45,156 bases of DNA, taken from the NCBI GenBank assembly GCA_030611505.1, contig JAUWPO010000005.1, positions 1 to 45,156 of the forward strand, read 5' to 3'. Under the pieces are notes generated by a model that was not told where the DNA came from, searched no databases, and worked only from the letters and a program-made list of their open reading frames with translations. The position numbers were made by a program, and so were the translations under genes. Of this stretch, positions 1 to 45,156 are shown piece by piece (within the stretch, counting starts at the first letter, position 1; every line of letters begins with the position of its first letter). The DNA comes from Chloroflexota bacterium. Its GTDB lineage: Bacteria; Chloroflexota; Anaerolineae; Anaerolineales; UBA4823.

Positions 1-323
1 GCGATGTCACCCAGCAGGTCTGCTGCCTCGTCCGGTTCCATCCTATTGAGAATCGGAGCCAGCTCATTCGTTTCCAAGCGCGTGGCGATTTCGGCCGCCT
101 CTTCATCTTCCAGTTCCTCTAGAATATCGGCTGAGTCTTCCGGGTCGAGGCGGGGCAGAAGTTCGTCCTGAGTCTCCGGAGAGAGTTCATTGAACACATA
201 GGCTTGGTCCGCAGGGCGCAGCGCTTCCACAATGTCGACTGCGTGATCCCAATCCTCTTTTGTCAATGCCTCTCGTAGCTGCGACAGTACATCATCCAGA
301 TTTACTTGATCGATTGCCATCAT
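1..323 (-). CDS. mgtE: MgtE-type magnesium transporter, N-terminal part (partial)
   Basis: The reverse strand from 323 is open to the window edge and encodes about 107 residues, so this is the 5' part of a longer gene. Two adjacent in-frame ATGs (323 and 320) are possible starts. The protein is acidic and helical, with repeated patterns such as LNRMEPDEAADLLGDI and ILEELEDEEAAEI. This is typical of the cytosolic MgtE N domain, the superhelical Mg2+ sensor that precedes the CBS pair and the membrane channel. The CBS and transmembrane parts lie outside the window, so a soluble protein with only this domain cannot be excluded. The gene diverges from the LOG gene across about 310 bases. Confidence 0.7.
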   Translation of the reverse strand, partial: MMAIDQVNLDDVLSQLREALTKEDWDHAVDIVEALRPADQAYVFNELSPETQDELLPRLDPEDSADILEELEDEEAAEIATRLETNELAPILNRMEPDEAADLLGDI

Positions 324-636
324 ATTTTCCCGTGTATCCGTGATTATTTTTAATTTTACTGTACAATGGGCAATTAATGCGCAGTTTCTCTGGGTTCGTA
401 TCCTGTTCTCTATTATGGATCCAGACCAACATGGGTTAATATAACCATACAAACCTCTGATAAGCGTACAGGAAAACCGGCTGACCCAAACCTGTCCGAT
501 AAGTACCCCGTATGGCGGCAGGCAAACTTTAAACTATGACTCAAGCGCTTGGGGAACACTGTATAATTAACTGATCAGTACGTATGTTAAGATCAACCAC
601 CCAAACCCAAGTAGCTGACAGAAAACAGGAATGATA
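324..636. other. Divergent intergenic region between mgtE-like and LOG genes
   Basis: About 310 bases without a gene. A TATAAT hexamer at 562-567 could be the -10 of a plus-strand promoter for the LOG gene, but no good -35 is present at the usual distance. A short inverted repeat, GGTTA-ATA-TAACC, lies at 434-446. I could not recognise an Mg2+-sensing M-box or ykoK-type leader on the minus strand upstream of the transporter gene. Confidence 0.4.
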
Positions 637-1221
637 ATGAATTCAATATGCATATACTGCGGATCTTCTGACAAAACAAAACCCATATACTTAGACGCAG
701 CCTATGAGATGGGGAAAGAAATCGCCCAGCGCGGTTTACTATTATGGTTTGGAGCAGGCAGTACGGGCTTGATGGGCGCTGTGGCAGACGGCGCCTTAGA
801 AGCGGGCGGCGAAGTGATTGGTGTGATCCCAGATTACTTCAACACCCCGGTATTGGCTCATCAATGTCTTACGAAACTGGAAGTGGTCGTATCGATGCGG
901 GAACAAATGGAGCGCCTGATGGAGCAGTCAGATTCATTTATAGCGCTCCCAGGTGGTTATGGAACCTATAAAGAACTTTTTGAGACTCTGACTCTGGCTC
1001 AAATTGGCAGGCATCAAAAACCAGTTGGTCTGCTGAACACCAATAACTATTTCTCTCCCCTCCTGGTGATGATCCAGCATACACAGGATGAGGGCTTTAT
1101 ATACGACGAACACAGCGACCTGTTCACCTACACCGATAAACCTGCTGAATTGGTGGATGCATTATCAAACTATCATCGTCCTGCGGGGCTTGAACGTTGG
1201 ATGACACGTAATGATGAATAA
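637..1221 (+). CDS. LOG-family protein (TIGR00730), putative cytokinin riboside 5'-monophosphate phosphoribohydrolase
   Basis: A protein of 194 residues with a Rossmann-like fold of the LOG (lonely guy) family. Members release the free base from cytokinin or AMP-type nucleotides. ATG at 637 is preferred over ATG at 631, because an AGGA at 626-629 is better spaced to it and homologues begin with the same IxxYCGSS strand. The signature PGGYGTYKE is present. Two usual features differ. The first glycine loop reads GAG (residues 39-41) rather than GGG. The MHERK motif is replaced by MREQM, so the usual catalytic arginine position is Gln90. Nucleotide binding is likely, but classical LOG catalysis is uncertain. 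The gene stands alone upstream of rho. Confidence 0.8.
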   Translation: MNSICIYCGSSDKTKPIYLDAAYEMGKEIAQRGLLLWFGAGSTGLMGAVADGALEAGGEVIGVIPDYFNTPVLAHQCLTKLEVVVSMREQMERLMEQSDSFIALPGGYGTYKELFETLTLAQIGRHQKPVGLLNTNNYFSPLLVMIQHTQDEGFIYDEHSDLFTYTDKPAELVDALSNYHRPAGLERWMTRNDE

Positions 1222-1689
1222 GAGTATCAACCCGATAATTTTGCGCACTTCCTCGGTATTGGGGGTACTGTATCGTCTTTTAAAATACTGTGGTATAATT
1301 TTCCCGTCTGGGGAAACCTTCTGAAGTTATCTAGCCTAGTTGTTTCTACCGAGTAATTCGGTATTAAGTAGGGCGGGAGCACCTGTGATCGGTGTTTTAA
1401 ATATTTATAATTCCTTAAAATTAGAACTGTTTTTTTAACGGTAATTTGATTTAGAGTATTTACACGACTATAGGCGCGTGTTATTTGGTCCATTGAATAC
1501 TATAAAGAAAACCTAACTGTTATTCTTCAGCACTCACATATCCCCTTTTGGCACTCATATTTTGGCGTCATTCCTCAATCACCCATCTTGATTGTCCAAT
1601 AAGCGGACATGTTCTATTGGCGGATATTAAAACCAAGCGGATATCTAAACTCAACCGAATTTAAGACCAACATCCTAGAGTAAAATAAT
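1222..1689 (+). promoter_or_regulatory. Long leader region upstream of rho with extended -10 promoter and stem-loops
   Basis: There are 468 bases without a convincing gene. TATAAT at 1294-1299 is preceded by TG at the extended -10 position (TGGTATAAT), giving a predicted start near 1306 and a leader of about 385 bases. An inverted repeat TTTCCC-GTCTG-GGGAAA (1300-1316) overlaps the transcription start and could be an operator. Within the leader are TACCGA-GTAAT-TCGGTA (about 1348-1364) and TGTCC-AATAAGC-GGACA (about 1593-1609). Three GCGGAyA-like repeats follow, starting near 1602, 1620 and 1636. rho is autoregulated through its leader in enterobacteria; whether this leader does the same is inference. 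No known riboswitch class was recognised. Confidence 0.45.
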
Positions 1690-2964
1690 ATGAATTTTCT
1701 TGAACTGGAAAACACATCTCTAACAAAACTGCGTAAGATGGCAATCGACCTTGATGTTAAAAATGCCAAACGTTTTAAAAAGGAAGATTTGATCCTGCGT
1801 ATCCAACAGGCTGAAGCTGAGGCGAAAGGCTTGGAGCTGCGCGGCGGCATCCTTGAAATCATGAGCGAAGGCATCGGATTCCTGCGCTTTGACCAGTACA
1901 AACCAGGTCCTCTCGATATTTATGTCTCACAATCACAAATCCGGCGCTTCCGGTTGCGCAACGGTGATCTGGTGATTGGACATGTGCGCCCGCCGCGCGA
2001 GTCTGAGCGTCATTATGGGCTGCTCAAAGTGGAGAGCGTTAACGGTCTCGCACCTGAGGAATCGAAGAACAGACCGATTTTCGAATCGCTTGTACCCATT
2101 TTCCCTGACGTGCGCTTTGATCTTGAGATGGATCGCCATACTGTTGCCACACGGCTTATTAACCTGGTAACACCAATCGGCCGCGGGCAGCGCGGACTCA
2201 TCGTTTCACCGCCAAAAGCTGGTAAAACCACCATCCTCAAACAAATCGCCAATTCGATCTCGTATAAATATCCTGGGGTGTACCTGATGGTCGCCTTGAT
2301 CGGTGAACGTCCTGAGGAAGTCACCGACATGGACCGGTCGGTGGATGCCGAAGTGATCTCCTCGACCTTCGACGAGCCAGTCACAGCGCATGTGCGCGCA
2401 GCAGAGATAGCGCTGGAGCGTGCCAAGCGTCTTGTTGAAATTGGACGTGATGTGGTGATTTTGATGGACTCAATCACCCGTCTGGCACGCGCCTACAACC
2501 TGGTCGTTACTCCTTCAGGGCGTACATTATCAGGAGGGATTGATCCATCTGCCTTGTACCCACCCAAACGCTTCTTCGGTGCAGCTCGCAATATCGAGGA
2601 TGGCGGTTCCCTGACCATCATCGCAACTTGCCTGATCGACACAGGGTCGCGCATGGACGACGTGGTATATGAGGAGTTCAAGGGTACCGGCAATATGGAA
2701 CTCCATCTCTCACGCCACCTGCAAGAAAGGCGCGTATTCCCGGCTATCGACATCGATCGTTCCTCTACCCGGAGGGAGGAGCTGTTACTCGGTCCGGACA
2801 TCACTCCGCGCGTTTGGCTGATGCGCCGGATGTACGATCAAATGATAACATCACCTCCCCATGGTGCCGGGTTGGGTATCACAACAGCTACCGAGGCCAT
2901 AATTCAGCGTCTTGCTCGCACCGAAAATAATATGGAATTTCTGGAAAACTTGACCGAGGATTAA
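1690..2964 (+). CDS. rho: Transcription termination factor Rho
   Basis: A 424-residue homohexameric RNA-dependent ATPase/helicase that binds nascent C-rich RNA and releases RNA polymerase. It shows the N-terminal SAP-like helical domain (about residues 4-43), the cold-shock-type RNA-binding fold (about 50-115, with DIYVSQSQIRRFRLR), and the RecA-type motor with the P-loop PPKAGKTT (about 173-180). The family stretches ALIGERPEEVTDM and MDSITRLARAYN follow. Length is normal and there is no large insertion. The start ATG at 1690 fits homologues, although the ribosome-binding site is weak. The gene sits behind an unusually long leader and is followed by a small unknown gene on the same strand. 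Confidence 0.97.
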   Translation: MNFLELENTSLTKLRKMAIDLDVKNAKRFKKEDLILRIQQAEAEAKGLELRGGILEIMSEGIGFLRFDQYKPGPLDIYVSQSQIRRFRLRNGDLVIGHVRPPRESERHYGLLKVESVNGLAPEESKNRPIFESLVPIFPDVRFDLEMDRHTVATRLINLVTPIGRGQRGLIVSPPKAGKTTILKQIANSISYKYPGVYLMVALIGERPEEVTDMDRSVDAEVISSTFDEPVTAHVRAAEIALERAKRLVEIGRDVVILMDSITRLARAYNLVVTPSGRTLSGGIDPSALYPPKRFFGAARNIEDGGSLTIIATCLIDTGSRMDDVVYEEFKGTGNMELHLSRHLQERRVFPAIDIDRSSTRREELLLGPDITPRVWLMRRMYDQMITSPPHGAGLGITTATEAIIQRLARTENNMEFLENLTED

Positions 2965-2976
2965 TAACTGCAATCA

Positions 2977-2991
2977 ACTCTTCTCAAGAGT
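2977..2991 (+). other. Short hairpin after rho
   Basis: A perfect 6-bp stem ACTCTT-CTC-AAGAGT lies 12 bases after the rho stop codon. No T-run follows, so it is not a convincing intrinsic terminator and the next small gene may be co-transcribed with rho. Confidence 0.3.
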
Positions 2992-3030
2992 CCGGACACT
3001 CTCACTTAAAAAAACCACGTAGGAACAACT

Positions 3031-3216
3031 ATGACAAGCGAGATACCTGAACCCAAAACAAAAGTGATCGCTGAAACAGACAATTATATGGCCTGGCAAG
3101 CAGATGAACCCGACGGGGAGAGGACTTATCACCTCGAGCTCCAAAATTTTACACTACACTTTTTTCAAGAAGAATGGGAGGAGTTCCTTAACTTAATCTG
3201 TGCGCTGAGAGAATAA
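3031..3216 (+). CDS. Small conserved-looking protein of unknown function
   Basis: A 61-residue acidic protein, not recognised. An AGGA ribosome-binding site lies 9 bases before the ATG, and the gene follows rho by 66 bases on the same strand, which supports a real gene. The chain is rich in aromatic and acidic residues (tracts FTLHFFQEEWEEF and NYMAWQADEPDG). It has no signal peptide or membrane segment and looks like a small alpha/beta protein. It converges on the transglycosylase gene 16 bases downstream. It could be a Rho-linked small protein or simply a neighbour. Confidence 0.6.
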   Translation: MTSEIPEPKTKVIAETDNYMAWQADEPDGERTYHLELQNFTLHFFQEEWEEFLNLICALRE

Positions 3217-3232
3217 ACCCAATTTTCTAACA

Positions 3233-4852
3233 TCATTCGGTTTCGGTGATTTTCTCAACGTAAGGTATCACACCTTTACAAGGTTCTGTGAAATATTCCT
3301 GCACCTGCTCCCAGTTAAGCAGCCCAACGTTCAGCCAGGTTTGATGAATGGCATAAGAAACACACCCCGGTCCAGCGTGATAATTGGCAACCGTAAAACG
3401 CCACAAATCCTCATAAGTGGAGACGTCCCCCGCTAATTCTCCTGTCGCATTATCTATGGTCTGGCAAATTTGAGCACAGTTCGCCATCAACATGTTAGCG
3501 AACAGAGATACACTGAAACTCGTTTGGGTCAGATCAATTCCGGTGGGACATTCCTCACAATCAGTCTTTGCCTGTAGCGCCACCGCTCCCCTTAAGATAG
3601 CCTGTTCATGGTCACTCAAACTTAAATACCCCTCATCACAAGTCTCTTCAACAAGCACCAAGGGACAAAACTGTTCATAGAACGGAGTATTCCACAATAA
3701 AACGGAATCGGCGCCCGTATCTGTAACCTGACCCAAGCCGAATTCGTATCGAACTCGAAAGACCCCGGGCCAAAACTGGCTTTCTTGGGCGAACAGATTC
3801 TTCATCAATTGTGCCGGGATGCCTGACTCCTGGGCGACCTCAATGATCCTCTGATCAAATTGATTTTGCCAATCATCTAGAATTGGTCTGGCTTTTTCAA
3901 GACCACAAACATCTGCATAACCGTTCGGCAGCAAGCCTCCCGAGGTGCAACCCGAAACATCAATTAACCCTTGAGATATCAACCTGCCAGCCAAGTAGTA
4001 GTAAGGCTCATCGGACGCTATTAGTTCTTCTCGTTCAGGAGTTGTCAGCCAATCGGGTGAACCTCCAATAGGCGGGAACGACTTCCATATCCGGGCACAG
4101 CTTGCTAAAGGATCCCCAACCCATTGGGTGCTGATCACATCCACGTACCAGCCACCACCCCCCGGTGCCGTAGAAACACCCGTGTCAATAACCCGTACAT
4201 GCGCCGTGTACTTTTCGCTCGTATCACCGTAACTGGATTCGGCCCAGAACTCCACCACTGATCCGAGCAGCGGCGTGGCACGTAAGGGAAGAGAGCAGGA
4301 TTGCTCCGGGCAGACAAAAGGTTCCCCATCGTATGTGCCGTGAATAGCTACGATTTCCTCGTTCGGGAGCGGCTCTTCACCAATGAGCAGCAGGTTGGGG
4401 ATTTCGGGACAGAAATTCGTAGGCGGAGTGGGCGCACACCCTTCAAGATCCACCCATACAACCGGTTCTGGTAATTCTACGACGACTTCCTTCTCTTGTG
4501 GTTGGGATGAAGCCAGGTACAGGTATAAACCCTTGCAATCTATAGTTGGGGTACTTTCCTCGTTGGATATCTTACAGGGGGGTGTTATTTGCCACAACTT
4601 ACCTAACTTATTTCCGCAATCCCGGAAAACTTCCTCAGTAGTTGGTAGCCCCTCGTGGTCGGCATATATCCGGCATACGACCTCATTATTTGACCAGGAT
4701 ATTAACCACCACTCATATTCTGTGTACGGGACAATGATCGTCGTAGTACGACCGGATTCATCAGCAGAAACAACTCCCACCTGGAACGCAAAAACAACCA
4801 GGAGGAGCACGGTTAAGGAAACTACGACGAAGATCCTTTTTTCCCACTCCAT
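3233..4852 (-). CDS. Exported lytic transglycosylase-like protein (SLT domain)
   Basis: A 539-residue predicted cell-wall enzyme that would cleave the MurNAc-GlcNAc bond of peptidoglycan. The N-terminus has charged residues, then a hydrophobic stretch (about residues 6-30) ending near VVSADES, a signal peptide or anchor. The middle region is rich in Cys and Pro and is not recognised. The C-terminal SLT-like domain shows GIPAQLMKNLFAQESQFWP with candidate catalytic Glu357, then FGLGQVTDTGAD, and NYHAGPGC in place of the common NYNAG motif. The reading frame extends upstream to a GTG at 4876. ATG 4852 is preferred because a near-consensus promoter places the transcript start next to it. Many cysteines suggest disulfides outside the cell. 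Confidence 0.75.
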   Translation of the reverse strand: MEWEKRIFVVVSLTVLLLVVFAFQVGVVSADESGRTTTIIVPYTEYEWWLISWSNNEVVCRIYADHEGLPTTEEVFRDCGNKLGKLWQITPPCKISNEESTPTIDCKGLYLYLASSQPQEKEVVVELPEPVVWVDLEGCAPTPPTNFCPEIPNLLLIGEEPLPNEEIVAIHGTYDGEPFVCPEQSCSLPLRATPLLGSVVEFWAESSYGDTSEKYTAHVRVIDTGVSTAPGGGGWYVDVISTQWVGDPLASCARIWKSFPPIGGSPDWLTTPEREELIASDEPYYYLAGRLISQGLIDVSGCTSGGLLPNGYADVCGLEKARPILDDWQNQFDQRIIEVAQESGIPAQLMKNLFAQESQFWPGVFRVRYEFGLGQVTDTGADSVLLWNTPFYEQFCPLVLVEETCDEGYLSLSDHEQAILRGAVALQAKTDCEECPTGIDLTQTSFSVSLFANMLMANCAQICQTIDNATGELAGDVSTYEDLWRFTVANYHAGPGCVSYAIHQTWLNVGLLNWEQVQEYFTEPCKGVIPYVEKITETE

Positions 4853-4860
4853 CTGTATAA

Positions 4861-4889
4861 AAAATAACATATTCACGGTAGCCTGTCAA
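4861..4889 (-). promoter_or_regulatory. Promoter of the lytic transglycosylase gene (leaderless)
   Basis: On the minus strand, TTGACA (4884-4889) and TATTTT (4861-4866) are separated by 17 bases. The expected start is around 4853-4854, directly at ATG 4852. This implies a leaderless mRNA and decides the start codon. Confidence 0.6.
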
Positions 4890-4963
4890 CCATTTTTAAG
4901 ATTTGGTTAAGAACAACACCGTTTCACTTTTACTATCACAGACCGGCACTGACCATTTTGCCT

Positions 4964-4992
4964 TTGACTTGCTCCCTCGAATAGCCCATGAT
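4964..4992 (+). promoter_or_regulatory. Possible polA promoter
   Basis: TTGACT (4964-4969) and CATGAT (4987-4992) are 17 bases apart on the plus strand. This is a moderate sigma-70-type match that would give a leader of roughly 100 bases before polA. Confidence 0.35.
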
Positions 4993-5096
4993 AAACTCTA
5001 ATCGAATTGAAGAACCAATTTTTTTACTAGGGAATTGTGGTCAAAACCGATTAAATAAAGTATTTCTATCAGCCAGCCGGATTTGAAAGGTGATCT

Positions 5097-7937
5097 ATGC
5101 CCCAAACTTTGTACCTTATCGACGGTCACGCTTTGGCTTACCGCACATACTTCGCCCTAACGCGGGGTGGATCCTCAGGATTTACGACCCGCAGTGGAGA
5201 GCCTACCGCGGGCGTTTTTGGATTCGCCAGTGTGCTCTTACACATTTTGGAACAAGAAAATCCCGATTTTCTCGCAGTTGCTTTTGACACTGGGCGCACA
5301 TTCCGCGATGAGCTGTACTCTGAATACAAAGCCACGCGTGCCAAAATGCCGGATGATCTGCGTCCTCAAATCGAACGTATTCGCCAACTTGTGGACGCGT
5401 TCAACATTCCGCGCCTCGAATTGGAAGGTTATGAAGCGGATGATGTTCTGGGAAGTGCAGCCCACCAGGCAGTTGAACACGGTCTGGGCGTTAAGATCAT
5501 CACCGGAGATCGCGACCTGCTCCAGTTGGTAGACGAACGTGTCATCGTCACCCTGCCGGGAAAAAGCCTTTCCGATTCCAAGGATTACACGTCTAAAGAT
5601 GTTATTGAGGCCCTCGGGGTACGTCCAGACCAGGTGGTGGATTACAAGGCGCTGGTTGGCGATAAATCCGACAATATCCCGGGGGTAGCCGGAATCGGTC
5701 CGAAGACAGCTGTCTCCCTACTGGGTTCTTATGATGACCTGGATGGCGTTTATGCACATTTAGATGATCTTTCTCCCAACCTGCAGAAGAAATTGGAAAC
5801 CAGCCGCGAAAACGCTTACATGAGCCAGGAATTGGCCAGGATTGTCACACAATTGGATGTACCCCTGGATTTAGAACAAGCGCGACCGGAAGAATTCGAA
5901 CCGCAGGAAGTTGAAGAGCTTTTTCGCGAGCTTGAATTCCGTACCCTTCGAAAGCGGTTAACCGCTCTGGAACTTTTCTACGGCAAAACAAGCGTAAGAC
6001 AAGGACAGCAGCTTACGATGTTCGAATCAAATGGTACTAAGCTCCAAACTCCTCCTCATGCAGTCCAGCCCTCATTCACCTATGCGCTCCAGACTATTAT
6101 CATCGATTCTCATGAAGCACTTAATGACCTTATCAAACGATTATCCCAGGCAGAGGTAATCTCTATTGACACCGAAACAACTTCCACCGACCAGATGAGC
6201 GCCGAATTGGTGGGCATCTCTTTGGCAGTTGAGCTTGGGACGGGTTATTACATTCCACTCGGACACAGCGGGAGTGACGATTCACAACTACCAGTAAAGA
6301 CCGTATTGGATGCGCTGCGTGGTCCTCTTACGGATACTAATATCTCCAAAATTGGACACAACATTAAGTACGATTATGTGGTTCTCGCACGCAATGGGTT
6401 GCGCGCCAGCCCCCTAACATTCGACACGATGATCGCAGAATGGTTGATCAACCCCACTTCGCGCAATCTGGGTTTGAAGAATCTGGCATGGGTGCGCCAG
6501 GGTATTGCAATGACTGGCATAGAGGAATTGATCGGCAAAGGAAAACAGCAGCTTTCGATGAGCGATGTTTCTATCGAGAAAGCAGCACCCTACGCGGCGG
6601 CAGATGCTGAGATCGTTTTAAGCTTGATGTCTGAATTAAAGGAAGAATTGGGCGGAAGAAATGGGAGTGCACTATTCAAAGAGCTTGAAATGCCTCTCGT
6701 GCCGGTCTTGGCCGAGATGGAGATAACGGGTGTAGCCCTGGATACAGGTTTTCTAAACCGGATGTCATCTGAACTGAATGAACGCTTGCTGGAAATCGAA
6801 CAAAAAATCTTTGCAGAAGTTGGAGAATCGTTCAATCTCAACTCTCCCCAACAGCTCTCGGTGGCGCTGTTTGAAAAGCTGCAGATCACACCCCCCGACC
6901 GGACGAAACGCACCGCCAGTGGTTTTTATTCCACTGCCGCCAGTGTCCTTGAATCGCTGGGCGGACAACACACGGTTGTAGATTGGGTGCTGGAATACCG
7001 CGAACTTGCCAAATTAAAGTCAACTTACGTGGATGCACTTCCGCTGCAGGTGAATCCAACAACAGGCAGGGTACACACATCTTTCAACCAGACCGGTTCA
7101 GTAACGGGCAGGATCGCTTCTTCCAAACCCAATCTTCAGAATATCCCCATACGCACCGAAATTGGGCGGAAAGTTCGCAAGGCGTTTGTCGCATCAGCAG
7201 GGCATCTTTTTCTCTCAGTTGACTACTCGCAGATCGAACTGCGTATCGTAGCCCATATGGCAGAGGATAAAGCCATGCTGGATGCTTTCCGAGCCGGACA
7301 GGATATTCACGCCGCTACGGCTGCGGCTATATACAAAGTTCCTCTTGATGAAGTGTCAAAGGAGCAGCGCCGCCGTGCTAAGGGTATCAATTTTGGATTA
7401 ATATATGGGATGAGCGCTTTTGGGCTGACACGATACACAGATTTAACCCTGGCTGAATCAGAAGATTTTATGCACGCATATTTCCAGCAATTCCCCGGTA
7501 TCAAACGATATTTAGAAAAAATACGCCAACTGGCTGCTGAACAAGGCTACGTCGAGACTCTGCTTGGTCGCAGGCGCTATTTCCCGGGGTTGAAACACCA
7601 ATCCAACCGCAATGTCCGCAACCGGGAAGAGCGAGAAGCGATCAACGCCCCAATTCAAGGAACAGCTGCCGATATTATGAAAATTGCCATGCTGCACGTT
7701 CCCAAAGCGCTTTCGGATGCAGGTCTATCAGCACGCATGATCCTGCAAGTACACGACGAGTTAGTGTGGGAGTGCCCGGATAATGAGCTGATGGAAACAG
7801 GGGAACTCGTGCAACGTGTAATGGAAAACGCCTATTCACTCAGTGTTGCTCTAATTACAGATGCGCGTTACGGACCTAATTGGGCTCAAATGACTCCGCT
7901 CAGCAACAGTAAGCAGCGATCTGACCGATCCATCTAA
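5097..7937 (+). CDS. polA: DNA polymerase I with 5' nuclease and proofreading domains
   Basis: A 946-residue three-domain repair and Okazaki-fragment polymerase. The 5'-3' nuclease (about residues 1-290) has GYEADDVLG and the helix-hairpin-helix PGVAGIGPKTA. The 3'-5' exonuclease domain keeps its acidic residues (DTET at 358-361, NIKYDYVVL, YAAADAE), so proofreading should be active, unlike in Taq. Polymerase motif A is DYSQIELR with Asp709, motif B is RRRAKGINFGLIYG, and motif C is QVHDELVW with Asp887 and Glu888. Length matches full-size Pol I. The ATG follows a good GAAAGGTGAT ribosome-binding site. A small DUF6504-like gene follows almost directly. Confidence 0.97.
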   Translation: MPQTLYLIDGHALAYRTYFALTRGGSSGFTTRSGEPTAGVFGFASVLLHILEQENPDFLAVAFDTGRTFRDELYSEYKATRAKMPDDLRPQIERIRQLVDAFNIPRLELEGYEADDVLGSAAHQAVEHGLGVKIITGDRDLLQLVDERVIVTLPGKSLSDSKDYTSKDVIEALGVRPDQVVDYKALVGDKSDNIPGVAGIGPKTAVSLLGSYDDLDGVYAHLDDLSPNLQKKLETSRENAYMSQELARIVTQLDVPLDLEQARPEEFEPQEVEELFRELEFRTLRKRLTALELFYGKTSVRQGQQLTMFESNGTKLQTPPHAVQPSFTYALQTIIIDSHEALNDLIKRLSQAEVISIDTETTSTDQMSAELVGISLAVELGTGYYIPLGHSGSDDSQLPVKTVLDALRGPLTDTNISKIGHNIKYDYVVLARNGLRASPLTFDTMIAEWLINPTSRNLGLKNLAWVRQGIAMTGIEELIGKGKQQLSMSDVSIEKAAPYAAADAEIVLSLMSELKEELGGRNGSALFKELEMPLVPVLAEMEITGVALDTGFLNRMSSELNERLLEIEQKIFAEVGESFNLNSPQQLSVALFEKLQITPPDRTKRTASGFYSTAASVLESLGGQHTVVDWVLEYRELAKLKSTYVDALPLQVNPTTGRVHTSFNQTGSVTGRIASSKPNLQNIPIRTEIGRKVRKAFVASAGHLFLSVDYSQIELRIVAHMAEDKAMLDAFRAGQDIHAATAAAIYKVPLDEVSKEQRRRAKGINFGLIYGMSAFGLTRYTDLTLAESEDFMHAYFQQFPGIKRYLEKIRQLAAEQGYVETLLGRRRYFPGLKHQSNRNVRNREEREAINAPIQGTAADIMKIAMLHVPKALSDAGLSARMILQVHDELVWECPDNELMETGELVQRVMENAYSLSVALITDARYGPNWAQMTPLSNSKQRSDRSI

Positions 7938-7945
7938 TTTTGTCT

Positions 7946-8314
7946 ATGGCGACCAAACCTTTAAGATTTATCGGCGAACCAGTTGAAGTTCACTTCAACC
8001 AACCTCCAACGCTTGAGAAAAAGCCCGGTCCTCCAGATAGCTTCACGTGGCGGGGAGAAACTTTCGTCATTACTGAGATATTAAGCGAGTGGCACGATTA
8101 CGCTCGCTACGGGCGTATGGCTCGAAATATGACAGCCGAACACAGCCGGCGAGCGGGACAACGCGGCTCCTGGGGGGTTGGACAGGACTATTACCGCATT
8201 CAGACGTCAAATGGACGTATCTTTGACCTGTATTACGACCGGGCACCGAAGAGCGTAGACCAGCGCAAAGGTGCATGGTTCCTGGATAGGGAATTGGAGT
8301 CCTTCAGCGAGTGA
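7946..8314 (+). CDS. DUF6504-like small protein downstream of polA
   Basis: A 122-residue protein resembling DUF6504, a small beta-rich family often found near DNA polymerases. The pattern is a GEPVEV opening strand, FTWRGETFVITEILSEWHDY, then DYYRIQTSNGRIFDLYYD near the end. The frame also allows a TTG at 7940. ATG 7946 is chosen, and both are within 9 bases of the polA stop with no Shine-Dalgarno sequence, which suggests translational coupling. The function of the family is not known to me. The polA linkage hints at a nucleic-acid or repair-associated role (inference). Confidence 0.65.
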   Translation: MATKPLRFIGEPVEVHFNQPPTLEKKPGPPDSFTWRGETFVITEILSEWHDYARYGRMARNMTAEHSRRAGQRGSWGVGQDYYRIQTSNGRIFDLYYDRAPKSVDQRKGAWFLDRELESFSE

Positions 8315-8354
8315 AGTCAGGGCAGGGATGTTTGCGATCTATCATTGTCCAGAA

Positions 8355-9374
8355 TCATGCAAAGCGGCTGAGAATGCTGCCCCCGATAAAGAGAGCCACA
8401 CCACCAACTACGAGAACTGCGATAACCATCTTTATAGTGTCAACGCCGGAGGGAAGAAACGCGCTCAGCGCCGAGGGCTGAGGAGTGGGCGTTGCCTGAA
8501 GGTTCGCCATTGCAGTTTGCGTTAACGCAACATCAGCACCTGACAATGTAGTGGGAGTTGCGCTTGGTATTTTTGTGGCTGTATGTGGGACCTGCGTCGC
8601 TGTTTCCTGCGAAGCGGGCGTGGGGGTTCCAACCGGGGGTTTAATGACCAGCTTATCTCCGGTATAAATTACCGAATTAGTTGAGAGCTTATTCAACTTC
8701 AGGAGCTCCTCCAACTCGATCCCGTAAATTGCAGCCACATTCCACAACGCCTGTCCTTCCTGCACCACATGAATGACCGAACCATCCGGCATAGGCGTCG
8801 CAGTATCGACAGGAGGCGCAGCCGGATAAACGGTCACCGCTGCCCGTCCGGATGTTGAAGCGCCGCTGCCCGGGCTACCGGAAACGTAACCCACATCCAG
8901 CGTGAAATAAACCGTGTGACCTGAGACCGCTACACCAGCTCCGGCGTCAGTATAATCTGACGAAAGCATCGTATCCATGTGCAGACTGTCCCCCTGCCAG
9001 ATTTGGACAGCATCTTGTGCAGTCCAATCATATCCGGCAGCAATATTCTCGGAAACGAAAACCGCTGCGCCGCCGCCATAGCCAGCCGAAATTGCCCGAT
9101 CCCTGGCTCTCGTACCACCACTGCCCGAGTGTGTGACGGCTCCGGTTGACGCCATGTACTCGCTGTGCGCCTGGGCAGCAGCCATCAGGGCACCGTTAAT
9201 CTGGTACGGTGGAAGACCATTGGCTGCGCGCAACTGGTTGACAGCCGCGATCACATCATATCCACTTGCCTGCGCCTGGGTTGTATCAGCATTCGCTCCA
9301 AGCAACGGTAGGAAAATTAATAAGCACAAGAATAAGAAAAGCGTTTTACGATACAGCAAACAGGGTAACTCCAT
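8355..9374 (-). CDS. Secreted CAP/SCP-domain protein with LysM and C-terminal membrane anchor
   Basis: A 339-residue surface protein. It has an N-terminal signal peptide (about residues 10-36) and a CAP/SCP domain (about 40-165) with family residues THSG (His82), SENIAAG (Glu109) and His132. A LysM peptidoglycan-binding repeat (about 200-246, VIHVVQEGQALWNVAAIYG) is followed by a Thr/Pro-rich linker and a C-terminal hydrophobic segment (about 311-336). The CAP fold has diverse roles, so enzymatic activity cannot be inferred. The layout suggests a wall-bound protein tethered to the membrane. It is the last gene of the minus-strand heat-shock unit, 85 bases after polX. The start lacks a clear ribosome-binding site. 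Confidence 0.85.
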   Translation of the reverse strand: MELPCLLYRKTLFLFLCLLIFLPLLGANADTTQAQASGYDVIAAVNQLRAANGLPPYQINGALMAAAQAHSEYMASTGAVTHSGSGGTRARDRAISAGYGGGAAVFVSENIAAGYDWTAQDAVQIWQGDSLHMDTMLSSDYTDAGAGVAVSGHTVYFTLDVGYVSGSPGSGASTSGRAAVTVYPAAPPVDTATPMPDGSVIHVVQEGQALWNVAAIYGIELEELLKLNKLSTNSVIYTGDKLVIKPPVGTPTPASQETATQVPHTATKIPSATPTTLSGADVALTQTAMANLQATPTPQPSALSAFLPSGVDTIKMVIAVLVVGGVALFIGGSILSRFA

Positions 9375-9459
9375 ACTCGGTTGTTGTAACCAGCATTACT
9401 GGATTGCTCAATATTTGAATCATAACATATCTGCCAGCAGCGAATGGTGCTGCACGCCG

Positions 9460-11220
9460 TCATGCAGAGCGAGCAACACCCCTGCTCTTCAACCAAACGA
9501 GCAAGCGCTCGGCTGTCCAGGTGTTTATTACATTTTCTGGGGTGACCCATCCACGGCGTGCGGTCGCGACGCCGAAATGTAGCAAGTCCATATCACTGGC
9601 ACTGTGAGCATCGGTATTAATGCTCAAGTTGATGCCCATTTCTATTGCCCGGCGTGCGTAGATATCGTCAAGGTCGAGACGGGCTGGGTGGGCGTTGATT
9701 TCCAGAGCAACGCCGTGTTCGGCTGCGGCTTCCAGCACAGCAGCCATATCCAGGTCCGCCCCCTCCCGGTTTGGTATAATTCTGCCTGTTGGGTGAGCAA
9801 TCACATCCACATGCGGGTTGCGAATGGCGTTCAGGAGTCTTTGAGTGACCTTCTCTCTAGGCTGGCGCAAACCGGTGTGCAGCGAGGCTATCACGATATC
9901 CAGGTCTATTAAGATGTCATCAGGATAATCCAACGATCCATCGGAGCGTATTTCGACTTCACTACCCTGTAAGAGGTGGATTGTTTCGCCCAAAACATCC
10001 TGGACGGCATCAATTTCCTGACGCTGCTCCTTCAATCTCCGCACAGTAAGACCACCAGCTACCCCCAAACTTGCAGAGTGATCGGTGATTGCAAGCACTT
10101 TCAACCCTCTTTCGATAGCCGCATCTGCCATTTCTTGGATGGATAATTTGCCATCGCTCCAGGTTGAATGTGTGTGCAGGTCGCTCAAAAGGTCGCCAAC
10201 CTCTATTAAGACTGGCAGTACCCCAGCCTGCGCGGCCTGGATTTCGCCGCGATCTTCACGAAGTTCCGGTGGAATCCAGGGCAGTCCCAAGATTTCATAG
10301 ACATCCTCTTCCTCAGCGCACAGGACTTCAGAGCCATCTTTACGCAGGAAGGCTTGGTCGGAGAGCGATAAATCCTGCTTCAGAGCCAGTTCGCGCAGAC
10401 GGACGTTATGCTCCTTCGAGCCGGTTGCGTACTGAAGAGCCGTTCCAAACCGTTCCGGAGGATGCACCCACAATTGGGCACGGATATTGTTAGCAAATTC
10501 GACACTGGATTTCGTATCACCGCGACTAATCATATCAATAACATCAGGATGTCCGACAAAAGCATCCATGACCGGTCCTGAATCTTCGGCTGCCGCCAAT
10601 AGGTCCAAATCGCCAACAGTTGCTTTCATCCGCCGCAGGCTGCCCCCCACCTCTACTGCTTGAACACTTTCAATTGAATCTAGGAAACCCAACAGCTCTT
10701 GGGCAAAGGGCCAAGCCGTGCCCAACGGAATTCGATCTGTACGACGGGCTAGCGCTTCAATCCCAGTAATGATCCTGGTTTCAGATTTAATACCCATTCC
10801 AGGCAAGTCGCGCAAACTGCCCGCCCGTGCTGCGGATTCCAATTCCGCTAAGGTCGTAATTCCTGCATCGTGCCAGAACAGGGCTGCTTTCTTTGGTCCC
10901 ACGTCAGGTACCTGGAGGATCTCTACCAACGTGGTAGGCACTTCTTCATTGAGTTTATCCAAGAAATCGAGATGTCCGGTCGTTAATAGCTCTTCGATCT
11001 TGTTCGCAATCGCCTTACCAACTCCGGGTATATCCGTCAGATCACCCTCACGCCAGATCTCGTTGACATCTCTACCCAGATTCCTGAGGTTGTCTGCAGC
11101 TTTACGATACGCCAGAGTTTTATAGATCACCTCGCCTTTGATCTCGAGTAAATCTGCGATAGTATCAAAAACATCGGCAAGCTGTTGGTTGTTAAATCGT
11201 TTTTCTTGAGCCATCTCCAT
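9460..11220 (-). CDS. polX: Family X DNA polymerase with PHP domain (PolX)
   Basis: A 586-residue PolX: an 8-kDa-like helical domain, two helix-hairpin-helix elements (IPGVGKAIANKI and VPDVGPKKAALFW), a nucleotidyltransferase core, and a C-terminal PHP phosphoesterase domain (about residues 345-580). The core has GGSLRRMKATVGDLDLL with Asp204 and Asp206. At the third metal-binding position the usual Asp of the VDLRVV strand is Gln249 (strand RAQLWVHPPERFG). PHP metal ligands look intact (HTHSTWSDG, ITDHS, SLHTG, HPTGR, NTDAHS). Bacterial PolX acts in gap-filling repair, and the PHP domain supplies 3'-5' exonuclease or AP-endonuclease activity. The polymerase may be impaired here while PHP stays active (inference). 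The gene follows prmA by 38 bases. Confidence 0.93.
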   Translation of the reverse strand: MEMAQEKRFNNQQLADVFDTIADLLEIKGEVIYKTLAYRKAADNLRNLGRDVNEIWREGDLTDIPGVGKAIANKIEELLTTGHLDFLDKLNEEVPTTLVEILQVPDVGPKKAALFWHDAGITTLAELESAARAGSLRDLPGMGIKSETRIITGIEALARRTDRIPLGTAWPFAQELLGFLDSIESVQAVEVGGSLRRMKATVGDLDLLAAAEDSGPVMDAFVGHPDVIDMISRGDTKSSVEFANNIRAQLWVHPPERFGTALQYATGSKEHNVRLRELALKQDLSLSDQAFLRKDGSEVLCAEEEDVYEILGLPWIPPELREDRGEIQAAQAGVLPVLIEVGDLLSDLHTHSTWSDGKLSIQEMADAAIERGLKVLAITDHSASLGVAGGLTVRRLKEQRQEIDAVQDVLGETIHLLQGSEVEIRSDGSLDYPDDILIDLDIVIASLHTGLRQPREKVTQRLLNAIRNPHVDVIAHPTGRIIPNREGADLDMAAVLEAAAEHGVALEINAHPARLDLDDIYARRAIEMGINLSINTDAHSASDMDLLHFGVATARRGWVTPENVINTWTAERLLVWLKSRGVARSA

Positions 11221-11258
11221 ATATATACAATAATAGGAGCATTAAAAGGACAAATTGG

Positions 11259-12173
11259 TTAGCAGGGTACCGCGCATAAAGCCACCCAGTCTCCCAACTG
11301 GCGGCGGGTTTCTACGCGCAAGCCGCTGCGGCATGCTGCATGTTCAACCTCGTCTACCTGATCAGAGATAATTCCAGCCAAAATAAGACGACCACCATTA
11401 GTCACCAATTCACCCACTCCTTCACTTAGTAAGCGTATCAGAACCGGAGCCAGGATATTTGCGAAAACAAGCCGCGCCTGTTTGATCGTGAAATTACCGG
11501 ATTGAATTTCCGTTATTGATCCCATCCCCACTTCCATGCGCTCTGCAACCCCGTTCAACACGGCATTTTCACATGCGCTTCGTACCGCTATAGGGTCGAT
11601 ATCAACACATAAGGCTTTTTTAGCACCCAATTTCAAGGCAGCCACGCTCAATATGCCCGAGCCACAACCTATGTCAATTATATTTAAACCGCCAACATCC
11701 TCTATCATCTCAAGACACAACTGCGTAGACGGGTGCGTGCCAGTGCCGAATGCCATCCCCGGATCCATTCGAATAGGGATGCGTTCGCCCCCCGGTACCT
11801 TTAGCCATGCCGGCACGATGATCAATCTTCGCCCAACGGGTATAGGGTGGTAATGCTCCTTCCAGGCTTCTGCCCAATCTGCATCTTTCACGCTCCGGAA
11901 CTGCAGGGATGGAAGTGGATGGATGCGACCCAGATACCACAGGGCTTCTTCTAATCGCCCGCGCGTATCTTCAAGCCGGTCATCCACAGGCAGATAGCAC
12001 GATGTACGCAGTGGTCCCACAAAATGTTTTGAATCTCCTTCAGCATCAACGGCGTCCTGTGTGCTTTCAATAGCAACACCATTAGGTGCAAACCTCGACA
12101 TGACTTCGGCAACAGCCTCAGCTAATTCACCACCGGTAGTGAGAGAGACTTCTAACCAGGTTGTTTCAGACAT
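11259..12173 (-). CDS. prmA: Ribosomal protein L11 methyltransferase
   Basis: A 304-residue SAM-dependent methyltransferase that trimethylates ribosomal protein L11. It has the family hallmark DPGMAFGTGTHPST followed by the SAM-binding loop IIDIGCGSGILSVAALKLGA, and the post-II segment FANILAPVLI (NI[L]xP motif). The length is normal. It lies 117 bases after dnaJ on the same strand, a linkage common in Firmicutes and related Gram-positive-like phyla, which supports the assignment. No clear ribosome-binding site is seen before ATG 12173. Confidence 0.94.
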   Translation of the reverse strand: MSETTWLEVSLTTGGELAEAVAEVMSRFAPNGVAIESTQDAVDAEGDSKHFVGPLRTSCYLPVDDRLEDTRGRLEEALWYLGRIHPLPSLQFRSVKDADWAEAWKEHYHPIPVGRRLIIVPAWLKVPGGERIPIRMDPGMAFGTGTHPSTQLCLEMIEDVGGLNIIDIGCGSGILSVAALKLGAKKALCVDIDPIAVRSACENAVLNGVAERMEVGMGSITEIQSGNFTIKQARLVFANILAPVLIRLLSEGVGELVTNGGRLILAGIISDQVDEVEHAACRSGLRVETRRQLGDWVALCAVPC

Positions 12174-12290
12174 AGGTGATATTTTAGAATATAGTGACCG
12201 GGCAGCACTTGTACATAATATGATGTGGCAGCATTTTCACTTTATGTGATGGAGAAGCAATTGCCCTGGTACTCCATTACTCAACCTACT

Positions 12291-13418
12291 TCAACTGCTC
12301 AAAGCTTCTTTCAACCAGTCCAGGAAACCCCGCTCCTGCGGTCGCACCTCGCTGCCCAGGCTTTCAGCCAACTGTTCAAACAACTGGCGCTGGTCGTTAT
12401 CCACATTAATAGGCACCTCCACATTAATCACGACCAACTGATCCCCGCGTCCGTTGCCGCGCAGCTTGGGAATACCCTTGCCACGCAAACGCAAGATTTT
12501 TCCGGGTTGGGTGCCATTAGGAATTTTTAACATAGTAGGTCCATCCACAGTCGGGATTTCCACTTCGGCGCCCAAAGTTGCCTGAGCGATGTTTACGTTC
12601 AAATCCAGTAAAACATCATATTCTCTGCGGTGAAAGTATTTATGCGCCTTAACTTTTATCGCAATGAAAAGATTCCCGTTCGGCCCGCCGTACAACCCCG
12701 GCTGCCCTTCACCTGCAAGACGGATTTGAGTTCCGGAATCCACTCCAGCCGGAACGCTGATAACTTTCTTACGGTTGCGTCGCTCCAGTCCACGCCCTTT
12801 ACATGTGTGGCATGGTGTGCTGATGATTTCTCCCTGACCATTGCATGCCGGGCAGGTTGTGACCTGCACCATAGAGCCCAGGATAGTCTGACGAGTCCTG
12901 CGCACTTCTCCACTACCGTTGCATGTCGAACAACGAACTGGTGATGTGCCCGGTTCTGCGCCGCTGCCGTTGCAGGTCGCACATAATTCATCGCGTGTGA
13001 TTTCAATCTCTTTCTCTACTCCGAATACTGCTTCTTCAAAGGTAAGGTCAAGCCGATACTGCAGATCAGCCCCACGTCTGGGAGCATTGCGAGCGCGTTG
13101 CGAAGTACGTCCAAAACCGCCAAATCCAAACAAATCCCCGAAAACGTCGGCGAAGTCAGAGAAATCAACGGTGAAATTGGGCATTCCATTCGGTCCCCGT
13201 ACACCCTCATGCCCATAACGATCATAGGCTCCCCGTCTCTGTTCGTCAGAGAGCACTGCGAAAGCCTCGTTGATCTCCTTGAAGCGCTCTTCGGCATCTG
13301 GAGAATCATTAACGTCGGGATGGTACTGGCGAGCCAGCCGGCGGAAGGCAGCTTTCAGTTCATCTTGGGTGGCGCTACGGGAGACACCCAAAACCTCATA
13401 GTAATCACGTTGTGCCAT
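12291..13418 (-). CDS. dnaJ: Chaperone protein DnaJ
   Basis: A 375-residue class A Hsp40 that stimulates DnaK ATPase and delivers substrates. The J domain (residues 1-70) has the HPD motif in YHPDVN. A Gly/Phe-rich segment ([10 protein letters not shown]) is followed by four CxxCxGxG zinc motifs ([32 protein letters not shown]), then the C-terminal substrate-binding beta domains. It lies 68 bases after dnaK, as part of the HrcA-controlled unit. Confidence 0.97.
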
Positions 13419-13486
13419 ATTTCACTTAATAGATATGCTTATTTGCTTAAGAGCATACACTGTTGTGTGTCTAAATCACATCTAAT

Positions 13487-15391
13487 CTAGGCGTCCTCAA
13501 ATTCTCCATCGACAACATCTTCATCATCCGAAGTGCCATTGTCAGTTTCGGGTTCTGCGTCAGGGGACGGTTCACCCTCAGCAGGATCGGCTTGCGCATA
13601 AGCCGCTGCACCGATCTGCTGCACAATTTGGTTCAGGTCTGCTGTTGTTTTTGTGATCGCTTCGATGTCATCGCTGCCCATCACCTCGCGCACGCTGACA
13701 ACCCCATCCTCCACTTTACTCTTCATATCCGCCGGAACCTTATCACCCAAATCCTTGAGCACCTTCTCTGCCGTATATGCTATGTTATCAGCGCTGTTGC
13801 GAGCTTCGACCAGATTCTTATGTTGGAGGTCATCAGCAGCATGCTGCTCTGCATCTTTACGCATACGCTCGACTTCCTCATCGCTCAGACCCGAAGAAGC
13901 TGTAATGGTTATATTTTGACTCCTTCCAGTAGCTTTATCTTGGGCAGTAACCTTGAGAATTCCGTTCGCATCGATGTCAAATGTCACATCAATCTGGGGG
14001 ATGCCGCGCGGAGCAGGCGGTATCCCATCCAGGGCAAATCGACCCAGCGACTTATTATCGTTTGCCATAGGTCGCTCACCCTGCAGGACATTGATCTCAA
14101 CCTGAGATTGGCTGTCGCTGGCGGTGGAAAAGATCTGGCTCTTGCGTGTCGGGATCGTGGTGTTGCGCTCGATCAAAGCCGTAGCAACACCTCCCAGTGT
14201 CTCGATCGATAATGTTAGTGGAGTAACATCTAGCAATAAAATGTCTTTAACTTCACCGCCTAACACCCCGGCTTGAATCGCAGCCCCTAAGGCAACGACC
14301 TCATCAGGATTTACACCTTTATGCGGTTCTTTGTCAAAGAGCTTACGCACAGCTTCCTGCACCGCCGGCATACGGGTCATTCCACCTACCAAAATCACCT
14401 CATTTACTGCAGATGGTTCAATGCCGGCGTCCTTCAATGCCTGTTTTACAGGACCAAGCGAGCGGTCAATCATGTCGTTGGTCAACTGTTCGAGTTTTGC
14501 ACGGGTAAGTGTCATTACAAGATGTTTCGGACCGCTGGCATCTGCAGTGATGTAAGGGAGGTTTATTTCGGTCTGCATCATAGTGGAAAGCTCAATTTTA
14601 GCTTTTTCAGCGGCTTCCTTAAGACGCTGCAGCGACTGGCGGTCGTCACGCAGGTCGATGCCCTGTTCTTTCTTGAACTCATCCGCTATGTAATCAATGA
14701 CACGTTCGTCAAAATCATCTCCACCAAGGAACGTATCTCCACTGGTGGAACGCACCTGGAAAACCCCATCCCCAACATCGAGAATTGAGATATCAAAGGT
14801 GCCACCGCCCAGGTCATATACTGCGATAACCTGGTCATTCTTTTTATCAAGACCATAGGCGAGGGAGGATGCAGTTGGTTCGTTAATTATCCGCAGCACC
14901 TCCAATCCGGCAATCTTACCGGCATCTTTTGTGGCGTTCCGCTGGGCATCATTGAAATATGCCGGAACAGTGATCACGGCTTGGGTGACTGGTTCACCCA
15001 AATATGCTTCAGCATCAGCTTTTATCTTGCTCAAGATCATGGCCGAAATTTCGGGTGGGGAATAATCTTTGTTATCCAGCATAACATGCACATCCCCATT
15101 GGAGGCTTCATTAACCGTATACGGCATGCGAGCAACCACCCGTTGCACCGGCTGGTCGTTGTACTTTCGTCCCATAAAGCGCTTGATTGAGAAGATCGTG
15201 TTTTCAGGATTCACTACGGCTTGATTGCGGGCTACCCGCCCGGTCAGACGCTCGTGATTCTTATTAACCGCTACAACCGACGAAATCAGACGCTCGCCTT
15301 CTGCAGACGGGATGATGGTCGGTTCTCCGCCTTCCATGATTGCCATCACGGAATTCGTTGTTCCCAGGTCAATCCCAATAATTTTTGACAT
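13487..15391 (-). CDS. dnaK: Chaperone protein DnaK (Hsp70)
   Basis: A 634-residue Hsp70. The ATPase domain opens with [11 protein letters not shown] and contains [21 protein letters not shown] and [13 protein letters not shown]. The peptide-binding domain has [17 protein letters not shown], and the acidic tail ends in the EFEDA type. The reading frame extends to a TTG at 15397. ATG 15391 is chosen because a strong GGAGG lies 7 bases upstream of it. It lies between grpE (77 bases) and dnaJ (68 bases) in the CIRCE-controlled operon. Confidence 0.98.
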
Positions 15392-15468
15392 AGTCAATCC
15401 TCCAGTTTTTTATGATAAATGATGTCTTTCAGTGAGGTTCCCCTCACACTACCCTGTTAGTTGATATT

Positions 15469-16074
15469 TTATTTTGCCACTCGAACCATTGCTGGGCGCA
15501 GGACCCTATTTCCGATCATGTAACCCGGTTGCAGTACTTCAATAATCTCTCCACTCTTATACGTGTCACTTTCCTCTGAAGTGATAGCTTCGTGCAAGTT
15601 GGGGTCGAAGACCTGCCCCTGAGCATCCATCCGTACTACGCCCTCATTCTGGAGAATGGCGAGCAGTTTGCGATAAATCAGATCAACTCCGTTTGCCCAT
15701 TCAGCACCATCACTACCTAGCGGTTTATTACTCAACGCCCGTTCGAAATCATCCGTTATTTCCATATACTGTTTGATTATGTTCCCCGTGACTGTCTGGT
15801 AAATTTGAGCCTGCTCACGTTCTATTCGCTTCTTGTAATTGGTAAATTCTGCCCGCGCCCGCTGCCAACCGTCCAGGTACTCGTTTGCCTTAGCGCGTGT
15901 TTCTTCCAATTCCTGCAACAAAGCAGGGACATCCTCAACGGAATATTCTTCAAGCGGTTCACCTGCCTCTTCAATTAAATCCTGTTGGTGTTCCTTAACT
16001 TCAGATGCACCTTCCACTTGTTCGGTATCAATGTCCTTATTGGCATATTGGTCATTCTGAATTTCCACCATCAT
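15469..16074 (-). CDS. grpE: Nucleotide exchange factor GrpE
   Basis: A 201-residue DnaK co-chaperone that releases ADP. An acidic, disordered N-terminus (about 55 residues) is followed by a long coiled-coil helix (ARAEFTNYKKRIEREQ) and the C-terminal beta domain with GVVRMDAQGQVFDPNLHEA and VLQPGYMIGNRVLRPAMVRVAK-type ending. Two adjacent ATGs (16074, 16071) exist, and a GAGGAG lies 11 bases upstream of the first. It is the second gene of the hrcA operon. Confidence 0.96.
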   Translation of the reverse strand: MMVEIQNDQYANKDIDTEQVEGASEVKEHQQDLIEEAGEPLEEYSVEDVPALLQELEETRAKANEYLDGWQRARAEFTNYKKRIEREQAQIYQTVTGNIIKQYMEITDDFERALSNKPLGSDGAEWANGVDLIYRKLLAILQNEGVVRMDAQGQVFDPNLHEAITSEESDTYKSGEIIEVLQPGYMIGNRVLRPAMVRVAK

Positions 16075-16142
16075 CTTCTTATAAACTCCTCGATTTGTAT
16101 TGTCTATACTTTCGGCTGCTCAAATCATCCAGTAAATAATCC

Positions 16143-17177
16143 CTATTCCAACAGTATGTCCTCGACAAGGTCGCTGAGCAGACTGGCTACAAATCTAACC
16201 GTAGAAATCGTTCGCCCATATGGCATTCGAATTGGCCCTAAGACGCCCAGTGTGCCAGTCGCCAGACCAGGTGCACCATAACGTGCTAAAACTATCGAAA
16301 AATCACGCAGTTCCTCCCAGTTCCCCTCCCCACCAATTAGAACTTGGACACCGCTCAAGTCATTAGAAAGAACAGTGCGAGTGAGTAAATCCTCCAATAA
16401 TTGTCGTTCCTCAAAAACGCGTAATGCGTTGCGAGCGATATCGGCGGTTTCAAATTCCGGTTCGGTCAGGACGTGGGCTAATCCATCATGATAGATCTCA
16501 CCGGTGAGCATATCGCTGGTATGACGCAGGTCGTCCAGTATAAGGGTGATGATGTCCTGTTCAAGAGCATCGAATTTAACAGACAACGCAGCGATTGATT
16601 CGCTGTCCAATCCAAGCAGCAAATCGTTGAACGATTGAGCGACAATACTCAACCGTTCCTGAGAAATTGGCTCTGCTAAAGTGAGCATCTGCTGGTTCAC
16701 TTCACCACCCGAAAGCACAAGCACCATCAAAACCTGGCGGCCGCGTGTACTGATCAATTCCAGGTGTTTGAAAACTGAACGCTCAGAGCGAGGCGCTGTC
16801 ACCAGTGAGGCTGCCTGTGATTGGTGTGCTAGGACGGAAGCCGCCAGGCGCATCCAACGGTCAATGTCCATGCCAGCCTGGTAAAACTGGTGAACGATCG
16901 TACGTTTGGTCGTCGATGGCAATTCTGTATGACCCATTAACTGGCGCACAAAGAAGCGGTAACCATCTTCCGTGGGAATGCGACCGGCTGAAGTATGCGG
17001 TTGGCGCAGATAGCCTGTCTCGCTTAGCGCCAACATGTCATTGCGCACCGTGGCAGAGCTAACATTTAGATTGTAATTTTCAACCAAATACCGCGATCCA
17101 ATAGGTTGGGCTGTCTCTATATAGTCCCGGATGATCAAAGCCAGGATGAGTTTTTGCCTTTCAGTCAGGGTATTCAT
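16143..17177 (-). CDS. hrcA: Heat-inducible transcription repressor HrcA
   Basis: A 344-residue repressor of class I heat-shock genes; it binds CIRCE and depends on GroEL for folding. The N-terminal winged helix has PIGSRYLVENYNLNVSSATVRNDM and AGRIPTEDGYRFFV. The C-terminal domain includes VLIGGEGNW and the closing GTLGVLGPIRMPYGR. It is the first gene of the operon, with CIRCE directly upstream, so it represses itself. A second CIRCE precedes groES in this window. Confidence 0.97.
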   Translation of the reverse strand: MNTLTERQKLILALIIRDYIETAQPIGSRYLVENYNLNVSSATVRNDMLALSETGYLRQPHTSAGRIPTEDGYRFFVRQLMGHTELPSTTKRTIVHQFYQAGMDIDRWMRLAASVLAHQSQAASLVTAPRSERSVFKHLELISTRGRQVLMVLVLSGGEVNQQMLTLAEPISQERLSIVAQSFNDLLLGLDSESIAALSVKFDALEQDIITLILDDLRHTSDMLTGEIYHDGLAHVLTEPEFETADIARNALRVFEERQLLEDLLTRTVLSNDLSGVQVLIGGEGNWEELRDFSIVLARYGAPGLATGTLGVLGPIRMPYGRTISTVRFVASLLSDLVEDILLE

Positions 17178-17192
17178 GGTAGATTTACAATT

Positions 17193-17219
17193 TTAGCACT
17201 CTCGTATCGAGAGTGCTAA
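17193..17219. promoter_or_regulatory. CIRCE operator upstream of hrcA
   Basis: A perfect CIRCE element: TTAGCACTC, nine spacer bases, GAGTGCTAA. It lies between the hrcA promoter and start codon, 15 bases before the ATG, so HrcA binding would block transcription of the whole hrcA-grpE-dnaK-dnaJ unit. Confidence 0.98.
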
Positions 17220-17232
17220 AATTACGGTAATG

Positions 17233-17261
17233 ATGATACCATGCCGCTTAATGTACGTCAA
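17233..17261 (-). promoter_or_regulatory. Promoter of the hrcA-grpE-dnaK-dnaJ operon
   Basis: On the minus strand TTGACG (17256-17261) and TATCAT (17233-17238) are 17 bases apart, a strong housekeeping-type promoter. The expected start near 17226 is just upstream of CIRCE. Confidence 0.85.
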
Positions 17262-17459
17262 GAAATCCCCCTCTTAAATGGTCAGATTCTAACAAGAGGT
17301 TAACAACACACGATATCTTCCTTCAAAAAAATGGGGCAAAATCAGGTTTATTCACAAGAAACCCAAATCCGTCATAAATGACTTTCCACAGGGAGAATAC
17401 TGCTTCATGGTCCCTTCTCAGAATCTTTCTTGATAGATTAGACCAAATAATGGTCGCTA

Positions 17460-18263
17460 TCAATCCTCTAAACGCAAACCTTCATTACCTTGCAACGACG
17501 CCAGGAATTCGCGATCTTCCTCAGACAAGAGGGCAGTCTCGAACAAGTCCGGACGGCGCTGCCAAGTACGCAGAAGCGCCTGTTCACGCCTCCATCTGTC
17601 AATTCGGGCATGATCTCCTGAGAGTAGCACATCGGGGACATTCCAACCTCGAAAGACCGCCGGACGCGTGAAATGCGGATATTCAATCAACCCGCTGGCG
17701 TGCGAATCATCAATCGCCCCACTCGGGTCTCCAAGCACTCCCGGTATTAAACGTACAACCGCGTCAATCAGGACTAAAGCCGCCAATTCACCACCTGTGA
17801 GCACGTAATCTCCAATTGATATTTCATCACTCACCAGGTGCTGGCGAACACGCTCGTCTACCCCTTCATAACGACCACACAGCAGCGCCAAGCGACGGGG
17901 TCCCTCATCTGACTGGGCATCGTCTTCCAAGCGCAGCGCAACCCCTGCCAGTTCCCTAGCAACAGCCTGAGTAAAAACCCGACCTTGTGGAGTGAGTAAA
18001 ATCAGCGGACACGCAGGCGGAGAACCAAGCACACCTTCGACGGCAGCGAAGACAGGTTCTGGCTTCATCACCATACCGCCGCCGCCGCCATAAGGTTCGT
18101 CATCCGTCACATGATGACGGTCGGTTGTCCACTGGCGAATATAATGCAAGCGGACAGTCAGGATTTCCCGTTGGCGGGCACGCTGCATGATGCTGGTGTG
18201 TAAATATGGTTCGAAGACTTCGGGGAATAGAGTAAAAACATCAAATATAACGGCTTTCTGCAT
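17460..18263 (-). CDS. trmD: tRNA (guanine-N1-)-methyltransferase
   Basis: A 267-residue SPOUT methyltransferase that makes m1G37 in tRNAs and prevents frameshifting. Family segments are present: [19 protein letters not shown] at the start, the knot region [15 protein letters not shown] and [21 protein letters not shown], and the substrate-contact residues of [17 protein letters not shown] lies upstream of ATG 18263. It is not next to rpsP-rimM or rplS, its usual operon partners, and is monocistronic here or only loosely linked to hrcA. Confidence 0.96.
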
Positions 18264-18618
18264 GGCAACCTCGCCGGGTGGCTCGCAACAATGAGACGGG
18301 TTTACAAACTCATTCTCAATTGAACTAACGGATTCTTTAGAACATTCTTGTATTTCGTCATTCTAGCTGTATGGGGCTAGATTGACAAGACCATCAATGC
18401 ATGCCAACAACAATCTTGATTTTATTTCACTCGATCCAGAACAAAGGACCAGAGACTAACGATGAATCGTGGAATTAGATTACCAGCTTACAGGAAAAGT
18501 CAAAAATGAGCTAAATTGTTAACAATATTAGAATATAACTTTAAGAGTTGTTTAGAACAAATTGCTGCAGCAACAATCTTGCTTGACTGCAAATCTTTTA
18601 GGATGATAATATGGTGAT
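18264..18618. promoter_or_regulatory. Divergent region between trmD and TPR genes with palindrome cluster
   Basis: 355 bases without a gene. Three palindromes lie close together before the TPR promoter: ATTGTTAACAAT (18515-18526), TTGTT-TAG-AACAA (18548-18560) and TTGCTGCAGCAA (18562-18573). The shared TTGTT/AACAA half-sites suggest a regulator-binding cluster (inference). A further inverted repeat TCTAGC/GCTAGA spans 18362-18381. The trmD promoter on the minus strand was not clearly found. Confidence 0.4.
18583..18612 (+). promoter_or_regulatory. Promoter of the tandem TPR genes
   Basis: TTGACT (18583-18588) is followed by TAATAT (18607-18612) after 18 bases, or GATAAT (18605-18610) after 16. 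The transcript start should fall near 18619, which is the ATG itself, suggesting a leaderless mRNA. Confidence 0.6.
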
Positions 18619-19878
18619 ATGTATTTGCGTGGTAACAAATTAAACATGACCCGCAGTCCTAAACGGCGTCCAAATCTACTGCGGATATTTATACTTATAA
18701 CCCTCATAGGGGCGGCTCTTTACGTAAGTCAAGTTGTAGTGCCAGCCACACCTCCGTTATTTATTCCAACGCCAACTCCAACCCGGAGCCCAGAATCATT
18801 CGTAAACCAGGGAGAGGAATTATTCAATTCGGGCAAGTTAACATTAGCCGCGGAAGCCTACAAAGATGCCATTAACACAGACCCAGGAAATCCGTCGAAT
18901 TACATCACACTGGCACGAATTCAGGTCTGGTTGGGCGAATATGATGACGCTATCCTAAACACTCAAAACGCATTATTAAATAACCCCAATAACCCCTTAG
19001 CACATGCGGTCCAGGGTTGGGCTCTTGGTTTCCAGGAGAAATATGCTGAAGCGGAGGTGGAAATTAAGAAAGCACTTGAGCTGGATCCCAATAGCGCATT
19101 GGCGCACGCTTATTATGCAGAAATTCTGATCAATCAAGCCGATTTTGGTCTGTATGAAAAAGCTGCCAGCGAATCAAAAATCGCCCAGAACTTAGACCCG
19201 ACACTGCTAGAGACACACCGCGTCCGGGGCATCGTCCTTTACAACACCCAAAACCTTGAGCAAGCTGTGGACGAATTTCAGACTGCCATAACTATCAACA
19301 AGAACATTGCTAATCTACACCTTTACTTGGGTATAACGTATAAAGCCCTGGGACAATATGACCAGGCGCATGAGGTATTGCTTGCAGCAATTGCACTTAA
19401 TCCTTATGATGCCATCGCTCTAACTGAGCTTTCACGCGCATTTTTTGCAGATGGACGTTACGCACAGGCTGCACAGTACGCAGAAGAAGCTGTCGAAGTG
19501 GAACCCAGTGACGCGAGGCAGCACGGTAACCTGGGAATTGTACATTACAAAAATGGCGATTACGATAAGGCTATCACTGAATTAGCCCTCGGTGTGCGCG
19601 GTGGGTATACCGAAGATGGCGTTCCCGTGGAAGGTCTTGCGCTCGAATATGGCAGGGTCGAAGAATATTACTGGTACTACGGTTTTGCTCTGGCGCGGAT
19701 TAATCGCTGCGCCGAGGCCGTTCCGGTTTTCCAGGAAATTCTAGCCGGCGTTCCGGATGATGAAATCGCGGTGTACAATGCCACGGAAGGTCTGGCAGTG
19801 TGCCAGCAAAACCTGGACACTCCCCCTACTTCTTCCCCAGATGTTGAAGAGACTGCTACCCCAACTCCTGAAAGCTGA
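18619..19878 (+). CDS. Membrane-anchored TPR protein, copy 1
   Basis: A 419-residue protein: a short basic N-terminus, one membrane segment (about residues 20-43), a Pro/Thr linker (PTPTPTRSPES), then a series of tetratricopeptide repeats to about residue 390 and a Thr/Pro-rich tail. TPRs are protein-interaction scaffolds, so no enzymatic role is implied. The topology puts the TPRs outside the cytoplasm if the N-terminus stays in. ATG 18619 would be leaderless. ATG 18646 (MTRSPKRR) is an alternative start. The stop overlaps the start of the next gene by one base. The two proteins share architecture and linker motifs and look like a tandem duplication. Confidence 0.8.
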   Translation: MYLRGNKLNMTRSPKRRPNLLRIFILITLIGAALYVSQVVVPATPPLFIPTPTPTRSPESFVNQGEELFNSGKLTLAAEAYKDAINTDPGNPSNYITLARIQVWLGEYDDAILNTQNALLNNPNNPLAHAVQGWALGFQEKYAEAEVEIKKALELDPNSALAHAYYAEILINQADFGLYEKAASESKIAQNLDPTLLETHRVRGIVLYNTQNLEQAVDEFQTAITINKNIANLHLYLGITYKALGQYDQAHEVLLAAIALNPYDAIALTELSRAFFADGRYAQAAQYAEEAVEVEPSDARQHGNLGIVHYKNGDYDKAITELALGVRGGYTEDGVPVEGLALEYGRVEEYYWYYGFALARINRCAEAVPVFQEILAGVPDDEIAVYNATEGLAVCQQNLDTPPTSSPDVEETATPTPES

Positions 19879-21314
19879 TGGATCGTAAAATCGTTGGTAA
19901 ACGACCAACCTTTCGACCTGCGCGGAAAGGACCAAATTTCTATTGGATCATGATCTTACTGGCTTTGATCCTGGCAGGGATATGGGTGCTGCTTAATATC
20001 GAGCGAGGCCAAATAAAATCTCCCTTCGAGCCGACACCCACACCTACACGAGTAACGGAATCTTATTTAATGGAAGCCCAGGCTTACATCGACGCGGGCA
20101 AACTTGACGATCCCAGCAACACCACCCTCAGCGATGATGTGCCTCCCATTAATGACGCGATTGAGGCTTACCAGGAAGCCCTAGAGAGAAATCCGGACAA
20201 TGCTCAAGCTTGGGCTGAACTGGCCCGCATTCAAGCCTATTCCTCCAGCATGTTGAGAAATGATACCGATCGCATGAAACGTCTGGAAGAAGCTATGGAA
20301 TCAGCTGACAAGTCTGTAGAATTGGCGCCCGATGAAAGCACCAACCACGCTATTCGGGCATTTGTCCTTGACTGGTATGCCTTTAATTCACTGCTTTCAG
20401 ACGAGCAGAGTCAGGAATATCTAATTGAAGCAGAACGCGAAGCAACACGCGCTTTCCAGCTTGATCCTGAAAACGCACTGGCTCTGGCGTTTTACGCCGA
20501 AATATTAGCCGACCAGCAAAAATGGCTGCAAGCCGAAAAATATGCTTCACAAGCTGTGGCTCTGGATCCCAATTCGATGGATACCCATCGCGTGTTCGGC
20601 TACGTACTGGAAACCTTGGGGCAGTACAACAGCGCTATCCAACAATATCAGAGGGCAGCCGAGATTACCCCAAACCTGACTTTCTTATACGTTCGAATAG
20701 GTCAGAACTTTCGTGAAGGGATCAGGGATCCAGCCCGGGCGCTGGAATATTTCGAAAAAGCCGCGAATATAGATAAACAGTTAGGCGTAGAAAACCCGGT
20801 GCCTTACCTGGAAATCGCCAGAACCTACTCCCAGGAGGGTCAATTCTTCACCGCTTCCCTCAATGCAGAAGAAGCTTTAGCCCTGGATCCAACCCGTGCC
20901 CATACTTACGGGCAATTTGGTTTAATCTACCGGAGGGCGCGCAACTACGAGGGTGCTCTGCCTTTGCTTAAGTGTGCCGTTCGAGGCTGCACGGCTGAAG
21001 AAAATGAAATGGGTGCAGTGGACGTAGAGGGATTGCCGCTTACCAACCTGAGGATTGCCTACTATTATTTGGAATACGGTACAAATCTGGCGTTTTTAAG
21101 TCGCCCCCACGAGAATTACTGCCAAGAGGCCTTCTCAGTCCTTCAGGAAGTTCGCGCCGCCTATCCGGATGACCCAATCTTGATGGACATCGTTGAAGAC
21201 AGCGAGGGCATATGCCGCCGTCTAGAGGGCGGCTTCAGCCCAGAAGCGACCACCACCCCCGAAGTTACCCTCACCCCAGAACCAGAACAAATGACCACCG
21301 AGCAGTCTCCTTGA
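19878..21314 (+). CDS. Membrane-anchored TPR protein, copy 2
   Basis: A 478-residue paralogue-like neighbour: basic N-terminus, membrane segment (about residues 22-40), a linker with EPTPTPTRVTES, then TPR repeats with consensus features such as ALELDP-like turns, and a Thr/Pro/Glu-rich C-terminus. The start ATG shares one base with the stop of the preceding gene (TGATG), so translation is coupled. Both copies carry a similar block near the C-terminal end (a paired-Cys region after an LxxAVRG segment, with VEGLPL or VEGLAL). They may form a hetero-oligomeric surface scaffold (inference). The exact function is unknown. Confidence 0.8.
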   Translation: MDRKIVGKRPTFRPARKGPNFYWIMILLALILAGIWVLLNIERGQIKSPFEPTPTPTRVTESYLMEAQAYIDAGKLDDPSNTTLSDDVPPINDAIEAYQEALERNPDNAQAWAELARIQAYSSSMLRNDTDRMKRLEEAMESADKSVELAPDESTNHAIRAFVLDWYAFNSLLSDEQSQEYLIEAEREATRAFQLDPENALALAFYAEILADQQKWLQAEKYASQAVALDPNSMDTHRVFGYVLETLGQYNSAIQQYQRAAEITPNLTFLYVRIGQNFREGIRDPARALEYFEKAANIDKQLGVENPVPYLEIARTYSQEGQFFTASLNAEEALALDPTRAHTYGQFGLIYRRARNYEGALPLLKCAVRGCTAEENEMGAVDVEGLPLTNLRIAYYYLEYGTNLAFLSRPHENYCQEAFSVLQEVRAAYPDDPILMDIVEDSEGICRRLEGGFSPEATTTPEVTLTPEPEQMTTEQSP

Positions 21315-21348
21315 ATTGTAAGCATTTTGTAAGAATCCCAAAAATCCC

Positions 21349-21376
21349 TTGACTTACTAATCAAAACTGGTATTAT
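21349..21376 (+). promoter_or_regulatory. groES-groEL promoter
   Basis: TTGACT (21349-21354) and TATTAT (21371-21376) are 16 bases apart. The expected start near 21383 lies immediately before the CIRCE element, as is typical for HrcA-controlled promoters. Confidence 0.85.
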
Positions 21377-21386
21377 TCTCGTTGTG

Positions 21387-21413
21387 TTAGCACTCGTCTG
21401 ACACGAGTGCTAA
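21387..21413. promoter_or_regulatory. CIRCE operator upstream of groES
   Basis: A perfect TTAGCACTC, nine spacer bases, GAGTGCTAA. It is the same operator half-site as upstream of hrcA, so the HrcA encoded in this window should repress groESL. Confidence 0.98.
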
Positions 21414-21456
21414 TTAATCTGCATGTAAATTCAAATTATTTTAACAGGAGGTAAGC

Positions 21457-21756
21457 ATGTCAATGTCTCTCAAACCTTTAGGGAACCGCGTTGTGATCGA
21501 ACCAATTGAACAGGAAGATATCACATCCGGTGGGATTGTCCTTCCCGAAACCGCTAAAGAGAAACCCCAGAAAGGGACAATTTTATCAGTCGGACCTGGC
21601 GAAAGGGATGAAGATGGTAAATATATCCCTATGGATGTAAAGGAAGGCGATAAGGTTTTGTTCGCCAAATACGCCGGTACTGAGATCAAAGTGGATGGCG
21701 ATAAGTTGCTGATCCTGAAAGAAAGCGATATTCTTGCAATCGTACTGTCGGAATAA
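21457..21756 (+). CDS. groES: Co-chaperonin GroES
   Basis: A 99-residue heptameric lid of the GroEL chamber. It has the N-terminal [12 protein letters not shown], the mobile loop region [24 protein letters not shown] and the closing [14 protein letters not shown] strong AGGAGGT (21446-21452) precedes ATG 21457. A second in-frame ATG at 21463 is also within reach. groEL follows after 24 bases. Confidence 0.97.
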
Positions 21757-23409
<1,653 letters not shown>

Positions 23410-23434
23410 AACTCTAGGCTCAAGTAGACCATCT

Positions 23435-23474
23435 GAACCCGGTTTCTTCAGCTCCAATATAAGAGACCGGGTTC
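23435..23474 (+). terminator. Terminator of the groESL operon
   Basis: A 14-bp stem, starting GAACCCGGTTTCTT (23435-23448) and closing AAGAGACCGGGTTC (23461-23474) with one G-U pair, encloses a 12-base loop and is followed by TATTTGTAT. The T-tract is weak but the stem is strong. Confidence 0.75.
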
Positions 23475-23505
23475 TATTTGTATATGCATTAATTTTCAAC
23501 AATCT

Positions 23506-23534
23506 TTGACAAATAATTTCTTCCGTGCTACAAT
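23506..23534 (+). promoter_or_regulatory. Promoter of the RNase J leader
   Basis: TTGACA (23506-23511) and TACAAT (23529-23534) are separated by 17 bases, a near-consensus promoter. The expected start is about 23541, giving a leader of roughly 190 bases before the coding region. Confidence 0.85.
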
Positions 23535-23540
23535 ACGATT

Positions 23541-23712
23541 GGTTAGCAAGGAAGTTAGAACCCGGCCGGTTATTTACCGGCCTTGCAAGTTACATTGAAC
23601 ACCGATAGGGACAACAGGTACTATGTACCGGTATCCCTATTCGCTTTAGTTAAGGCTTTTTTTAGAAAGCAACTTATAGCTCCAGCCGGTGAACTCGTGG
23701 CGGGGCTTTTTT
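23541..23712 (+). ncRNA. Structured leader or small RNA upstream of RNase J (attenuator-like)
   Basis: The transcribed region contains hairpin 1 GGCCGGT-TATTT-ACCGGCC (23564-23582), with a possible outer stem GCAAGG/CCTTGC (23546-23551 with 23581-23586). Hairpin 2 (about 23604-23641) has stems GATAGGGA/TCCCTATT and GGTAC/GTACC. A terminator-like hairpin with six Ts follows (23678-23712). The sequence GCCGGT occurs both in the 5' arm of hairpin 1 and in the terminator 5' arm region (23685-23690). ACCGGC can therefore pair with either, which is the logic of an attenuator. No known riboswitch class was recognised. An independent small RNA is the alternative. Confidence 0.5.
23678..23712 (+). terminator. 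Intrinsic terminator just before the RNase J coding region
   Basis: The stem AGCTCC plus GCC pairs with GGC plus GGGGCT (one bulged A, one G-U pair) around an 11-base loop, followed by TTTTTT at 23707-23712. It lies 21 bases before the chosen start codon, so it would stop transcription before the gene unless it is disrupted. Confidence 0.65.
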
Positions 23713-23733
23713 ATGCATAAGGAAAAAATAAAA

Positions 23734-25374
23734 ATGAGTGATAAGAAATTACGAATAATACCTCTTGGGGGACTCGGGGAAGTCGGCAAGAACATGATGG
23801 CATATGAATATGGCAAAAACATTCTCATCGTCGACACCGGCTTGATGTTCCCCGATAATGACATGCTTGGGATTGATTATATCGTCCCAGATTTTCAGTA
23901 TTTATTAGATAAAACCCACTGGGTGCGCGGCATCGTGGTCACACACGGGCATGAAGATCATACAGGTGCGATCAATCATGTCTTGGAACACATTAATGCC
24001 CCGATCTATGCGACACCTCTTACACGCGGCTTGCTTGAGGTCAAGCTATCGCGCGGAAAGATGTTAAGCAAGGCACAATTGAACACCGTACAAGCTGGCG
24101 AGACGGTCAATATCGGTCCCTTTCAGGTGGAGTTCTTCCACGTCTGTCATTCCATACCAGATGGTGTAGGGTTAGGTATAACGACACCCGCCGGTTTGAT
24201 CGTACATTCTGGAGATTACAAATTCGACCATACTCCGGTGGACAACTGGCCCACGGACTATGCCAAACTGGCTGACCTTGCCGGTCGTGGTGTTCTGGCG
24301 CTGTTGGCCGACTCCACAAATGCCGACCGCGCCGGTTGGACGCCTTCAGAGCGGGTGATTGATCCCGCTTTTTCCGAAGTCTTCCGCACTGCACAGGGAC
24401 GTATTATCGTCGCCAGCTTTGCTTCCCTGATCTCACGTATGCAGCAGGTAGGAAACGCTGCCATGCAGCATGGGCGCAAAATGGCATTTGTAGGCATGAG
24501 TATGGTAGAGAACGCAAAAATGGCCCGTAAACTGGGCTATCTTAATCTTCCGGACGAGCTTGTAATAAGCCTAGACCAAGCCTTAGGAATGAAACCTAAA
24601 GATGTGGTCCTGATGTGCACTGGCACACAGGGTGAACCCACCTCAATTCTGGGCCGGCTATCCGTGGGCACAAACCGCCAATTTGACGTTAAACAGGGCG
24701 ATACGATTGTACTTTCTTCTCATCCCATCCCTGGCAATGAGGAAATGGTCTACCGCACCATTAACCGCCTTTTCCGGCGAGGGGCAAATGTGATCTACGA
24801 AGACATCGCCCCAGTTCACGTATCAGGTCACGCCAGTCAGGAAGAGATGAAACTGCTGCTGCACCTGGTGCAGCCCCAATACTTTATCCCCATCCATGGT
24901 GAGCTGCGTCACCTGAAGCAGCATGCTGTTATCGCCCATGAAGTCGGTATCCCTGATGAAAACATCACCGTTATAGAAAACGGTCATGTGGTAGAGTTCC
25001 AGGACGGTGAAATGCAGCTCGCCGAACGAATACCTGGCGGTTACGTGTTTGTTGATGGCGCTGGTGTTGGAGATATTGGTCCCAGTGTCGTGCGCGAGCG
25101 CGAAGCCCTTGCCCGGGACGGCTTTATCTTTATACACCTGACGTTGAACAAAGATACCTGTGATCTGCGCGAAGAACCGGAAATCATCACGCGCGGCTTC
25201 ATTTACACCCGCGATGAGGGCGATTTACTGGCTGAAACCAAACAATTTGTGGAAGACGCCGTTCGCTGCGGGGATGGCAATCCCCCAAAAGACTTGGAAC
25301 AATCCATTAAATCCTTCTTGTACAGCAAAACCAAACGACGTCCCATGGTGTTTGTGACCATTAGCTGGGTTTAA
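23734..25374 (+). CDS. rnj: Ribonuclease J
   Basis: A 546-residue metallo-beta-lactamase/beta-CASP nuclease with 5'-3' exo- and endoribonuclease activity, used in mRNA decay and rRNA maturation in bacteria of this type. It has THGHEDHTGA with metal ligands His71, His73, Asp75 and His76, then SGDYKFDHTP, LLADSTNADRAGWTPSE, MCTGTQGEPTSILGRLS and the beta-CASP segment VSGHASQEE. The frame is open from 23689. ATG 23734 (MSDKKLRIIPLGG) is chosen because homologues start here and AAGGA lies upstream. ATG 23713 is less likely, since it abuts the terminator T-run. The upstream leader may attenuate expression. Confidence 0.93.
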   Translation: MSDKKLRIIPLGGLGEVGKNMMAYEYGKNILIVDTGLMFPDNDMLGIDYIVPDFQYLLDKTHWVRGIVVTHGHEDHTGAINHVLEHINAPIYATPLTRGLLEVKLSRGKMLSKAQLNTVQAGETVNIGPFQVEFFHVCHSIPDGVGLGITTPAGLIVHSGDYKFDHTPVDNWPTDYAKLADLAGRGVLALLADSTNADRAGWTPSERVIDPAFSEVFRTAQGRIIVASFASLISRMQQVGNAAMQHGRKMAFVGMSMVENAKMARKLGYLNLPDELVISLDQALGMKPKDVVLMCTGTQGEPTSILGRLSVGTNRQFDVKQGDTIVLSSHPIPGNEEMVYRTINRLFRRGANVIYEDIAPVHVSGHASQEEMKLLLHLVQPQYFIPIHGELRHLKQHAVIAHEVGIPDENITVIENGHVVEFQDGEMQLAERIPGGYVFVDGAGVGDIGPSVVREREALARDGFIFIHLTLNKDTCDLREEPEIITRGFIYTRDEGDLLAETKQFVEDAVRCGDGNPPKDLEQSIKSFLYSKTKRRPMVFVTISWV

Positions 25375-25414
25375 CTACAAAATAAAAGGGGTTGTCGACA
25401 GCAGTATGGGCGAT

Positions 25415-27097
25415 TTACTTCTTCTTACGGGGTTTTCCGGAGCGGAATATCGACCACAACAATTGAAGTCCTAATGCGCTTATAACTAAAAATCCAACGA
25501 TGATAATCCAATTAATAATTCCCCACGGCCAGGTCAGGTCCATATTTGGAATTAATAAAGCCAGGGCAACAATAAAAGCAGATAACAACACCCCGTAAAT
25601 GATACGGTTAGCAATCCGGTCGACCCTGTCAACCACATCATCTACTTGAGGTACATCGACCTCAAATCCAAGATCACCACGCTCCAACTGACCCAGAATG
25701 CGCGTCGTTCGTCCCGGGAAACCGCTTACCAAATCACCCCAATCCGTAAGCATACGCATAAAACCGGGACCCCAAGTTGAGGGCAGCAGCAATTGACGGA
25801 ACAAGCGATTCAGATACGGGCGGGTGAACGCAAACATATCGAATTCTGGGTCTAAACCCAGACCAACGCCCTGCATGATGGCAATTGTTTTAATCAGCAG
25901 CAAATAATTGCTTGGGATACGCAGCTTGTATTTGTAGACGATCGGTTCAAGCTCCCTTGATACTTCAGTGGCAGGAATTTCCTGGATGGGCAGACCGTAA
26001 TACTTCATGAGCAAGCGGTTAAGCGCTCGAACAAGGGCGGTCCGGTCGATCCCGTAATCGGCGATACCCATGCGCATCAGTTGGTCCACAATTCCCTCAA
26101 CGTCGTTTTGGACTACAAGAATCAGGAGGCGGGCGAGACTGACCCTATCGTTTGTCCCCAGGCGACCAACTGCTCCAAAATCCAACACGCCAAGCACTTC
26201 CCCGGGTAAGACCAACAGGTTGCCGGGGTGTGGATCGGCGTGAAAAAAACCATCCTCCATCACTTCTTTAAGGACGAAACGAGCAGCAATATCAGCCAGT
26301 TGCTTGCAATCATATCCAGCCGTATCTAACGCGGCAATATCATCAATTTTTATCCCGTTGAACTGCTCCTGAACCAATATCCGCCGGGTTGAATAATCCC
26401 AATAAATGATAGGTACTTTCAAGTGCGGCTCTTTGGCGAAGTTCTCACGGAATTGATCGGCGGAGCGTCCCTCCCGCCGGAAGTCCAATTCACCCTGCAG
26501 GCTAATTGCAAATTCGGCGGCAAAGTCGACCACATCATAGCGCTCACCTAATGCGGTGCGTTCCTGAGCCAATTGAGCCAGATCGGAGAGGATGTCCAAA
26601 TCCAGATTGATCACGACCTCAATATCTGGTCGCAGCGCTTTGACTACGACTTCTTCTCCGCGGGGCAGTACTGCGGCGTGAACCTGCGCCAACGAGGCGG
26701 CTGCTAAAGCGTTATGATCAATATGTGCAAACAATTCCTGAATTGGAGCGCCCAGTTCCAACTCGATCAGCTCACGAATGGGTTCCCACGGACCCGGAGG
26801 GACTCGATCCTGTAAAAGCCGCAGCTCATCAATAACATCAGGGGGAAGAAGATCAGCGCGCGTGCTCAGAATCTGACCCATCTTAATAAAAGTTGGACCC
26901 AATTCCTCCAACGCCAGTCGCAGGCGTTGAGCCTGGTTTAACTCTTCCTCGATTGCAGGTTTGCGTCGCAAGACACGGCGAGGTATGTTCAATCGTTCGC
27001 TTAAACCTAACTGAGCCAGGATGGCCCCAAAACCGTAATCGACTAATATTCCGGTAATTTGGCGGTAGCGCCTGAGGTGACGAGGTCTTAAACGCAT
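25415..27097 (-). CDS. ABC1/UbiB-family atypical kinase-like protein
   Basis: A 560-residue protein of the UbiB/ADCK family. Members are atypical protein-like kinases or ATPases tied to quinone or lipid metabolism at membranes. The N-terminal KxGQ motif is FIKMGQILSTRADLLP. The Ala-rich loop AAASLAQVHAA replaces the usual Gly-rich loop. The ATP lysine is in VVKALRPD, the catalytic region is FHADPHPGNLLV, and the metal Asp is in VLDFGAVGRL. Two C-terminal hydrophobic segments (about residues 495-545) anchor it to the membrane. The start ATG 27097 has no clear ribosome-binding site. It converges with RNase J and follows the P-type ATPase gene in the same direction, 109 bases downstream of it. 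Confidence 0.9.
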   Translation of the reverse strand: MRLRPRHLRRYRQITGILVDYGFGAILAQLGLSERLNIPRRVLRRKPAIEEELNQAQRLRLALEELGPTFIKMGQILSTRADLLPPDVIDELRLLQDRVPPGPWEPIRELIELELGAPIQELFAHIDHNALAAASLAQVHAAVLPRGEEVVVKALRPDIEVVINLDLDILSDLAQLAQERTALGERYDVVDFAAEFAISLQGELDFRREGRSADQFRENFAKEPHLKVPIIYWDYSTRRILVQEQFNGIKIDDIAALDTAGYDCKQLADIAARFVLKEVMEDGFFHADPHPGNLLVLPGEVLGVLDFGAVGRLGTNDRVSLARLLILVVQNDVEGIVDQLMRMGIADYGIDRTALVRALNRLLMKYYGLPIQEIPATEVSRELEPIVYKYKLRIPSNYLLLIKTIAIMQGVGLGLDPEFDMFAFTRPYLNRLFRQLLLPSTWGPGFMRMLTDWGDLVSGFPGRTTRILGQLERGDLGFEVDVPQVDDVVDRVDRIANRIIYGVLLSAFIVALALLIPNMDLTWPWGIINWIIIVGFLVISALGLQLLWSIFRSGKPRKKK

Positions 27098-27206
27098 ATG
27101 ATCGGCAACGTAAAATTCAAATTGGTGTTACTCAGTTTATCACAATATGAACTCAAAACTTTTTCGCACTTCAGCGATACGATTCACAAACCCGAATGCA
27201 CCTGAT

Positions 27207-29939
27207 CTATGCGAAGACTTCCGCCCCCCGCCGCCTTTTGACCAACTTGGATAATTCCACTACGACGAAAACGACAGCACTCGCTATTAGGCAAATAAAC
27301 AAATCCTGCATTGACAACGGCTGGGTTTTGAAGACGGTCTGGAAAACGGGCACATAAATTAACAACAGTTGGAGCACGAATCCCAACATTACCGCGCCAA
27401 CCATCAACCGGTTGGAGAACAGACCAATCCTGAAAAGCGAGTCTCGGCTTGAGCGAGTCGCGAGGGCGTTGCCCATCTGTGCCAGAACCAGCGTGGTAAA
27501 GATCATCGTCTGCCATGGTCCATTGGGATCATTGAACCAATAAAATATGCCAACTCCGAGAGATACAATTCCCAACAGAATCCCGATCCAGATGATCTGC
27601 GAACCCAGACCGCGACTGAAGATGCTCTCCTTAGGATTGAACGGTGATCGCTCCATGATGCCGCGTTCGCCCTTCTCTTCCGCTAAAGCTAAACCCGGCA
27701 AACCATCGGTTATCAGGTTAACCCACAGAATCTGAAGGGGCAATAACGGCAGCGGCATTCCCAACAGGGGTCCGATTAACATTAAAAACAGCTCCCCTGT
27801 ATTGCTGGAAAGCGTATACTTAATGAACTTGCGGATGTTATCAAAAATTGTCCTGCCTTCTTCAACGGCTGCCACTATGGTAGTGAAATTGTCATCGAGC
27901 AGGACCATATCCGCCGATTCTTTAGACACATCCGTACCTGTGATGCCCATCGCAACCCCAATGTCCGCCCGTTTCAAAGCCGGTGCATCGTTCACACCGT
28001 CACCAGTCATCGCTACAATTTCTCCTTCGTTCTGCAAGGCTTCTACTATGTCGAGTTTATGTTCCGGGGCGACGCGCGCATAAACAGACACATCATCCAC
28101 CAATTCTTCAAGCTTTTTTTGTGTCATCTGCGCCAGGTCTTGACCTGACAGATAGTTATCGTTGTCCGTTATCGAGAGGTCTTTGGCAATTTGAACTGCA
28201 GTAAGGGGATGATCACCGGTGATCATCACCGGACGGATTCCGGCCGTTTTTGCCGTAGCTACAGCCTCTTTGACTTCCGGTCGCGGTGGATCCATCATGG
28301 CAACCAGACCCACAAAAACTTCTCCGGTTTCCATTTGATCCTCACTGTTAGTTGAGTCGACCGAATCCAAAACGCGAAATGCTACTCCCAGAACGCGCTG
28401 ACCCTGTTGTGCAAATTGGGCATTTGCATCTAGAATGCGTTTGCGCATCATTTCATCCATAGGCACAATCTGGCTGCCATGCAGGACGCGGTCCGAAATC
28501 TCTATCAAGCCATCGATGGCACCCTTTGTGAGCAAGATGTAGGGCGCTCCTTGCCAGGGCATATGCGTTTGCTGGATTTCTGGGCTCAACTTGTGTATCG
28601 TGGTCATACGCTTGCGCTCCGAAGTAAACGGGATTTCAGCGACCCGCGGACATTCGGCTTCTAATTCGCCTTTGTCGAACCCTAACGCGTTTGCCGCCAA
28701 TACGAGTGCCCCTTCGGTAGGATCTCCTATCGCCCTTTGGACGCCTTGAGAATCCGTATCGAGAACCGCATCATTGCACAAGGCTCCGGCGCAAACAAGC
28801 ACGCTCAGTGCATTCAATTTGGGATCCGAATCATCGCTGACCAACCGGGCGCGCACCAGCTTGCCCCTTCTGTCGACCAGAGTTTCCAAATCTTCTGTAT
28901 TACCTGCCACATCCAGTATGGTTACCGTCATACGGTTTTCTGTCAGGGTGCCGGTCTTGTCCGTGCAGATTACGGTCACCGAGCCAAGCGTTTCGACCGC
29001 CGGCAGTTTTCGGATCAGCGCATTTCGCTTCAGCAGGCGCTGTGATCCAAGCGCCAGCGTGATTGTTACAACCGCGGGCATGCTTTCAGGGATAGCCGCT
29101 ACTGCCAGGCTGACGCCTGTCAGGAACAAGGTCTCTAGATCATCGCCGCGCAGAAGTCCCGTAACAACCACAAAGGCTATAATTACCAAAGCAACCAACG
29201 CTAATGTCTTGCCTAACTGACCAAGGCGACGCTGCAAAGGCGTCTTTTTATCTCCCACATCCTGGATCAAATCAGCGATTTGACCCAATTCCGTATCCAT
29301 CCCTGTTTCAGTTACAACCGCCGTTCCACGTCCGTATGTCACCACGGTACCCATGAAGAGCATATTGTACTGATCGCCAAGAGGGACATCGTCTCCTGAC
29401 CTGACATCCGTACGCTTCACCACCGGCTCCGATTCACCTGTCAGGGCTGATTCTTGAACTTTCAGGTTGACGGTCTCTATCATACGGCTGTCCGCCGGAA
29501 CCAGGTTCCCCGCTTCCTGCAAAATAATATCCCCGGGAACCAACTCTGTGGAAGAAATCTCCTGTACGCGTCCATCACGGCGAACGCGGACAGACGGGAC
29601 CGCCATCTTCTTCAACGCCGCCATGGCTTGTTCCGCCCTGTATTCCTGGCTGAAACCTAGAATAGCGTTCAAGACCACTATCGCCAAGATCACAACAACT
29701 TCTGTATACTCGCCCAATAATGCAGAGACAATCGCGGCGATTATTAATACAATCACCATTACCTCTTTGAATTGTTCCAATAGAATCCACCAAGCGCTCT
29801 TCTTCCCCCGTTCAACTAACTCATTCGGACCATATCTGTCCAAACGCTCCTTGGCTTCGGTTGACGTTAAACCAGTCTCTGCATTTGTCTCCAGGCTCTG
29901 AAGGGTTTCCTGTGCTGTTATTCTGTACCAATCCATCAT
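27207..29939 (-). CDS. Cation-transporting P-type ATPase, calcium type (P2A)
   Basis: A 910-residue P-type ATPase. It has the N-terminal actuator start, TGES in ALTGESEPV, the phosphorylation motif CTDKTGTLTENRM with Asp327, the ATP-binding TGDGVNDAPALKRADIG, and about ten membrane helices. Ion-site residues match SERCA in M4 (AAIPESMPAV, Glu309-like), M5 (NTGELF, Asn768/Glu771-like) and M6 (WVNLITDG, Asn796/Thr799/Asp800-like). In M8 the aligned Glu908 position appears to be Gln (LVLAQMGNAL). Ca2+ export is the best assignment; Mn2+ or a reduced stoichiometry is possible. It starts 6 bases after glgX, so the two are co-transcribed. Two ATGs (29939, 29936) are possible. Confidence 0.9.
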   Translation of the reverse strand: MMDWYRITAQETLQSLETNAETGLTSTEAKERLDRYGPNELVERGKKSAWWILLEQFKEVMVIVLIIAAIVSALLGEYTEVVVILAIVVLNAILGFSQEYRAEQAMAALKKMAVPSVRVRRDGRVQEISSTELVPGDIILQEAGNLVPADSRMIETVNLKVQESALTGESEPVVKRTDVRSGDDVPLGDQYNMLFMGTVVTYGRGTAVVTETGMDTELGQIADLIQDVGDKKTPLQRRLGQLGKTLALVALVIIAFVVVTGLLRGDDLETLFLTGVSLAVAAIPESMPAVVTITLALGSQRLLKRNALIRKLPAVETLGSVTVICTDKTGTLTENRMTVTILDVAGNTEDLETLVDRRGKLVRARLVSDDSDPKLNALSVLVCAGALCNDAVLDTDSQGVQRAIGDPTEGALVLAANALGFDKGELEAECPRVAEIPFTSERKRMTTIHKLSPEIQQTHMPWQGAPYILLTKGAIDGLIEISDRVLHGSQIVPMDEMMRKRILDANAQFAQQGQRVLGVAFRVLDSVDSTNSEDQMETGEVFVGLVAMMDPPRPEVKEAVATAKTAGIRPVMITGDHPLTAVQIAKDLSITDNDNYLSGQDLAQMTQKKLEELVDDVSVYARVAPEHKLDIVEALQNEGEIVAMTGDGVNDAPALKRADIGVAMGITGTDVSKESADMVLLDDNFTTIVAAVEEGRTIFDNIRKFIKYTLSSNTGELFLMLIGPLLGMPLPLLPLQILWVNLITDGLPGLALAEEKGERGIMERSPFNPKESIFSRGLGSQIIWIGILLGIVSLGVGIFYWFNDPNGPWQTMIFTTLVLAQMGNALATRSSRDSLFRIGLFSNRLMVGAVMLGFVLQLLLIYVPVFQTVFKTQPLSMQDLFICLIASAVVFVVVELSKLVKRRRGAEVFA

Positions 29940-29945
29940 CTTCGC

Positions 29946-32039
29946 TTATGCCCTACCAATCCGTCTGTTTTTGCGGGTTTCAGCTACCAACGCCACAATC
30001 GAATACGGACGCACGAGATAGGTAGTACTCCGAATGACCGGGGCGTCCTTCCAATCGCAAAAATCCTGCGGTGATTCAAAATAGGTGTCAATGACACGCC
30101 GCCAACCCATCTTGCCATCACCAGACAGCGGGGGAATCTCAAACTCGAGCGCTCCTGAAAAAGCGTTGAATATGATGTAAAACCGGTCCCTCCGGGCTTG
30201 TACCGTGAAAGCCAGGCTGTGGGAATTATATCCCCAATCCGGTTGGTTCAATTTCGCCCCGTGCCACTCAATCTGCGCTTGATGTAAAAGCTTTGCCAGA
30301 CTCAAACCATGATTCTCACTAAACACGTCCAGGTTTCGTTTAACCCTGATCAACCGCTTAACAAACCTGTGAATGTCTGCGTGCTGTTCAAGCAATCCCC
30401 AATCAAGCCAGCTTATTTCGTTATCCTGGCAGTATGCGTTATTATTACCTCTTTGGGTGCGCCGCATCTCGTCACCCATGAGGATCATTGGCACACCCAG
30501 AGCGAGCAGTGTCATGGTCAGGAAGTTTTTCACTTGCCTGTTGCGAAGTTTCTCAATTTGCGGATTATCAGTTGACCCTTCTTCACCGCAGTTCCAACTC
30601 AAATTATCATCAGACCCATCGCGGTTCCCTTCCATGTTGGTCTCATTATGCTTTTGATTAAAGGACACCAGGTCGTTTAAAGTGAAGCCATCGTGGCATG
30701 TAATAAAATTAATACTTTGTTCTGGTTCTCTCTCCTCGTGTTCGTACAGGTCGGGACTGGCAAAAAAACGCGACCCAACCTGGGGGACCAGACCCGGATC
30801 ACCCCTGAAAAAACTGCGGACGTCATCACGGAACCTGCCATTCCACTCTTTCCAACGGTCGCCGATAAAACTACCAACCTGGTACAAACCCGCCGCATCC
30901 CAAGCTTCGGCAATCAACTTTGTACCTGCCAGGACAGGGTCAGTTTCGATAGACCATAAGATCGGCGGGTTTGCCAATGGCTGTCCCGACTCGTCGCGCG
31001 AAAGGATCGCAGCCAAGTCAAAGCGGAAACCATCTACGTGCATCTCCTTCACCCAATAATGTAAGCTATCAATGATCAGGCGCCGCACCATAGAATGGTT
31101 GGCATTTAAAGTATTGCCGGTGCCGCTGAAATTTGCATAACGGGATTTGTCTTTTTCCAGCATATAATAAACGCTGTTTTCCAGACCGCGCATACAAAAT
31201 GTCGGACCCGAATGGTCACTCTCGGCTGTATGGTTGTAAACTACGTCTAAAATCACCTCAATACCCGCTCGGTGCAATGCCTTGACCATATCCCTGAATT
31301 CATCCAGAGCGTCCAGCGGACCATTCCGGTAACTATAACTGCCATGAGGCACAAAGATTGAGACCGGACTATAACCCCAGTAATTTGTTAATCCTCGTGG
31401 CGCTTCCTGTTCGTCAAATTGGAGTACCGGAAGTAATTCAACAGCCGTGATTCCCAGATCCTTCAGATAAGGTATTTTCTCCACAACCCCGCCGTAAGTA
31501 CCGCGCAACTCCGGATTCACTCCTGAACTGGGATGGCGTGTAAACCCACGCACATGCATCTCGTAAATGATGGTCTGCGAAAACGGATGATGCAGCGGCG
31601 CGTCGTCTTCCCAATTATAATTACTGAGATCAGCGAGGACACTTTTCATCGCAAAAGATGCGTTATCCCCTGGACGGGAGGCGGCCTCGCGGCTGTAATT
31701 TGTAGGGATGGCAACCCCGCGCCCGTACGGATCCAGGAGCACCTTTTGACTGTCAAAGCGGTGACCTCTCTTCGGGTCAAATGGACCATAAGCACGGTAA
31801 GCGTACATCTGACCCGGTTTTAATCCTGGAACGAACACGTGCCAGTAATGAAATGTGCGGTTCAATTGTGGGTCAAGTTTAATAACCCGGGCTGGCTTTG
31901 AATCGTCGACATCATCAAAAAGCAGCAGTTCCAACGCCATGCTGTTTTTAGAATAAAGGCTGAAATTGACACCCCCCGGATACATCGTAGCTCCCAGGGG
32001 GAAGCTCTTTCCTTCTGAAACATCGTCATGGAGGGGCAT
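29946..32039 (-). CDS. glgX: Glycogen debranching enzyme, GlgX/TreX type
   Basis: A 697-residue GH13 isoamylase-type enzyme that hydrolyses alpha-1,6 branch points of glycogen or limit dextrin. An N-terminal CBM48-like beta domain (PLGATMYPGGVNFSLYSKN) precedes the catalytic barrel with DVVYNHTAE, DGFRFDLAAIL (nucleophile Asp341), IAEAWD (acid/base Glu378) and ITCHDGFTLNDL. The frame reaches a TTG at 32063. ATG 32039 is preferred because GGCGGT lies 7-8 bases upstream. It follows pyruvate kinase by about 80 bases and precedes the Ca2+-type ATPase by 6 bases. Its neighbours link glycogen breakdown with glycolytic ATP formation. Confidence 0.93.
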   Translation of the reverse strand: MPLHDDVSEGKSFPLGATMYPGGVNFSLYSKNSMALELLLFDDVDDSKPARVIKLDPQLNRTFHYWHVFVPGLKPGQMYAYRAYGPFDPKRGHRFDSQKVLLDPYGRGVAIPTNYSREAASRPGDNASFAMKSVLADLSNYNWEDDAPLHHPFSQTIIYEMHVRGFTRHPSSGVNPELRGTYGGVVEKIPYLKDLGITAVELLPVLQFDEQEAPRGLTNYWGYSPVSIFVPHGSYSYRNGPLDALDEFRDMVKALHRAGIEVILDVVYNHTAESDHSGPTFCMRGLENSVYYMLEKDKSRYANFSGTGNTLNANHSMVRRLIIDSLHYWVKEMHVDGFRFDLAAILSRDESGQPLANPPILWSIETDPVLAGTKLIAEAWDAAGLYQVGSFIGDRWKEWNGRFRDDVRSFFRGDPGLVPQVGSRFFASPDLYEHEEREPEQSINFITCHDGFTLNDLVSFNQKHNETNMEGNRDGSDDNLSWNCGEEGSTDNPQIEKLRNRQVKNFLTMTLLALGVPMILMGDEMRRTQRGNNNAYCQDNEISWLDWGLLEQHADIHRFVKRLIRVKRNLDVFSENHGLSLAKLLHQAQIEWHGAKLNQPDWGYNSHSLAFTVQARRDRFYIIFNAFSGALEFEIPPLSGDGKMGWRRVIDTYFESPQDFCDWKDAPVIRSTTYLVRPYSIVALVAETRKNRRIGRA

Positions 32040-32117
32040 TAACTGACCGCCTTGAAAATACAACTATGATACGCCGATTTTAATAAAATCCCCATACAAA
32101 CTCCATAGCCCATAGTT

Positions 32118-33578
32118 TCACCAAAAAGATACTTCGCTGGATGGTTTACTGAGATCAATGACTTCTAACTTATTAGTGCCGCCTTCTTTACCTAATGCAG
32201 TTCCCTGGGTTAACAACGCCAGATTCCCTTCCAGACCATGTACCTTAATCCAATCACGGGTGTATTTCTCCCAGCATACTGGACGTTCAGTCTCATGCAT
32301 CGGAAAGACCCCGTATGAAAACTGTAAATCCTGGCAGGTCGAAAGGTTGGGGCTCACTGCTACGATCCAAACCGGCGGGCGAAACCGACTGATCCGGCGC
32401 GGTGTGCTGCCGCTCAAGGTAGGCGTAATTACAGCAGCCGGGTTGAGAGCTTCCGTGCTGAAAAATATGGTCAATGAAATCAAGTCCTCGGTGCTGATCT
32501 CTCCACTGGATTTTGCTTCTTCCAGTATTTTTGCTACATCGAGATTTTCCGAATACGGTTCAGTCACTTGAGCGATGCGCGTCATGACGTCCACCGCTTC
32601 CACGGGAAAACTCCCCATTGCCGTCTCTCCAGACAACATAACACAATCCGTGCCATCAAGGATCGCATTAGCAACATCAGTGGCTTCAGCGCGGGTAGGA
32701 CGCGTGTGGTGAACCATCGATTCGAGCATGTGGGTCGCCGTAATCACTGGTTTGCCACACAAGTTCGCCTGGGTGATGATGCGCTTCTGAGTGATAGCAA
32801 TTTCCTCAATAGGGGTTTCTACACCCAAATCACCACGGGCGACCATGATCCCGTCTGTTACATCCAAGATTGTTTCCAGATTCTCCACCGCCCTTGAGCG
32901 CTCAATCTTGGCGACGATAAAAGGGTTGTAATCCATCGCCCGCGCTGCTTCTCGCACCTCTTCAATATCTTCAGGGCACTGGATGAAGGATTGGCTCACT
33001 GCATCCAGTCTTTGCTCACTTGAGAATTCCAAAAATTCACGGTCGCGGTCAGTAAAGGCGTGGATGCCCAGATCGATTCCCGGCAGGTTAACACCATTGA
33101 AAGAACGCAGTTCGTCGCCCACCAACACCTGACAGTGCACCTGTATGCCAACCACCTTCTCAACTTCAAGCTGGATGAATCCATCGTTGATAAAGATTTT
33201 GTCACCCGGCTTGACCACCTGCGGAAGATTATTAAAGTTTATTGAAGCACGCTTACTGTCGCCAAGGATCTCTTCAATTAGCAGGATGAAGCTCTGCCCC
33301 CGAACAAGATAGACGGGATCATCAGCCAGACGTCCAACGCGAATCTTGGGACCTGGTAAGTCTCCCATAATAGCAACACGCCGACCTACGGCTACAGATG
33401 CAGCGCGTATGTTATCGATGGTCACTAGATGGCTGTCTAAATCCCCGTGTGCGAAATTTAGGCGAGCCACATTCATGCCGCTTACAATCATCTTCTCAAG
33501 GATCTCACGAGATTGAGAAGCCGGTCCAATTGTGCAAACTATTTTCGTCTTCTTCGCAGGTAGATTAGAATTTGTCAT
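32118..33578 (-). CDS. pyk: Pyruvate kinase, predicted K+-independent type
   Basis: A 486-residue glycolytic enzyme that makes ATP and pyruvate from PEP and ADP. It has KIVCTIGPAS, the metal/phosphate motif MVARGDLGVE, and DGTDCVMLSGETAMG. Three motif changes stand out. NFSHG is NFAHG (Ala43, a K+ ligand Ser in K+-dependent enzymes). The DTKGPEIRT segment reads DLPGPKIRV, with Leu, Lys78 and Val as in K+-independent pyruvate kinases. ATQMLESM is ATHMLESM. The start ATG 33578 lies 9 bases after the ParA stop, so the genes are co-transcribed. Confidence 0.95.
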   Translation of the reverse strand: MTNSNLPAKKTKIVCTIGPASQSREILEKMIVSGMNVARLNFAHGDLDSHLVTIDNIRAASVAVGRRVAIMGDLPGPKIRVGRLADDPVYLVRGQSFILLIEEILGDSKRASINFNNLPQVVKPGDKIFINDGFIQLEVEKVVGIQVHCQVLVGDELRSFNGVNLPGIDLGIHAFTDRDREFLEFSSEQRLDAVSQSFIQCPEDIEEVREAARAMDYNPFIVAKIERSRAVENLETILDVTDGIMVARGDLGVETPIEEIAITQKRIITQANLCGKPVITATHMLESMVHHTRPTRAEATDVANAILDGTDCVMLSGETAMGSFPVEAVDVMTRIAQVTEPYSENLDVAKILEEAKSSGEISTEDLISLTIFFSTEALNPAAVITPTLSGSTPRRISRFRPPVWIVAVSPNLSTCQDLQFSYGVFPMHETERPVCWEKYTRDWIKVHGLEGNLALLTQGTALGKEGGTNKLEVIDLSKPSSEVSFW

Positions 33579-33587
33579 GGGTGTAAC

Positions 33588-34352
33588 TTACACTCCCTTT
33601 TTTGCAGTCAAAATAACATCCCTCTGAATATCACCCCACAAATTATGATAGGCGTTTGAAGCAGCCGAAATTGGCGCAAAGGCTGAAACAGGCTGGCGCT
33701 CGATATCCATCCTTTCGACCAGTGACAGATAGGGAATGACGCTTTTCAGCACACCTTTGAACTCAAGACGTATTTCTTCCATGAACTCGCGATGTGTCCT
33801 CCTCTTGTAATCAACCATGGACAAGAAGGGGTGGATGGAATTCAGATCATACCCGATGTCGTCCAGGAATCCAATTAACTGCCTGTGGTTCCGTATCGAC
33901 AACGTTGTTGGTGTTATAGGTACAAGAACATAATCTGCTGCATTGAATATATTCTCTGCCAAAATATTGATCGTTGGAAGACAATCTAGAATGATCAAAT
34001 CGTATTCGTCTTCAAGCGGTTTTAATATTCTGGTCAGCCTGTGTTTAGAACGCTTTAGCTTTATGAAAGTAATATCAAGATTTCTATGCGTGAAATCGGC
34101 TGGCAAGATATCAAGGTTTTCATAATCGGTACCCTTGATGCTCTTTCTAACCTGCTTATTTCCCCCAATAAAACCCCTGGCTTTGGGTTTGATCTTGGGT
34201 TTTACACGGAAGTAATATGTTGTTGAACTCTGCGGATCAAGGTCACAGATCAGAGTAGGCACTCCTGATTGGGCAGCTAAGTACGATAAATTCACGGCTG
34301 CTGCTGTTTTTCCAACCCCGCCTTTGTTGCTATACAACGCCAATACCGTCAC
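33588..34352 (-). CDS. ParA/MinD-family ATPase, orphan type without ParB
   Basis: A 254-residue deviant Walker ATPase. It has SNKGGVGKTAAAV with Lys10 and Lys15, the Walker A' segment CDLDPQSSTTYYF, and Walker B LIILDCLPT. There is no N-terminal HTH, so it resembles small ParA-like cargo-positioning ATPases more than plasmid ParA with a DNA-binding head. A basic segment (KPKIKPKARGFIGGNKQVRKSIKG) follows Walker A', and the C-terminal half is Arg-rich, fitting non-specific DNA binding. The start is GTG at 34352, overlapping the CHAD stop by 4 bases (GTGA), so translation is coupled. No parB or parS was seen. The CHAD neighbour suggests polyphosphate or granule cargo (inference). Confidence 0.88.
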   Translation of the reverse strand: MTVLALYSNKGGVGKTAAAVNLSYLAAQSGVPTLICDLDPQSSTTYYFRVKPKIKPKARGFIGGNKQVRKSIKGTDYENLDILPADFTHRNLDITFIKLKRSKHRLTRILKPLEDEYDLIILDCLPTINILAENIFNAADYVLVPITPTTLSIRNHRQLIGFLDDIGYDLNSIHPFLSMVDYKRRTHREFMEEIRLEFKGVLKSVIPYLSLVERMDIERQPVSAFAPISAASNAYHNLWGDIQRDVILTAKKGV

Positions 34353-35920
34353 AAGGATGCCTCTCTCTCTTTCTGTGCAAATAGATTACGAAATAATTTC
34401 CGATTCTCCGGGCAGGAGAATTCTGTAAAAGTTTTGGAAAACGAAGCCTGGGCGGATTGTTTTTCATTGTCCAAAGCTCCAACAAGGCTGCCAATTGCTA
34501 AAATCGTCTTCCTTGATTGGGCTTCGTTCACCGGCAATTCCTCAGAAATCTCGAGTAGATATTGCTCCTGGATACAGAAATCATTAAAATCACCCAAATT
34601 ATCCTGCAGCTTGCGCAATTGCTTCAACACCATGTCAATCTTCTTGCGGGGGAAAAGATCCGCAAAGAACTCTATCAAGTAGCGCAATTTCTTGCATTCG
34701 ATCCTGAGGAGATGAAGCTGCTTTTCTTGTGGGTCCTGCAGAGCGATACTACCATCTCTTATGACACTCCGGTATCTCTTGTAAATCCTATCCTGTGCAA
34801 GGTCGATAATCGACTGTCCGGCGTATGGCGCTTCGTGATTCTCCGCAGCCGGTTCGTTCAAAAATACCTCCCAATCATTCTTGATACGACCATATTCAAC
34901 AGATCCCAGAGAGTTTACTACATCCATCAGTGACTTTGAGCGCTTTTCCCTGAGATAAGCAAACATCGGAGCAATATCTTCCCGTAATACAACAGGCAGC
35001 ATAGACTTATAAGCTTCCTCTTTCAAGAGATAGACATCCAGGTCTCTAAGCTGGTTGGTGGTTTCCCCTAGAGAGGCAAAGTCATTTTTATAACGATCAG
35101 TTTTTTCGGGCGGGAAAACGTGTTTGAGTTGGGTCAAAGCTGACCGGGTACGGCGGACCGCAACCCGATAATCATGCAAGAATTCTGTATCAATGTCCGT
35201 TTGGATCCCGGGTTCATTTATTTTCATCACTTCAAGCAGAAAGCGTAAAACTCTTTTGACCGCTTCATCTGAACGCATATCAGGTTCGAGTTTAATCTCA
35301 AGTTTAGATGAATAATCGCCGGGCTTTGCTCCAGCCGCCCCCAGGATTTGCAGGTAGATATCACCTTCTGTGATGTACTCACAGCCGGCTTCTGCGAAAT
35401 GATTTGCCAAATCTCGGAAATGCTTTGGATAACCCCTGACTGGTTTAATCTTCAAATGAACCACTGATGGACGCTGGTCGTTACCTGCTGGGAAGCACAC
35501 CTCTTCATGAATTATCCTGACTACCGTTTTATCATCCATATTCAAAATGCGATAAGAGCAGGTTTTTCGCTGGACTTCAGCCCGTTTTAGTAGCGCTCGC
35601 ATTTCTACAACAGGTGCTAATTGCCTTTTCAAGTTGCTTTCGGGTAAATCCTCGACAAAAACCGGTTGTATGACGGTTGTAAGAGTACTGAGAATGTCAT
35701 CATCCGGTAGTAGGTGTAAGCTCAATTTATTTCCACAAAGATAAAGCGCAAGAGATTCATCAAACAGCCGCCAGTCGAAAGTATCCAATAGGGTTAACGG
35801 CTCGAGAAACGGTCTCTCTCTTTCAAAAGCGTGAATTGGCGCCAATTCAGATTCTAGTTCCCCAAAGCTATAACCATCTGGCATTTGAAATATCATGTTA
35901 TTCAAGATTTGCCCATCCAT
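34349..35920 (-). CDS. CYTH-like/CHAD domain polyphosphate-binding protein
   Basis: A 523-residue protein. The N-terminal half (about residues 20-215) looks like a divergent CYTH-type domain (LLDTFDWRLFDESLALYL). The C-terminal CHAD domain (about 220-510) is an all-helical, basic domain whose conserved His, Lys and Arg residues bind inorganic polyphosphate. Visible are LHDYRVAVRRTRSALTQL and HLLRIECKKLRYLIEFF. The full frame opens at a TTG (35923), and ATG 35920 is used. CHAD proteins associate with polyphosphate granules in other bacteria. The overlap with a ParA gene, and pyruvate kinase downstream, make a granule-linked locus plausible (inference). No ppk or ppx gene is in the window. Confidence 0.85.
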   Translation of the reverse strand: MDGQILNNMIFQMPDGYSFGELESELAPIHAFERERPFLEPLTLLDTFDWRLFDESLALYLCGNKLSLHLLPDDDILSTLTTVIQPVFVEDLPESNLKRQLAPVVEMRALLKRAEVQRKTCSYRILNMDDKTVVRIIHEEVCFPAGNDQRPSVVHLKIKPVRGYPKHFRDLANHFAEAGCEYITEGDIYLQILGAAGAKPGDYSSKLEIKLEPDMRSDEAVKRVLRFLLEVMKINEPGIQTDIDTEFLHDYRVAVRRTRSALTQLKHVFPPEKTDRYKNDFASLGETTNQLRDLDVYLLKEEAYKSMLPVVLREDIAPMFAYLREKRSKSLMDVVNSLGSVEYGRIKNDWEVFLNEPAAENHEAPYAGQSIIDLAQDRIYKRYRSVIRDGSIALQDPQEKQLHLLRIECKKLRYLIEFFADLFPRKKIDMVLKQLRKLQDNLGDFNDFCIQEQYLLEISEELPVNEAQSRKTILAIGSLVGALDNEKQSAQASFSKTFTEFSCPENRKLFRNLFAQKEREASL

Positions 35921-36000
35921 CAATTGATATCCATACCCTTTTTTTACTAACCCCTTGCTTTAACAGCCCTGGAGCGGGTATCTTTTTCATATCTTTGTTT

Positions 36001-36654
36001 TCATTCTTCCCAACCATACTTGCCAACCAAAGGTACAAACGCCACCGGGATTACGTTTTCGCATTGAAAATCGTCACCCTTACGAAGCCAACGCTCCAGG
36101 AATTGTCCTCCTCGACTGCCGACCGGAATAACCAGCTTGCCTCCCTCATCAAGCTGGTCCAATAGTGCTTGAGGCACGTTGGGCGCTGCCGCTGTGACGA
36201 TTATGCCCTTATAGGGGGCATACTGTGGTAATCCTTTAGAACCATCTCCGATATGAATATGTACATTCCCCAACCCAAGGTCTTCCATCAGCCGGGATGC
36301 TTGGCGAGCTAATTCCTCGTGGCGTTCAATCGTGTAGACATCGCGTGCCAGGAACCCTAATACTGCAGCCTGGTATCCAGAGCCGGTGCCGATCTCCAGA
36401 ACAGTTTCATCGCCTTTCAATTCAAGAAGTTGTGACATCAAAGCGACAATGTAGGGCTGCGAAATCGTCTGCCCCCGTCCAATAGGAAGCGGACCATCGC
36501 TGTATGCCAGGTGATGATATTCTGGTAGGACGAAACGATGACGCGGTACTTTGCGCATAGCTTCCAGCACAAGCGGGTCTCTAATATCGCGACTGAGAAG
36601 CTGGTTCTCAACCATGTGCTTTCGATCAGCTTCAAAATCTGTCTTGTCGTTCAT
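36001..36654 (-). CDS. pcm: Protein-L-isoaspartate O-methyltransferase
   Basis: A 217-residue SAM-dependent enzyme that methylates L-isoaspartyl residues and so starts repair of aged proteins. It has the family motif GRGQTISQPYIVALM, the SAM loop VLEIGTGSGYQAAVLGFLA, and the closing DQLDEGGKLVIPVG. It is slightly shorter than the typical 210-230 range limit but complete. It lies between the LLM oxidoreductase gene and the CHAD gene, all on the minus strand. A 77-base gap to CHAD holds no clear promoter. Confidence 0.95.
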   Translation of the reverse strand: MNDKTDFEADRKHMVENQLLSRDIRDPLVLEAMRKVPRHRFVLPEYHHLAYSDGPLPIGRGQTISQPYIVALMSQLLELKGDETVLEIGTGSGYQAAVLGFLARDVYTIERHEELARQASRLMEDLGLGNVHIHIGDGSKGLPQYAPYKGIIVTAAAPNVPQALLDQLDEGGKLVIPVGSRGGQFLERWLRKGDDFQCENVIPVAFVPLVGKYGWEE

Positions 36655-36706
36655 ATTGTTTGAAAGGATAAGGTTTTAGGGATTAGGACCATACATTTAT
36701 CTCGTT

Positions 36707-37714
36707 TTATTCCAATCCCGCAATTACATGCACCAAACCACTCCAGAAGATATCCCTTTCTCGTGGCACAAAGGGTATGTACAGATTCAGGCGGTCGACC
36801 AAATCTGCGTAACGTTCAATTAGCTTGTAGGGGAGATCGCCTGCTTCTGCAACAACTGCAAACGTCTCTAGCATCTCATCACTAACCAAAGCGGGCATCT
36901 CGTCCCATTTACCTCGCGCCGCCATTTCAGAAAGCCGCTTGGCAACATCCTGCCACCCATGCAGCGTCATAACGGGACGGTAAGAAGGAGTAGAGGCGTA
37001 GAAAGCAATCTGTGAACGTATAAAAAGGCGTTCCTCTTGAGAAGATGCAACGAAAGCAGTCGCGGATATTTTTATATCCCCTTGCGACCGTTCAGACTCA
37101 ACAGTCCCTTTTCTTATCGCCGGCAGGAGAACTTCGTGCAGGTATTTTGGAGAGTGAAAGGGGTGGACGTGAAAACCGTCTGCCACTTCTCCTGCCAAGT
37201 ACGCCAAGCCCCTGTTAACTCCCGCAAGATAAATGGGTATCCCCGGATGGCTGATTGGACCAGGGTTGAAAAACGGTGACATCAAAGTTAATTTGTAATA
37301 TTCACCATGAAATTTTAAGGGTTCACCCGTCTGCCAGGAGTTCCAAAAAGCACGGATAGCGCCCACCTGTTCTCGCAGCTTCGCGACTACCGACTCGGGC
37401 CAGGTCATGCCAAAACGCCGCTCCACGTGCGCTTTGACCTGGGTGCCTAAGCCCAGAATAAAGTGCCCGCCAGAGCTCTGAGCCAGGTCCCAAGCGGTAT
37501 ATGCCATGGTTGCCGGGCTGCGAGCGAATGCAATTGCCACAGCAGTGCCGAACTCCAACCGCTGGGTATGCTCGGCGATCAACGCCCCAGGCAGAAATGG
37601 GTCATGTACCGTTTCGGTGGACCACAAAGCGCCAAATCCCATCGCTTCGGCAGCCTTGGCGATCTGCGGCACTTCCTTCAGATCAACTGGAGGCAGGATT
37701 GCATCAATAAGCAT
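36707..37714 (-). CDS. LLM-class flavin/F420-dependent oxidoreductase
   Basis: A 335-residue luciferase-like monooxygenase-fold protein. Family features are GFGALWSTETVHDPFLPG near the start, the flavin/F420-binding LEFGTAVAIAFARSPATMAYTAWDL, and the sequence GGHFILGLGTQVKAHVERRFGM (each piece shorter than the run between). Proteins with this pattern are commonly annotated as F420-dependent (TIGR03617 type), but the substrate is unknown. AAGGA lies 9 bases before ATG 37714, which supports the start. It is 23 bases downstream of the M42 peptidase gene, so the two are co-transcribed. Confidence 0.85.
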   Translation of the reverse strand: MLIDAILPPVDLKEVPQIAKAAEAMGFGALWSTETVHDPFLPGALIAEHTQRLEFGTAVAIAFARSPATMAYTAWDLAQSSGGHFILGLGTQVKAHVERRFGMTWPESVVAKLREQVGAIRAFWNSWQTGEPLKFHGEYYKLTLMSPFFNPGPISHPGIPIYLAGVNRGLAYLAGEVADGFHVHPFHSPKYLHEVLLPAIRKGTVESERSQGDIKISATAFVASSQEERLFIRSQIAFYASTPSYRPVMTLHGWQDVAKRLSEMAARGKWDEMPALVSDEMLETFAVVAEAGDLPYKLIERYADLVDRLNLYIPFVPRERDIFWSGLVHVIAGLE

Positions 37715-37737
37715 TCCCAGATTCCTTAGTCATAATA

Positions 37738-38790
37738 TTAACCGCTCAATAAATATGCCAAAACCCATTGCGTGGTCGCAGTTAAGGCTTCCAGATGGGT
37801 GCGTTCGTAGTTGTGTGAAGCGTCTACCCCTGGTCCGATCAAGGCAACCGCCACATCGCCGCCAGCGCGCCAGTAAGCCTCGCCATCCGAACCATAATGG
37901 GGATAAACGTCAACCTTATAGGCGATGCTATGTTCCTCGGCTAATTGGCGCAGGCGCTTGTTTAATCCAAAATGGTAAGGACCGCCAGAATCTTTTACAC
38001 ATAATGTAGCATGAAATTCATCGGAGCTCTGTCCTTCACCGATCGCAGCCATATCAACCGCCAGCAACTCGGTCACTTGCTGCGGAATACCCGCAGCAGC
38101 ACCATGTCCGACTTCCTCGTAATTGCTAAAATGGAAATACGTGTTTCTGACGGGCAGCAGATCCGCATCGTGCAGCGACTTGACCGCTGCCAGGATGCAT
38201 GCAACTCCGGCTTTGTCATCTAAATGGCGGGAGCGGATGAATCCATTCGTGATCTTTACGCGCGGATCGAAAGCCACGAAATCGCCAACTTCAATCCCCA
38301 ATGCTCGAGTATCGTTAGCCGATATCGTGCGAGCGTCCAGACGAACTTCCATATTCTCGTCGTCGCGCTTCAGTTCATTCACTTTGCTCCCATACACATG
38401 CGAGGAGGCTTTCACCAGCAGCAGCGAACCCCTCACCATCTCTCCGCTATGCGTAAAGACTTTACAGCCCTCTCCCTCAACAGTGTTCCAATAATAACCG
38501 CCGATCCGGGTCAATTTCAAACGCCCATTGGGTTTGATCTCTTTGACCATCGCACCCAAAGTGTCAACGTGAGCAGTGAGAGCGTGCGCCGAATCCGAAC
38601 TAGGCGCCAGCCATTCCGCCACCAATGCCCCTTTGGGCGTTAAGGACACATTTAGATCAAGAAATGACTCAAGCGCACCCTGGATATAAGACATCGCCGG
38701 GTGGGTGTATCCAGTTGGGCTTGGCGTATTAAGCAAATCAACTAGAATTTCTTGCAAGTATTCATTATTAATCAAAGGCAGCAATTTCAT
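37738..38790 (-). CDS. M42-family metallopeptidase (aminopeptidase)
   Basis: A 350-residue co-catalytic zinc peptidase of the M42 group (glutamyl/TET aminopeptidase or endoglucanase-like). Metal-site patterns are TAHVDTLGAM, HLDDKAGVA, NYEEVGHGAA and the C-terminal ASHNYERTH. A GAGGAT lies 7 bases before ATG 38790 inside the end of the nuclease frame, and the start overlaps that frame's stop as ATGA. These enzymes cut N-terminal residues from peptides in the cytosol, so a role in peptide recycling is likely. It is the first gene of the series LLM, pcm, CHAD and ParA. Confidence 0.92.
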   Translation of the reverse strand: MKLLPLINNEYLQEILVDLLNTPSPTGYTHPAMSYIQGALESFLDLNVSLTPKGALVAEWLAPSSDSAHALTAHVDTLGAMVKEIKPNGRLKLTRIGGYYWNTVEGEGCKVFTHSGEMVRGSLLLVKASSHVYGSKVNELKRDDENMEVRLDARTISANDTRALGIEVGDFVAFDPRVKITNGFIRSRHLDDKAGVACILAAVKSLHDADLLPVRNTYFHFSNYEEVGHGAAAGIPQQVTELLAVDMAAIGEGQSSDEFHATLCVKDSGGPYHFGLNKRLRQLAEEHSIAYKVDVYPHYGSDGEAYWRAGGDVAVALIGPGVDASHNYERTHLEALTATTQWVLAYLLSG

Positions 38791-39356
38791 TGAATATCCT
38801 CAACTGAATTATTGTTTGCATCGATTAGTATTACTTTTACCGGAACGGCAGGAAAATGTCTCTTCAATCTTTCTATGTCAAAAACCAACTGTTCTCCATA
38901 CGACACCCCTGTTGACATTTGACGGTGGAGCGAATGGCAAGGAACAATTTCAACACCTACGTCAGCCTTCTTCTCGTTAAAAAAGAATTGGAATTTAGCC
39001 ATATCGTAAAACATAAAAGCATACTTACCGAATTGAACCTCTACTAATACTTTTCTCTTAACAAAGTCTATCTGTTTTTATGCTTTTGTTATGATTGTTT
39101 TGCTATCAGGTAAGGTAATTGTATATGTGTCACGTAATTCCCGAAATTCTCTTTCATCAAATTCTTTACGAAACTGAGAGTTCATATCCCTAGGTGAGTA
39201 AAGTCTTCGTCCTTTCATCGTCTTTTCTTTACTGATTTTGGTTCTTTTTGCACTGACCGATTTTATAACATCAAAAATCTCTTGTAAGATTTCCGGATAC
39301 TGTACTTGTAATATTTCTGAACCACCTAAGTGTGAATACTCATAAACAATTTTCAT
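38787..39356 (-). pseudogene. BglII-like type II restriction endonuclease with in-frame stop
   Basis: One continuous frame of 189 codons is interrupted by a single TAA at codon 93 (39078-39080). Before the stop (39356-39081) the protein begins MKIVYEYSHLGGSEILQVQY, followed by a Lys-rich stretch with GRRLYSPRDMNSQFRKEF. Immediately after the stop the frame shows the active-site pattern Asp97-x8-Glu106-x-Gln108 (QIDFVKRKVLVEVQF), as in BglII (D84, E93, Q95). It continues with DVGVEIVPCHSLHRQMSTGVSYGEQLVF-like sequence (positions about 119-146) and ends at 38787. The protein before the stop lacks the active site, and re-initiation at Met115 would also lack it. Gene overlap with the methyltransferase is ATGA. 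Probably inactive. Confidence 0.85.
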
Positions 39357-40312
39357 TCACTTAAACCTTTGACTTTATAATCCTCTTTAGGTTCCAATAG
39401 TTGTCCTTGACCTGGCACATCATCACTTAACCGTACAACTTTAGGAGGGATGTTTTGGTAAGGAGTTCGTGGATCGTATACATGCCTTTCCATTGGTCTT
39501 ATTCGTAATTCCCCTCTTTCGGCTTTATGTATTCGGTCTTTTGCAATAAACACATATTCTGGAACAATTTCCGCACCCATAGCCTTCCGCTTATGTATCA
39601 GTGCTGCGATTGCTGTTGTACCTACTCCATTATATGGGTCAAAAATCCAATCACCTTCATTTGTCATTGCAAGTACCAACCGCTCTATGAGTTCAACCGG
39701 AAACTGACAAGGGTGCACTGTTTTTTCAACATGATTGGCTTTTACATTTGGTATATTCCAGATATCACTCGGATTCTTTCCTAACGGATTTCCTGAAAGT
39801 TCGCCTTTTTTGGGACCTTTGAAATGTTTTTTTTGAGGATACTTTTGTGGAACCCTGATATCATCCAAATTGAAAGTATATTCATCTGTTTTAGTAAACC
39901 AAAGTATTACTTCATATCTTCCCGAAAAACGTTTTGATGCATGCAAGCCGTGTCCAAATTGCCATACAATGCGATTGCGCAAATGCAATCCAAGTGATGC
40001 AAAAATTGGATATAAAACTACGTCAAGTGGAATAATTTCCCCATTATTAACAAAATTGCCAACTTGCCAACAAATACTTCCACTTTCTTCTAATACTCGT
40101 ACACAGCCTTCAATAACTTGACGTTGCTGAGACAGATAATCATTAAAATCTAGCTTATTCTCATAGGTTTTACCAATATTGTAAGGAGGTGAAGTAACAA
40201 TAAGTTTTACAAAATTATCTGGAATCTGTCTTATAAGGTCTAAGCAATCCCCTTCAAATAAAACACAATCTGCTTCTCGATTAAATTGTGGGGAGATTTT
40301 TATTGGATTCAC
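39353..40312 (-). CDS. Type II DNA methyltransferase (N4-cytosine or N6-adenine)
   Basis: A 319-residue site-specific DNA methyltransferase, partner of the adjacent nuclease frame. Motif IV is TSPPYN (residues 40-45). The SAM-binding FxGxG-type motif, DPYNGVGTTAIAAL, lies near residues 225-238, giving the beta-type order. TSPPY is frequent in N4-cytosine enzymes, but N6-adenine cannot be excluded. The start is GTG at 40312 with AAAGGTG upstream. The stop overlaps the nuclease start (ATGA). AT-rich codon use compared with its neighbours suggests horizontal gain with the nuclease. The recognition sequence is unknown; relation to AGATCT or RGATCY is a guess from the nuclease family. Confidence 0.93.
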   Translation of the reverse strand: MNPIKISPQFNREADCVLFEGDCLDLIRQIPDNFVKLIVTSPPYNIGKTYENKLDFNDYLSQQRQVIEGCVRVLEESGSICWQVGNFVNNGEIIPLDVVLYPIFASLGLHLRNRIVWQFGHGLHASKRFSGRYEVILWFTKTDEYTFNLDDIRVPQKYPQKKHFKGPKKGELSGNPLGKNPSDIWNIPNVKANHVEKTVHPCQFPVELIERLVLAMTNEGDWIFDPYNGVGTTAIAALIHKRKAMGAEIVPEYVFIAKDRIHKAERGELRIRPMERHVYDPRTPYQNIPPKVVRLSDDVPGQGQLLEPKEDYKVKGLSE

Positions 40313-40346
40313 AAAGCACCTTTAGAATAGCAAAGAATATAATAAA

Positions 40347-40775
40347 CTAATTTTCAGAGGGAATCTTTTCAAATTCAACAATGATCTGCCGCCATTCATC
40401 TGGAATTGGGATCGTCTCGCCGTTATGATAATTGTAAGTCACCAGAACCGCATCTCCAGTTGCAAATTCGTGCCCATCCCCAGCGTCTTCCATACGATAT
40501 TCCATAGTCAGGCTCTTGGTACCAAGCTGCGAGACTCGCACCCAAATTCTCACATTAGTTCCGAACAAGATAGGCGTCTTAAATGTCAGGTGGGCATCCG
40601 CCAGAATAAAACCGATATCAAAAAAAGAATGCCCATCCCAGAGACCCAAATGGATTATGTAAGCAACCCGGGCTTGTTCAAGGTACGTAAAATACTTAGC
40701 ATTATTCACATGCCCCTGAGGATCAAGGTCTCCATAGCGAACTTCAATGGGGTGGTAGAAGTTATACCCATCCAT
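40347..40775 (-). CDS. 4-hydroxybenzoyl-CoA thioesterase-type acyl-CoA thioesterase (hotdog fold)
   Basis: A 142-residue hotdog protein of the YbgC/FcbC group that hydrolyses acyl-CoA thioesters. The signature is EVRYGDLDPQGHVNNAKYFTYLEQAR with the active-site Asp in the GDLD segment. Length is normal. The start ATG is predicted to be leaderless. The methyltransferase gene begins 34 bases downstream. The substrate cannot be told from the sequence. Confidence 0.9.
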   Translation of the reverse strand: MDGYNFYHPIEVRYGDLDPQGHVNNAKYFTYLEQARVAYIIHLGLWDGHSFFDIGFILADAHLTFKTPILFGTNVRIWVRVSQLGTKSLTMEYRMEDAGDGHEFATGDAVLVTYNYHNGETIPIPDEWRQIIVEFEKIPSEN

Positions 40776-40803
40776 ATTGAGATTATACCCGTCCAGGTAC
40801 GGA
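40762..40803 (-). promoter_or_regulatory. Thioesterase promoter, leaderless, with 13-mer direct repeat
   Basis: On the minus strand TATAAT at 40782-40787 lies 6 bases before the ATG at 40775, so transcription should start at the start codon. A weak -35 (TTGCGC) is 16 bases upstream of the -10. A near-identical direct repeat TTATACCC(A/G)TCCA occurs at 40762-40774 and 40784-40796, with the first copy inside the gene start and the second in the promoter. Confidence 0.5.
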
Positions 40804-40881
40804 GCGCAAAGTACAGAAAGTCAATTCAGGGGGTAATATTTTATTTTCATCTTTTTTTTATGGTTCGACAAACGTCTGCGG

Positions 40882-40887
40882 TATAAT
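40882..40887 (+). promoter_or_regulatory. -10 element of a leaderless TPR-like gene
   Basis: TATAAT (40882-40887) ends 7 bases before the ATG at 40895. No good -35 was found at 16-18 bases. Transcription probably begins at or just before the start codon. Confidence 0.45.
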
Positions 40888-40894
40888 TAGCGGC

Positions 40895-41917
40895 ATGGAA
40901 AATTCAGGAGATCCAGTACCATCGTCAAACATCCCAATAGAAAGCCAGATAGACCCGGACGAAAAACCGCCAAAGGGGAAACGTTCGAAATGGCTTCTGA
41001 TCACAATAGCAGGTATACTGGCGTTGATCCTTATCGCGGCGGTTAGTGCCTTCGGTGGCTATCGCTCGGGGATTTCGATACGTCAAGGCGCCGAAGCCAC
41101 CCAGGTCGTCCAGGTTGTCGCAGAGCAGTATGAGTTGGGCGTGCAGGACATGCAAAGCGGGGCGTATCAAAGGGCTCGCCAGCGCTTCGAGTATGTGATA
41201 CAGCTCGATCCAAATTACCCCGGTGTTACCGAAAAACTGGCGGATGTGCTGGTGGAACTAAATACGACCGCCACACCGACGCTCGTCCCGACACCCACCT
41301 TGACCCCAACTCCAGACACTCGTGGAATCGAGGAACTTTTTGCAAATGGAGGACAGTATCTGGCAAACGGTGAGTGGACAAACACAATAGATGCCTTACT
41401 TAAACTTCGCAAGGATGATCCTGGATTCCGGGCAGTAGAAATAGACGGCATGCTCTTCCTGGCGTTTCGCAACCGTGGGATTGATAAGATCACAAAAGAA
41501 GCCGACCTGGAAGGCGGGATTTATGATTTAACGCTTGCCGAACGCTTTGGTCTTTTGGATGCCGAGGCTCAGTCATTAAAGAGCTTTTCCAGCCTGTACA
41601 TCACAGGAGCGAGCTTTTGGGGACTGGATTGGACGCAAGCCGCATACTATTTCAGCCAGGTAGCTCCCCATGTGCCCAATCTCACAGATGGGTCGGGGTG
41701 GTCGGCTGCCGAGCGATACCGGCTTGCAATAGTCGGGTATGGCGATCAATTGTCTTACGAAGGTCGTTGGTGTAATGCGGCAGAGCAGTACCATATCGCT
41801 TTGTCAATTAGCTACGACCCCGTTGTAGAACAAGCCTTGAAAACCGCCAGTGAGAATTGCGAAAAAGGTAATAAAAAGCCTTCAGAAGACCAGCCAGCGG
41901 AAACACCGAATCCCTGA
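40895..41917 (+). CDS. Membrane-anchored TPR-like protein with Thr/Pro linker
   Basis: A 340-residue protein: an acidic and Pro-rich N-terminal segment, one membrane helix (about residues 34-56), a TPR-like unit (RQGAEATQVVQVVAEQYEL then YQRARQRFEYVIQLDPNYPG), a linker with TPTLVPTPTLTPTPDT, then a second repeat-like region. The predicted start is leaderless. It resembles in architecture the tandem TPR proteins at 18619-21314, and it stands alone here. An exported scaffold function is likely; no enzymatic motif was seen. Confidence 0.75.
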   Translation: MENSGDPVPSSNIPIESQIDPDEKPPKGKRSKWLLITIAGILALILIAAVSAFGGYRSGISIRQGAEATQVVQVVAEQYELGVQDMQSGAYQRARQRFEYVIQLDPNYPGVTEKLADVLVELNTTATPTLVPTPTLTPTPDTRGIEELFANGGQYLANGEWTNTIDALLKLRKDDPGFRAVEIDGMLFLAFRNRGIDKITKEADLEGGIYDLTLAERFGLLDAEAQSLKSFSSLYITGASFWGLDWTQAAYYFSQVAPHVPNLTDGSGWSAAERYRLAIVGYGDQLSYEGRWCNAAEQYHIALSISYDPVVEQALKTASENCEKGNKKPSEDQPAETPNP

Positions 41918-42076
41918 CATCTTTACAGCAGCTCTACTGCAATAACCGAATTTATGCGATGCAAACCCCTGTCTGGGCTCTAGCGATAGCCTACTGGCTG
42001 CATAAGTCGGGCACAGTCATCTGGATTTGTAGTCTTGCAACTCGTACATTGCAGCGAATTTCCATCGACGATAACC

Positions 42077-43054
42077 ATGGACGCGGTTACTAATTTATCT
42101 GGACCAATCTCCCCAACCGAACAGTTGCGCCCGTTTGATGTGCGGCGTGACATGGGTCCTGTTGCTGACCTGGTGGAACTATGTTTTGCCGACACACTTG
42201 ATCCTGAGGGCAAGCGCTTCATCCAGCGAATGCGCTCAGCCGCCAGGAATAATGGCATTTTAAGTTGGGCGGCTGTGAATGCCGAATGGCTTAACATGCC
42301 CTTATCGGGTTATGTGTGGGAACAGGAAAATATCTTGGTCGGCAACATCAGCTTGATTCCTTACAATATTGAGGGACGGCGCTCTTATTTGATCGCTAAC
42401 GTAGCCGTTCACCCGGACTACCGCAGGCTAGGCATCGCCCGGGAATTAACCATCAAGGCGATGGAACATGCCCGTAAGCGAGGCTCTCCGGGTGTCTGGC
42501 TGCATGTGCGAGAGGAAAACGATCAAGCCCTGGAGCTTTACAAGTCTATGGGCTTTGCTGAACACGCCCGCCGTACAACATGGATCAGCACCACCGAGCC
42601 CCCTCAAGATGAACTGGGAATTAAATCTATCTTTATCACACCCCAGGGATATCACTGGTCAATTCTATGGGACTGGATTCAACACAATTACCCACCCGAA
42701 GTCACCTGGCACCTCCCTCTCAATTCGAAGGTTTTACGATCAGGCTTATGGGGCTCAATTTATCGACTGTTTAACAGGGCGAGAAATCGCCAATGGGTTG
42801 CCCAACACGATGACAAAACGTTAGCTGGACTAATCTGGCAAGCTAGTGGGTCTTACGCTGATTTGCTGTGGCTCGCAGCACCATCAGACGTCGATAACAA
42901 AATAATCCAGACGCTTCTCAATCACACACGGCGACAGCTTGGCACTCAGCGACTCTTGAAACTGGACTATCCAGCCCGGCATTCCGTACAGGGAATTCGG
43001 AAAGGGGGTTTTACTCCCCAACAAACGTTGATATGGATGTCAGTAGATTTTTAG
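42077..43054 (+). CDS. GNAT acetyltransferase, two-domain
   Basis: A 325-residue protein. The N-terminal GNAT domain has the acetyl-CoA loop ANVAVHPDYRRLGIARELT and the helix VREENDQALELYKSMGF. The C-terminal half (about residues 215-325) is a second, degenerate GNAT-like fold, ending QTLLNHTRRQLG and LIWMSVDF. The frame opens at TTG 42035. ATG 42077 (MDAVTNLSG) is chosen because homologues start near here. The substrate is unknown. The gene stands alone on the plus strand, with a 117-base gap from the TPR gene, measured to the TTG. Confidence 0.85.
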   Translation: MDAVTNLSGPISPTEQLRPFDVRRDMGPVADLVELCFADTLDPEGKRFIQRMRSAARNNGILSWAAVNAEWLNMPLSGYVWEQENILVGNISLIPYNIEGRRSYLIANVAVHPDYRRLGIARELTIKAMEHARKRGSPGVWLHVREENDQALELYKSMGFAEHARRTTWISTTEPPQDELGIKSIFITPQGYHWSILWDWIQHNYPPEVTWHLPLNSKVLRSGLWGSIYRLFNRARNRQWVAQHDDKTLAGLIWQASGSYADLLWLAAPSDVDNKIIQTLLNHTRRQLGTQRLLKLDYPARHSVQGIRKGGFTPQQTLIWMSVDF

Positions 43055-43088
43055 AGCTTCAAAAAATGCTGCGAATACAAAAAATCGT

Positions 43089-43117
43089 TTGACTTTCAGT
43101 CCAACTCAGTTTATACT
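43089..43117 (+). promoter_or_regulatory. Promoter upstream of the SWIM gene
   Basis: TTGACT (43089-43094) and TATACT (43112-43117) are 17 bases apart, a near-consensus promoter. The expected transcript start is about 43124. Confidence 0.8.
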
Positions 43118-43123
43118 TTAGGA

Positions 43124-43211
43124 AATTGGAGAAACCACCTTGCGAGGGTTACTGTCAGAAAGAAAAAATACTGAATGGGAATGAAGGGCACGCGCGATGC
43201 GTGCCTTTTTG
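43124..43211 (+). ncRNA. Candidate small RNA or attenuated leader before the SWIM gene
   Basis: About 88 bases lie between the promoter start and a strong intrinsic terminator, with no reading frame of note. The SWIM start codon lies 41 bases beyond the T-run. It could be an independent short RNA or a leader controlled by termination. A short stem AACC/GGTT lies at about 43133-43150. No known family was recognised. Confidence 0.45.
43187..43210 (+). terminator. Intrinsic terminator ahead of the SWIM gene
   Basis: GGCACGC (43187-43193), loop GCGAT, GCGTGCC (43199-43205), then five Ts. It is a textbook hairpin. Confidence 0.85.
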
Positions 43212-43250
43212 ATTCAAAAACAACTTGAGTAGTAAAGGAGGCCAGAGTAT

Positions 43251-43493
43251 ATGGATTACGGCATAATAGGAAAAATTGATAAGGCGAAGCGATACGCTGA
43301 ACAACGTGACCGTATCCGTGTCGAATCGCTCGATGTGACTTTCATTGGGGAAAATAACGACCACTGCGTTCAATTTGAGAACGGTACCTGGCAGTGTGAC
43401 TGTGAATTCTTTAACTCCCGCGGGCGGTGCAGCCATACAATGGCATTGGAGATCATTTTAGAGGGGATGCTCCCAGAACAGGTTCAACAATAA
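43251..43493 (+). CDS. Small stand-alone SWIM zinc-finger protein
   Basis: An 80-residue protein with a CxCx(n)CxH zinc-binding pattern (WQCDCEFFNSRGRCSHTMAL), the hallmark of SWIM domains that usually bind DNA or proteins inside larger enzymes such as SWI/SNF ATPases. Here it is a separate gene with a strong AAGGAGG ribosome-binding site. The N-terminal 35 residues form a basic strand-helix region. It probably modulates a larger partner; the partner is not in this window. The gene is preceded by a terminator hairpin and followed by a strong 10-bp hairpin. Confidence 0.8.
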   Translation: MDYGIIGKIDKAKRYAEQRDRIRVESLDVTFIGENNDHCVQFENGTWQCDCEFFNSRGRCSHTMALEIILEGMLPEQVQQ

Positions 43494-43530
43494 CAATATT
43501 AACTGCCGTACGATTAGATCACAAATAATT

Positions 43531-43556
43531 ACGCGAGCTCTGACCGGAGCTCGCGT
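43531..43556 (+). terminator. Perfect 10-bp hairpin downstream of the SWIM gene
   Basis: ACGCGAGCTC, loop TGACCG, GAGCTCGCGT. It lacks a T-run, so termination is uncertain, but the stem is strong and lies 38 bases after the SWIM stop. Confidence 0.5.
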
Positions 43557-43664
43557 TGCACTTAAAATATGAGCGGTTTGCCAGACCAGATTCAAGCGAG
43601 GGATTACCACTTCCATCCCACATCCCAATTCACAAACGAATACCTCAAACCTTTAGAAACCGCA

Positions 43665-43692
43665 GCGACAATCTTTACGATTGGGATAAAAT
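43665..43692 (+). promoter_or_regulatory. Probable leaderless promoter of the glycosyltransferase gene
   Basis: GCGACA (43665-43670) and TAAAAT (43687-43692) are 16 bases apart and end 7 bases before ATG 43700. This supports that ATG over the upstream frame. Confidence 0.45.
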
Positions 43693-43699
43693 AAACTCT

Positions 43700-44377
43700 A
43701 TGTACAGCAGGAATTTGGGGAAAATTATAGTGATTATCCCCGCCTATAACGAGGATTCCCGGATTGCGAACGTCGTTATGGGTTCTATGACCTATCTGCC
43801 TGTATTGGTCATCGACGACGGGTCAACCGATGAGACCGTTCAAATATCAAGATCATCAGGTGCGGAAGTTCTGCTGCAGGCACCCAATCAAGGTAAGGGC
43901 GCCGCACTCCAGGCAGGATTCAAACGTGCTCTTGATGAGGGAGTCGAAGCAGTCATAACCCTTGACGCAGACGGTCAGCATGATCCCAACGAGATACCAA
44001 AGTTTTTAAACACCTACTACGCCAAACGAACTGATTTGATTATCGGGATGAGGGATTTCAGCCAAATGCCTCTTATCAGGCGACTGGCAAACACGCTGGG
44101 TACAATTTCGTTCTCCTGGGCTCTTGGTCAGAATATCCCCGATAACCAATCTGGCTACAGGTTGATCAGCCGCCGGCTGATGAACGCTGTGCTGAAAAGC
44201 GAAGAAAGTGGATTTGAATTTGAAGTTGAGATGATCAAAATCTGTGTGCAGCGGGGTTTCACAATGGATTGGGTTCCAATCAGCACAATCTACGCAGGTG
44301 AAAAAAGCCACGTACACCCCCTCAAGCACTTACTGGAGTTCCTACGCATCGTATTGCAAACCCGTAGAGACGGCTAA
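43700..44377 (+). CDS. Family 2 glycosyltransferase (DPM1-like)
   Basis: A 225-residue GT2 enzyme. The frame is open from 43556, but ATG 43700 (MYSRNLGKIIVIIPAYNED) is preferred because the family begins here and a promoter sits just upstream. Motifs are VIIPAYNED, VLVIDDGSTDETV, GKGAALQAGFKRAL, and the metal-binding ITLDADGQHDP. No transmembrane helix is obvious, so it is a dolichol/undecaprenyl-type or polysaccharide-type transferase of unknown acceptor. It ends 37 bases before the DNA polymerase III gene. Confidence 0.85.
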   Translation: MYSRNLGKIIVIIPAYNEDSRIANVVMGSMTYLPVLVIDDGSTDETVQISRSSGAEVLLQAPNQGKGAALQAGFKRALDEGVEAVITLDADGQHDPNEIPKFLNTYYAKRTDLIIGMRDFSQMPLIRRLANTLGTISFSWALGQNIPDNQSGYRLISRRLMNAVLKSEESGFEFEVEMIKICVQRGFTMDWVPISTIYAGEKSHVHPLKHLLEFLRIVLQTRRDG

Positions 44378-44414
44378 CATTTATCTCAGCAGCTTGACAA
44401 AAAATTGTAACCTT

Positions 44415-45156
44415 ATGTTCGTTCACCTGCATTCCCATTCGTATTATTCCTTCCTGGAGGGTGTGCCATCCCCCCAGCAGTTAGCTCAAACTGCTGCCCA
44501 GCAAAAAATGCCTGCGTTAGCACTGACAGATCACCGTTGGATGTCGGGCGCAATTGAGTTTTACGATGCATGCCACGAGGCTGGAATACTCCCGATTTTA
44601 GGGCTGGAAATCGAATTTTCCCTTCCCGCAAACATGCCCGGATTCTCTCAAAGCATCACATCGGGTTCTCTGGTGCTGCTTGCGGAGGATCTGTCCGGAT
44701 GGTCCAATCTCTGCCGCCTGAGCAGCACAGCCCTGAATGACCCCACCAGTGCGGTCGAAACTCCCTTACCTTTTGACACGCTGGTAAGAAATTCCGGTGG
44801 GGTAATCTGCCTAACAGGTGGAATTCGCGGTTTGGTGACAAAGTTGATTTCTGCTGGTTCCGAAGAAACCAGCAAGCACTGGTTGGAACACCTGAATGAA
44901 CTGTTCCCCAATCGACTTTATGTAGAGCTACAGCGCCATACGCCTGAAGACGATCAAATCAACTTCAGGCTGATTAAAATGGCGGAGCGCATGGGTGTGC
45001 CAGTAGTCGCTAGCCACAATATTTATTACCTAAATCCAGAACAAGCCGGTCTGCAACGTGCCCTCACAGCCATCCGTCTCAACCAGTCTCTTTCCAGTTT
45101 GGAAGATGACTCAACTGCTCCTCCTGAAGCTTTTTTTCAAAGCCAAAAGGACATGG
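44415..45156 (+). CDS. dnaE: DNA polymerase III alpha subunit, N-terminal part (partial)
   Basis: The frame from ATG 44415 is open to the window end (247 codons) and is cut by the window edge. It starts with the PHP domain MFVHLHSHSYYSFLEGVPSP and LALTDH, followed by ILPILGLEIEF and PVVASHNIYYLNPEQA, as in DnaE-type replicative polymerases. Metal-binding His positions are visible in HLHSHS. Catalytic palm motifs lie beyond the window, so a DnaE1 or a shorter DnaE2-type form cannot be told apart. No convincing ribosome-binding site or promoter was seen. Confidence 0.85.
   Translation, partial: MFVHLHSHSYYSFLEGVPSPQQLAQTAAQQKMPALALTDHRWMSGAIEFYDACHEAGILPILGLEIEFSLPANMPGFSQSITSGSLVLLAEDLSGWSNLCRLSSTALNDPTSAVETPLPFDTLVRNSGGVICLTGGIRGLVTKLISAGSEETSKHWLEHLNELFPNRLYVELQRHTPEDDQINFRLIKMAERMGVPVVASHNIYYLNPEQAGLQRALTAIRLNQSLSSLEDDSTAPPEAFFQSQKDM

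What the first reader, a model, noticed from the sequence alone, without database searches (positions are those of the whole stretch)
33588..35920. CHAD-ParA gene pair: candidate system positioning polyphosphate granules
A CHAD (polyphosphate-binding) gene overlaps by 4 bases (GTGA) an orphan ParA-type ATPase gene without ParB, so the two are translated together. ParA/McdA-type ATPases position protein cargo such as carboxysomes and chemotaxis clusters on the nucleoid. CHAD proteins coat polyphosphate granules in some bacteria. The pairing, followed by pyruvate kinase and glycogen debranching genes, suggests a granule segregation or positioning device in a storage-related operon. This is inference; I know of no description of it from the sequence alone.
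Basis: partly seen in the sequence, partly recalled or inferred. Interest (0 to 1): 0.65.

Follow-up and report, generated by a model that had tools for sequence, protein, structure and literature searches.

The report
CHAD–ParA pair for polyphosphate granules
Two overlapping bacterial genes, one for a protein built to grip polyphosphate (a phosphate store) and one for a ParA motor of the kind that positions DNA and organelles, occur side by side in more than a dozen phyla, so many bacteria may actively place or share out their phosphate granules; the function itself is untested.

Summary
A CHAD gene (34349-35923, minus strand) overlaps an orphan ParA gene (33588-34352) by 4 nt, GTGA. The pairing is not local. 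ParA lies directly downstream of CHAD in 73 of the 80 best CHAD relatives, across more than a dozen phyla. The ParAs form their own clade. Outside Chloroflexota, the pair often lies within 5 kb of ppk1, ppk2 or ppx (35 of 60 loci). The CHAD domain is close to C. tepidum CtCHAD, solved with bound polyphosphate; its key polyP ligands are invariant here. The protein's N-terminal domain is a TTM (CYTH) fold without its ExExK catalytic motif. Within it, Lys132 and Tyr/Phe165 track ParA: present in every alignable paired protein, while alignable CHADs without ParA have lost Lys132 in 9 of 11 and Tyr/Phe165 in 11 of 11. Residue 165 follows ParA in all 7 supported independent contrasts. Best reading: a ParA/MinD-type system whose cargo is polyphosphate, the pseudo-enzyme domain coupling it to ParA (about 0.6). 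The adjacency was already mapped in Acidithiobacillus; no test of the ParA was found.

The parts
34349..35923 (-). CHAD protein, 524 aa: pseudo-TTM (CYTH-fold) N-terminal domain plus long CHAD domain
   Evidence: Pfam CHAD E 1.3e-52; AlphaFold pLDDT 94.5; VIA-align Z 37.6 to C. tepidum CHAD 6QV7
35312..35923 (-). N-terminal TTM-fold domain (residues about 1-204); no Pfam match; ExExK catalytic motif missing
   Evidence: VIA-align Z about 12-13 to TTM enzymes, YgiF 5A60 Z 18; no ExExK at the N-terminal strand in the 78-row set, present in 27 of 27 stand-alone CYTH neighbours
34367..35311 (-). CHAD domain (residues about 205-519), polyphosphate-binding fold
   Evidence: Close to CtCHAD: 38% identity, rmsd 1.7 A over 315 residues; 6QVA is the polyP complex
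35528..35530 (-). Lys132 of the TTM domain, proposed ParA-coupling residue
   Evidence: Kept in 105 of 105 alignable paired CHADs, 2 of 11 without ParA
35429..35431 (-). Tyr165 (GY motif) of the TTM domain, proposed ParA-coupling residue
   Evidence: Y or F in 105 of 105 alignable paired CHADs (Y 100, F 5); Y or F in none of 11 without ParA, one Trp; 7 of 7 independent contrasts
35045..35047 (-). Arg293, equivalent of CtCHAD R296
   Evidence: Invariant in 78 relatives; its equivalent Arg69 is needed for polyP binding in SsCHAD
35153..35176 (-). His250, Arg253, Arg257: equivalents of the CtCHAD polyP ligands H253, R256, R260
   Evidence: Invariant in 78 relatives, kept with or without ParA; ligands shown by structure and mutation in PMC6537752
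33588..34352 (-). ParA ATPase, 254 aa, GTG start, overlapping the CHAD stop by 4 nt
   Evidence: AAA_31 E 1.1e-37; closest solved folds Soj and ParA, TM 0.85-0.87; own clade
34305..34325 (-). Deviant Walker A motif KGGVGKT (residues 10-16)
   Evidence: Invariant in 64 ParAs; K10 signature lysine and K15 invariant
34349..34352 (-). 4-nt stop/start overlap GTGA
   Evidence: Read in the sequence; same kind of overlap in 19 of 20 Anaerolineae pairs

Best explanation
The two genes encode a cargo system of the ParA/MinD type whose cargo is polyphosphate. The CHAD domain grips polyP chains or granules. The catalytically dead TTM domain couples the CHAD protein to ParA, through a patch that includes Lys132 and Tyr/Phe165. 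ParA-ATP binds the nucleoid as a dimer; contact with granule-bound CHAD stimulates ATP hydrolysis and release, so granules are spaced along the nucleoid and shared at division. Shown by computation: conserved co-encoding, joint inheritance and co-loss, the intact ParA motif set, the polyP-binding fold with its ligands, the TTM fold without catalytic motif, and the correlation of two TTM residues with ParA. Inferred: physical contact, ATPase stimulation, nucleoid binding and granule positioning.
For: (1) ParA directly downstream of CHAD, same strand, in 73 of 80 loci across more than a dozen phyla; 33 of 39 CHAD genes in 321 Gammaproteobacteria. (2) ParA distances mirror CHAD distances (r 0.87, 0 of 2000 permutations; shared species history contributes). 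The paired ParAs sit in one clade, apart from other ParAs of the family. (3) Six CHADs of this type without an adjacent ParA have no clade ParA elsewhere in the genome, and Anaerolineae genomes with the ParA alone have no CHAD of this type. (4) ppk1, ppk2 or ppx within 5 kb in 35 of 80 loci, none of them in Chloroflexota (Pfam check); other recurrent neighbours are CYTH triphosphatases, SixA-like phosphatases and phosphate transport. (5) CHAD domain close to CtCHAD, whose polyP complex is solved; H253, R256, R260 and R296 equivalents invariant. (6) ParA Walker motifs intact, Soj-like fold, a conserved basic loop at 182-188. (7) Lys132 and Tyr/Phe165 track ParA in a discovery set and in a second set read after the idea was noted, 7 of 7 independent contrasts for residue 165. 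Known ParA partners engage the ATPase through basic residues, in McdB a lysine (PMC12204374). (8) The window genome has ppk1.
Against: No complex was predicted and no experiment exists. No Chloroflexota locus has a polyP gene beside the pair. Some diverged ParAs pair with short CHADs that lack the TTM domain (L213, L214, L219, L221), so TTM docking is not universal. Ten of 49 gammaproteobacterial clade ParAs stand alone, and seven Anaerolineae genomes have the ParA without this CHAD. The basic N-terminal tail usual in ParA partners is not evident here. Lys132 and Tyr165 could serve a TTM ligand, not ParA contact.
Confidence: 0.6

Rival explanations
1. The ParA-family ATPase regulates polyP enzymes or the CHAD scaffold by switching on ATP, as BcsQ or FlhG do in their systems, without moving granules.
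For: BcsQ, FlhG and FleN share the fold; ppk1, ppk2, ppx and CYTH genes often lie in the same cluster; one clade ParA directly follows ppk1 without CHAD (L217).
Against: Closest solved folds are Soj and ParA, not BcsQ or FlhG; a basic loop is conserved where Soj-type ParAs bind DNA (the site is from general knowledge).
Confidence: 0.2
2. The pair tethers polyP to the nucleoid for a DNA-centred role, such as chromosome compaction or segregation under starvation, with granule placement a by-product.
For: ParA fold and intact ATP site; lysine-rich or helix-hairpin-helix-like proteins near some pairs; in Caulobacter granule placement depends on chromosome segregation (review PMC13052382).
Against: No ParB_N in the window genome; recurrent neighbours are phosphate genes, not replication or segregation genes.
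Confidence: 0.1
3. A ParA of plasmid or chromosome partition that merely sits beside CHAD.
For: Soj-like fold; the pair also occurs on Paracoccus plasmids.
Against: No ParB_N in the genome; 73 of 80 adjacency, co-loss and residue correlation; on the plasmids it sits with CYTH and NUDIX genes, no ParB in the region shown.
Confidence: 0.04

Closest known systems
McdAB carboxysome positioning and other ParA/MinD cargo systems
   Same: ParA-family ATPase encoded next to a cargo-binding partner, no ParB; known partners contact the ATPase through basic residues (PMC12204374; PMC10241942)
   Different: The partner is a folded pseudo-TTM plus CHAD protein, the cargo is inferred to be polyphosphate, and no basic N-terminal tail is evident; McdA is only about 20% identical to the ParA model
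CHAD phosins and CtCHAD (Tumlirsch and Jendrossek 2017; PMC6537752)
   Same: CHAD domain of the same long type with the same polyP ligands
   Different: Those studies treat CHAD alone; coupling to ParA and the conserved dead TTM domain are the addition
Acidithiobacillus folD-ppk-parA-CHAD cluster (PMC10892726, PMC6416229)
   Same: Gene adjacency of parA and a CYTH-CHAD gene, beside ppk1
   Different: There parA is named in passing; the CYTH-CHAD protein is discussed as an adenylate cyclase or in copper resistance
AlgP, polyP granule spacing in Pseudomonas aeruginosa (PMC9239181)
   Same: Spaces polyP granules on the nucleoid
   Different: Histone H1-like DNA-binding protein, not an ATPase; whether ATP is used for polyP placement is called unknown in the 2025 review (PMC13052382)
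E. coli YgiF (TTM-CHAD)
   Same: Same two-domain order (5A60)
   Different: YgiF is an active triphosphatase with a short CHAD domain lacking the central pore (PMC6537752); here the catalytic motif is lost

Membership tests
ParA/MinD (deviant Walker A) ATPases | KGGVGKT deviant Walker A, Walker A' and Walker B aspartates | tested here: met
   K10, K15 and D123 in 64 of 64; D37 and D39 in 63 of 63 readable
ParA/MinD (deviant Walker A) ATPases | Soj/ParA fold | tested here: met
   Foldseek TM 0.85-0.87 to Soj and ParA
ParA cargo-positioning systems | Encoded with a dedicated cargo-binding partner | tested here: met
   73 of 80 loci, co-loss, residue correlation
ParA cargo-positioning systems | Partner with a basic N-terminal stretch that contacts ParA | tested here: inconclusive
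   No conserved basic N-terminal tail seen in the rows examined; Lys132 in the folded TTM domain is a candidate instead
ParA cargo-positioning systems | ATP-dependent nucleoid binding and cargo movement | not testable with these tools
   A conserved basic loop at 182-188 is compatible
ParABS partition systems | ParB and parS | tested here: not met
   No ParB_N domain in the 86%-complete genome; parS sites were not searched
CHAD phosins | CHAD fold with polyP ligands | tested here: met
   Z 37.6 to CtCHAD; H250, R253, R257 and R293 invariant
CHAD phosins | Granule localisation in cells | not testable with these tools
   Needs microscopy
CYTH/TTM triphosphatases | ExExK catalytic motif | tested here: not met
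   Two pattern hits in the 78-row set lie at residues 89-101, outside the N-terminal strand
CYTH/TTM triphosphatases | TTM fold | tested here: met
   VIA-align Z about 12-13 to several TTM enzymes over residues 6-204

The most novel reading that the evidence does not exclude
Across more than a dozen bacterial phyla, polyphosphate granules are positioned or partitioned by an ATP-driven ParA system in which a dead triphosphatase (TTM) domain, through Lys132 and Tyr/Phe165, has become the ParA-docking module of a CHAD granule-binding protein.
Probability: 0.4. Interest if true: 0.85.

Novelty: new variant of a known kind. Interest (0 to 1): 0.72.

Why it matters
How bacteria place and inherit polyphosphate granules is an open question. 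A 2025 review names only AlgP as a placement factor and says it is unknown whether ATP is used (PMC13052382). A co-encoded ATPase and polyP-binding protein in many phyla is a direct candidate, and two named residues make it testable in culturable hosts such as Acidithiobacillus or Paracoccus. It would add a cargo to the ParA/MinD family and a use for a dead TTM domain.

Tried and rejected
Storage-operon context: pyruvate kinase and glgX were sought in the loci held; PK was found only in the window's own DNA and glgX in no relative (many flanks were short). Plasmid partition: no ParB_N in the genome; the pair occurs on a few Paracoccus plasmids but is chiefly found in genome records. Copper resistance (PMC10892726): that paper itself found no metal-resistance genes near CHAD. 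CYTH by Pfam: no match for any of 18 CHADs even at E 1; the fold search settled it. A CHAD-ParA complex could not be modelled with the tools offered. ARAGORN, the phage collection and the viral contigs were not used; no Rfam hit in the window. Promoter and terminator scans gave no more than chance. Some rows of the 78-row set are uncertain as pairs: L153 ends at a contig end, L144 has a broken ParA, L151 is cut; they were counted as paired.

Full report
Observation. The window lies in contig C29 of a 2.32-Mb, 86%-complete genome. On the minus strand a CHAD gene (34349-35923) and a ParA gene (33588-34352) overlap by GTGA. Pfam gives CHAD E 1.3e-52 and AAA_31 E 1.1e-37. Pyruvate kinase and glgX follow on the same strand. 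No ParB_N domain is found in the genome. The genome's single PP_kinase match lies on another contig, C53, beside a second CHAD gene that also carries a Ppx-GppA domain III and has no ParA next to it.

How widespread. In the same family only one other of 38 genomes has the pair. In the class, 26 of 396 genomes have a ParA of this kind and 19 of these have CHAD directly upstream; 19 of 20 Anaerolineae pairs share the 4-nt overlap. A scan of 84,980 species genomes with the CHAD alignment returned 80 best loci; 73 have ParA directly downstream, 36 with the 4-nt overlap. The record titles span more than a dozen phyla. In 321 Gammaproteobacteria, 39 CHAD genes of this type were found; 33 have the ParA adjacent. 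Of 49 clade ParA genes listed there, 32 sit by this CHAD, 5 by a diverged or short CHAD, 1 directly after ppk1, 1 at a contig end and 10 alone. Paracoccus plasmids carry CHAD-ParA-CYTH-NUDIX.

One unit. CHAD and ParA distances correlate (r 0.87), although shared species history contributes. The paired ParAs and eight unpaired close relatives form one group, well apart from the other ParAs of the family. Six CHADs of the 80 have no ParA beside them; their genomes hold only ordinary ParAs or none. Seven Anaerolineae genomes with the ParA alone lack this CHAD type.

Link to polyphosphate. Within 5 kb, 35 of 80 loci have ppk1, ppk2 or ppx; none of the 20 Chloroflexota loci do, so 35 of the other 60. 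Representatives were confirmed by Pfam. CYTH proteins (27 loci) and SixA-like phosphatases (25) recur. Pyruvate kinase and glgX were found next to no relative in the loci searched. An unpaired clade ParA (L073) lies beside a VTC polyP-polymerase domain gene and a DUF4956 gene.

Structure. The CHAD model has pLDDT 94.5. Residues 204-519 match C. tepidum CHAD (6QV7, Z 37.6, rmsd 1.7 A; 6QVA with polyP). The ligands tested there by mutation (PMC6537752) map to H250, R253, R257 and R293, invariant in 78 relatives. Residues 6-204 are a TTM fold (Z about 12-13; YgiF 5A60 Z 18) without the ExExK catalytic motif, which all 27 stand-alone CYTH neighbours keep. The ParA model (pLDDT 88.7) is closest to Soj and ParA; its ATP-site residues are intact.

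Residue correlation. In the 78-row set, the six CHADs without ParA had visibly lost TTM motifs; this was noted before the second set was read. The comparison: discovery K132 72/72 paired against 2/6; Y165 68/72 (others F) against 0/6. Second set (Gammaproteobacteria and plasmids): K132 33/33 against 0/5; Y165 32/33 (other F) against 0/5. Two more ParA-less CHADs lack the TTM domain. H250, R253 and R257 are kept in every ParA-less CHAD. The script first mislabelled L263 as ParA-less; it was relabelled as paired before the counts. On a tree of the CHAD domain, residue 165 follows ParA in 7 of 7 supported independent contrasts (p 0.016), Lys132 in 5 to 6 of 7 with none against. Lys132 and Tyr165 were picked from many columns, so the second set carries the weight. 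From strand order both loops should lie at the same end of the barrel; this is inference, as no coordinates were at hand.

Literature. Acidithiobacillus folD-ppk-parA-CHAD clusters are published without study of parA (PMC10892726, PMC6416229). The 2025 review names AlgP alone for polyP granules and leaves ATP use open (PMC13052382). A study of several ParA/MinD cargos in one organism has no mention of polyphosphate or CHAD (PMC10241942). Subscription papers are mostly not in the library searched.

Judgement. That the pair is a functional unit tied to polyphosphate is well supported (about 0.9). That it positions or partitions granules is the best mechanism (0.6), by analogy with ParA/MinD systems and not by test.

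Noticed in passing
G000 contig C53, about 2348-5770 (L001, L075, L177): ppk1 lies next to a second CHAD gene that carries a Ppx-GppA domain III and has no ParA beside it; a possible separate polyP device in the same genome.
   Followed up: partly
L073:3626-6007: A clade ParA without CHAD lies convergently beside a VTC (polyP polymerase) domain gene and a DUF4956 gene.
   Followed up: partly
L217:1741-4759: A clade ParA directly follows ppk1 with no CHAD found nearby.
   Followed up: partly
L079:10475-11056; L093 and L094 at position -2; L139:5409-5918: A protein with an HTH-like start and a very lysine-rich tail lies just upstream of CHAD in several Chloroflexota; it recalls the basic tail of AlgP, a polyP spacing protein. 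No search was run.
   Followed up: no
L102:4448-5023 and L103, L111, L112, L117 (position +3): A conserved small protein with a helix-hairpin-helix-like start and a basic tail follows the pair in Desulfobacterales.
   Followed up: no
L127:4500-5006 and 24 other loci: A SixA-like histidine phosphatase is a recurrent neighbour of the pair; its role there is unknown.
   Followed up: partly
L189:7502-9154 (Paracoccus marcusii plasmid): A NUDIX gene follows CHAD-ParA-CYTH; it may act on polyphosphate or nucleotides.
   Followed up: no
G000 contig C77 1676-2383 (L074): The genome's only other ParA-family match at E 1e-3, a distant relative (24% identity) of unknown role.
   Followed up: no
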